Shown here in pieces: positions 1-64,000 of a stretch of 64,000 nt of DNA. The stretch's first letter is position 1. The number at the start of each line of letters is the position of its first letter. The notes beneath the pieces were generated by a model. The model made no database searches and was not told where the DNA came from. It saw only the letters and a program-made list of their open reading frames with translations. Both the position numbers and the translations under genes were made by a program. The DNA is taken from positions 28,223,995 through 28,287,994 of the forward strand of contig CM055096.1 in assembly GCA_029204225.1 (NCBI GenBank), read 5' to 3'. This DNA comes from Diphasiastrum complanatum. Lineage: Eukaryota > Streptophyta > Lycopodiopsida > Lycopodiales > Lycopodiaceae.

Positions 1-1128
1 GGTGTCGGGAGAATGATTTTGAGCATAAACAACCTGCTTGTGTAGAGAGAGGCACTCATCATCATACCATCTATTGTAAGTGCGTTTATAAGATGAGAAA
101 GTTTTGGAAGGATATGCAGTATTGGCTGAGCAAAGAAGCGACTGAGATAAAAAGGCGGCTTGCTGGTCCACTGAAGATGAGAAGGGGAAATCGTCGAGCA
201 TTGTGGCCAGAGAGGAAGTGTAAGTAGGAAGACCAATTGGAGAGAAAGGACGATGGTGGCGTGTGGAATGCGGAGTCGTAACAGTACCAAGAGTAGCATG
301 GCCAAGAGACAGGAGCAATAGAGAGTGATCAGAGATGGTAGGGTGCATAATATGAAAAGTATGAAGAAATGGAGTTAAGGCTGGTGAGCCAATGAAGTAG
401 TCAACAACGCTGTGTCCACCACCGTGCGGATGGCAGGTAAAAACTGATGATGATGGTCACCGAGAAAGGCCATTCAGAATGGCTAAAGAGTGAGCTTCTG
501 CAAGTCCAATCAACTGTTCTCCAAAGTGTGTAGCTGGGGTATCAGCATCCTGAGAGGCCCTGTCCAAACCCACATCCAAAACTTGAATATGTAGGAAATC
601 ACTATCTGCATGAAACTCTGTCTGCTGGGTGTTGGTGCGAGCGTTAAAATCGCCTGCTAATAAAATAAGGCCCTGCTGTGCAAAGCTGGCTATATCATCT
701 GAAAGAGCCTGGAAGGGGTCACCACCATAATCTGCAAAAGCTGATGTTTGAGGTGCAAAATAACAAACTGCTATAAAGAGATCTTGAGGTAGCCCAAAGA
801 AGTTACCATAAAACTGTAACCAAATAAATTGTGCAAATGGATCACTTTTGAGTAGCTTAAAATGAGTACGAAAAACTTCCTTGGTAAGACATGCAACACC
901 ACCAGATCCACGCGTGGTTTTACCTCTTACGAAAGACCTGTACGTTGAATACCATGAGTAATTTTGAATAACTGGAAGAGGTCGATATAGTGATTCATGA
1001 GTCTCCGCTAAGAGCAAAATATCACATTTCTGTAAAAAGGAGTGAAAATCCCCTGCCGAAGAAGATGAATTTACACCGTTACAATTCCAGAAACCAATCC
1101 GTAATGGCTGAGGGGATCTTGGGTTGTT
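1..1128 (-). pseudogene. LINE ORF2, apurinic-type endonuclease domain, interrupted
   Basis: This is the start of a non-LTR retrotransposon ORF2. The frame opens before the usual start and reads into WNCNG (near 1100), then LAETHES, GDFNART (near 650), VVDYFIGSP (near 400) and SDHSLL (near 330). These are the successive catalytic blocks of the exonuclease/endonuclease/phosphatase fold that nicks target DNA for target-primed reverse transcription. The frame is open from about 1128 to the left edge except for one TGA at 457-459, after the sequence ILNGLSR; the same frame resumes directly after it. The reverse transcriptase would lie left of the window. The GDFNART...ILNG pattern differs from the GDFNE form usual in angiosperm L1 elements and resembles LINEs I recall from ferns and other non-seed plants (from memory, not a search). 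One stop in about 1.1 kb suggests moderate age. Confidence 0.88.
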
Positions 1129-1149
1129 GTGCCCGGGATCCCCGATTCC

Positions 1150-1906
1150 CTATTGTGAAATCTTATCGTAAAATTTAGGCTTGCCTTCAATAAAGACCAC
1201 TCTTTGATTCCTAGCATTGGCCTCCTGAATGACCAATTTCCTCGCTTGCCATTGTGTGTGTGTTAGGTAGTCATCTATAAAAATAAAAGAGCTTAGCTCG
1301 AAGGCGTAAAGCAGAATTACGTTGTTCAATGGAGCGAAACTTTATGAATAGGACCTTATCATCAAATTTGCTCCGCCAAGCAGTGTCAAATCCCTCCAGA
1401 TTATGTGCAAGTTTAGATACAAGAAGGTCTTTCGCCTCATCAAGGGCCTTGTTTCCATTGGGGATACCCCTAAGTCGTATATTAAGAGCCTTCTTGGCTC
1501 TTCTCTCTTGTTCTGTAAAAACATTCTCTAAGGTAGAATTCACTAATGAAGGTTGAACTTGGTTAGAGGAATTACCAGCTTGCTTAAGAATTGAAGCCCA
1601 AGTACGAGTGTCTTCCACTTCCTTTGCCAAAGATGAGATTTTACTTTCCACATCTTGCTGTGAATGAGTGTCCTGTATCCCTTTCTCTTTCATCCTGTCA
1701 ATGGTGCTTTGTAAATCCTTATTCTGTAGATTGACCCTGGTAAGTTTTCCATGAAGTGTCTGATTTTGTAGCTGCAATTTTCTGATGAATTGGAACACTT
1801 CTTTGAACTGGTGTTGTAGGTAGTTGTTGAGAGATTCAAAGTCAAATAAGTTGCTAGGTTGTAATTGTTCAACAAGGATATGGTAAGCAAGGCAGGAATC
1901 TGTAAG
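1150..1906 (-). pseudogene. LINE ORF1-like protein, frameshifted
   Basis: The ORF lies directly upstream of the ORF2 endonuclease on the same strand, as expected for ORF1 of a two-ORF LINE. The N-terminal half has heptad-like runs of L, Q, N and K typical of a coiled coil (about 1640-1800). It is followed by RRAKKALNIRLRGIPNG (about 1450-1500), similar to the start of the RNA-binding domain of L1 ORF1 proteins. The main frame ends at 1271, but a one-base shift near 1285 opens a frame that continues with FIDDYLTHTQWQARKL to a TAG at 1150-1152, so the C-terminal domain has been split by a frameshift. The frame is open upstream to about 1906 without an obvious ATG. Role inferred: RNA-binding chaperone of the retrotransposition particle. 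Confidence 0.75.
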
Positions 1907-2409
1907 AGATAGCTACAATGGAGAATGAGGTGATGAGAAGGACAGACCGGCAAACGAAAGGGAAGAGCCAGTGATGGCTGACTGGCCATCAGAATGGCAT
2001 TAGAAGCTTGGTCAAGAAAAGCATGGGAAGAGTGGGGTGAAGCTCCATCAGATTTGGTAGAGGCGAGTGAGAGAGAGAGAGAGAGGTTGAAAAATGTTTC
2101 ATTTAAGGTTTAGTAGGGTTCAGAATGATTCAGCTAGGTTTTTGTTCAGCATGGTTTTTGTTCCGTTTGTTGTGAGCAGAGAGAGATAGAGAGAGGGAGG
2201 ATCAGAGAGCCTGGGAGTTAATACACCTAAATTGGACCATCTTGCACCCGAAACAGTCGGCAAACTACACAGTCATAATGCTCTCAACCAGAGCTTTCAT
2301 CTGATACCCATATTGCCTAAAAAAATTTCAAAAAAAAAAATCAATTCTGCACGATCCTCTGAAAAACCCCAATTCGGAGTCACGATTCTGATCGCGGTGC
2401 ATCTATGGT

Positions 2410-3492
2410 ACTAATTGTGCTGTTCATCTAGCTAACTTTTATCTTTCCTCTTATGAATTTGAATTTATACAAAGATTAGTTTCTTGTGGTACTTGTCCCA
2501 TCTTATTGCATAAACTAACTCATGTTAGAAGATATATTGATGGCTTATTTGTTCTTGATCTTCCTAATTTTGCTAGTTTTCTATATAAAGACCCTAATGT
2601 TTTTGGTGGAGGAATCTATCCTAAAGACTCATGTGAACTTAATTGTACAACTAGTGATAATAAGTGCAATTTTTTAGAATTGTCTATAAGCCAGGCTAGG
2701 TCAGGTCTATTGATATTTTTGATAAAAGGCTGCAGCCAGAATACAGTAACTTCAACATATTCGCATGCCTCATATTTCTTCAAATATTTCATATTTTGTT
2801 AAATATGGAGTGATCACTTCTCAATTCCATAGGTTTTCTCGTCTTTGTACTAGTAGAGATGCTTTTGTAGACCAGTCAAGCAATCTAATCATTTTGTTAC
2901 TCCATAAGGGTTACTCGTTTAAGAAAATCATGAGAAAAGTTCGAACCGTTCTAGACTCTTTTGGTTTTATCTTTGGTATTTTAGCTTATGGTATGTTTAA
3001 GATGATAATAATAGAGTCCAGAAAAGTGGGGAGCTAAGGAGCCCGCTTTGTTTCTAGTATTTTGTCTTTGTTTTAGTAACTCGTAGACATATGATGATCC
3101 TTGTTCTTATTTATTTTATTTTATTTATTAATGAAATTTATAAATTTATAAATTCTATTTTTGAATTTCATTCGTTTTTTGAATTGCTATTATTTTGTCT
3201 TTCTTCTTACTAGTTGTCCTTTGCGTCTTAGTCAACATTGGGTTTACCCAAGAGAATTCGGATTCTTTCGAAACCCAGTTAGCAACTTATGCTTGGGTAC
3301 TGATGAGACATAAGCAATGCTGTTTGGCTAAGATTTTTTTGGTTTATTGTATTTTATATTATTGTTTTGACTTACATCCTTTGACTTTTTGAGTTGCTTG
3401 TATATTGTTTCTAAGCTTTACCTTATGACATCACTGACTTCTCTATATAAATTTGTGAAATTGGATATATATTCCAATTTCACAAATAGATA
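2410..3492 (+). repeat. PLE upstream partial copy (pseudo-LTR)
   Basis: This segment matches 6356-7448 with scattered substitutions and small indels. It starts inside RT motif B (TNCAVHLANFY), so it lacks the nuclease and the first RT half. It runs through the RT C-terminus and the 3' UTR to the terminal hairpin. The catalytic box reads YIDG here instead of YIDD in the downstream copy. Conversely, the frame through ...RFSRLC...VDQSSN (about 2830-3037) is intact here but shifted by a 4-base loss in the downstream copy. Confidence 0.88.
3452..3486 (+). other. PLE 3'-terminal hairpin (upstream copy)
   Basis: A perfect 14-bp stem, TTTGTGAAATTGGA paired with its complement, encloses a TATATAT loop. 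It lies six bases before the end of the PLE unit and directly after the 3' UTR. The position suggests a 3' recognition structure for the element's RT (inference). Confidence 0.7.
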
Positions 3493-3924
3493 ATTTATCA
3501 TATTAAAGAACAAGTTCTCCTTGCAACAACTCAAGGGGTACTAGTTGAGCAGATGGATTGGGGCACTATAATGAGTAGGATAATGGTCTTTGGGTCCTTT
3601 TAGGATCAAGGGCTTTTTGGTTAGTTTCGTGAAAGACTTTCGGTGTGAGAGGGAGTCAAGTAGTGTTACTTCAAGAAGTCGCGGGCACTTGATTGCATGC
3701 TATTGTCAGTGATCTTTCGAGTGTAATAGGTGGTCCTGTTTAGGTACCTCACCGCTTTACAGCAGCGCTGTTAAACAAACGAGGGGTGTTGTCAACACTA
3801 ATTATGACCTCGGACCAATAGCCTTCAGGAGGGCCTGGTCTTAAACAATTGCCTGACTACTCAAAATATAATTTTTGGCTCTTCTACTATCGACACTTAA
3901 GAGCTTTGCTCTTCCATCCCTTTA

Positions 3925-5058
3925 CCTCTTTGTTTTGCTAGTAGAAATGGTACAAATCATAGAGAAAGGTTTAACTTTTTGTCTAGATGTAATTTGAATA
4001 AACTTCATAATTTTGGAGAAGATCCTATTAAATGGTCTGTTTTTAAGTCTTTGCTTGTTAGTACTCATTATACGAATAACCATATTAGAATTTTGAATGG
4101 CCTTAGACGTCTTAGAGAAAAACATGTGCATTCCTCTAGGCCTCTTAGCCCAATCCATACCAGCCAAGTAATCTATGTCATTTATAACATACGAAGTAGT
4201 AGTATGGTATATGTTGGCCAAACTTTTCGGTCTGCTTTTGTACGTTTTCAAGAACATGTTCGAGAAGCTAGAAGAGTATATATCTCTTAGTTTCCTAAAG
4301 AAGAATTAAAACCTTTGTATACTACTATAGCCAAATAAGGTTTTGAGTCTTTTCGGGTCTTTCCCATTGAGCACATTGCTGGAAACTTTTCTAATTCAAA
4401 AGAGTTTTTCAAGGTAGCATGGCTTCGTGAACTCTTTTGGATGAGAACTCTTCAGTCCTTTTTTCCTAGAGGTTATAATCTCGAGGGTAAGTCCAAGTTA
4501 CGAAAGAGTAGAAACTTTGGCAAAAAGAGTTCCATGTTGTCGAGAACCCACTCTAAACCTAAAAACATAACACCTTATGTTCGTAATGGTCTGAAAGTTT
4601 GGAAGCCTATATCAGAACATCTATCCCCTCCTCCAGAATGCTACATTCCACAAGCTGTGATCACACCTTCTCATCCCCTCCCTTCTCCTCGTGTTACTTT
4701 TAATACTTCTAACTTTTTGCCTCCTAGTAATAATGTTGTCTCTAGAACGTTTGCTTATAGAGATTACGTAAGGAGGTTACTTTATTTGGATCGTGTTATG
4801 TCTTTGTGCAAGTTCTCCCTCGATATGTTTAATAGATACAATCCTAAGAACCTGTTTCGGTTGCTCTATACTTTAGATAATATGTCTTGTCAAGATCTGG
4901 GTATTTCACATTCTCATTTTTATCAGCTTAAAACTCTTTTAAGTCGCTTTATAAAATCCATAGCTAATGTTGAAACTAAATGTTTTACCTCTAGTAAAGA
5001 TCTACTCATCACAATTTTTACTTCACCTGATCTTGACAAAATTGGTTTGTATTCTTAG
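3925..5058 (+). pseudogene. PLE GIY-YIG endonuclease and linker region
   Basis: A single reading frame spans this segment with stops only at 4288 (TAG) and 4336 (TAA). The nuclease core is VIYVIYN...VYVGQT...RFQEHVREAR (about 4168-4275), matching the GIY-YIG signature: the two tyrosines of the paired strands, then the R and H of the following helix. It is followed in frame by LRELFWMRTLQSFFPRGYN (about 4425-4480), corresponding to the conserved glutamate/tryptophan and L-x-FP-x-G block that ends this domain in PLEs. The remainder (4481-5058) is a basic linker without a recognised fold. The expected role is target-site nicking before reverse transcription. Placement upstream of the RT is the noteworthy feature. 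Confidence 0.82.
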
Positions 5059-5149
5059 AAAGCCCGAAGTTATGAATGCACTTCCTCCTTGTGTGAAGAA
5101 AATTTGGAATCATCAAATATGTTAAAACTATAGGACAAAAAGCCTTTAA

Positions 5150-6990
5150 TTATGCTGATATTGGTCGGAATCTTTCAGAAAGGAAAAAGTTGTCTATCCT
5201 TAATAGCCCTTGTTCTTGTGGTAACTCCTTTTTTTTGAAGTTTTGTGATCCTTCTTTAGGTCATATTGTTACTGCAGATACATCAATCCTTCCCTCATCG
5301 TTTTTGAAAGAGTCCTTTTCTAAAGGCACTAAATTCCGTCCTCCTCTTTTAGTAGATGCTTGCTTGTTAAAATCTATAACACGAGTATTAATAAGTTCAT
5401 TTACCATATTGAAGAATCTTTTGGAGTCCATGGTTTGTTATCAGAATGGAAAACTAAAGTTCTAAATTATGTAACTTTGAGTTTGAAAAAAGTTTCATCT
5501 GTCCCATCTTCTAATATTGATACTTCATTTTCTAATGAGGATGTTCTTCTTCGTAAGTTTCATAGACGTTTTGTCATTTCGTATGTGGATAAATGCTCAA
5601 ACAATTTTGTATTTGTTTGCAAGAAATTCTATTTGGAATCGTTATTGAATGAAGTCCATTCTCCAGTAGGAACATATAACCCTTGTTCTCTTTCAACTAC
5701 GAGTGTAATAAAATATCATCAAGATTTTTGTCATCCTTATAACTTTAATTGTTACCCAAATCTTCCTTTTCTTTGTGCTGCACGGAAATTTCATAAAGTT
5801 CCTAAAAGGCCTAGGTTTATTGCAGCAGCCTATAAAACTACGTTGACTGACCTTTCTAAGTGGCTAAGTAGTTGCTTCAAAGTGTTGCTTCCTTCTATTA
5901 ATGAGCTTTGGATAAACTTACTTAAGGATGCAGATGTTCCTATTAGTTGTAGTTGGATTTTGAACGATTCTGTAGGTATTATAGAAGTAATAAAGTTTTT
6001 CAACTCCTCTCGTACTTTAGAAGAAAAGACCCAACATATGCTTCTTCAAACCTATGACTTCACAACACTTAACACTAAAATCAATTTGGAAGATTTGAAG
6101 TTTCGTGTTAACAAGCTAATTCGAGATGCTTTTAGCAATAAACTAAAGGACACTCGATGCAAAGCTTTAAAAGTTGAAAAGAGTGCTTTGCATTTTGAGT
6201 TTTGTTGGCTTAAGAACAAAAATCAAGATGTCGATTCAAAGAAGAAAAGATTTACTAAAATAGTTGATGTTGTTGGCTGCACTTTCTCTTGGATAACTTG
6301 CATATTTCTCTAGGTGATTCGCTTTTTCAACAAACGATAGGTATTCCCATGGGTACTAATTGTGCTGTTCATCTAGCTAACTTTTATCTTTTCTCTTATG
6401 AATTTGAATTTATGCAAAGATTAGTTTCTTGTGGTACTTGTCCCATCTTATTGCATAAATTAACTCATGTTAGAAGATATATTGATGACTTATTTGTTCC
6501 TGATCTTCCTAATTTTGGTAGTTTTGTATATAAAGACCCTAACGCTTTTGGTGGAGGAATCTATCCTAAAGACTCATGTGAACTTAATCGTACAACTAGT
6601 GATGATAAGTGCAATTTTTTAGACCTTTCTATAAGCCAGGGTAGGTCCGGTTTATTGGTTGATATTTTTGATAAAAGGCTGCAGCCAGAATATAGTAATT
6701 TGAACATAATTCGCATGCCTCATATTTCTTCAAATATTTCAGATTCTGTTAAATATGGAGTGATCACTTCTCAATTCTACAGGTTTTCTCGTGTACTAGT
6801 AGAGATGCTTTTGTAGACCAGTCAAGCAATCTAATCATTTTGTTACTCCATAAGGGTTACTCGTTTAAGAAAATCATGAGAAAAGTTCGAACTGTTTTAG
6901 AATCTTTTGGTTTTATCTTTGGTGTTTCAGCTTATGGTATATTTAAGATGATTAATCATAGAATCCAGAAAATTGGGGAGCTAAGGAGCC
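5150..6990 (+). pseudogene. PLE reverse transcriptase (Naiad/Chlamys-like)
   Basis: The region begins with a CxC motif and GHIVTAD...FSKGTKFRPP (about 5205-5345), a block I recognise from nuclease-first PLEs. There is a frameshift near 5370. Then come VDKCSNNFVFVCKKFY (fingers, about 5585-5640), RPRFIAAAYKTTLTDLSK, motif A QTYDFTTL (about 6050), a second frameshift near 6285, motif B GIPMGTNC (about 6340), and motif C RRYIDD (6472-6489). After this comes the thumb-like YGVITSQFYRFSR (about 6750-6790), where a 4-base deletion relative to the upstream copy ends the frame at 6816. The frame would otherwise continue to about 6970. Catalytic aspartates of motifs A and C are present. The enzyme would copy PLE RNA at a nicked target. 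Confidence 0.85.
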
Positions 6991-7409
6991 CGCTTTGTTT
7001 CTAGTATTTTGTCTTTGTTTTAGTAACTCGTATACACATTATGATCCTGGTTCTTATTTATTTTCATTTTATGTTTTGTTTTTATTCTATTTTTAATTAG
7101 ATTTAATTTATAAATTTTATTTTTGAATCTCATTTTATTTAAATTATAATTATTTTTTCTTTCATCTTACTGATTGTCTTTTGCTTCTTAGTCAACAGTG
7201 GGTCTACCCAAGAGAATCCGGATTCTTTCGAAACCCAATTAGCAGCTTATGCTTGGGTACTGATGAGACATAAGCAATGCTATTTGGCTAAGATTTTTTG
7301 TTTATTAAATTTTTTATTGTTGTTTTGACTTAGATCCTTTGACTTGTTGAGTTGCTCGTATATTGTTTCTAAGGTTTACCTTATGACATCACTGACTTCT
7401 CTATATAAA

Positions 7410-7442
7410 TTTGTGAAATTGGATATATTTTAATTTCACAAA
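7410..7442 (+). other. PLE 3'-terminal hairpin (full copy)
   Basis: This corresponds to the 3452-3486 hairpin. Here the stem is 11 bp (TTTGTGAAATT with its complement) and the loop is longer, because the inner three pairs are lost by substitution and deletion. Both copies end with the same CAAATAGATA sequence just outside the stem. Confidence 0.65.
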
Positions 7443-7895
7443 TAGATATAATGGTGTCTATAGCACCCAAAAATCTATCAAAGCAAGTAAAATAAGGATG
7501 ACAAATGCCATTGCTAGATGGTGTGATAGTCACATCTACTTAGTAGCTAACGTTGATCGAAGCTTTTAAAAGTAGGGTTTTTCCCATGAAATTTTCTGCA
7601 AACTTGCAAATTGCTTGCAAACTAAAGCATTTAAGGTTGCCAGCAATCAAACTTGCAAACTCAAGCATTTGAAGATTGCCAGTGATCATAGAATTGATGA
7701 ACCGTGTACTTGTGAATGGCCATGCTCAGAGCAATGCATTCTCAATCAACAGTCTTTGTTCAAAATTACTATCCTTTGTATTTGTATTCCTTCTATATAT
7801 ATATATACGGAGGGACATTTATTTATGAAGTATATGTTGCATTAAGCGTTTAAAGAGAATTGAAAACCTTCTACATTCATAATTTCATATCTATG

Positions 7896-7898
<3 letters not shown>

Positions 7899-7979
<81 letters not shown>
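7899..7979. repeat. (CT)n(AC)n microsatellite
   Basis: About 66 bases of pure CT are followed by about 16 bases of AC. The sequence between the PLE end (7450) and here contains no recognisable exon. Confidence 0.95.
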
Positions 7980-7982
<3 letters not shown>

Positions 7983-8522
7983 ATATCTATCTTTCACATG
8001 TGGAATGTGCTCATATCCCAAGGCGTTACATATTCATTGTGTATGAAGCTTGAGGAAAATCTCCGAGTTCCGTACAGAATGTTTTTACATTTCATAATTT
8101 TTTTGCAAAATTCAAATAAAAGTTACTTTGGAAAACCATGATGTTGTGTGCCAAATAAACCAATATATTGGAAAATTTGACAGAGTACAGAAAATTAATC
8201 TGAGTAACATCATTTTTTCCCTAACAAAACATTCAGGACTATTGATTTTACCGAGACAATGTTTCATACCGCAGGCAAAACATTGTTTCAGTACTGCTTT
8301 GCAATCTAAGATGCTTGCTATCAAATCAACTAAGTTATCCTCTACAGGTTATTTTTTGCATATTTTCCACCCTAATTTCTTAATTTATAGTTCACATCAG
8401 CTTATTTGGTGTACCATGTCTCTTCATGTGTCTTAGCAAAGAAGCTATTTGCAAAAAAAGGAAAAAGTTTACTTGCCGCGATCAAAGTTAGAGAGTATCT
8501 GAAACTCTTTTCAATTTTTCAG

Positions 8523-10258
8523 GTTGAAATAGATCGAACCAGTGTTTTTTTTGAGAAGTACTCAGATTTTGGAGATCTTGGTCCCATTGTTGACAAGGTC
8601 ATTGACAATGGTGTAGGAGGAGATGCTAATTTTGTGAAGACACCTTTTTGCTTTATAGAAAAAGAATACGCTCTTGACAACCTCGTGAAACCTCGTATGT
8701 TCTCTATTTACTCCAAAATTCGAGCTGATAACTTAAGCAATCAGCTTTTATCATTTCATTGGCTTATCACTGCACTTTTATGAAGTTTAAGATGTAGAAG
8801 CCACATTTTTTTGCTTATTCTTTAGGTGTTTTCAGGGGAACAAGTTCCTTGGAGCAGCATCAACTGGCAGTTATTGTTGTCCTTTTGGATAAACATTGTG
8901 GTTTTCCTCCACCGTCTGGTTGACATATGCTATAAGAAGCTGATTGTTTCTGGGAATACTAGTCCTAAAGGAACAGGTAATTATATGGGCATGTCATTGA
9001 ATCCTCCTGATTTGCATTCTTGGCATCCCTCTGTCTTTGAGGAGCATGTTTCTTCATCCAAGTTCATTGAACGGGTAGAAAAATTGGAGGAGAAGGTTAA
9101 TGTGCTGAGCAAGCCAGTAGAACATACACTTACAAAAGAAGATGCTATAGATCCTGTTAAAGAGCGAATAAAATTGCTCGAGGCTGAGCTGACAGAGACC
9201 AAACAGGTATATATAGATTCTTTCTGGCTTTCACATTCAATATTTAATAATTTCAATTGTATGTTTTGGAATCTCTCTTGCAGGAGAAAACCAATCAAAG
9301 TGGCCTTTGTTGTATATTTGTAAGGTGTCACATATACAATAGTAGTTATAAAGGATGAAACTGAGACCCTTTGAGTCATCATTGGTCTTTCAGATCAATT
9401 TTCTTCAAAGTGGTTCAGTCTTTGATTTTTCTGTGTTGGATTTTTTTTCAAACAGTCTAGGAGCACTCCGTATTTTACACCAGGGTATCCTGTGGTATCT
9501 TAACTTTTATTATTTGAATCTTATGGAGATTATTCAGGCTTTGCAAAATGTGTTGACTAAACAAGATGAACTATTGGAGTGCCTGGAGCGGCTTCAAGAG
9601 CTTAAATGGGAGGTACGATCTCCATTCAATTCCTAATCATTGAAAGTAATTACTTATTTGTAACACAAACGTGGTGACCTTATCTTGTGGTGTTTATGAA
9701 CATTGCATCTCTGTGATTTTCCAATTGCATAACTTATGCTTCCTTAGCATTTGCATCAATTCTTGCTGAACCCACTTAGAAGATCAGTCATTTTGCGGAA
9801 AATATTTAGCTTTTGAATTCTGCAATCTGGATAGCTTATATGTTGTGCGTTACAGTTCGCACAGATGTTCCTTATTTTTAACAGAGCTCTCAACGTTGCC
9901 TTCATCCTTGTGTCAATACAAGAAATTGGCTTGCTACCCTTGGTGAACAGGAGGTGTATGGTATCCCTAGATTACCGCTTAAGTTTTTATAAGATGCTTG
10001 TTAAGATTAGGGCATGTCGCATTTCACAACTGTTCATACTTGTTGCTAGCATGCCAATGGTGCACAGTTTTGGTCAGCACCTGCAAAGGGAAGTCGACAG
10101 GCTGCAACCAGCCTGGGTCCCGATGTTTGTCTGCACTTCGAGCTATTGAAGCATAACAATCAGGATGATAAGAATTTGAGGATTACATACACTTCATACA
10201 CATGGTAACTTAAAAAAATCTTTTGTACTTTTTGCAGAAGAAGAGTTGGTGCTGGTAA
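8523..10258 (+). CDS. SEC14-like PI/PC-transfer protein (SFH type), 3' exons
   Basis: Four joined exons are visible: 8523-8694, 8836-9206, 9538-9612 and 10238-10258, all with GT-AG introns and consistent phase. The encoded C-terminus contains SDFGDLGPIVDKVID (matching the EYDEYVPMVDKAVD block after the CRAL-TRIO domain in plant SFH proteins), a hydrophobic stretch near LLSFWINIVVFLHRLVD, and a coiled-coil tail FIERVEKLEEKVNVLSKP...LEAELTETKQ...KQDELLECLE. It ends in a basic/aromatic KKSWCW tail like the nodulin-type C-terminus of these proteins. Family role: transfer of phosphatidylinositol/phosphatidylcholine and support of phosphoinositide signalling in polarised membrane growth. The SEC14 lipid-binding domain and all earlier exons are not found between 7450 and 8523. 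They must lie left of the LINE and PLE, or be lost. Either the retroelements sit in a large intron or the gene is 5'-truncated. Confidence 0.82.
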
Positions 10259-10984
10259 AAGAAACAAGAAGTTGAGAGGACACAAGACATTTCAAGCTTT
10301 TCAGTGAGTGAATAAAGTGCAAATCTCTTTGAGAGATTGTATGCTTGCCGCCAATCACTTTTGATGAAAGCTTGAACAATATTCAGCTGACTAGAAAAAC
10401 TTGAAAGCTGGGGTCAGGAACCTTTCTTGGCATTCTAAGTACACTAGTTGACAACATGTAGTCAATTTACTATCTCTGGATCAGCATGCGGAGAAGCTCA
10501 AGTGAGAAAGGTTGTATAACTTACCATGCACAATTGCACTACATTTGTTGCCAAGAACCTAATAAGTTTTGGACTTGGCTTCAGATGTGCTTGAGTTGAT
10601 AGCTGTCTTATTATGTTGCCTCTTTTGAGTGCTTAAAAGCAGGACCCACATGGATGGCCCTTGTGGTACTTGTGGAGGTCATTTCTCCACCTGAATACAG
10701 AGTTTTTTACTGCTATTATCACCAAAAGTTTCCTCACGATGTTGTATATGACTCTTTTGCTAAATTGATGAATGTGACTGTTAGCCATTTTTAATGTTAG
10801 AAGAATGGAACATGAATGTTAGTCATTCAGGAACCAGGATTAGTGATGTACAAGTTTTCAAAGCTAATGGCATCTGAAACTGTTTATTGTCGTTGTTGCT
10901 AAATTGATTCAAAATTTTGAGGTGTCGAAAAGGTTCTATCTAATCTGGGAAATGGATTGTTGATATATTCTTATGATTTCACCA
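10259..10984 (+). other. 3' flank of the SEC14-like gene
   Basis: No coding potential is recognised here. An AATAAA-like poly(A) signal (GTGAATAAAGTGC) lies near 10311, about 50 bases after the stop codon, and probably marks the 3' UTR. The rest is AT-rich and unassigned. Confidence 0.4.
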
Positions 10985-11215
10985 GACATTCGCGTCCGGG
11001 GGGGTTTGGGCATTATTGCGCCCACGTCTGGCGCCCGGGCGCGTCCGCGTCCGACCCTTGGGTGCGGGGTCGGGCGCGTCCTTTTTTAAAAAAATAAATA
11101 AAAAATACACTATAAATTTTAAAAGAAAAATGTGTGCCCACCCTGGATGCGCCCGGGCCCGGACGCACGCGTCCGGACGTGAGTCTGCGTCCCCCACCCA
11201 CTTCCTTAGGATTTC
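10985..11215. repeat. GC-armed, AT-cored inverted repeat
   Basis: Two very GC- and CpG-rich arms (about 10993-11082 and 11128-11203) flank an AT-rich core. The arms contain degenerate tandem motifs such as GCGTCCG and GCCCGGGC and are partly complementary to each other. Open frames in it (RARPRTQG-like) are compositional artefacts. It stands out sharply from the roughly 35% GC surroundings and resembles a small foldback element; no family is assigned. Confidence 0.55.
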
Positions 11216-12923
11216 ACATTGAAAAACAATCTTATCATTTAATATACTCCACTTTCTTTTATTGTAGTTTGCTACAAGAAACTAACCAAACATGAAATTG
11301 ACCACTATCCCAGCATTGAGCACCGGAAACAAGTCTATGTTATGGCCATTCATGCAGTCATGATCAAATTTAGCACAATTGTCCAGCTATTTATTTGATG
11401 GAACGTGTTGGCTTGTAATTCTCCATCACCTGTTGTATGCTGACTGTTTCTCAGCACTTCTTTCTGGATTCGTTATTCTCCACTATGCCTGTACTTTAAT
11501 TTGACTACCACTAGATGTTGTATGCGCGAAGTACATCCATTTTCATACTTCATTATATTTTTATGATGTGCAATTTTCAGTTATCATGTTAATTGTTCCC
11601 CGTCAAAGTGAGGCCAGGGAGCAAGATGATCTCAAAAGATTATATAACGTGTTTTTCAGCTTTAATGCACTTTGGTTAGATCCATGTAAGTCAACATGTA
11701 TTAAGTATGTTGCAGCATGAGCGATGATGACTAACTTGGGCTTTAATGAGCAATATGTGAGCGTGCTAATTTCCTGGCATTCATAATGTGATTACTTATT
11801 CCACATCTTTTGTAGAATAACCAGACTACTTTATCATGAGCCTGACGGTTCTATAAGGTAAAGTGAAGATAGAAGATTCTAAATAAACTATGCGAAAATG
11901 CCTAAACCTTGAGAGAGAGGACACAAGTCGTCACCTCAACGTAGGCTCTATGCAAATGTCATAGACCATGATTGCAAGAGGTGGCAAAGAAGTTGCCAAA
12001 ATCCACCAAATAGAGCACCAAGTAAGAAGGTAAGCTGCCAAATAAGGGAAATATAGTGAAAGAGAGGTACCAATTGGTTGTTGCTCAGAAAACAGGCAAA
12101 ATGGCCTCCAAAACAAATGATGGTACTGCAAAAGACCAGCAAGCGAAAGTGTGCAAAAATTTGTCAATGTCACCTCCAAGTAGGGCCCTGGAAATAGGTG
12201 GGTATGTTGCCTTGAAAAATCAGCAAGGGCGCTCAAACTGCGGCAGAAAAGAGGGTGATGCAATTGCTAGAATGTTGGCCAAAAACCACCAAACAACTGC
12301 TAATAGTAATTGTTCATAAATATATCTGGTGTGTAATGCAGCATACTGTGAGTTGATGCATGTGACTTTAAACTGAGGGTTCCATTGAGGTCAAGAAGTT
12401 TGGATTGTTGTGTGGAGCTAAGGGTGAGAATGGAACCTTGATATTATCTTGGCATTGGCTCTAATTTGAGGGCATATAAGAATTAAAGGGACAAATTATG
12501 AGCTAATCTACTTTGTGGACACACTTGTTGTGAAGATTAGTGAGATACTTTTAGAACTTAAGCAAAGCCTGAATGTTCTGCTTGGGATGGGTGTTAGTGG
12601 CATTGGATTCTAGTGATTTAAGGTTCCAGCTTTGGTGACCTATCAATAGCTCCAGGGTTATAATTGTATCAAGTTCCTACTTATGATTGCATAGTGAGTT
12701 GATCTGCAAGCTTGATAATCTTTGGGGGGTATTTCATATCGTGGCTTATGGATAGACTATCCAAATGTGCAAATTGTACTTTACGTCAGGTGGTGTAATC
12801 ATTTTTGTGCGTTCCCGGCGCCCTCATCTCCTATTCCCCTCAGACTACACCCTCGGGATCACGAGGGCCTCACTTACTGGAATGCCCTCAAATGAATGCA
12901 CCAGCTAGTACTTACCAAACTCT
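11216..12923. other. Gene-free intergenic stretch
   Basis: I see no convincing coding, RNA or element structure. A 330-base open frame on the minus strand (11931-12263) has no recognisable domain. Confidence 0.4.
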
Positions 12924-14540
12924 TGTTGAATTTCACTCGTGTGGGAGTGTCACAAAGTGTGTTATTGATCTCCTAAGACTTTGTGATTGCATCACACATA
13001 GATTGAAAACTAAGATCTATTCCATAAATCTTAGGCGAGAGCACATTATTACATGCATAAATCAACCATACAAGTACTTTAACACGTGTGGAGACTTGTA
13101 CTACAACAAACTAAGTATGAAAATGTCTTCTTCTTGGGTAGAGAGAGAATCCAATCAAGAAAACTCAAGTAGAGAGAGGAAACCAATTTGACTCAAAATA
13201 GTGTAAAAATCTCATAACTCCAAAAACTTACAATATAAATGGATTGATGCTCATATATATAGCTACTTGAGGTAGAGGGGAGAGAAACATGATTGATAGA
13301 TTTCTAGCTTTCTATTGGTCACCAACTCTCATGCCCAACGCATGGAGATGTGTCACTCACAAAAGCTAATCTTGACACATGTAAGTAGCCTAACCAAACT
13401 CCAGCTACATCACTTTTGACTTTTGGCCTAATCATAACTTGACATGTGTATTTGCACAAATTGCCTCTAATGCCTAGGTCAACTTGACTCAAGCACACAA
13501 AAGCACTCAAAAACATCCACAAATGACTCAAATACAGTTGGATTGCATGAAACTATGTGGCTATGACCTCAAAAAACTGTCTAGATTTCAAATAGACAAG
13601 ATTGACAAGCTTTTCCTTGAGTTTTTGGATTAAACAAGAAATAAGTGAGCCTAAATTGATGTGTCCACATAGGTTAGGTGCCTTACTTGCCTCACTCTGA
13701 AAGCCTATAACTTCCTGAAGACACATCCAATTGACTTGAAATCAATGCACTAGAAACTACCTTCACTAGCTTTTCAACAAGCTATCAAGCACATGATTTG
13801 GATCTACCTTGGAGAAACACCAACCATTCAAATTTTGGCGATCTCGCACGTGCCTGAGAGTACAATTCGTATAGTACCCAACATGGATCAATCCAATGTG
13901 ATTTTGATCCATTTAGACTCTAAAATCTCCTTGATAGCCATAGAGATGCAACCACACTCAAAAATCTTGATTTCAAGGCAAATTTTCACATCAAACTTGA
14001 CATATGCATGGATATCTTAGGCTAGCTATGATACCATGTCGAATTTCACACGTGTGGTAGTGCCACAAAGTGTGTTATTAATCTCTGAAGACTTTGTGAT
14101 TGCACATAGATCACACATAGATTGAAAACCAAGATCTATTCCATAAATCTAAGGCAAGAGCACATTACTACATGCATAAATCAACCATACAAGTACTTTA
14201 ACATGTGTGGAGACTTGTACTACAACAAAATAAGTATGACCAATTTGACTCAAAATAGTGTAGAAATCTCATAACTCCAAAAACTTACAATACAAATGGA
14301 TTGATGCTCATATATATAGCTACTTGAGGTAGAGGGGAGTGAAACATGATTGGAACCCTTCTTTACCTCCTCTAAATCCTATTGGCAAGTGATTACGCTG
14401 ACATGTGTCACTCATCCACTGGACCAAGTGTCCAAGTGAGCATGTGACATGTGTCATGTTTGACTGGTCAACCCTGACATGTGTCACTCATTCACTGGAC
14501 CAAGTGTCCCAGTGAGCATAAGACATGTTCCTACTTTTTA
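12924..14540 (-). mobile_element. Small non-autonomous LTR element (LARD/TRIM-like)
   Basis: Two direct repeats, 12924-13305 and 14037-14354, are nearly identical apart from a roughly 55-base insertion in the first and small changes. They then diverge, with patches of similarity further right. Immediately left of the second repeat, 14025-14036 reads on the minus strand as TGGTATCATAGC, one mismatch from the initiator-Met primer-binding site, and the repeat edge before it ends in CA. That fits a minus-strand 5' LTR followed by its PBS. The interior (about 13400-14024) has no gag or pol. The right end of the 5' LTR is not resolved. Confidence 0.62.
14399..14522. repeat. 76-bp tandem duplication
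   Basis: The block beginning TGACATGTGTCACTCA with CACTGGACCAAGTGTCC occurs at about 14399 and again at about 14475, with few differences. It lies in the outer part of the 5' LTR of the small element above. Confidence 0.75.
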
Positions 14541-14806
14541 GGAGGTTAGTCTAGCCACTCCTAATTAATGACCCAATATCCTATACCCAAGCAACATGCG
14601 ACTTTGAGGCTCATAAACTTAATTAACAACTTTATTCATATTTCCATTACAAAGGTCACCACAGGCCGGTGACTTAGCCATTTTTTTACAAGAAGTACAT
14701 CTATAAGTAAAAATAGTAAACAACCGGGACATGGAGTAAAAGCTATGACATCTTGCCTATATCTGCACGTATATGCACTACTCCATGTGTCTCAATTAGA
14801 GTGTCT

Positions 14807-15038
14807 ACCATTTCTAATCTCTTCGGTGGACTGTACTCATTTTTGTTTTTGTGAGTATGAATTAATTTTTTAAGATCCTGTTGGGCAACTAGAACACTTA
14901 AAATTGTGATTATACTTAGCATAATCTTTCTATTGCATTGTTTTTGCATCTAGCAGCTGATTGTAATGGGAGAGCTGTTCTGCAATATCTCTGCTCTCTT
15001 CTCCATTCATGTTTTCTATTCTCCCTTGTCCCATCAGA
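14807..15038 (+). repeat. 232-bp repeat, probable 3' part of copia A 5' LTR
   Basis: This segment matches 18111-18342 base for base except for scattered substitutions, and both copies are 232 bp. It ends 54 bases before the gag start of copia A. The simplest reading is that it is the surviving end of the 5' LTR, the first about 390 bp of the LTR having been lost. No initiator-Met primer-binding site is visible directly after it. Confidence 0.6.
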
Positions 15039-15092
15039 GTGTAGTCCAATAAACCATGAGATTAAGTTTGTTCTATTTGTATTACTGTTAAC

Positions 15093-17710
15093 ATGTCTCA
15101 TATTGGTAGCTCTTCATCTTCATCATCCAACAAAGCTAGAGTCATTGACAAGTTCAATGGTTCTAGCTTCTATATCTGGAAGTTAAAACTTCGGATGATG
15201 TTGATAGATAAAGATCTTTGGGATGTAGTAGAAGGTTCTGACCTCAAACTAGAAGGTGGTGATCGAGCAAACGCATGGAAGATTAAAGATCAGAAAGCCT
15301 TAGCATGTATCACACTCAATCTGGCCGACTCCCAAATATCCCATGTTACCACATGCAAAACCTCTACGGATGCATTAGATTTGTTATCAAATCTCTATAA
15401 GACTCATGACGTAACCACTAGATTACATCTTAGAAGAAAGTTCTTTACTCTTAGCATGTCTGATTCTACTGCCAACACTTCTCACATCAACAACTTCAAA
15501 TCTTTAATGGATCAATTATCAACTGTAGGATGTGCTATTCAAGATGATGATGTCGTTATGGTCATCTTCTTCAAGAAGAAATGCGAAGAAAGACCAGCGG
15601 CCTGTCCATCAAAGACAAATCCATGGCCCTATACACCAAGAAGACTATTCCAAGGGCAAGAATCAAGTGCAGCAACAACAACAGAAGCCTCATACTCAAG
15701 CTGAGCATGGTGGATCGCGCAAGAAGATTTTCTACAAATATTTCAAGAGAGCCAATCACGCCATCAAGAAGTGTCGCATCCACATCTACAATGAGGCAAA
15801 GAAGCAACAACAACAATAGCCAGACTCCTCCAATGCGACGAAATTCAAGGAGCAAGATACACACTTGTTAATGGCTTACAACAGCAGCAACGAAGACTCT
15901 GATAGCTGGTACCTAGATAGCGGCGCTGCCCAACAGATGACCTCTCGCAAGGAATGGTTAACTGCGTATGCAGCTTATAGAAGAGATCAATTCATCTACC
16001 TCGGAGATTCAAGCACCATACACGTTGAAGGCAAATGAATGGTCAAGATCAAATTCAACAACGATCTATCTATTTGTGCTCCCAACGTCCTTCATGTTCC
16101 TCAACTATCAAAGAACATATTATCAGTCTCTAAGATAACTGATGAGGGCTACACTGTCACTTTCTCATTTGAGCAATGTACAATCTTCGATGAAGATATC
16201 ACTCTAACTACATGCACTAGAGTCGGAAATCTTTACGTACTCTCTAATTTAGTTGCATTAGCTAGCATCTCTCATGAAAATGTAAACGATAATGCTATTC
16301 TGTGGCATATTTGATTTGGACACGTGAATACAAGCTTACTTTCCTAAATGCGTTGTAATAACTTAGTTGATGGATTGTATTTTTCTTTTTCATTAGATAG
16401 GAAATCTTTCTTTTGTGAATCATGCGTCTATGGCAAACACTCTAGAAGCAAGTTTCCCAACTCACATTCCATCAAAACAAAACATGTATTGGATCTTGTA
16501 CGTAGCGATCTTTGTGGTCCAGTGCCAACTCCGTCCTTAGGAGATGCAATCTATTTTATCACTTTCATAGATGATTATTCTAGATAGTCTACAGTCATGT
16601 TCATTAAGCAAAAATTTGAAGCCTTTGAATGCTTCAAGAGATTCAAGGCCCTGGTTGAGACACAAGCATCTACAAAAGTGAAAGCACTCCGAACTGATGA
16701 TGGCGGCGAATACCAAGGAGTGGATTATCAAGAAATTTTCAGTCCTGTCATCAAGATGCAGTCAATCAGGACTTTGATTGCGTTAGCAATCGCGGAAGAC
16801 CTTGAAATGAACCAAATGGATGTCAAGACAACATTTCTCAACGACAACGTCGAGGAAGAGCTGTATACCTTCCAATCAGAAGGATTAGAAGTCAAAGGCC
16901 AAGAGCACAAAGTGTGCAAACTGCACAAAGCAATCTACGATCTAAAACAGGCCGCAAGAGCATGGTTCGATAGAATCAACTCTTAGCTCATTCAATTGGG
17001 ATTTGCAAACAATTCAGCTGACTGTAATGTTTATTTGAAGCATATAGACACCACTTCAGTTCACATAGCTTTTCACATAGATGATGCGTTTATTTTGTCT
17101 AACGACACTTCTCTTCTGCACACTATTAAGAGTGATCTATCAAAGGAATGTGACATGACTGATTTAGGAGCTGTCCATTTTTTGCTAGGAATTTACATTA
17201 CTAGAAATAGACTTCAGAAGAAGATCTATCTTAGCCAGCAGACATATCTAAAGGGCATTTTAGAAAAATTTCATATGTCTGATTGCAAACCAATTAATAC
17301 TCCAATGGATCCAAGTATAGTATTGACTAAACCTACTTGTGCTGATTCTGATAGTGAAGTACTCGACATAGTAAAGTACCCTTATCATTCACTAATAGGA
17401 TCTTTGATGTATGCAATGTTGTGTACTAGACCAGATTTAGCATACACTGTTAGCACGTTAAGTCAATTCATGTCTAATCTTAAGATCTCTCATTGGAAAG
17501 CATTAAAGAGAGTGATGAGATATATTTAGGAAAGTTTAGATTACATTTTATGTTATGATGACAATGCTATTGACCCACTCGTCCTGCGAGGTTACTCCGA
17601 CTCAGATTGGCAAGGAATAGTCTCTACCAAAAAATCTACCTCCAGGTTCTATTTCTATCTGGCAAAGGGACCGATTTAGTGGAACTCAAGCAGAAGTCAA
17701 TTACGCTTTC
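15093..17710 (+). pseudogene. Copia element A gag-pol, degenerate
   Basis: Domains in order are a gag of the UBN2 type (KFNGSSFYIWKLKLRMML, 15093-15570), a decayed zinc knuckle (about 15730-15780, cysteines replaced), a protease WYLDSGAAQQMTS (about 15905), and an integrase core (CVYGKHSRSKFP, 16340-16720). Reverse transcriptase starts with VDYQEIFSPVIKM (16723) and includes QMDVKTTFLN and FHIDD in place of YVDD (about 17070). RNase H is cut short at 17710, immediately before the LTR. Between integrase and RT the usual C-terminal integrase and linker of several hundred residues are absent: TDDGGEYQG runs straight into the RT. In-frame stops occur at about 16036, 16312, 16585, 16984 and 17527, and frameshifts in late gag. 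The order PR-IN-RT-RH identifies Ty1/copia. Confidence 0.93.
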
Positions 17711-18342
17711 TGTAATTAATATATGGATGAATTCTATAAATGGATCATCCAGGCACACTCTACGTGATACTCCGTCCATGAGACGAATGATTTTGAGCCT
17801 CCCAGTTACGTCGTCATTCTGGTTGTAACTGCTATTTTGTTGTGCTTCAGTGTAATATAGCAGCAACACGCTTTTCTATCTATGTATAATGTAGATGAAT
17901 GCTTGTTGTGACTGAATGCACTTTATCGCTGTTTGATCACGCTTGTTTACTCACTCTGATCAGAACATAGACGTCTACAACTCCTTCGCTTCTGATCAGA
18001 CGATGACTGTCTTTGACGCCTGAGGAGCTCGCGATATCATACTGCTCTTTCCATCTATTTTAGAGCTAAACTTCATATTGAATCCCTTTTCAGTAATACC
18101 ACACACACAAACCATTTCTAATCTCTTCAGTGGACTGTACTCATTTTTGTTTTTGTGAGTATGAATTCATTTTTTAAGATCTTGTTGGGCAACTAGAACA
18201 CTTAAAGCTATGATTATACTTAGCATAAGCTTTCTATTAGACTGTTTTTGCATCTAGCAGCTGATTGTAACGGGAGAGCTGTTTCGCAATATTCATGCTC
18301 TCTTCTCCGTTCACGTCCTCTATTCTCACTTGCCCCATCAGA
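17711..18342 (+). repeat. Copia A 3' LTR (probable, 632 bp)
   Basis: The segment begins TGTAATTAATA directly after the truncated RNase H and ends at ...CCCATCAGA against the TRIM. It is made of two parts: 17711-18103, which also exists inverted at 19133-19521, and 18111-18342, which also exists upstream of gag at 14807-15038. Alternatively the first part alone (TG...CA, 393 bp) is an LTR of another element and the second part is flanking repeat. Confidence 0.55.
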
Positions 18343-18970
18343 TGTTGGAGGATGCAAGCTACGAACAAAGCGGATGTGTCCGAAAAGGCACCAAAAAGAG
18401 TGCATTCGTCCCAACAACAAATGGAGACTATAACAGAATCCACATATAAGCTCATTGTAGACAATGTACCCTTGTCACCTGGTACCAGACCTTTTGGGAT
18501 CAAAGGAGAATGATGGCGGGTGGCTAGGTGGTGGAGATGGGATCCCACGTGCAGCCCGCAGGTGCGCACGCAACACGTCACATCATCTATTGGACCACTC
18601 ACCGTTGCTGACAAACTTTGAGCTGGTATCAGAGCAAGCAATCTGGTTTAGAATGAGCAAGTGGGGGTTTCCTTCGCCTTGTGCTCGCTTGAGTGGGAGT
18701 ATTGGAGGATGCAAGCTATGCACAAAGCGGCTACGTCTGAAAAGGCACCAAAAAGAGTGCATTCGTCCCATAAGCAAATGGAGACTATAACATAACCCAT
18801 ATATAAGCTCATTGTAGACAATGTACCCTTGTCCCCTGGTACCAGCCCTTTTGGGGTCAAAGGGGAATGATGGCGGGTGGCTAGGTGGTGGGGATGGGAT
18901 CCCACGCACGGCCCGCAGGTGCGCACGGAACGCGCCACATCGTCTACTGGACCGCTCTCCGCTGCCGACA
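18343..18970 (+). mobile_element. TRIM: terminal-repeat retrotransposon in miniature
   Basis: Two direct repeats of exactly 271 bp (18343-18613 and 18700-18970) share most bases, including TTGGAGGATGCAAGCTA near the start and GACA at the end. Between them are only 86 bases. These hold TGGTATCAGAGC (18624-18635), a perfect initiator-Met primer-binding site ten bases after the left LTR, and a purine run GAGTGGGAG (18691-18699) directly before the right LTR. The first LTR starts TG; the second has TA, a point change. There is no coding capacity, so the element depends on proteins from other copia or gypsy elements. No convincing 5-bp target duplication is visible (TCAGA on the left, AAAAA on the right). 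Confidence 0.87.
18624..18635 (+). other. TRIM primer-binding site
   Basis: TGGTATCAGAGC is complementary to the 3' end of initiator-Met tRNA and lies between the two TRIM LTRs. Confidence 0.88.
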
Positions 18971-19132
18971 AAAAATAACTTGACTATGGTGGCCACAATT
19001 GTTATGGCCATATTCAATCAAGGACATGGAATAGTCCTAATATGGTAGACCGTGGCCCTCAAGTGTTTGAGATTATTGGTCATGCCTAGATTTAATTCCA
19101 TGTCGAGGCCTGTTTGTGGCTAATGACCTTGA

Positions 19133-19521
19133 TGTGGTATTACTGAAAAGGGATTCAATATGAAGTTTAGTTTTGAAATAGATGGAAAGAACAGTATGAT
19201 ATCGCGAGATCCTTAGGCGTCAAAGACAGCCATCGTCTGATCAGAAGTGAAGGAGTCGTAGACGTCCGTGTTCTGATCAGAGTGAGTAAACAAGCGTGAT
19301 CAAACAACAATAAAGTGCATTCACAACAAGCATTCATCTACGTTATACACAGATAGAAAAACGTGCTGCTGCGATATTACACTGTAGCACAACAAAATAA
19401 CAGCTACAATCAGAATGACGGCATAACTGGGAGGCTCAAAATCATTCGTCTCATGGACGGAGCATCACGTAGAGTGTGCCTGGATGATCCATTTATAGAA
19501 TTCATTCATGTATTAATTACA
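19133..19521 (-). repeat. Inverted solo LTR-like copy
   Basis: The segment is the reverse complement of 17711-18103 with moderate divergence. On the minus strand it begins TGTAATTAATA and ends TACCACA, i.e. TG...CA. It lacks the 232-bp part found in the copia A 3' LTR. Open frames seen in it on either strand are shadows. Confidence 0.72.
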
Positions 19522-19639
19522 ATAAATATTTGTCACCTAATTAGGTAAGCCATTGCACTTGGAAGTATTTGGCTTGTGTGACAATTGTACATGGTCAACC
19601 TGTAGGGAATGTTGACGCGGACGAGGACTTGCAAATTCT

Positions 19640-20065
19640 CTCACTTCGCATTTTACGTGAAGTGGCTTTTTCTCACTTCGCAAATTCTAGGAAGTGCCTG
19701 GAACGTTCCTCGTTGAAAAATAATTGACTGTCGAGTGTTTTCTTAGAGACTCTTCAGGATTTTGCGAAAAAGCCGACAGTGCCCTTAAAAATGCGACACT
19801 ATCCTTAAAAAGTCGACAGTGCCCTTAAAAAGACGACAGTGTCTTCAAAACAGTTTACTTCTTCAAAATAGCTGAACGGAAGAAGCTGAAGGCAAGTGTC
19901 ACTTTTTCGAGAAAGTGCGAAAAAGCTGACATTGTAAAAAATAGTTGAATTGGTGAACTATGCTGAAGTGTCGCATTTTGGGATAAGCCGACACTGTCGC
20001 TTTTTGGAAAAAGCCCACACTGTGAAAAACATAGTTTATTTCTGCAGACTGTTGCGACACAGTGT
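19640..20065. repeat. Cluster of CGACA(C/G)TG motifs in both orientations
   Basis: About ten copies of CGACACTG, CGACAGTG or their complements lie in A/T-rich spacers. From 19773 to 19850 they recur every 20-21 bases (CCGACAGTGCCCTTA, GCGACACTATCCTTA, TCGACAGTGCCCTTA, ACGACAGTGTCTTCA). Further copies lie at about 19965, 19988 and 20054. Repeats of this kind in both orientations resemble subterminal transposase-binding sites of En/Spm (CACTA) transposons, but no CACTA terminus was found nearby. Confidence 0.5.
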
Positions 20066-22756
20066 GTATTTCTGCAGAGTTGTTCTAAATGCTAATTCGT
20101 GGAAGTTCTTGAAGATGACCAAGTCTTCAATGATCTTCAAATTATTGAACTTAACATCTGAACTTGAAATATGATAGGATTGGTTACCCTTTGTTGGAGA
20201 TCAGCCGGAAGCCCGTTGTAGACGTTCTTCAGATAATTTGGCTATCTAAGTTATGATTCCTGTAGGTATCAGATGAGTAGACGTAGAACCAAAGTTGGTT
20301 TCACCTGACCCTAGATCAACGATCAATAAACGTGTAGGAAGAATTTTGAAATAGAAATTAGCTAACAAAATATATCTCATTAGAACATGTAAGAAAATTC
20401 AATAATTTTATTTCATGCTGGTATTAGTAGTCACCCATCATTCTAGATAGGGTTGCTCCTTTAGCTTTACTGTAACCTTGAAACAATTATCTAGCAAACT
20501 TTAATGACAAGGTTGTTTTATATTTAATTATTGGTATCTACGCTCCCCGCATAAATTTGATCTAGATTCTAGCATTAGTAAAGCCCATTTAGCCCCATAG
20601 TGGTTACAAACTCATTGGGTGATAAAAATCTTTTTAGGTGTTTCTCTAATTGGTAACCACCATGTCATTGGCAATCCCATTGTCAAATAATGGGCACATA
20701 AAACACAAAAGAATCTAATTTAATGCCTCGAGATCATAAATAAGCTTGAGGTGCATAGAAATGAAGCAAACCTTGATTATGTTTTGCATTAATATGTACA
20801 CACATATATACATATAAAGGGAGCTTGCACCTCATGAATGAAAATTTATTTTTCTAAATAATTCTATTTAACTTTGCTGAGAACTTAAACAACTATGGTT
20901 TATATAAGAGATAACTGACAATGTTACTCACTTTGCTTGATGATGAAATCTTAAGCTAGTTTTGTTCAACCATACAATGATAGAAACACTGGCTAGTGCA
21001 AGTAAGAATTTTGTAATGTTTGTATAGTCATTATGTGATGGTTGCGAGATGGCATGTGGGCTTGTCCACTCAAGTATTCCCAACCTAAACATGCTTGTGA
21101 GGACATAGAATAGGATCTTTGGCCTCATGGTGCTCCATTGGAGCTGTTTGGATGATGTTTGTTTGAAGTTTGGATACCAAGTCACTGGCTGCTACTTGTT
21201 GATTGCCCTAAAGATTTCTTCTACTTGCATGCATGTGTAAGTCATTCATGTTGTCTACTTGTTCTTTGGGATAATTTATGCCTTGTTCTTGTAATTTTAA
21301 CTACTATGTAGTGGCATGAGCATCCGTTGATTAAAGTTCAACTATAATGTAAATTTATGTACATAAATTAATATACAATGAAAAAGAATTTTTTGTTAAA
21401 TGTTGTGTCACATAATCTCTATGCTCAAACTCAAGTTTATGCATCTAGATACACTCAAAACACTACATAAATGTAGATTTAGATAATTTCAGTCATCAAT
21501 AATGTTTCTTATGATAGTATTCTTAACTATAACATGCTATTTCAGTATAAGTTGATGCAATTCTTATATAAATTTTATATTATCTAAAGCTTGAAAAATA
21601 TTTGAACAATTCTTGCTCTTTAATATGAACTAAAACAATATCACAAGCATGAAGTTTTTGTGATATGTTTAAGCTAAAATATGAACCTGCTCATGTGGGA
21701 CTTTCACCTAGAAAATTTTACTTGAGGTAGAATGAGTATTCAATAATGAACTACATGTGATTATGATGTGAGAACATGTAGAGACCATAATTTCTCTACC
21801 ATTTTTTGTAGAATTGTACCAAGAACTAATCATTCTAATTTTTTTTGTAGCAAGGTTACATTTATTTCACAATTAGACACTTCTCTCTTCATTCTTACTT
21901 CTTATGATGGAATATAAATGATGTATTTTAAAGCTCAAAGTACATTATAAATTATACATTTGATTTAGATTGTTTTCGTAGATTCATGATTGCATTCTAC
22001 ATGATTGTTAGAGTGCCATGTTCTTTTTATTATATTTTACTTATCATATACAAATTTAGTGCAGACAGTATTGAGAAAATTGTGGATGGCAAACATATCT
22101 ACCTCTAGATTTCATCTCGAAGTATATGCGCCACTTTGTCATGCAACACTAATATGCATGATATGGAAACAACTAGTTGTTATTATTGATTTGGTGAAAA
22201 AGGTCTTGAAATAAAACAATGATAATAAAATTCTAGATGTTTGCAAGTAAAGATATAGCACACAAATCTAGTCTAGAATGCTTTTAGTATATGCTTGAAC
22301 TTGTCCCTCCTTAACATGAGGAAATAAAAATGGAGTCTTCTTGTCATTTGTGTATTTGTTTAGTTTTATATACTACAACACTTTTGTCATATTAGTATTT
22401 TTCAAAGCACTCATAAGATGAGATCTACATGCTAGCATGAGAGCATATTTCCCATTGAGCAAAAGATGAACATTATAAATATCAGTAGATGATGATGTGA
22501 GTATATTCATGCACAAAGCATAACCTTTTTTGAGAAATTAGGTGTGCTTTGTACATATGCTTTGTTGTGCTCATTGATATCAATCATAGGAATTTGCTAG
22601 CTCGAATTTTTATATAAAGTATGTAACCAAACTTGTGGTGCTAAGTCAATTCCTAAAACTATCAATCAACCATATTTCAACTAATCAATTGGTAAATGTA
22701 AATTTACGATATGTAGTCGAACTTCGAGAGATTGGATATAATAAGTTGGGAGAACT
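20066..22756. other. AT-rich gene-free stretch
   Basis: I see no coding region with recognisable similarity, no LTR pair and no RNA gene. The longest frames are under 90 codons and biased toward common AT-rich codons. Confidence 0.45.
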
Positions 22757-22763
22757 CCCCCCC

Positions 22764-22799
<36 letters not shown>

Positions 22800-22801
22800 C
22801 A
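22757..22801. repeat. C18 plus (TC)n microsatellite
   Basis: A run of 18 C residues is followed by about 26 bases of TC. Confidence 0.93.
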
Positions 22802-23239
22802 GACTTAACCTTGGACTAAGAAGCTTTTACAAGTACAAGGTAAAAAATTAGAGTGAAAAAAGTCTCAAAGTACAATACTTTGGACCATAAAAGAGTGCAT
22901 TAATGCCTCACAAGAGTGATTGATTGATTGATCATAAAACAAATGCAAACTAGATACACAAAATTGAAATCTAGATTGACAATTTGAGATGCATCGAGCA
23001 AGAGCAATCTATAATCATTAATCAAAAGAGATGTACACCACACACACATGTGAAACATTACTTAATACGGCCTGTAGACAACAAAATATGTTTAGAACAC
23101 TTAGTTCTTGCTTAGATCCAAAGAAAACCAAAGTACATAATGTAGAACTCGAGTTTTGCCAATGAGCTCTCAAATATAATCTAAGGCATAACTATGGAGA
23201 GTTGGATACATAGAAAGCCTCTTCCCCACCTTGAGTTAG

Positions 23240-24157
23240 TGTTGTAAAGCTGACTCAGGTGCACCCAGTGTGCCCTGTAAGACTCTAAGGGGTGACGCTC
23301 CCTAAGGTCCCAGAGCAAGTTAGAACGTCAAGGACTGAGCCTCCGACCTGTGGTGAGCCAGTCAAGTAGTCACAAGTCATGAGCTAGCTCTGAAGCTCGA
23401 GTCATGGCCTAGTCAGGAAGCAAGTTGATTCTGCTGCCGGGACGGCTCCCGGGACCCATGTCCGGGAGCCAGACTGATTCTGCCAGGCTTGCCAGGCTTA
23501 ATCAACAAAATAAAAACTAAGTTCTAAAAAGCGTGCTTTACCAGAAAGCACTATGTTTCAGAACAGAGGAGGTGCACCGAATCACATCAGAACTATAGGG
23601 GGAGTCCGGCAGACAGAAACTTGGGCAGCTCAACCAGCGCCAGGAATCCAGTCGCCAGGTCTCAGCTCCCTCTACCAGCACGAGCCAGGCACAATGCCCA
23701 GCACGTGTTGGTGGCCCCGAGACTGGTCAGTCTATGTATGAATGTAACCTCTTCCAAATCTAATAAAGTTTATCCTTGGGGATGATTACCATTTTGGTTT
23801 CGCCTCCGGGACTGGTCCAAGTGGAAGGACCCTTACTACAACCTTTTTGTGTCACTGGCGCCTAAGGGTCCACGTCACCGACGTGTGGCTTGCCGCTATG
23901 CCAATTGGTCAGTTTGGCGACCACTATGCCTTGGGTTTCATGTGTGGCTTGTCTTTGCCTTTGGTTACCTTTTGGGGACGGATTTTGAATTGGCTTTCGG
24001 GTTGGTTGGGATTCCAGTTTTCTTAAGTCGGAATGGTTAAGCTTGTTACGTTTCTGAGTTGGCTTTTACATAAGTGCATGATGGATGGATGTTAGACTTA
24101 AGCACGTGTTGGGGAAACCGCTCAAGTCCCAACGCCCTTTGAGGCGCAGGCGCAACA
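23240..24157 (+). repeat. Gypsy 5' LTR (918 bp)
   Basis: The LTR runs from TGTTGTAAAG to GGCGCAACA. It differs from the 3' LTR by scattered substitutions and one extra copy of a 9-base GCCAGGCTT motif near 23480. Short frames in it (e.g. 23849-24040) recur in the other LTR and are not genes. Confidence 0.95.
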
Positions 24158-24159
24158 TG

Positions 24160-24172
24160 TGGTGTCAGAGCC
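24160..24172 (+). other. Gypsy primer-binding site
   Basis: TGGTGTCAGAGCC begins two bases after the 5' LTR and has one mismatch to the complement of the initiator-Met tRNA 3' end. Confidence 0.82.
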
Positions 24173-24249
24173 GACTAGCCGGTCAGCTACGCAAGTCTCA
24201 CAGGGATGGCCACGTTTTGGGATTTGTCAGGACAACCGTTGAAAAGTGC

Positions 24250-24660
24250 TGCCCACAATGTAAGCACGAGTGCGTCCATGGTCGGGGTGGTCGACAGAAC
24301 GGGGGACTTGATGAGGCAAGATACTGCCCTTGAGGTGTAAGCACGGTCAGTTCCCGCAGTTCGGGCCTGGCACCGTCTGCACGTAGGACAGATGAGACAA
24401 TGTGCTGCCATTAGGTTGGTGAAAGCACGGTTTGTGCCTTGTGGGTGCGGGGCGACATATTCGAACTGTACGGGTTAACCATTGATACAGAGATGCTGCT
24501 TGAATTCGGGTGTAAAGCACGGGTGGTTAGCTGCCGGTGTGGGATAACTGCCGATCGTTTAGCTATAAGGGCTATCGACCAGAAAGTGGTGGGGTGTGAC
24601 TGAGGCAATGTGCTGCTTAATGGTGAAAGCACAGATGGTTGGATGAATATTTTCCCATGG
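24250..24660 (+). repeat. Degenerate tandem repeats in the gypsy leader
   Basis: The motif AAGCAC(G/A)G recurs at about 24258, 24337, 24423, 24513 and 24624, alternating with TGCTGC-type motifs (e.g. AATGTGCTGC). Spacing grows from about 77 to about 111 bases. The array occupies the place where gag should begin. Confidence 0.55.
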
Positions 24661-24983
24661 GTTAATTCTGTGATAGATTTGAGTGGGCGCGACTAGGCAA
24701 AGGTCCTACGTCCGGTCTCAAGGGGAATGTGGCTTGAGAGAGATCCTCTGTGTTTGCTTTGGTTGGTATGTTCATTTGTGGTGTGCTTGTTTGGAACTGA
24801 ATAACCGCCTGGTTGCTTAACTTCTTCAAGGTGATCTGATCTAGTTGGGAGTTGAAGGAGGAGTTTACATTTGTGGGTGGACGACATACAAGTATGGAAA
24901 AGAGCTTCCATGGGGAAACCCCCAAGATTGGTTCAAGATTATTATTCTAATCCGGAAAGATCGCGGGGAGGAAGTCAGATTTC

Positions 24984-27900
24984 ATGATCGACTTTGGAGC
25001 TTCACATAGCTATATTTCAAGGAGCGTAGTGGAACAGTTCAGCTTGCTGACCAGAAATGTAACATCAACACTCAAGGTAGAAACAACAAAGGGAGCACTG
25101 GATGCAGACAAAGCAACATTGAACATCCCGATGCAAATTGGGAGATGGAAGACTAAACTTAGCTTTTTGATTTTAGAGATGGATGTCTTCGATGTAATTT
25201 TGGGCCTTCCCTGGCTAAATGAACATTGTATTGCAGTTTTGGATAGGAGCTCAAACTTGGTTCTCTTGGATTACAAGGGACAGATCTATATGACAAAAGC
25301 TCTGCCTGGAGGGAACGCTAAGGGCACCGATATTGAACAAAATCTGGGTGTTGCATCTGTGATTAAAAGCATGGCAAAAGGGAAAAGGTCTAAGTGCTTT
25401 CTTTGTATCTACGGAGAGGTTCCAGAAGGGAAAAACACACAACAGAAAACCTTGCCAAAGGAGGTGGCAGATTTGCTAGATGAATTTAGCGATGTGTTTC
25501 CGGAAGAACTCCCAGCTAAGTTACCTCCTCGAAGACCAGTGGACCATAAGATTGAGTTGGTACCAGGAACAGAACCAACTTCACGAGCACCCTATAGGAT
25601 GTCCCAAGAAGAGTTGGTGGAACTGAACCGACAACTTGGTGAATTGATAGACAAAGGATTCATTAGACCTAGTGCTTCGCCTTTTGGAGCCCCAGTGTTA
25701 TTCGTGGAAAAGGCGGACAAGACACTACGGATGTGTGTGGATTACCACATGCTCAACAAAGGTACCATCAAGAACAAGTATCCCATGCCTAGAATTGATG
25801 ACCTGTTCGACCAGCTCAAACATGCCAGATATTTTAGCTGAATAGATCTCCGATCTGGATATCACCAAATTCGAATAGCTAAAGGAGATGAGCACAAAAC
25901 GACTTTTCGAACACGGTATGGGAGCCACAAATTCAGGGTGATGCCGTTCAGTCTAACAAACGCACCAGCCACTTTTTGCATGTTGATGAACAACATTTTT
26001 CAAGACTGCTTAGATGAATTTGTCATTGTGTGTTGGTGTTTAGTCGTAGCCTCAAAGATCACATTAAACATTTAAGGACGGTCCTCCAACGACTGAGGAA
26101 GAACAGCTTGTTCGCGAAAAGAGAAAAATGTGAATTTCTGGTAGAGGAAGTTGATTTCCTTGGACATGTTATAGGCTACGGACAATTTCGGATGGATCCT
26201 AAGAAGATCAAGACTATCTTGGATTGGCTGGCTCCTAAAACTATTCACGACATCAAATCCTTTGTGGGCTTATGTAATTTTTACAGGAGATTCATTGAGG
26301 CATTTAGCAAAATTGTGGCACCATTGTTGGAACAGACCAAGACTCATCTGAAGATGACATGGACACCGGAATGTGAAGCAGCGTTCCAAGAACTAAAATG
26401 ACGGATCACTCAAGAACCCATCCTTGCCTTACCGGACTTTAGCAAACCTTTCGAAATACATACAGACGCGTCAAACTCTATTGGGGCCATGCTGATGCAA
26501 GATGGAAAACCTGTTGCATATTTTCAAAGAAATTGAGTGACGTAGAGCGACGATGGCCAACTCATGAAAAAGAAATGGTTGCAATAGTTCAAGCAGTGGA
26601 GCATTGGAGACATTATGTGGCAGGAAAACCCTTTAAGGCGTTCACTAATAATGTATCACTCAAGTACTTCTCATCCCAAGGTATGCTCATGCCAAAGCAA
26701 ATGCGATGGCAAAACTTTCTCTCAAAATTCAATATAGATATTGTACACACGGCGGGAAAGAACAATGTGGTGGCAGACACACTAAGTAGACAGGAACACT
26801 TGATGGCAACGGTGACAACTCAGGTGACTGGCCTACTCCAAGAGATCAGAGAGTTTTATGGTGCAGATGCATTGGCGAAGGACTTCATGATCGAATTCCA
26901 ACTGGGAAAGCCTCATAAACATTTCACTTGGAAAGATCGAATGGTTGTTTATAAACAACGCATAGTATATGTCCCAGACAACATCAACCTGAGGAAGAAA
27001 GTCTTGCGAGAACATCATGACGTACTAGCCGCCGGACATCCAAGGGTGAATCGCATGCATGAACTTCTCAAAAGAGGCTTCTATTGGCCAGGTATGTGGG
27101 CAGACGTTGAATTCTATGTGCAAACATGCCTGACATGTCAACAAGTGAAGGTGGAACCGCTAGCTCCAGCAGGACTACTCCAACCATTACCGGTACCAGC
27201 ATACCCATGGAATTCGGTGAGCATGGATTTTATTGTTCAACTACCACGGTGCCAAGGCTTCAACTCAATTTATGTGGTGGTTGACCATTTTTCAAAGCAA
27301 GTTCACTTGGTACCAACTAAAAGTTCAGTGACAGCTAAAGAAGTGGCAAGGTTATTTTTCAAATGTGTCTTCAAATACCATGGCCTACCTAGAACGATTA
27401 TTTCTGACCAAGACACCAAGTTCGTCGGAAAGTTTTGGACTAGTCTATTTCACCTTGTGGGAACTGGACTGAATTTTAGCACTGTATATCACCCTCAAAC
27501 AGATGGACAAACGGAACGAGTCAATCGACAGATTGAACATAATTTACAAAATTATGTCACTTGGGGGACCAATCCGATTGGGTCAACTACTTGAATATTC
27601 TCAAGTTTGCACATAACAACCAAGTGAACAAATTTACTGGACGAGCACCCTTTGAGATAAGCAATGGTCGGCTACCGATTGTTCCAAGCTCTTTTCTTAC
27701 AGGTGTGCAAGAAACCCCAGTACCCACTGTGGAGGAATTCATCAATGAGTGGAAGTTGACAGAGGTGAAGTCATTTTTAGAGCAGTCCCAAAGAAGTATG
27801 GCAGCTGACGTAAACCCACATCGACGAGAACTGGAATTGCGTTACCAAAAGGTTTCTCTCATAAGTTCGTTCGACCTTATGCGGGGCCATATTATGTCAC

Positions 27901-28222
27901 CAAGAAGATCAACCCAGTGGCTTACCGATTGGCGCTGCCATCCATCTTGGATATACACAATGTGTTTCATATCTCATTACTCAAACGGTACAAACCAGAT
28001 GAGCGATTTGATCGGCAACACGAACTCCGTCACCCACCAACGACACTTGATGATACAAAGAGGCAGCTTGTACTAGAACAAATATTGACACATAGAAAGG
28101 GAACTGGCGTGCAACGTGAATATCTAGTGAAGTGGCTACGGGGTCTACTCATTGAGGCTTCTTGGGAGTACAAAGACAAACTTAAGGAGGGAGCCCCTGA
28201 AGTACTGGCAGATTATCTGTAG
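24984..28222 (+). pseudogene. Gypsy pol: PR-RT-RH-IN-chromodomain, disabled
   Basis: Protease starts [12 protein letters not shown] (24984), with F in place of the usual T or S after the catalytic D. RT runs from about 25450 ([23 protein letters not shown]) through VDYHMLNK and a TGA at 25839-25841. The YVDD box is absent: FVIV is followed directly by the segment that normally comes after it, out of frame, near 26030. RNase H follows a TGA near 26399 (EIHTDASN) with a frameshift near 26530. Integrase has an HHCC zinc finger (HHDVLAAGH...CLTCQ, about 27010-27140), then the catalytic core with SMDFI, DQDTKF and HPQTDGQTERVNR. Two more frameshifts occur, near 27575 and 27855. The C-terminal segment LEQILTHRKG...REYLVKW...EASWE (28070-28180) is a chromodomain, which in chromoviruses directs integration to heterochromatin. 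Confidence 0.94.
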
Positions 28223-28527
28223 AAGAATCAACGCAATAGCCGTTTTTCCAAATCGGCACACAAAGCACTACCTGGCGGCATGCCTCCTGCATAAACACTC
28301 ATGGCCATTTCTGAAGTTCAAGGAACTTCCAGGTATCTTTCTTAAGTTTGTCAATAAATCACTTGCAGCTTTACACAGGTTTTACATAAGTGAACTTTAT
28401 CTACACTTTTCCTGTGCTACTGCCAATATATCTTTTTAATTCAAAGTTGTTAAGGCTGGTGAATTGAGCCCGTGCCATACGCCCTAGGTCTAGTTTGGCC
28501 CTGATGAGGACATCAACTTTTTCAAAC

Positions 28528-28537
28528 GAGGGGAGGA
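28528..28537 (+). other. Gypsy polypurine tract
   Basis: GAGGGGAGGA lies directly before the 3' LTR and would prime plus-strand synthesis. Confidence 0.85.
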
Positions 28538-29446
28538 TGTTGTAAAGCTGACTCAGGTGCATCCAGTGTGCCCTATAAGACTCTAAGGGGTGACGCTCCC
28601 TAAGGTCCCAGAGCAAGTTAGAACGTCAAGGACTGAGCCTCCGACCTGTGGTGAGCCAGTCAAGTAGTCACAAGTCATGAGCTAGCTTTGGAGCTCGAGT
28701 CATGGCCTAGTCAGGAAGCAAGTTGATTCTGCCGCCGGGACGGCTCCCGGGACCCATGTCCGGGAGCCAGACTGATTCTGCCAGGCTTAATCAACAAAAT
28801 AAAAACTAAGTCCTAAAAAGCGTGCTTTACCAGAAAGCACTATGTTTCAGAACAGAAGGGGTGCGCCGAATCACAACAGAGCTATAGGGGGAGTCCGACA
28901 GACAGAAACTTGGGCAGCTCAACCAGCGCCAGGAATCTAGTCACCAGGTCTCAACTCCCTCTACCAGCATGAGCCAGGCACAATGCCCAGCACATGTTGG
29001 TGGCCCCGAGACCGGTCAGTCTATGTATGAATGTAACCTCTTACAAATCTAATAAAGTTGATCCTTGGGGATGATTACCATTTCGGTTTCGCCTCCGGAA
29101 CTGGTCCAGGTGGAAGGACCCTTACTACAACCTTTTTGCGTTGCCCGCGCCTAAGGGTCCACGTCACCGACGTGTGGCTTGCCGCTATGCCAATTGGTCA
29201 GTTTGGCGACCACTATGCCTTGGGTTTCATGTGTGGCTTGTCTTTGCCTTTGGTTACCTTTTGGGGACGGATTTTGAGTTGGCTTTCGGGTTGGTTGGGA
29301 TTCCAGTTTTCTTAAGTCTGAATGGTTAAGCTTGTTACGTTTCTGAATTGGCTTTTACGTAAGTGCATGATGGATGGATGTTAGACTTAAGCGCGTGTTT
29401 GGGAAGCCGCTCAAGTCCCAGCGTCCTTTGAGGCGCCGGCGCAACA
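28538..29446 (+). repeat. Gypsy 3' LTR (909 bp)
   Basis: This is the direct repeat of 23240-24157, ending GCGCAACA and followed by the GTTAG target duplication. Confidence 0.95.
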
Positions 29447-29451
29447 GTTAG

Positions 29452-29760
29452 GTGAAAATCCAGCATGTAATAAGAAAGTTGATTGAGTTTTTCTGCCCTG
29501 ATTTTCCATTCTAGCCTCATCCTAGAATCTTGCCATATTGGTGGCTAGATTGATCCACCTACTCCATAATTCTAGGAATTAGGTCCTGTAATGTAGAATC
29601 CACTACCAAACTAACTTGACCAGCTTTTTAGACTTGATCTAACCTACTCTAGTAAAGGTTTCCCACGTGGCTCCATGGCCTCACACGTGTGGGACCCACT
29701 AATGTACATATTTACATTATTTGACATAGCTAGATTTGTCAATATAGGCAATTTTTCACA
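29452..29760 (-). repeat. Copia-E 3' LTR remnant
   Basis: On the minus strand it begins TGTGAAAAATTGCC at 29760 after a purine run (GAGGAGAAG, 29761-29769) and ends at TTTTCACC next to the gypsy target duplication. The beginning matches that of the copia B LTR (TGTGAAAAATGC), so the two are related families. The gypsy element inserted at or within a few bases of its outer end. Confidence 0.65.
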
Positions 29761-29804
29761 CTTCTCCTCAAATCTAGCTTTGGAAACTATTTTACTTTTA
29801 TCAA

Positions 29805-30260
29805 TTAAGATCTTAGCTTAATAAATGAATTCTTAGGCAAGGATTTAGTGAACAAATCAGCTAAGCAACTCGATGAAGGCACATGTTGGAGCTTGATTTC
29901 TTTGGCTTGCACCTTCTCCCTTACAAAATGATGAGCAATCTCGATATGCTTGCTCCTTGCATGGAATGTAGGATTGGTTGCAAGTGATTGGGCTGATTGG
30001 ATATCACAAAAGATTGTAGAAACCTCCTCCTCCATGACATGAAGTTCCACCAATAGCCTCTTGAGCCATAAGACCTCCTTGCATGTTGATGTTAAGGCCT
30101 TATACTCGGATTCTGTCGAAGATAAGGAAATAGTATCTTGCTTCTTTGAAAGCCATGATACCACTACATCACACAAACAGCTCTTGCAGGCTGTCGTTTT
30201 CGTAGGCTCTACATGCTTGGGTGTAGATCTATAGAAATCATTGCGGATTTTCCTTGCCAT
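29805..30260 (-). pseudogene. Copia-E RNase H fragment
   Basis: The frame VVSWLSKKQDTISLSSTESEYKALTSTCKEVLWLKRLLVEL...SKHIEIAHHFVREKV...LADLFTKSLP (about 30160-29815) is the C-terminal RNase H of a copia polyprotein, closely resembling that of copia B. The first about 32 residues of the open frame do not fit RNase H, so an internal deletion has joined unrelated sequence to it. RT, integrase and gag are gone. It lies just inside the LTR remnant, as expected for the 3' end of the element. Confidence 0.85.
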
Positions 30261-30299
30261 CGAACCTCGAAAGATAATAGAGAGAGGCTTAAACTATGG

Positions 30300-32600
30300 A
30301 TCTAGATGGAATCTAACTCTAGCAAGGTGTCAATCTTGGTGTAGGATCTAAAGGTGGAACGACTTATATGTGGGGGTGAAGCATCTTCCTTTTCCTATCT
30401 CTTTTTGGGTTTTTGGTTTATGTAGATCCTCTTCTTAGATCTTGGCTTTCTTGAGTTATTTAGGCTCCTTGAGCTCTAAATCTTCTCCTCTTGAGGCTTA
30501 TCTTCTCAAGGGAGGGGAGCAATGGAAATAGAACCTACCTATGGATCTTAATGATTTCTCCAAAAGTGATTTCTAACACCTATTTTACTATTGTGTTATT
30601 TTCTGGATTAAGAGGATGAAAGCTTGAGCTAATGATCATTCAAGTATTGTGATAACATGATTAAACAACACATTCAAACATTCCTACATCCACAATCAAT
30701 CACACAATCCACAATTCAAGCATTCATACATCCACAATCAATCACACAAATGCAAAAAAGAAGGGCTTTTCAAAGTAAGATGAATGGAGGAGGAGGCTTC
30801 TTTTTTTTCTCTCTCTCTCAATCTCTATCATTACACATGAAAAGTGATTACAAAACATTCCTACTTATAGACAAAGCTAGGGTTAGGCCTTTTGATTCAC
30901 CCAAAAACCATGTGCCATAACAACTTGACTATCTTAAAAGGTTATAAACCAAAATGCATTAAAAAACTACTTGGGTCCTTTCTTATTTTTGACCTATTGG
31001 AGTTTAAATCTTTTTTATTTCTCGTGCATATGGCTTACGAGCACAGTGCACCTTCTAAGGGTGTATGACATTATTTTATAGATAGATCTAAATCTTTATG
31101 CCGACTCGGCCATGCTTTTATTCCCGTCGCCGTAAGATATGTTGGGGGGGAGGCGATGGGCTTTGGCATTTCTCATTGGTCGGTCCGCGACTCGTCGCAA
31201 CTCGTCGTCGGTTCGCGACTTGTCGACCTTCTGATATTGGCATTCCCGATAAATCTGGATTCTGGAACATAAGTCAATGATGGGTCATGTCCCGGTCACA
31301 ATTGAATACAATAAATCTAATTACACTAATTATGGTATCACATTTGAAGCTTACATAAAATGTATATTAGATTAACTCTAATTTGTAACTCTCTCCCTTA
31401 AGTTGAAATGTGATAGGAGTAAAGAAATACAAACTATAGCAACGTCTGGAGTATCCAAAAGATGTTATGCATGTCCTGCTACCCTATTCTTGACTCACAC
31501 TCAAGCACACCAACAAACCACCAGGTTTGACTCACAAAGTATCATGCAAACACAATACTCATACATAAAGTCTATCACACTCTCGACCCTCTGACTCATC
31601 CCCATTCAACTAAACACAAGTGGACCACATGAGCGACATGGCTCAAACTGAGAAAATCCCACTACCACCATGAGACTTACATCTTCCATCTAGCTAGGCT
31701 GATATCCTATTAGACACTTACAAGCACAAACCTGTAAAGCTTACATAAATGAGCGACAAAGGCTCAACCTGAGGAAATCTTACTACCACCATAAGATTGA
31801 ACTTTCACCAGATAGACAACTAGTAGACATAGACAAGTCAATGAGCATACCAAATGATTACTTTGCTTCTGACGTAGCAAATGCATAAACACATACAACT
31901 CTGACTCAGATTTAGACTTGTGACAAGGTAACATGCAAGCCCACACACACTCATACAAACCAACATGAATGATAAAGCGTCAAATACATGACCATGGCTT
32001 GCCCATACGTGGTATCTTGTCATACCAACACATGTAACCTATAGATCCGTTGCTACACCACTGGTCTCCAAATCAGATCATCTCGCTAATGGCCCGCACC
32101 TGTCATCAAGATACTCTCACCACATACTATGCTCATCTGATGTCTTCCATCCTGGTCATCATCCTGCTAGACAAGCCAAACTCCAAAGCATCACCTGCTC
32201 CTCTTGGCTCCTAGCATCTACTCGCTCTCCCTGGCTATGTGCCACCTGACATCATGCCAACGCAAACTTGTCCCTGAGTCATCGCTCACGGGAACCCGAG
32301 ACTAATGTCTCCCTGATCGTATTGAGGTATATGGCCCTGAGTGACTTCCTCTAGGCTTTCTGATCTCACCACCTATGAATCCGAGCCAAACAGGTTCCAA
32401 CACTTGTGCCAAGCCTATACTCTTGCAAATACAGCCAAATGTGTGAAAGCTAGAGATAGCTTATCCATGCCCATGATGGTAGATGTCTCTCCATCAATGC
32501 CACTGTCAATGACTGGCCCCTTGTTTTATCGCCATCCTGTATTCCCAAATGAGCACACCATGAAGTCCTCGCCATCAATGTCCCCTCCAGTAGATTCCTA
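30300..32600. other. Gene-free, repeat-derived region
   Basis: No recognisable coding region. A sequence of about 50 bases, TGAGCGACA(T/A)(A)GGCTCAA followed by ACTACCACCAT(G/A)AGA, occurs at about 31630 and again at about 31750, a tandem duplication of about 118 bp. The region may be interior of an old LTR element whose minus-strand PBS remnant is near 34150. Confidence 0.4.
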
Positions 32601-33576
32601 GCAAACCACTCACCATAGTGTTTGCCCTCCGATCACACCCAACCATGCGATCTCCATCAGCTCTCCGTCCTAGAGCTAGCTCTCAAAGCTTCACGCCTTG
32701 CCCATTTGTGTTTGCAGTGTCCCGATTCCATCATGAATTGCACTTCTAAGTCTTGTCCATCAACCAATGACTCAAGTCCAATCTGAAATAGTTGCCCCCT
32801 AATGTTCATCATGTCATCCTACAATCCTATCCCTATCAGGTATCTCAATGTCATCCTTGATCTCAAATATCTGAGCATCTACCATGTAGTGCCCCACATG
32901 TATTCTCCCAAGCTGGCTCCAAAGATGCTCTTGTGAATGATTCCAAACCATTCTCGGTGAATACACTGAGATGCGAACTCCAAAGCCGCCACTAAGTCCC
33001 TCACATCTGTTACCCTGTTAGAAGTAAGCAAACATGATTTTGAAGCGATTATGCCTTATTTTACCACTTTGTAGCAAGCTTCACTAGCCAAAACTTCCCC
33101 AAATTTGGCCCTACGGTATCCAAATAGCGAATGTAGCCCATCTCTAGGTCACCTGCACTCCGCTCGATGGAATGGTGACAAAAACTCCCCGAAACACATT
33201 TTTTCCTGCTCGATGACATTGCTCCATCCGTTGGCTCTAAGAAGCCAGTTACAGCGGTCAATTCGGCCCAAGAATGGCAAAAATAGGATGCCTTCTAGCC
33301 TTAGTTAGGCCCAAAACCAAATTTGCTTGCAAAATGAATTGTTTCTTCGATATGAAGATTTTTAATGAAGAATGCCATTTCTGGCCTTTGGGTCCCTTCA
33401 CTCAACTTCAGAGTGAAATGTTTAATGAAGAGAAGGCCTATTTTGCCGTTCAACTCTTTAGGGTCCATTCCCTTGCAAATCCATTGGTCCAATGTGATCC
33501 TACAACCCAAATCGCGTGTTAGGTGGACCATTGGTTCATTGCCCACATAATCCGACAAACGAGATTCTTTTGGCAT
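32600..33576 (-). pseudogene. Unrecognised degenerate ORF
   Basis: One minus-strand frame from 33576 to 33061 is interrupted only by two stops near 33290. A frame coded as if protein-like continues left to about 32650 (AALEFASQCIHREWFGIIHKSIFG and later VDGQDLEVQFMMESGHCKHKW) with further stops and shifts. Residue composition is protein-like, with no low complexity, but I recognise no domain. It may be an accessory or gag-like ORF of a decayed LTR element, or a dead host gene. I assign no function. Confidence 0.35.
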
Positions 33577-34354
33577 GCTAAGGGAACCTCCTCAGGCCAT
33601 TGCAGCCTTCAATACACTACGCAATTGTTGTGGATGGGTGCGTGCAACTACCCTTCTCTCTTTGGGTAGCAATTTACAGTGCCCAAGTCTGTGAAGTATG
33701 GAGAAAGATCCGTGGTTTTACGTTTTTCTCAAAAACTAAGCCACCATGGCTAGTTCCCCGAACTACTGCTTTTCCCTCCCACTGTAAATAGATTTAAAAA
33801 AAAAAAACTCTCAACCCTGAGATGCCACTACCCTGCTCCACCTTTCGATCTGCTCCACTCAGTAATTGACGGATTACTGATAGAGTTTTTGCCAACTTTC
33901 CGCCTCGGCCATTTTCCAAAGCAACCCACCAGTTTTTAGCAATTTTTCAAAATTCTTCCAAGAATTCACTTAAGACGTTCATTCTGATCACTTCCCCGAA
34001 GTTCTGATAAAGAAACTTTGCCGATTCCTACCATTCGGACCATCTGCACCTCGTACGATGTCCTTTTTTCTGAGATACTTCTCATGCCATTCTTCCTGGT
34101 GAAAGATGTCGACGATGGCTTCACTCGATCATGCATACCTACAACACCATGCCGCTCTGATCAAGTTAAAATTCTGATAGGATCTAGTACAGTATGCAGA
34201 TCACATCAATTAATCACCATAGCCACTCCTCACAAGCTCTCAAATATGGCACAACAAAAGTTAAGTGTATTACAAAGAAAACTATACATATATCAAAATC
34301 TCCAACATGAATGGGCTCGACAAGTGTTAACACACTGAATGTTGGAAATATTTC
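33577..34354. other. Unassigned stretch with PBS-like remnant
   Basis: There is an A-run near 33797-33808. Near 34150-34180 the plus strand has GCCGCTCTGATCAAG, a decayed version of a minus-strand initiator-Met PBS (GCTCTGATACCA). It could mark the inner edge of an old minus-strand 5' LTR. Otherwise nothing is recognised. Confidence 0.3.
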
Positions 34355-34985
34355 TACTTTCTATGGTGGCTAGGTCTAATGAGGGGTTCGTGCGTAGTAT
34401 AGTGGTAGACCGGTCGTCCACCTTCTAAGTTTTACAAAGCTTAACAACTGTGAAATAAAAACATAAATGAAAAGGGAGCACCAAGGCTTCCCAACTGATG
34501 CTCGGAATAGAAACTAATTAAGGTGTGACTAAAGTGGTACCCAACTAGCCACTACTTGGAAAGTAAATAAACTTGCTAAGGCGGTACCCAACTACCAAGG
34601 ATCAACAATAAACTAGGCTTGCTAAGGTTTCCCAACTAGCAAACCGTAAAACTAATACTAACTCCCAAAGGAAAATGAAATAATAAATTGCGGCTAACTA
34701 AATAATTAACAAATAAAGCATGCCACAATAATCCAATGAAAGGAGGCAAGAGGAGGCCCGAGCACCTTTCCTCAAGCTATGCACCTTCCAATGGGAACAC
34801 AAGTGAAATAGCAAGATAATCTCAAAAGAGATAGCAATTTAACATAATCTCAATAATGTTATTTCACAAGGAAAATGCCTCTCTTCTTATAGCAAGAAGG
34901 GCCTTCCATAAGTTTTCACTAACTTATGGAATTAGAATTCTAACTTGCCATTCTAAGGCTTCTCCACTTCTAACTTTGAATGCTC
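34355..34985. repeat. About 620-bp direct repeat, copy 1 (LTR-like)
   Basis: The segment from TATTTCTACTTTCTATGGTGG to TTGCCATTCTAAGGCTTCTC is repeated at 36359-36990 in the same orientation with high similarity. The pair brackets about 1.37 kb of non-coding sequence, like LTRs of a non-autonomous element, but TG/CA ends and a PBS are not evident. It contains the hairpin array listed separately. Confidence 0.7.
34476..34642. repeat. Four-hairpin array, copy 1
   Basis: Four consecutive units at 34476-34503, 34525-34552, 34572-34599 and 34619-34642, spaced 46-49 bases, share the loop AAGGC(GGTA or TT)CCCAACT (with single changes). Each has its own stem. Here some stems are imperfect: GAGCA/TGCTC, GTGACT/AGCCAC, CTTGCT/ACCAAG, TTGCT/AGCAA. 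Confidence 0.75.
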
Positions 34986-35223
34986 AAGTCTCGAAACTTA
35001 GAACTTTAAGATAACTTAAAATCTTTATTTTTAAGCTTAAGTTTCTAAGTTTAAATTTCTATCTTAGAAGTTTAGAATTTATTTAAGCTTCTACCCATGG
35101 TCTTATAACACACATGCCATAGTAAAAGTTTATTAACAAGTACTCACACGTGGACTTACAATACACATGCCACGATATTTTATTTTACTTTGATTTTACC
35201 TCTTTTTTTTAGTTTTTTCTTTA

Positions 35224-35870
35224 GAATTCGCTAGAAATCGTTCAGACTTCGGAGGATTTCATAGTATGGTCAACGAATTCTGATAAGAAGTTTTCATAGA
35301 CAAAACATTGATTTTTTAATTTTTTGCAAAGAACAAAATTCGCAGAGGATGTATAGAAACCGTTCAGACCGTGAGCGATTTCCTAGTATGGTCAGCGAAT
35401 TCTGATACTGAAATTTTTTTTAAAATATATACATATATTTTTTAGTTTTTTTTTTGAATTCGCTAGAAATCGTGCACACTGTGGACAATTTCGTGGTATG
35501 GTCCACGATTTCTGATAGGGAGTTTTCATTGAGAAAATTTGAATTTTTTTGTAAAGGACAAAATTCATAAAAATTGTATAGAAATCGTTCAGACTGTGGG
35601 CAATTTTGTGGTATGGTCAGCGAATTTTGATACTGAGATTTTTTTTAAAATTTTTTCTTTTTTTAGAATTCGCTAGAAATCGTGCACGCTGTGGACGATT
35701 TTGTAGTATGGTGCACAATTTTTGATAGAGAAATTTCACTGACAAAATGTGAATTTTTTTAATTTTTTTGGATTTTTTGTAAAGGACAGAATTCGTAGAG
35801 GATGTATAGAAATCGTTCAGACTGTGGGCGATTTTGTGGTATGGTCGGCAAATTCTGATACGGAAGTTTT
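35224..35870. repeat. Palindromic satellite, three ~220-bp units
   Basis: The core module GAATTCGC...GAAATCG...CGATTTC...GCGAATTC is a nested inverted repeat (imperfect hairpin). It occurs about six times, at about 35224, 35337, 35456, 35572, 35666 and 35789, in alternating a/b versions. The higher-order period is about 210-230 bases and T-rich spacers lie between modules. The shared phrase GTATGGTC(A)GCGAATTCTGATA ends most modules. It lies between the two LTR-like repeats. No coding potential. Confidence 0.75.
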
Positions 35871-36358
35871 GTTGACAAATAAGGATAATAGTGGAAAAAA
35901 TGATTTTCTGGTAGAAAAACAAGCTAAATCTCTGAGATAGAATTCGCGGAGCTGCTGGAGGACTAATCTTTCATAGATCTAGCCTCAATGAAGCCGACGA
36001 ATTTCGACCCAAAGATTTGGGTGGAAAACAAAGGATTTTGATAGTAAAACAATGGGTTTTTGAAAAATCTGAGCACGGTCAGAAATCGCAGAGGTGGTAG
36101 GATGAAAGATGATGTTCTGTTATGGTTGCAGACAGCCCGACGAATTCTGATATACCTGATTGGTCAAAAAAATGTCACTTGGGTCACTTCTTTCAAAGAA
36201 AATGCCCAAGTTGACACTTTTGTTGCCTCCCCCCTGGCTTGATAGGTTGCTCAACAGCTCGTGTAGGACCTGGAGAGAAGTCTTGTGCTGCAGTGTGAAG
36301 GAAAATAGCAAGCAAACATACACACAAGCACGTTAGTAAAGAAGGAAACAAGTAAGCT

Positions 36359-36990
36359 ATGTATTTCTGCTTTCTACGGTGGCTAGGTCTAATGAGGGGT
36401 TCGTGTGTAGTATAGTGGTAGACCGGTTGTCCACCTTCTAAGTTCTACAAAGCTTAACAAGTGTGAAATAAAAACATAAATGAAAAGGGAGCACCAAGGC
36501 TTCCCAACTAGTGCTCGAAATAAAAACTAATTACGGAGTGGCTAAGGCGGTACCCAACTAGCCAGTACTTGGAAAGTAAATAAACTTGCTAAGGCAGTAC
36601 CCAACTAGCAAAGATCAACAATAAACTAGGCTTGCTAAGGCTTCCCAACTAGCAAACCGTAAAACTAATACTAACTCCCAAAGAAAAATGAAATAATAAA
36701 TTGCGACTAACTAAATAATTAACAAATAAAACATGCCACAATAATCCAATGAAAGGAAGCAAGGTGAGGCCCGAGCACCTTCCCTTAAGCTATGCACCTT
36801 CCAATGGGAACACAAGTGAAATAGCAAGATAATCTCAAAAGAGATAGCAATTTAGCATAATCTCAAAAGTGTTATTTTACAAAAAAAATGTCTCTCTTCT
36901 TATAGCAAGAAGGGCCTTCCATAAATTTCCACTAACTTATGGGATTAGAATTCTAACTTGCCATTCCAAGGCTTCTCAATTGTAAATGCT
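36359..36990. repeat. About 620-bp direct repeat, copy 2 (LTR-like)
   Basis: This is the second copy of 34355-34985. Similarity stops at AAGGCTTCTC, after which the two diverge. Confidence 0.7.
36489..36655. repeat. Four-hairpin array, copy 2
   Basis: Units lie at 36489-36516 (GAGCAC/GTGCTC), 36539-36564 (TGGCT/AGCCA), 36586-36611 (TTGCT/AGCAA) and 36632-36655 (TTGCT/AGCAA). All four stems pair perfectly. Loops are AAGGCTTCCCAACT or AAGGC(G/A)GTACCCAACT. Confidence 0.8.
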
Positions 36991-37204
36991 AAAAAATTTA
37001 CCAAAATGGACCCAACCAACTGCCAATGGTTTTCTTAATTGTGTTTGCCTTTCCAATATTTTATTGTAAAGTGTTTACTCAACTTTTTCTCCACAACAAC
37101 TAGTTTTTCCCACAATCAATGCTTGCTTTCTCCTCTAATTTCTCATCTCAATTAGTGGCTTTGTTCGAGCTCAATCTACTCACAAAGAATTCACAATCGA
37201 TGTT

Positions 37205-37216
37205 GCTTTGATACCA
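37205..37216 (-). other. Primer-binding-site remnant
   Basis: The minus strand reads TGGTATCAAAGC, one change from the initiator-Met PBS, next to a CA end (plus strand TGTCAATGATC). This suggests the edge of an old minus-strand LTR to the right, which contains a (CA)n run at about 37250-37276. Confidence 0.45.
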
Positions 37217-37646
37217 TGTCAATGATCATGTTATCATTAGCATGAACACCACACACACACACACACACACACACACAATGAGGTGAAGAATAGCCACATC
37301 ATTGTATTCGCTTAAAGGCAACTACAATCACCCCAATAGAGACTTGATAGAAGAGGTTTGGATTAGCAGTTGACCTATAGCTAGAAGAGTGAAGATGAAG
37401 TTTATACATTAAATTTCTAACAAATATGACCATGTAAATAGCTATGGCTACTATCTCCTAGCACATGCACTACAAGTCCGAATACACCACATGGCTATTT
37501 ATACAATAATTTAACCACAATCAATAGCTTGCCTTAAATTATCGAGAACCACAATTTCAATTCTTCTACAATCTACCAACTTCTTCAAATTGCACCAAAT
37601 CTAGTCGCTCCTCTGTCCTCTATTGAGCATAGTAGCACAGAACCGT

Positions 37647-37658
37647 GCTCTAATACCA
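37647..37658 (-). other. Primer-binding-site remnant
   Basis: The minus strand reads TGGTATTAGAGC, one change from the initiator-Met PBS, followed on the plus strand by TGTAGAGACTTTTAGG, a TG/CA-type LTR edge. No matching partner LTR is seen in the window. Confidence 0.4.
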
Positions 37659-38830
37659 TGTAGAGACTTTTAGGATCTCGTGACTGATAGAGCAAGACCT
37701 GTCAACAACCTAGCTGGAATGAACTATAAAGCATTCACAATAAAACACTAAGTTAAACAAGAAGATTTTTTAAAAGCATTAACTTCTACAAGCAAAAGGT
37801 AGATATACAAAGAGTACCAACTTTGCATAGACTAGCTATGTATCACTAAACTATAATTTGCATAATATGGCAAGTAAGCATCAATGTAGCTCATAGCTAG
37901 AAAAAGCTAGATCGATAATTATGGCAAGACATATATCACCACAACAAAGCATTTGTAGGAATAGACTCCCTAGTAATGTCATTGAATTGTTGGATTCTCC
38001 ATTGGGAAATCTTAGAGTTGATAGCTGATCAAAGAGCGACTTGAATTAATTTATGTACTCATTTATCATATCGCCTTCCAACATTTAAAATATTACAGTT
38101 TACTCAAATAGAGACAAGTTGGGTTTCAAATAGACGGAGCATGATTCTAAGCTTAGAGACCATGAAAGAAAGGTTGAGAGTGCAAAATGAACAATTCCCT
38201 TGACCTTTCAATTGTGGAAGCAGAATGTAAAATGCAGAATGTGCAAGCAAATCGAGCAAAATTATATGAAACATCAAGATTGATAGCTGAAAAATTGTTT
38301 ATTTACTATGAAACCATCTATAATATCTGAAGAATACATGATAACATAATTAAATAATCTAGAACAAAATAATATGAAATTGTGCAACAATAGATCAAAG
38401 TTAGAACTACAACATATAATGTAAAATTGGACATACAATGTTGTCATATGATCTATCACAAGAAAAAAGTCCACTACCCATGCTCCAAAGTTTGTCCAGC
38501 AGTCTTCTGATTCATTTCCCCATATTATGTATCTTTTATAAGCTATCCTCACATTGGAGTGGACTTAATAACTATAATTTTTAGACTTGCAAGATCTAGA
38601 TTAATCTCCAATTGACAATATAAATTTATTGTAAGTAGACTTGTGAATCTCATTAGTCCCCAACAATTTTGGCAGATTCAAAAGTGTAGAAAAATTGTAG
38701 AACACATTTTAAATTCTGTGTCTGGGTTGACAATAAAACAGCTGAATTTTGAAGTGAAACTGGTCAACATTTGTTGATGAAATTGCACTACCTGTCCAAC
38801 ATTTTTTAAACTTGCAATGATTGTGTATAC

Positions 38831-39076
38831 ATTATTATCTACTTAATGCAAGGACAATCCAGGCACGATTTAATACATTTGCGTATTTTTCGTATGCGAG
38901 TTGTCTGATTTCCTGGCAAAAATTGCACCAAACGCTTTTATGCATGAAAAATCATTATTATCTACTTAATGCAAGGACAATCCAGGCATGATTTAATACA
39001 TTTGCTTATTTCTCATATTTGAGTCGTCTGAGTTTCCTTGCAAAATTTGCACCAAGCTACTGTGTGGAACATTTTT
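38831..39076. repeat. 123-bp tandem duplication
   Basis: ATTATTATCTACTTAATGC begins at 38831 and again at 38954. Each is followed by similar sequence through GCACCAA, with moderate divergence. The rest of 37660-39970 shows no gene. Confidence 0.75.
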
Positions 39077-39973
39077 ATGCATGAATTACAAGTTGGGATA
39101 TTTTAATTTTGTGGAGGTGATACAGTTATCTAGAATTTTTGATGCATTTGAATTGCTGGATGAATTATAAGCACAGATCTTTGAATTTGTAGAAGTGCTA
39201 GTCACTTAGAATATTAGATGCAACTCATCTGTATGTGGGAAGGGAAGGAGCTTGTGCTGGTGCTAATGAGGCATTGCAAACAATCAACCGCACTAGAATG
39301 AATATAAACAGATATTGTTTCAAATGTCCATGAATGTCCATTTAACAAGAGTGGTTCATCATTACACAGCTGATTAGAAAAATAAATAAAGCCAAAGATC
39401 AATTGCTAACTTGCTTCATTTCCACCCGAACTCTTAATATACCACAGGCTAAGGTCTTATATGATCAGTGACTCTACAAGCACCATACTTTGACTCACAA
39501 AAACATAGCCAGAATGTCAATGTGATGATTTTAGATCTCTCACAAATAAGACAAAATTGCATTTCTTTTGTAGGCATTCAGCCCTTTCAATGAATAGTGA
39601 CAACGAGGGCACTCCATGATTGGATCAAACACGATTTTGGTGTATTTACTTCTAAAATACTATACTACAACTAGAATACTATACTACAACCAACTACAAA
39701 CTCTTATCACTACACTTTACTAGCTAATGGCATGATATATACCTTTTGGAAACTTTTGGTAAACAAAAATTTGGTTAGCTAGGTTACAAACTCACTTTTG
39801 TAAGTTCAAGCTTCGTAGTTGTGATCTCTTGGGTTGAGAATGACAGTTCAGCTGTATTCTCAACCACGCCACAGACACTTTGGCCCTGATTGGTTGCAGA
39901 TCTGTGCTACTATTGTTTGATGTAAACTTGGCATGCTTGTTGGTATTTGCAGAGGAAACAAAAGCAGCAATTC

Positions 39974-45481
<5,508 letters not shown>

Positions 45482-46850
45482 GCTGCAAAATGCTTCACCA
45501 GCTTTCCTTGCTCTATGTTTCTAATTTAAGCTCTATTTGATCGTGATATCGCCATTACCCATTTACCCAATCGCTTTCTGCGCTAATTTTATCAGATTGA
45601 ATCAACCGCGACTCAGCAGCGTTGTCCTTTTGATGCATCACAATTGAGGAGTTATTGCTTGTCGGACAGGCCCGATAGCTCGTTCAAAGAACCGTGAAAA
45701 TTCTGAGTTCATTGAATTTTGAGTGCGAGCCATCGTCCGATGGCACCCACAAAAGCTGCAAGATGAAGTGATTGCAGTTGTTAGCTTTTCCTAATCATCC
45801 CTTGCTCGGTCGCAATCCCCATGAATTGCTCTGAGGATGTAAAACAACATGCCAATACCTGACTGAGAAAAGAATAATATGCCAAATGCCAATCAAGACA
45901 TGGAACTCTATGAGCGGAACAAAGATGCTGAAGAGAAAAGAGTTAAGAGATGATATGAGGAATGTGCTAATCATGTGATGCAAACTCTTCACCCGTGAAG
46001 CAGAAAGACAGAAGCAACTCGGCTCTGCCAATCTCGGGTATCCCGGTTGAATAGACAGATCTGCTTATCTGAGCTGTATGGATGGATGCGTTTATTAGAG
46101 AGAGATGGATAGATGGGAATCTGCGTCATACAGGTAGAGTGGTTGGAGTGGCAGATTCAAGCTAGTGGTTAGCGAAGAAAGCCACGCACCCATGAGAGAT
46201 GCCAGAGGGATTGAGTGAGGAATGGCATCAAAAGGCGAGAAAGAAAAGATGTATGATGGATCAAGCTGGTGGATGGTCGGGAGCTAGAAGAGCAGCAACA
46301 TCGATGCAGACAGCGAGCGACAGATGAGGGTGTCGCCATCGTGGGCGCGCTCAGCAGAGCTGCGGCAGAAGCCGTGCTGCTGTACTAGGTTGGTGCCTAG
46401 TCTTAGAGGTTTTGCCTTCTCTCTTCTGCATGCACGCATCGCCATCCCCACCCCTTTTCCACCCACCCACCACCTTCTTCCCCACCACCCCTGCTCAATC
46501 CCTTCCCTTTTCCCACACCTCATCGAATCGCGGCTCATTTGACGAATTCTTGCTCAATCTTGCCTGATCCATCTCCTGATTTAAAGCTGATGCTTCTCAG
46601 ATTTTGTCAGTAGTCTTCTCAGACTCTTCTCTGTAGTCTCTAACTTCTCTCTAAGCTTTATTCATCTCCATAATTTAAAACTGGTGCTTCTCAGATTTAG
46701 TCAAAGTCTTCTTCTGATCTAGCTAAACTTGACTTCTGATCATCAATCAATCCCCAACACAGTAACCACACTATATATATTCTCTGATTACCCTGTGCTG
46801 CTGGCAACTGAGTGCTGACTGCTCAGTGCTGAGCTCAGTGTAACTTCAGC
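45482..46850 (-). promoter_or_regulatory. Upstream region of the kelch gene
   Basis: This is the 5' flank of the kelch gene. It contains a strongly pyrimidine-rich plus strand (purine-rich on the gene's strand) at about 46400-46540 and moderately higher GC around 46330-46400, consistent with a 5' UTR/promoter zone. A TATATATA element occurs near 46772. No transcription start can be fixed, and an upstream non-coding exon is possible because TTTTGCAG precedes the ATG. Confidence 0.35.
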
Positions 46851-47249
46851 TCAATTTATTTTTGCGTTAAGACAACTAGTCATGTCTTGTTGATTAGACT
46901 TGAGCATTGATCTCTTACACACAAACACACAGCCCGCAATAACTACCATGTCAACCTTGTCAACCATCCGCAAATTTGTCTCCCACTGTTGCTGTTGGTG
47001 ATGGATTTGCCTTCTTCCCATACCAAGTCTGTCTTTTCGTATTTCCAAAAGCACTCAGCGCTCACATGTGAAAGCCAGCTCATTGTGTACAGCAGACGAA
47101 GACTCAAATCTCTTTCGCCATCCACACCCACGAATAATATAATAACACTTTTGTTGGAGGGACGAACTGAGACACCTCTGAAAGCTCCACCTCTCTTAAT
47201 CTTTGGCAAAATCATAAGATCATACAAGCATTGTCAAAGGCAGCACCTA

Positions 47250-47640
47250 ATATTAGCTAGCTTTCCACCCACTGCTACTGTCAATTCGATTCCAGTCAAT
47301 TCCAGCTACAGTAACGTAGACGGCAGAAGATTATAGATAGCATTACCAAAGGCAACATGAGCTAAAATTAGTTGCCTCACCACTCACTAGCTACTGTCAA
47401 ATCCAGCAACAGTATCTTAGATGGCATGGGATCATAGATGCCTGCATTGCCAAAAGGCAGCAGCTAAAATTGGTTAGTTCCCCACTCACAGGCTATTGTC
47501 AAATCCACCTACAGTAACTTACGACATAGATAGCATTGCCAAAAGCAGCAGCTAAAATAACTTAGCTAACCAGTCACTGGCTTCTAGTCAATTCCAGCTA
47601 CAGCGACTAGCAAAGGTGATGGTATATTTAGCAACTGCCC
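47250..47640. repeat. Degenerate tandem repeats, ~90-115 bp
   Basis: Four units share GCTACTGTCAA(T/A)TCCAGCTACAGTA followed by GCATTGCCAAA(A)GGCAGCAGCTAAAA. They start near 47272, 47389, 47490 and 47579. No coding potential. Confidence 0.65.
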
Positions 47641-47663
47641 ACTCAAGACCACACTCCAAGCAT

Positions 47664-47876
47664 CAATTTAGCCATATCTACATTTGGAAGTATGGACTAC
47701 ACCTACAATTGGAGTGAACACTAAACAGCATAAACTCAACTTAGCCACAGCTACATCTGGAAGTGTGGACTACAGCTACAAATTGGAGTGAACATTAAAC
47801 AGCATCAACTTAGCCACAGCTACATTTGGAGTTCAATTGGAGATGAGCACTAAACAGCATAAACTTAGCCTCTAAA
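47664..47876. repeat. Tandem repeats, ~68-74 bp, three copies
   Basis: CAACTTAGCCACAGCTACAT...GGAGTGAACA(C/T)TAAACAGCAT recurs at 47664, 47738 and 47806, the last copy with an internal deletion. Confidence 0.75.
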
Positions 47877-47879
47877 ATA

Positions 47880-49084
47880 AGGATGAAAATTCATGGAATA
47901 TCTATCTTCGTTAACCAAGTTTGTTTCATAATTTTGGACAAATTTGCAGCATGTTTCCTAGCGCACTCAATTCATGAATTACTAAACATTTAGAGCTTCT
48001 TTTCTAAATCACTTCATGAACTAAGCCAGTGTTATTATATCCGGACAAACTCAATGAACTGAATTACTTTTATGAATAATAAAAAAAAAAAAACCAATAA
48101 GCATGTTCTCTACTGCACTACATAGTATATTCAATTTACCAATTCTCTATGAAAATCAGCAATTCTTTTTAATATGCATAAAATCTGCAATTGTGTAAAT
48201 GTTTCAGAGATCATTCTCTTCTCACTAATTGTGTACTCTTCTTTGTGTTAGTAGTACCCTTGGTCATCAGTTTAAGAGCAGATTTAGCCTCCCATAAAGC
48301 TAGAGTTAGTTTATGAGCTTTATGACCCACCTAATAATCACTCATCATTCTCTCAAGTACTAGCATAGCTTCATTCTTTGTTTATGGTGCTCAAAGATAA
48401 AAAGTTCTCTCTATGTGCACTAGAGGGAAAGCTATTTAACAAACAAATGTTTCACTTTCCTCACTTAATAGACAAATGTTTCTCTTTCTCCTCAAATTAC
48501 TCATCAAATTTTTCTCTTCCCAATCTTGCTCATGCATACTTAATGTGTGTGCTTCTTATTTTGCAATAGTTATGTCTTGATGTGAACATTTTATGAAGTA
48601 ATGTTTCATGGTGAAATTTTTTTTAATGTGGTACAATGTCCATGTCTTGGTATAGCTTTGCACTCCCAACAAATTTATATCATATTCACATTGTGTTTCT
48701 CTATAGAATTTTACATTGTACAAACCACAAATAGACACAAAGATATCACAAGAACCAAATTCAAGCACAATTGAATAGCCCAATCGAAGAAGCACGTTGC
48801 ACAAAGAATTGGACATGGTAGGTTCCATGTACATTGAGCGGCTAAGCTAGGATTGATGTTGAATGTCACATGGAACTCCCTTCTCCATCTAGGTGTGACT
48901 CTCTTATCCAACTATGTTATATAAAATAAAATTTCTCAAAAGCGTGCTCTTGTACGTACTCAATTTATTATTATTTAGTTTGGAAAAATCAAGTTTCAAT
49001 CCTAACTAAAGTTTTCCTACATGACGTAATTGCATTTGTAGTTGTAGTTGTTGTATAGATGGTTTATAAGTTATGGCCTTGCTC
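47880..49084. other. Gene-free AT-rich stretch
   Basis: No coding or structural feature is recognised. An A12 run lies near 48082. Confidence 0.4.
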
Positions 49085-49325
49085 CTGTCACGTGTCATAA
49101 ATTCAAAGCACCTAAATGCATATACATTTGATCACTTCTTATCTTAACTTCATGTATCTTAGATACCAAAATGTATTTAAGATTTTTTTGTTCAAATTGA
49201 ATCATGATCACGTGCCATAAATTCAAAGCACCTAAATGTATATACATTTGATCACTTCTTATCTTAACTTCATGTATCTTAGATACCAAAATGTATTTAA
49301 GGTTTTTTTGTTCAAATTGAATCAT
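49085..49325. repeat. 120-bp tandem duplication
   Basis: CACGTG followed by CATAAATTCAAAGCACC begins at 49089 and 49209. The two 120-base units differ at only a few positions. The length divisible by three makes a minus-strand frame repeat, but nothing indicates a real protein. Confidence 0.9.
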
Positions 49326-49498
49326 GACAATCGACTATCTTCCACATTCACACAATTCTTCTCTCCATACCTTGTTTTCCTTTGATTTTTGCATGAGAGA
49401 TACCTATGATTCATTTGTTAAATTGTTTGTATCCAAGTGAGATGTTTGTTCATGTTCAATTAATATACTCTACCCCTATTTACATTGATTGCAACTAA

Positions 49499-49700
49499 GG
49501 ACATTTGTTGTAATCTAACCACTTCTAGTCACCTCCCTAGTACCATTACTTGACAACTCATATCTAGACATTTGTTGTAAGCTAAGCCCTTCTAGTCAAG
49601 TCTCTAGTACCATTCATATCTTGACAACTCATATTTGGACATTTGTTGTAAGCTAAGCCCCTTCTAGTCACCTCCCGAGTACTACCGTAAGTTGACAACC
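49499..49700. repeat. Tandem repeats, ~70 bp, three copies
   Basis: GGACATTTGTTGTAA...CTTCTAGTCA...TTGACAACTCATAT recurs near 49499, 49567 and 49638 with small indels. Confidence 0.8.
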
Positions 49701-50639
49701 TATGTTTATCCCCTAGCAAGCTCATGTCTCCACTTACCACATGAGAAGTGATTTGGAGCACAAAGTAATACTCATTGTAGATTCAATAAGTCTTTTAGGG
49801 ACTCTTGGATTCAAAACATGCCAACAGAAAAGAGAAGCTATAGTTTTTCATACTCATAGCTTTTTGTATAAATGCGGTCCATAATTTTTTTTACAAAAAT
49901 AAAGTAAAGACAAAGTCTCATTACTTAGACTTTGCCTCATAAAAGCTCGAAAATAGATTTCAAAAGAAAATCACAACAAATAATAAGTGAGAAAATGTGG
50001 CCCATAGGCTATTTCCAAGCTAAAAAATAGGTCTCTCCCAACATCATTTACACTATGAAGATGCCTTTTCACTAATCTAATGAACATCATTTACACTCTA
50101 ATATGCCCCTAATCTAATGAATGTCAAATAAGGGCCTAGTCTAAAACCTTCTTCATAGTTTTATAGCCACTTTGTTAGGTGCAAAGGTTGGTATGGAGTC
50201 CCTTTGGACTACCTTTTTGCAATACATAAAGACTTGTGGAGCTTGCATGGGCAATGTGCAAGGACATTGCGCCCATAAAAGCTCAATCAACTCAACGTCT
50301 CTTGGCAAGGCACTACCCCTAAAGAAGCAACGACTAATATTTGCGCCATCTCAAGTCTTAGAGGAGGTGGGCATGCCCCTAGCGGCCTTGCCATTGAACA
50401 AGGCCCTCACTAAAAGTAAAGGTTTGCCCTCTCGAGCACCTACCATGCCGTGAAGGGCAAAAAGACCAAAAAGTGGCAAAGCTCGCAAAGCCGAGCATTG
50501 TAATCTTCAAACAGAGAAATAGAGTGAATTATGTGAAAGGTTACTTTATAGATAAAATTGGCGTAGATAAAGCAGGGCCAAATCTAGCAAAGCCAAATCT
50601 AAATCATCCACAATATTTAAAAATATATTCAAAAAATAA

Positions 50640-51430
50640 AACGAAATCTTTACCCGTCACGTCGCCAACAGCGACCCTCCACCACCCGTCAGCCATCACT
50701 CTCACTGTGGGCCCCGGGCAGCCCTTAGTCATTGGCCACTGGCCCTTAGTCCTCGGTCCTTGGCCCTTAGCCCTCGGGCCGTCCCCCGTCCCGTCAACCC
50801 CACGTACAGACGTAGCTTTCAAAATGGGCCTTACGACAGCAACCGCGATGGGACTTCACGTCACTATACCTTCTGTCCGTTGGATTCTCGCCACGTGGTG
50901 CACCGTCAATGGGACAGCGACCTGTCCTGGAAACGCGGCAGAATCTGAGCGTTCATGGGACCATCCAACGGTAGCGGGGCTTGACATCTGGTGGCGCGGA
51001 GATGTGATGGAGGCAGGTAAAAAGTGAAAAGGCGCGCGTACCCGGAGGAGGAGTAAGAAAGTAAAAGAGTAAATATTTTTTGTTACCCCCCAGGGGAATG
51101 ATAATTGAAGTACTTAGCACGCAATGAGAAAAGAAAAGAATAATAGGAAAAGAAGGGCGACGGGCATTGGTGGGCAGGGACGGGCGAAGTAATCAAGAAA
51201 GTTACTGCGGGTGAAAATGACGTGATGGGTGGAGAATCGAGACAGCAATGTGACAGTTTCCAACTCCCTTCTTCCTCCCTCCGAAGACCACGACCCCCAA
51301 CCCCCCAACCAACCACATGGAGGGTTCTCTCTCTCTTGTCTCTCTCTCTCTTGCTCTTCATGTCCTTACTCTTATGGGGGTACCTTTTACTTTAAAGCTC
51401 TCCCCATCTTTTCCTCCTCTAGATAGATAG
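50640..51430. promoter_or_regulatory. GC-rich, promoter-like island without a visible gene
   Basis: A GC- and CpG-rich patch in AT-rich surroundings. It holds short tandem TGGCCCTTAG motifs (about 50720-50770), an inverted pair CCGTTGGAT (50877-50885) and ATCCAACGG (50963-50971), and a CACGTG G-box (50892-50897). A CT-rich tract (about 51325-51360) lies to the right, reminiscent of a 5' UTR on the plus strand. No exon with recognisable similarity follows. It may be a relic promoter or belong to an unrecognised transcript. Confidence 0.35.
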
Positions 51431-53389
51431 GAGTTTTTTGCATTGCCTCGATAACTTACTGCTCATCACGACGATTTCTTGAATCAAAGTCTTGGAGTCT
51501 CTTTCAGGTGGGTTTGAGTTGAGCAATGCGGTTTTCGTTTCTTCTGCGATTCTTTCCGATTGCACGACCTTTTTCTTCCGTTTTTCAGCTTGTGTGGCAA
51601 GTTGTTGCTCTGGATCTTCACCATCATCTTGATTTTCCTGATATTTTAAGATAACGCTCACCTTGACGAAGAAAAAGACGAGAAGGCAATAAAAAGTCTC
51701 CAACCAAAGTGGACTTTGATCTTGGACGATGGAAAGTTATTAGGGGCCCATTGGCCTATACCAGGAGGTGAAAAGAACAAATTGAAAGAGATCCCCAACC
51801 CAAACAAACACTTTCTATCAATTAAGGTGGTGTAGCGAGCCACGAATCCAACCAACGTGCCCCTCTCCACATGGCTGGCCCATTTTCTTTCCTAGGACTT
51901 ACTTTTTCCTATCCTTAGTATTATGGTGGTACCTTTCAGCTAAAATTTTTAGCATTGCCACCATACCTTACCACGATAAGCTATTTCGTGGGAAGCCATT
52001 GCAATGATTCTTTCCAAGGTGATGAGTATCTTTTATGTGAGTTTAGTTGGAAAATGTGTTCTTTCTTTTCTTTTGGAAAATTGCAAAACTTTTTTTTTTA
52101 ATGTTCACTTCAAAGTTGTTGGGGTCTATCAATCACCTTCGTCTCTTTTATTTTGAGCTAGTTTTAGACTTTAGTCTCTAAAAAATAATAGAGTAATTTA
52201 GCGTGAGCAAACCAATAAGGCCTTCCTTGTTGGCCTTTGTTTATTTTAGCAAATTAGTGGGAGTAAACCATCAAGGAGGGTGAGGAAACCAATAGTGTGT
52301 TTTTTGCTTGACTTATTTGATTCTAACAAAGGTAAGGTGAGGAATGATACCAATAAGGTCGTTGTTGTTGTCGGACTTATTTTATTTTTAAAACTTAGCT
52401 TTTGTTTACTTAGTCTCATTAGGGCCTTTTTTTCAAACCTTCACATGTTTTCTTACCTTAATGGAATTGTAACAAAATTTTGCCGAGTATAAAAATTTTC
52501 ATGTTATTTTTAGCATTATGACAAATGTTTGAGGTACTTTTCCACCACTTGTCAACCGTTTGTGTATGTCAAGTGATAAACAATGATGTGCCTTACTAGA
52601 GTTTATTGAATGCCATTTCAACCTTACCAACATAACTAAAATTGGTCATAAGAAAGTTACATTGAAAGCTTTTTGTTTTGGAGACCGCATTATCAACTCC
52701 CCATTGAGATATGAGGGGTTTCCATGTTAGCATCCATGAGGTTGTCCAAGCTCCACACAACTTCAGCGATGACCTTCCAAGCTCCAAGAGAGTGTAGGTC
52801 CAAGCTCCTCAAGCTCTCTATTGAACAAGACAATCCCCAAGCTAGAGCAACGAGAGATGAAAATAATAAGTTCATGGAGGGTAGCACCTCCTCCTTATAT
52901 GGGAAAGGATGAAGTTCATCCAAGGTGGCAAAGAGTGAGTGAGGTGTGATGGAGGAGTGGGACAAGTCATCCTGCCAGTGGGTGGTAAGGTTCCAGGGTG
53001 GAGTGCGACAAGTGACCAAGCCAAGTGCAAAGCTGTATGGGTGAAATGGGACAAGTCATGCATACAACTCAAGATAACTCTAATAGTCATGCATGTCATC
53101 ATGTAAGAAGTAGGACAAGTCATGCATGCAACTCAAGATGACTCTATTAGTTCATACACATGGTCAAGCAACATTCACATTTTGAAACTTAGTGGAATTT
53201 GAGGCCCATCATGTTAACTCAAGATGACTCTACTAGTTCATACATATGATCAAACAACATTCACATTTTGACACTTAGTGCAATCCTAGGCCCATATCGG
53301 CTCATTTTAACTTTCACATGGTTTTAGTTCCTTAGTTAAGTTGCTCAGTTCTTATCTATGTTGGACATTGTAAGGTGTACGACATGTCA
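51431..53389. other. Gene-free stretch with short tandem repeats
   Basis: No gene is recognised. Units sharing AACTCAAGATGACTCTA(C/T)TAGTTCATACA and CAACATTCACATTTTGA occur near 53121 and 53216, with a shorter, partial one near 53056. Confidence 0.4.
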
Positions 53390-54061
53390 TAAGATCAATC
53401 TAGATCAATTCTAGACACAAAATCCTAACAAGAACAATCATTAATTGAAGGTAGATGTACTTTCTGGTTTCCCACGTGTGAAACCCTGTCTGAGTATGGA
53501 CTCCAACCTGAAAATCAAGTACACATTGATAGCACCTCAAAACAATCAAAACAAATGTAGACAAATAGAGAGAATCACTCAAAATTGCTTTCAAAACCAA
53601 GATTGGTGTCTTACATTGATTATGGCCAAATAAGCCTCTATATATACACTTTTGGAGCTCGAGGTACTAATCATGCATCAAATCTCACACGTGTGAGGAT
53701 GCCTTGTCACCATCATGCAATTTGACACTTTTGGGCATTTTTGGTCTATTTTCCTACTATATGGAGATATTCATGGAAATCTTCTAGAAGCAAAAGCTCC
53801 TCTACACATGGGATGTGACACCTATTCAAAATATTTGGCTCATGCAATCATTAGATTGGTGCCATGTGTCATATCTCTAGAAAACTAGTTATTGGCCATT
53901 TTAGCCACTAGAACTTGAACTAAATCATATGTACAACATATATGATTATGGTACATGAAAAGTACACTAGTTTCACACATGGGAACAGGCTCCACACATG
54001 TGTGTCTATCCTATATACAAGATTTTTGGCCTCTACCAAGCTTATTTTTGCATTTTTCACA
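53390..54061 (-). repeat. Copia B 3' LTR, truncated
   Basis: It matches 58691-59412. The purine-rich tract on the minus strand (TTTTTGAGGAGGAG, plus 54062-54075) directly precedes it. The outer about 97 bases present in the 5' LTR are missing. Confidence 0.92.
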
Positions 54062-54145
54062 CTCCTCCTCAAAAATCTAGCTTGGTAAGTCTAGCATAGA
54101 TCTATCTATAACTCCAAGAGCCAATCTTAATTTTATAAATGGATC

Positions 54146-57100
54146 TTAAGGCAATGCCTTGGTGAGTATATCAGCAATGCAATCTGATGATGAAACATGA
54201 ATAATCTTGATCTCCTTTGGTTGCACTTTCTCCCTCATGAAGTGATGTGCAATCTCGATGTGCTTTGTTCGAGCATGGAAGACTGGATTGTTTGCAAGTT
54301 GTTGGGCTGCTTGATTATCACAATATATGCATAGAATGCCTTTATCCTTGATCACATGTAGCTCCTCTAGAAGGCTTTTAAGCCAAAGGACCTCCTTTGT
54401 TGTTGTTGTCATAGCTTTATATTCGGATTCTATTGATGAAAGAGAGATGGTATCTTGCTTTTTGGAAAGCCAAGATATAACTCCTCCACATAAGAATGTA
54501 GCAAATGCACTTATGGATATTCTATCCATCTTGTCACTTGCAAAACTTGAGTCCGAATATGCTCTCAAACAAATATTAGTCCTTTCATAAACTATGCCAA
54601 AGTCTTTTGTAGCCGTGATGTACCTTAACACCCTTTTTGCTCCTTTCCAATGACATATTAATGGACTTTGCATGTATTGACTCAACTTGCCAACACAAAA
54701 ACTAAGATATGGTCTAGTGATGGTTAAGTATATCAAGGAACCAATAAGCATTCTATAGGTAGTGATGTCCTCAAAGGATGCTTCATCACTTTCCTTAGAA
54801 ACTTTTACACTTGGTTCCATAGGAGTTTCAACTCCTTTACAATCAATCATGCCAAATCTTGCTAAGATTGATCTAGCATACTTAGATTGACATATGAAGG
54901 TAAAATCATTACTTCTAGTGACTTCTATTCCAAGTATAACTTTAAGAATCCTAGATCTACCATCTTAAATTCACTAGACAAGGAAACTTTTACATTCTTG
55001 ATGCCATCTAGCTCATTTCCTGTGAGTATAATGTCATCAACATATAAAACTAAGATAATGAACTTTCCATCATTACATTTGTAGTACAATGATGGTTCAT
55101 AAGAACTTATAACAAATCCAATGGAAATAAGATAGGAATGCAACCTAGAGTACCATGCTCTTGGTGCTTGCTTGAGTCCATAAAGACTCTTCTTCAAGAG
55201 ACACACCTTGTCTTCTTCTCCATCTTTGATGAAGCCCTCGGGTTGGCACATGTAGATTTCCTCTTCCAAGAATCCATTCAAGAAAGCATTTGTCAGATCA
55301 ATTTGGAAGAGCTCCCATTTGAAAGAAGTTGCAAGACATATGATTAATCTAATGGTCACAAGCTTTGCAACAAGTGCAAAGGTTTCATCATAATCTATGC
55401 CTTTGACTTGCAAAAAACCTTTTGCTACAAGTCTAGCTTTGTACTTATGAATGGAACCATCTTGATTATATTTCGATCTATATATCCATTTACAAGTAAG
55501 AGGCTTCTTTCCATAAGGTAAATCAACATTCCAAGTTTGATTTTCCATTAATGCATCAAACTCTACTTGCATAGCTTTCCTCCAATATTGAGACTTATTT
55601 GCTTCCTCAAAACTAGTTGGTTCTTCAAGCATAGTAGTCAAGAAAGTATAAGAGTTGAGTAGTTGAGAATCTTCCCTTTTCTCCCCTTTGTCACTATAAG
55701 TGAGCCTTGATGGCTCAATCCTTGTCCTTGTTGATCTTCTTGGCACCCTTGGACTTGGAATAGATTCCACTTGGTCTTCATCTTCATGAAGCTCCTCCTC
55801 GGCCATAGCATGATCTTTGACAAGTTGAGTGTTGTTGGAAGTCACCTTTCCTTTGTCTTGGAGAGATTCATCAAAAAGTACATCTCTACTAGCAACAACC
55901 TTTTTTGTAATAGGATCATATATCCTATAAGCTTTCTTACTTTCACTATAACCAACAAAGATGCCTTTGAAAGAAGTGGCATCTTCCTTTTTCCTTGTTT
56001 CTAAAGGAATATGTACATAACAAGTACATCCAAAAACTTTCAAATCACTAAGATTTGGCTTTTTGCCAAAAAATACTTCATAAGGTGTAAGTCCTTTAAT
56101 GGCACTATTAGTCATTCTATTACAAAGAAAGTTTGCACATAAAATAGCTTCTCCCCAAAATGAAATAGAAAGAGATGCATCTAATCTCATAGCTTTAGCA
56201 CACTCACATAGTGTCCTATTCTTTCTCTCAGCTACTCCATTTTGTTGTGGAGTATATGTACAAGTAAACTCTCTCTTTATGCCATTAGTTTCACAAAACT
56301 CTTTCATCCTATTGGAGATGTACTCCCCTCCATTATCACTTCTTAATACTTTCAAGCTAGTATTAAGTTGCTTTTTCACAAGAGTTTTGAAATTTACAAA
56401 GGGCTCAAAAACTTCACTTTTCTTAGACAAGAGATAAACCCAAGAGTATCCTGATTTATCATCAATAAAAGTGACATACATAAGAGCTCCACCATTTGAT
56501 TCATGCGAAAATGAATGGACATCCGAGTGTATAAGTCAAGAGGAGAGTTAGATCTTATCAAAGATCTCTTGAAAGGAAGCTTATGAGATTTGGAGAGTCC
56601 ACAAGCTTCACAAAGCTTGCCACACTTGGATATGGTTTTGGGAAGTCCTCTTGCTAGCTCCTTTGTCACCATGGTCTCCATAGCTTTGTAGTTATTATGG
56701 CCTAACCTTTTGTGCCATAATTCCACTTGAGTGAGCTCCTCCCTTGCCATGTTCACACTTCCAACCATCACATTAGCATCCAATTTGAATAACCTCCCTT
56801 TCTTGAAACCACTAGCAATACATTTTTCATCTTTCAAGATAGAACATGCTCCATGCTTGAAATGTACATCTAATCCACTATCCATAAGTTGTCCTACACT
56901 CAACAAGTTCTTTGTAATTGAAGGTACATAAAGAACATTGTCTAGATCTACTTTTTTAGATGATCCTAGACATAAAGGAATGGATCCAACACCTACAATC
57001 TCACATTCTTGATCACTTGCAGTGAAAATAAATCTCTTAGAACTATTGTAAGAAAGTAGATTAGAAAAGGAGTCTTATTGGTGAGTCATGTGAGAGCTTG

Positions 57101-58063
57101 CCCCACTATCAATCCACCAAGTGTCTTGATTAGATGTTTGTGGTGAGGATACCATCAAAGATAGATTGCCTTCTTCCTCCTCCTCAAGCACAAGATTGCC
57201 TTGATTGTCCTTCTCTTGGGCATTCTTCTTCTTGTAGCACTCGGATGCAAAATGTCCCTTTTTTCCGCAAAAGAAACACTTTAGCTTCTTCTTGTCCTTC
57301 TTGCTCTTGCCTTTGGAACTTGATGCTCCATCTTCTCCATCTCCATGTCTTGAGTCTTCTTGGATGGAAACTTCTTCTTCTTGCCTTTCAAAGAAAAGTT
57401 AGCCTTTTCATCACCATCATTCAAAGATAAGGAACTCATCCTACTTTTGATATGAAGCATTCTACTCTCCTCACTAACAAGCACACTTTGAAGTTTTTCA
57501 ATACTAGGAAGTGAATCTTGAATAGCAAAGGTTTGAACAAGATTGGAATAATCATCTCCTAATCCATTCAAAATGATTTGAACTAATTCATCATCTTTGA
57601 TTTTATCATCTATAGAAGACAACTCCTTATTCAAAGATTTGATCCTAAAGACAAGATTTTGGGCACTTTCACTACTTCCTTTCACACTTTGAAGGATTTG
57701 ATTCCTAAGCATGAGTATCCTTGAAGTGTTCTTCGATCCATAAATGGCTTTTAATGAATCCCATGCCTCTTTGGATGTGGTACAAGATGAGATTTCTTTC
57801 AAAAGTTCATTACTTACATTCATTTCTATGCAGTGTAATGCAACTCTACATCTCTTTTTGTACTTAGCCAATTCAACTCCTCCTTGAGGTTCTACTTCCA
57901 CCTCAAGTACTATGTCATAAATATCATGAAGTACAAGCAAAGATTTCATTCGAACTATCCAAGTAACATAATTAGTGGATGTAAGTCTTTCACTAGAATG
58001 TGAAAAAGCACTAGAAACTCTTATGGTTTCTCTAAGAGATCTGAACCTAAAGTCTTCTAGCAA
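54146..58063 (-). pseudogene. Copia B gag-pol
   Basis: Gag (58063 to about 57300) contains the UBN2-type region (TNYVTWIVRMKSLL...EAWDSLKAIYG). The zinc knuckle CFFCGKKGHFASEC (about 57230-57270) is intact but one frame off, so a shift lies near 57300. Protease has WWIDSGASSHMT (about 57105) with a TAA directly after at 57075-57077. Integrase spans the zinc finger ELWHKRLGH...CGKLCEAC, a frameshift near 56550, then the core (SDNGGEYIS, TPQQNGVAERKN). RT runs from WRKAMQVEFDALMENQTW to LVLYVDDIILTGNE (YVDD intact, about 55040). A break near 54870-54925 precedes RNase H, which ends ADILTKALP. The PR-IN-RT-RH order is copia. Only a handful of lesions suggest it was functional not very long ago. 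The gag ATG is not obvious. Confidence 0.95.
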
Positions 58064-58580
58064 TTTAGAAAGCTTATAGACTCAATCCTATCACTCATGA
58101 GCCAATCTAGAATGATGGAAATTTAGATTCTAGTCTCAAACTTGCAAAATCACTCCTTAATCTATGATTTTTAGCAATCTCTCTCTTCAACCTCAACATA
58201 CACTCAAAAAATCAGAGAAGATCAATTAGTGCACCTAATTCAAGCTTCAATTTTAGTTTTTTGACTGATCTAATCCAAGAACTAATCAAGGGATTAGATT
58301 TACTATAGAAAATGCTTGATTTTGCACCGAAATCACTCAAATTGGGTATGTGAGTCAAATTATACAAATTTTTGAAATTTCTCAGTCAAAACCGGAGCTG
58401 TATGGCCTCACATGTGTAAAAAGGATTCCTACAGCCCACAACAAGATCTGGACCAAAATTTTTTGAGGATAGCTATCAAATCCAACTCGCTACACAAAAT
58501 TTGACTAGTTTCCAAAAAATTGCTAATTTTGGCTTTGATCTGGATTAACCCTATCAATTTCAATAAAACCTCTTGTACTA

Positions 58581-58593
58581 GGCTCTGATACCA
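58581..58593 (-). other. Copia B primer-binding site
   Basis: The minus strand reads TGGTATCAGAGCC, a perfect match to the initiator-Met PBS, directly adjoining the CA end of the 5' LTR. Confidence 0.92.
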
Positions 58594-59412
58594 TGTGAAA
58601 AAGGTACAAAAAGGACCAAGAGTGGATTGTAATCTGATCCTCAAGAGGGATTGGTTGTTAGATTACTTTTTTAATCAATCTACTTGAGATTAAGATCAAT
58701 CTAGATCAATTCTAGACACAAACTAACAAGAACAATCATTAATTGAAGGTAGGTATACTTTCTGGTTTCCCACATGTGAAACCCTGTCTGAGTACGGACT
58801 CCAACCTGAAAATCAAGTACACATTGATAGCACCTCAACACAATCAAAACAAATGTAGACAAATAGAGAGAATCACTCAAAATTGCTTCCAAAACCAAGA
58901 TTGGTGTCTTACATTGATTATGGCCAAATAAGCCTCTATATAAACACTTTTGGAGCTCGAGGTACTGATCATGCATCAGATCTCACACGTGTGAGGATGC
59001 CTTGTCACCATCATGCAATTTGACACGTGGATGAAAACTTTCCATTTTGGGCATTTTTGGTCTATTTTCCTACTATATGGAGATCTTCATGGAAATCTTC
59101 TAGAAGCAAAAACTCGCCTACTTCAGATATTTCCACATGTGTGAGCTGTCTTCTACACATGGGATGTGACACCTATTCAAAATATTTGGCTCATGCAATC
59201 ATTAGATTGGTGCCATGTGTCATATCTCTAGAAAACTAGTTATTGGCCATTTTAGCCACTAGAACTTGAATTAAATCATATGTACAACATATATGATTAT
59301 GGTACATGAAAAGTACACTAGTTTCACACGTGGGAACAGGCTCCACACATGTGTGTCTATCCTATATACAATATTTTTGGCCTCTACCAAGTTTATCTTT
59401 GCATTTTTCACA
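58594..59412 (-). repeat. Copia B 5' LTR (819 bp)
   Basis: On the minus strand it begins TGTGAAAAATGC at 59412 and ends CCTTTTTCACA at 58594, so the LTR ends form a short inverted repeat. Confidence 0.92.
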
Positions 59413-59722
59413 ATAACTACTTGGGAATGGCTCACAGGTGGATCCGACTTATAAACGTTCGGGCATGGTCCGACAAATATCTTGTTGAGTAAAAGACAAT
59501 TTATTGTTCGCCTTAATTGAAGCTACAGAATTTTTGGGAAGATTCAGCTGGACGGATGCTAGCTCACTTTGGATGGACGCCAGCTTGCTATCCATTATGA
59601 TTGACGACCTAATTAGTTGTCCTACTATTGGACGTTGTTGCATTTGCTTAGTATAAATAGCTGTTCATATTCCTACAAGTTTAAGATAATGCAATCAATA
59701 GATCAACAAGTATTTAATAGTT

Positions 59723-59872
<150 letters not shown>

Positions 59873-60559
59873 CCTGCGAGCTTGAACACTCCTGAACATT
59901 CTAGCTCACTTCTTTGAGTTGTTTAGAGATTGCTATTGCACTTACTGCTTATCAGCATTGCACTTAATTCAGACTTTCATTTTTAGCTGTTCAGACATAG
60001 CTTAGAGTACGCGGCTTCAATCCACAACTTATTGTATTCATTTACTTTTGTTTCGCTTTCATACTGAATCAATACTATCTTCTTATTGCGTTCAGGTTCA
60101 TCTCAGAATGTATGCATTTCTGTAGTTCTTCGCGATCAATTATCTGTCTAATAATTCAATGCATTACTGTTTGGTTATGTAATCACTGTAGTACTGATGA
60201 TTTCAAAGTTAGTTACTATAAGATCGAACATGATTTCTATCACTATTGTTTTGTTAAAAATTGATAGGCGTAGTCATGCATGAAGAAAGAGGAAGATAAT
60301 TCCACTGCACATGATCAGTTTTCTTTCTTTTCATTCGAATTCTTTTTATTTGAATCTTATTCGTTCGAATTCTTTTCGAATCTTATTCGACCTATCTTTT
60401 ACACACCTCTTTCCAACATCTTCTTGGGTTGCACCGATGTTCTCCTAGATGTCGATGGCACGTCACTAGCGAGCTAGGATGTATTATGCTCGGGCGTTGA
60501 ATCACTCATGGTGAAGGAATTGAAAAACTAGATGAAGAATATGGATATTAAAGATCTCG

Positions 60560-60933
60560 AGATATTTTATGGACCCTATATCAAGATTGGTTGGAACAAA
60601 CAAATGAGACACTATTGATGTAAAATTGAGAGCCAATTAATCCCAAACATAAAGATAATGACCCAACAATGCACATCGTTTCTAAATATCATCAAGAAAA
60701 GCGATTACCCAGGTCATGAAGTTGACAAGAATAAAATTTCCAAGATAAATATTTAATGGACCCCATATCAAGATTGGTTGGAACAAAAAAGTGAGACACT
60801 ATTGATGTGAAATTGAGAGCCAATTAATCCCAAACATAGAGATAACGACCCAACAATGCACATCGTTTCTTAATATCATCCAGAAAAGCGCTACCCAGGT
60901 CATGAAGGTGACAAGAATAGACTTTTCAAAACA
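60560..60933. repeat. 187-bp tandem duplication
   Basis: ATTTTATGGACCCTATATC at about 60564 recurs as ATTTAATGGACCCCATATC at about 60751. Both are followed by GAGCCAATTAATCCCAAACAT and the rest of the unit with a few changes. No function is evident. 60934-61290 is unassigned. Confidence 0.88.
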
Positions 60934-61289
60934 ATATTTCCTAAACCCAAAACACTTTCTAAATACCAAATTAAGGTCCAAAAGAAATATATGGCCAAAC
61001 AAGAGTTAATCACTCTTTCGCTAGCTCTAAGCTTGCTTAGATTAATAATAAACAATGAAGTTGGGTATTTATAGCCTTCCAAGAGAGAGAAACATCCCGA
61101 CAAACTTTAGATCCAAGCCCGCTGGGCCCACTTGGCAATTCAATGGGGACCGCCAAGCCCACCAATGAAGCTTGGCGGGCAACCTATTTGGTCGGCTTAG
61201 GCTGTCGAACGTCAATCCAAATGTTATTAATGTTCCAGGGGACCAAAAATAACTCTTAAAATTTTCAAATTTCACTTTACGTAATTACA

Positions 61290-62536
61290 ATTTTGAAAAC
61301 CCTGCAAAGCATGGCACGGGAAGGGGAGGAGAAGGCACTCATCACCCAAGGCAAAGGCAAAGGCAAGGGGAAGGCACATTCAAAGAAGAAGGACAAGCTC
61401 AATGAGGAGAGTGATGATGCATCACAATCTTCATCAACAAGTGGCAAGAAGGACAAATCCAAGATAAAGTGTTTCTATTGTGGTAAGAAGGGGCATTTTG
61501 CTTTATAATGTTTCAAGAAGAAAAAGGCTTTTGGCAAGCAAGCTAATCACACTAATGAGGGAGAGGTGAGTGAAAAGGAAAAATCACTTATGATGTCAAT
61601 TTATTCTTCTTCTAGCTTTAAAGGTGAAAGTCCTTGGTGGATAGATAGTGGTGCTAGTTCTCACATGACTAGTCAAATAGGATCTTTTTCACATATTGCA
61701 TCCTATGATGGCACTAGAAAGTACATTTAAACTGCAAATGATAATGAGTGTAACATTAAAGGAATTGGAAGTGTGCCAATTGATCTAGGATCCACCAAGA
61801 TCTTAAAGCTAGATGTTGTTTTTTTTTGTGCCTGACATCACCAAAAATCTTCTATGTCAAATGCTTAATGATGGTCTTCAAGTTGATTTTGGTGTGGATG
61901 CTTGCTTGATCAAGGAGGATGAAAACTTGGTAGCAAGAGGGACAAGGCTTGGAAGACTCTTTAAGTTGGATACTAATGATGGAGCTAACCCTTGTGGTTT
62001 GATGGCCGAGTTTGTGATGTCCAAGGAGGAGCTTTGGCACAAAAGGTTGGGCCATCCCAAGTTCAGATCCATGCAATCCATGATTGAGGAAAAGAAGGCA
62101 ATTGGCTTCACATGTGCTTTGGCAAAATCACACATATTTCCATTCCCAAGGTCCACTACTTCATCCACTCATCCTTTTCATCTTGTGCACTCGGATGTTC
62201 ATTTTTCATCATCTAGGAGCAATGGTAGTCTACTATGCTTGTCTCCTTCATTTCGGATGACTACTAGATTCACTTGGATTTACCTCTTATCTTCAAAAGT
62301 TGTGGTGTTTGACACTTTCTTGAAGTTCAAAGCTCTTGTAAAGAATCAATTTGATGTCAAGATCAAGGCATTGAGGTCAGATGGAGGTGGGGAGTACATC
62401 TCCACAAAGTTTCAAGAGCATTGTGAGCAACTTGGCATCAAGAAGGAGATCACATGTGCCTACTCACCTCAACAAAATGGAGTGGCCAAGAGCAAAAATC
62501 GAACTCTTTGTGAATGTGCAAAAGCTATGAAATTGG
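61290..62536 (+). pseudogene. Copia element C gag-PR-IN fragment, interrupted
   Basis: The fragment starts in late gag: a basic G/K-rich stretch and the zinc knuckle CFYCGKKGHFAL (about 61470-61506), whose final cysteine follows an in-frame TAA at 61506-61508. Protease WWIDSGASSHMT (about 61638-61670) follows, with a TAA near 61728 and a further frameshift near 61820. Integrase begins ELWHKRLGHPKF and continues through HSDVHF...SDGGGEYIS...SPQQNGVAKSKNRTLCECAKAM, then stops at 62536, where another LTR element begins. The N-terminal gag, RT and RNase H are absent. It is a relative of copia B. Confidence 0.9.
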
Positions 62537-64000
62537 TGTTATGTCCATGACCAGTAAGTAGGATTCAGTATACTCCTAGTCTTGAATATACGGTACTCCA
62601 GTAAATCAAGCTGTTAGTTATGCCATGTCATACTGGATGTGACCCAAAAGTAGCTAATATCCTTGTGAGACCCAGAACACACTAAATGGAGTTTAGACAA
62701 GGTATGAGACAGTGTATGCATGTGTAGAGTTATCAATAGCAATTCTATGAATAGGTGGTCCATGCATAGGACTCTATTCTAGGTGAATCTACGTATAGGG
62801 AACTTAGGGCTATGCATGGCTATGTGCCCAGGTTGTTTTTGGCTCTATATATTGAGGCCAACCTCGTCCTACTCCTCATTGTGATCATGGATTCATTGCC
62901 AAGGTTTCACTCTACATTCATGCTTCTTGTTCCTTGGCTTGGGGGTGAAGCTTCTAGAGTTGATTGGTTGCTTCTACTTGGTTGGGTGGTTGCTCCATAG
63001 TGTGTTTTCCATTGTGTGTTATCTTGTAAGCAGGATCTTAGGGAGCTTCCCTTATAGTGGTATCAGAGCAAGGCTTACGAAGATTGGAGAACATGGAGAA
63101 GGGCTACCTTTCGTCGAAATTTTGGATTGGATCCATGGGAATTATCTTCCAAGGTGGATAGCAAGGGTACCAGTGGGTGTACTATCCCAGTTTCAATATG
63201 CATGTTGCTAAGATCCATTACTCTTGGGATTCTTTGTGGTTTTATGGAGAATTGTCCTTGAAGGCCGATTTGTGATGCTTTTTTGGAGCTTTTTCATGTG
63301 TGGATCAAATATTTGGTAGATCTGAATTTTCCAGCAAGTGTACTTTCGTTTTAGGGCTCATTAATGATGAAATTAATGATGCATGCCGGTTCTCTCCAAT
63401 GATTTATGATTCTAGGCTATGTTTTGGTCAAAATTGCTTGGTTTTTCATGCTTTTTGGCACAAAATAGATAGTAAGAACCAAAATCTAGCAAGATCAGAT
63501 CAATTAGATGGTTGAAATTCTGTAAATTGGTTTGCATGTGTTAGAGAAAGAGTTGTATGTCATGAATTTCCACTTTATGGTGATGAAAAAACCAGAAAAT
63601 AGCCAAAAATCATCATTTTTGCTTGTTTTTTCATAAAGTTGGATAGTTGGTGGCTGTAAATCACCATGTAGAGCTTGTATAATGGTGGACCAAATTCTTT
63701 TGAAGCTTTTCCTGAAGTTAGAACCAAGAATTCTAGCAAGTGGACTTGTAGGAAGTGAAAAAAGTTCAAAAAATGACCATTTTTGGTGATTTTTGGGGGA
63801 TGGATATCTCCAAATCCATAAGGAGATCATTCTAGAATTAATTACAACATGATTAGCATTCCTTTTTACCTTCCCAGCAAGCTATCAGACCTATGAATTG
63901 ATGGCCGGTGGCTTATGCACCATCTCCATCAAGTTTGAAGCTATTTTGACTTCTACAAATCAAGAAATCTTCGTTCTCAGCCTACACCGTATCTTAGGAT
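62537..64000 (+). mobile_element. LTR element nested in copia C (5' part)
   Basis: Copia integrase similarity ends abruptly at ...AKAMKL and new sequence starts TGTTATGTCC (62537). At 63058-63069 there is a perfect initiator-Met PBS, TGGTATCAGAGC. The interval 62537-63057 is therefore read as a roughly 520-bp 5' LTR. Its last bases are CTTATAG rather than the usual CA, so the exact LTR end is uncertain. After the PBS, 63070-64000 has no gag-like coding sequence, only a long leader, as in large non-autonomous (LARD) elements or those with long leaders. The element runs off the right edge. Confidence 0.7.
63058..63069 (+). other. Primer-binding site of the nested LTR element
   Basis: TGGTATCAGAGC is a perfect 12-base match to the initiator-Met PBS, followed by AAGGC. 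Confidence 0.85.

Follow-up and report, generated by a model that had tools for sequence, protein, structure and literature searches.

Penelope-like elements (PLEs) in which the nuclease precedes the reverse transcriptase (RT) carry a CxC linker between these two domains and an insertion-in-fingers domain in the RT. Naiads are nuclease-first PLEs with a CxC linker, and they share with canonical PLEs a CCHH motif in the nuclease, which Chlamys is not known to carry. To our knowledge, nuclease-first PLEs have no canonical hammerhead ribozyme. Chlamys elements were reportedly found in spike mosses by Craig and colleagues in 2021. Selaginella is placed in Tracheophyta. As spike mosses are vascular plants, a vascular host alone would not make a Chlamys element a novelty.

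In a 2022 review of land-plant transposable elements, the PLE rows of Table 1 contain only Dryads, from conifers, and EN-minus PLEs, from Selaginella and from conifers (PMC9033089). Selaginella PLEs have been described at telomeres (PMC12477314). In the paper on the Ceratopteris genome, "Penelope" and "PLE" are absent from the main text as whole words (PMC9477723). The Chlamys group name has also been used for three families of the brown alga Ectocarpus (PMC12477816). Among the matches listed in our search, which covered part of the literature, no title or abstract opening named a PLE of the nuclease-first order from ferns or seed plants. The kind of element described below is already known. 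What would be new is mainly its host, and its hairpin end is also of interest.

The window analysed here is the whole stretch of 64,000 nucleotides. It contains an element that is very probably a degenerate nuclease-first PLE, anatomically nearest to the Chlamys group and fixed in a plant-like nuclear genome. The coordinates of its parts are collected in Table 1. The first-pass annotation had placed a GIY-YIG nuclease ahead of an RT with GIPMGTNC and YIDD, on one strand and within one unit, and the translated motifs bore this out. On the plus strand, the nuclease motifs VIYVIYN, YVGQT (4210-4224), RFQEH, RELFW and GYNLE start at 4168, 4210, 4243, 4426 and 4471, respectively. The CxC linker reads CSC (5211-5219) and lies between nuclease and RT; the GHIVTAD block begins at about 5262, a place counted by eye on the translated frame. 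Penelope-type RT motifs span about 5790-7000, in order, downstream of the nuclease and on the same strand. They are HKVP at 5792, RPRF at 5807-5818, YDFTTL at 6053-6070, GIPMGTNC at 6340-6363 and YIDD at 6478-6489. Ahead of 6790 on the plus strand we also found KYGVITSQFYRFSR, in which the place of KYGVIT was counted by eye on the translated frame.

Table 1. Parts of the element and of its tandem copy, with positions in the window.
Feature	Position	Strand	Basis or remark
5′-truncated upstream copy (3′ part of RT and 3′ UTR), direct head-to-tail tandem (pseudo-LTR)	2407..3492	+	alignment
3′-terminal hairpin of upstream copy, 15 bp	3451..3487	+	fold -19.0 kcal/mol, z -5.9, 0/200 shuffles as stable
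Longer unit (nuclease, linker, RT, 3′ UTR)	3493..7450	+	start is the end of the upstream copy, same 3′ terminus; 5′ end not independently fixed
GIY-YIG nuclease region	4168..4500	+	PF01541 match and motifs; cysteine-free; in-frame stops 4288, 4336
Linker with CxC and GHIVTAD block	5097..5372	+	translation
RT fingers to motif A (HKVP, RPRF, YDFTTL)	5378..6271	+	open frame 5333-6310
RT motifs B, C and beyond (GIPMGTNC, YIDD, FDKR, YGVITSQFYRFSR)	6271..6790	+	open frame 6268-6816; tblastn matches L001, L002
C-terminal end of RT protein, no nuclease behind	6793..7004	+	open frame 6753-7004; counterpart stretch in upstream copy
3′-terminal hairpin of longer unit, 15 bp	7409..7443	+	fold -14.3 kcal/mol, z -5.7, 0/200 shuffles as stable

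With its stops read as Q, the nuclease region matched the GIY-YIG profile PF01541 at E = 5.6e-4 (20.6 bits), and a longer stretch of the region matched it at E = 0.0031. The earlier GIY-YIG call was therefore above chance, although the score is 2 bits below the Pfam cut-off of 22.6. None of the RT families in Pfam or NCBIfam was significant in scans of the separate RT pieces, taken one by one. A PDB sequence search with two pieces returned nothing significant (best E = 1.3, a spectrin). Two structure predictions, with mean pLDDT values of 41.7 and 32.5, were of too low a quality for searching by fold; the one model of an RT piece was unusable and covered a part of the RT outside the fingers.

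Three stops interrupt the reading frame, two of them within the nuclease (4288, 4336) and the third at 5056. The frame also shifts at least four times, around 5060-5097, 5373, 6270 and 6792. With its frame broken in this way, the copy at 3493-7450 is dead. Over 99 aligned codons, 16 changes separated the upstream copy from the longer unit, of which 5 were synonymous and 11 non-synonymous; random change would be about 21% synonymous. Judged from these codons, the differences between the copies are close to neutral and hardly point to selection acting on the protein. We did not detect a target-site duplication at the insertion ends: the longest shared word was 6 nt, a length reached by 704 of 1000 shuffles. 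Neither (CT)n nor rDNA was seen at these ends. A (TC)n microsatellite of 32.5 units lies at 7900-7964, which is 450 bp downstream of the element and off its end.

The cysteine content of the nuclease bears on the subgroup. Within 3901-4560, cysteines occur only at 3907, 3931 and 3988, and there is none from 3991 to 4560. As no cysteine follows 3990 within this stretch, a CCHH finger cannot be present in the nuclease. By the definitions of the groups as we know them, the cysteine-free nuclease seems to favour Chlamys over Naiad. The first-pass annotation had called the element a Naiad/Chlamys-type PLE. Its nuclease-first part held: the GIY-YIG lies on the N-terminal side of the RT's own unit, the CSC linker is present, a pseudo-LTR is formed by 2407-3492 and 6352-7448, and no hammerhead was found. 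The Naiad half was not sustained, as the CCHH is absent. The vascular-plant host named in that annotation is plausible, and the element may have come to it by vertical descent or by horizontal transfer. Like Chlamys PLEs, as far as we know them, the element has the nuclease before the RT, a CxC linker, no CCHH, a pseudo-LTR and no hammerhead; unlike them, it shows no rDNA or microsatellite at its insertion ends. With Naiads it shares the nuclease-first order and the CxC linker, but not the CCHH cysteines. Dryads and canonical Penelope elements have the GIY-YIG behind the RT, whereas in our unit the final stretch, 7004-7450, is free of any nuclease frame. The GIY-YIG region sets it apart from EN-minus PLEs, which have no nuclease. 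The anatomy thus fits Chlamys as we know the group, and not Naiad, Dryad or EN-minus PLEs. Among the land-plant elements in print, the conifer Dryads, which belong to the Penelope/Poseidon group, resemble ours in being PLEs with a GIY-YIG in a land plant (PMC9033089), but the nuclease of that group is described as C-terminal (PMC11167929) and that of the element stands in front of the RT. The EN-minus PLEs tabulated for Selaginella and conifers share a land-plant PLE RT with it and, unlike it, lack the nuclease (PMC9033089 Table 1).

Relatives were sought with the back-translated GIPMGTNCA against genome_contigs, which holds one genome each for 84,980 prokaryote species. This motif-B scan yielded two records, both from symbiont assemblies: L001 (a Bathymodiolus symbiont) and L002 (Thioglobus). 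Both probably carry host (animal) DNA. In a tblastn set consisting of these two loci (11,574 bases, pre-selected by the motif-B pattern), L001 matched the motif-B stretch of the RT with 25 of 42 residues identical and E of about 1e-13. Outside the search pattern, 16 of 33 residues were identical, as counted by hand. L002 matched at E = 3e-8, and its resemblance was lost after about 30 residues. The score of motif A against L001 was reached by 4 of 2000 shuffles; motif C was weak, with 53 of 2000 shuffles as good. The spacing from motif A to B was 284 nt in the element and 262 nt in L001, and that from B to C was 138 and 136 nt, respectively. A Pfam scan covering three L001 frames ended without any match, be it to an RT or to GIY-YIG; L001 therefore has no bearing on the nuclease order or on Naiad/Chlamys affinity. 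Viral contigs were scanned four times and did not add a confirmed relative. The nearest relative retrieved, at 3175-3789 on the minus strand of L001, is a fragment of a retroelement RT that has decayed; although it stands in the assembly of a bacterial symbiont, it is probably DNA of the mussel host.

The tandem arrangement raises the question of whether the domain order is real. Canonical PLEs with a C-terminal nuclease, standing in tandem, could give the same appearance if the nuclease closing the upstream unit was mistaken for the beginning of the following one, and a partial tandem copy does lie directly upstream of the longer unit. Aligned over 1110 columns, this copy (2407-3492) and 6352-7448 share 90.5% identity. 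However, it ends at 3492, with a hairpin terminus as at about 7448 of the longer unit, and the nuclease begins only 676 nt further on. Since both copies share one terminus, the 3′ end of the unit is fixed shortly behind the RT. In the forward frames of 7004-7450, behind the downstream RT, no nuclease frame was found. With the 3′ end fixed and no nuclease there, the nuclease has to be assigned to the 5′ side, and the order is not an illusion of the tandem repeat. The CxC stretch between nuclease and RT also argues against canonical units, and we consider this explanation highly unlikely. The nuclease-first order separates the element from canonical elements in tandem. Tandem copies with a 5′-truncated member, or pseudo-LTRs, are themselves described as a trait of PLEs (PMC8969392; PMC11167929).

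An animal source is suggested by L001 and L002, the only relatives retrieved, which come from symbiont assemblies and are probably animal DNA. The element might then be of Naiad type, present by contamination or by recent transfer from an animal. Against a Naiad stands the cysteine-free nuclease, whereas Naiads are known to us with CCHH. Against fresh contamination stand the decay of the copy, the divergence of about 10% between its two parts, and the copia and gypsy type elements that follow in the same window. An animal origin is accordingly quite improbable. The third possibility is that the element is not a PLE, and that a group II-like or other RT adjoins a GIY-YIG fragment by chance. The best NCBIfam RT match of the separate pieces was a group II RT, weak at E = 0.15, from profile libraries that hold no PLE profile. 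The pseudo-LTR tandem, the CxC linker, and the agreement with L001 in how the motifs are ordered and spaced all speak against such a chance assembly, which seems extremely unlikely.

Returning to the nuclease-first PLE, both of its copies end in a terminal hairpin that is A+T-rich and is followed by AGATA, and the copies end five or so bases behind it. Based on these two copies, the hairpin is a candidate for the signal that marks the element's 3′ end. The 3′ UTRs of the copies are 90-95% identical, except at 3081-3229, where identity is 74.3% with 23 gap columns; this low stretch is the exception, because the UTR on its other sides is also at 90-95%. The stretch 3230-3325 is 93.8% identical to its counterpart at about 7190-7285 and contains several short inverted repeats and a CTGATGA. 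Its fold is modest in both copies (z -2.1 and -1.8). We considered it as a specially conserved RNA block and dropped this idea, as the rest of the UTR is also 90-95% identical.

We also searched for a hammerhead. Rfam gave no match of any kind at curated scores in the window; two sub-threshold matches were to families other than hammerheads. The core motif CTGANGA...GAAA occurred seven times in the window, with 7.4 expected by chance, and none of the seven lay in the element. The CTGATGA present in both pseudo-LTRs (near 3299 and at its counterpart) was rejected as a hammerhead: GAAA lies upstream of CTGATGA, and there was no hammerhead match.

From this anatomy we infer how a live element may have moved. 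Its N-terminal GIY-YIG nuclease would cut DNA, and the protein would copy the element's own RNA from the exposed DNA end, that is, by target-primed reverse transcription. If copying ran across tandem units and stopped early, it would leave a 5′-truncated copy in head-to-tail junction with a fuller one. The 3′-terminal hairpin may act as an RNA signal, either for recognition by the protein or for setting the 3′ end. In vitro, the protein of a canonical PLE (Poseidon of Anolis) has been described to cut AT-rich DNA and to reverse-transcribe (PMC11167929). It starts reverse transcription inside its RNA and not at the 3′ end, according to the same source (PMC11167929).

It is possible, but in our opinion doubtful, that the locus represents a nuclease-first PLE family of Chlamys type whose host is a fern or a seed plant, beyond the spike mosses, with a 3′ hairpin replacing the hammerhead as the signal for the RNA end. 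If the host is a plant with a larger genome, a nuclease-first element there would help to bridge the algae or spike mosses on one side and the seed plants on the other, and would make it possible to test whether descent was vertical or transfer horizontal. The hairpin at which both copies end offers a testable idea of how PLEs that lack a hammerhead define their RNA.

The surroundings were surveyed with Pfam on selected flanking frames. They contain a kelch-repeat gene at 44481-45101 and domains of copia, gypsy and endonuclease-type retroelements, none of them exclusive to plants. Together, these domains and the kelch gene are consistent with a plant nuclear genome. The stretch 8391-9640 may read as part of a Sec14-like gene, a reading for which Pfam gave no support. 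The copia-/gypsy-type domains lie in long open frames at 15066-15704, 24951-25841, 26443-27594, 54925-56535, 57281-58081 and 61813-62550. On the minus strand, upstream of the truncated copy, a LINE-like frame at 457-1149 (perhaps extending to 2109) matched Exo_endo_phos at E = 3e-10, the scan covering 457-1149 alone.
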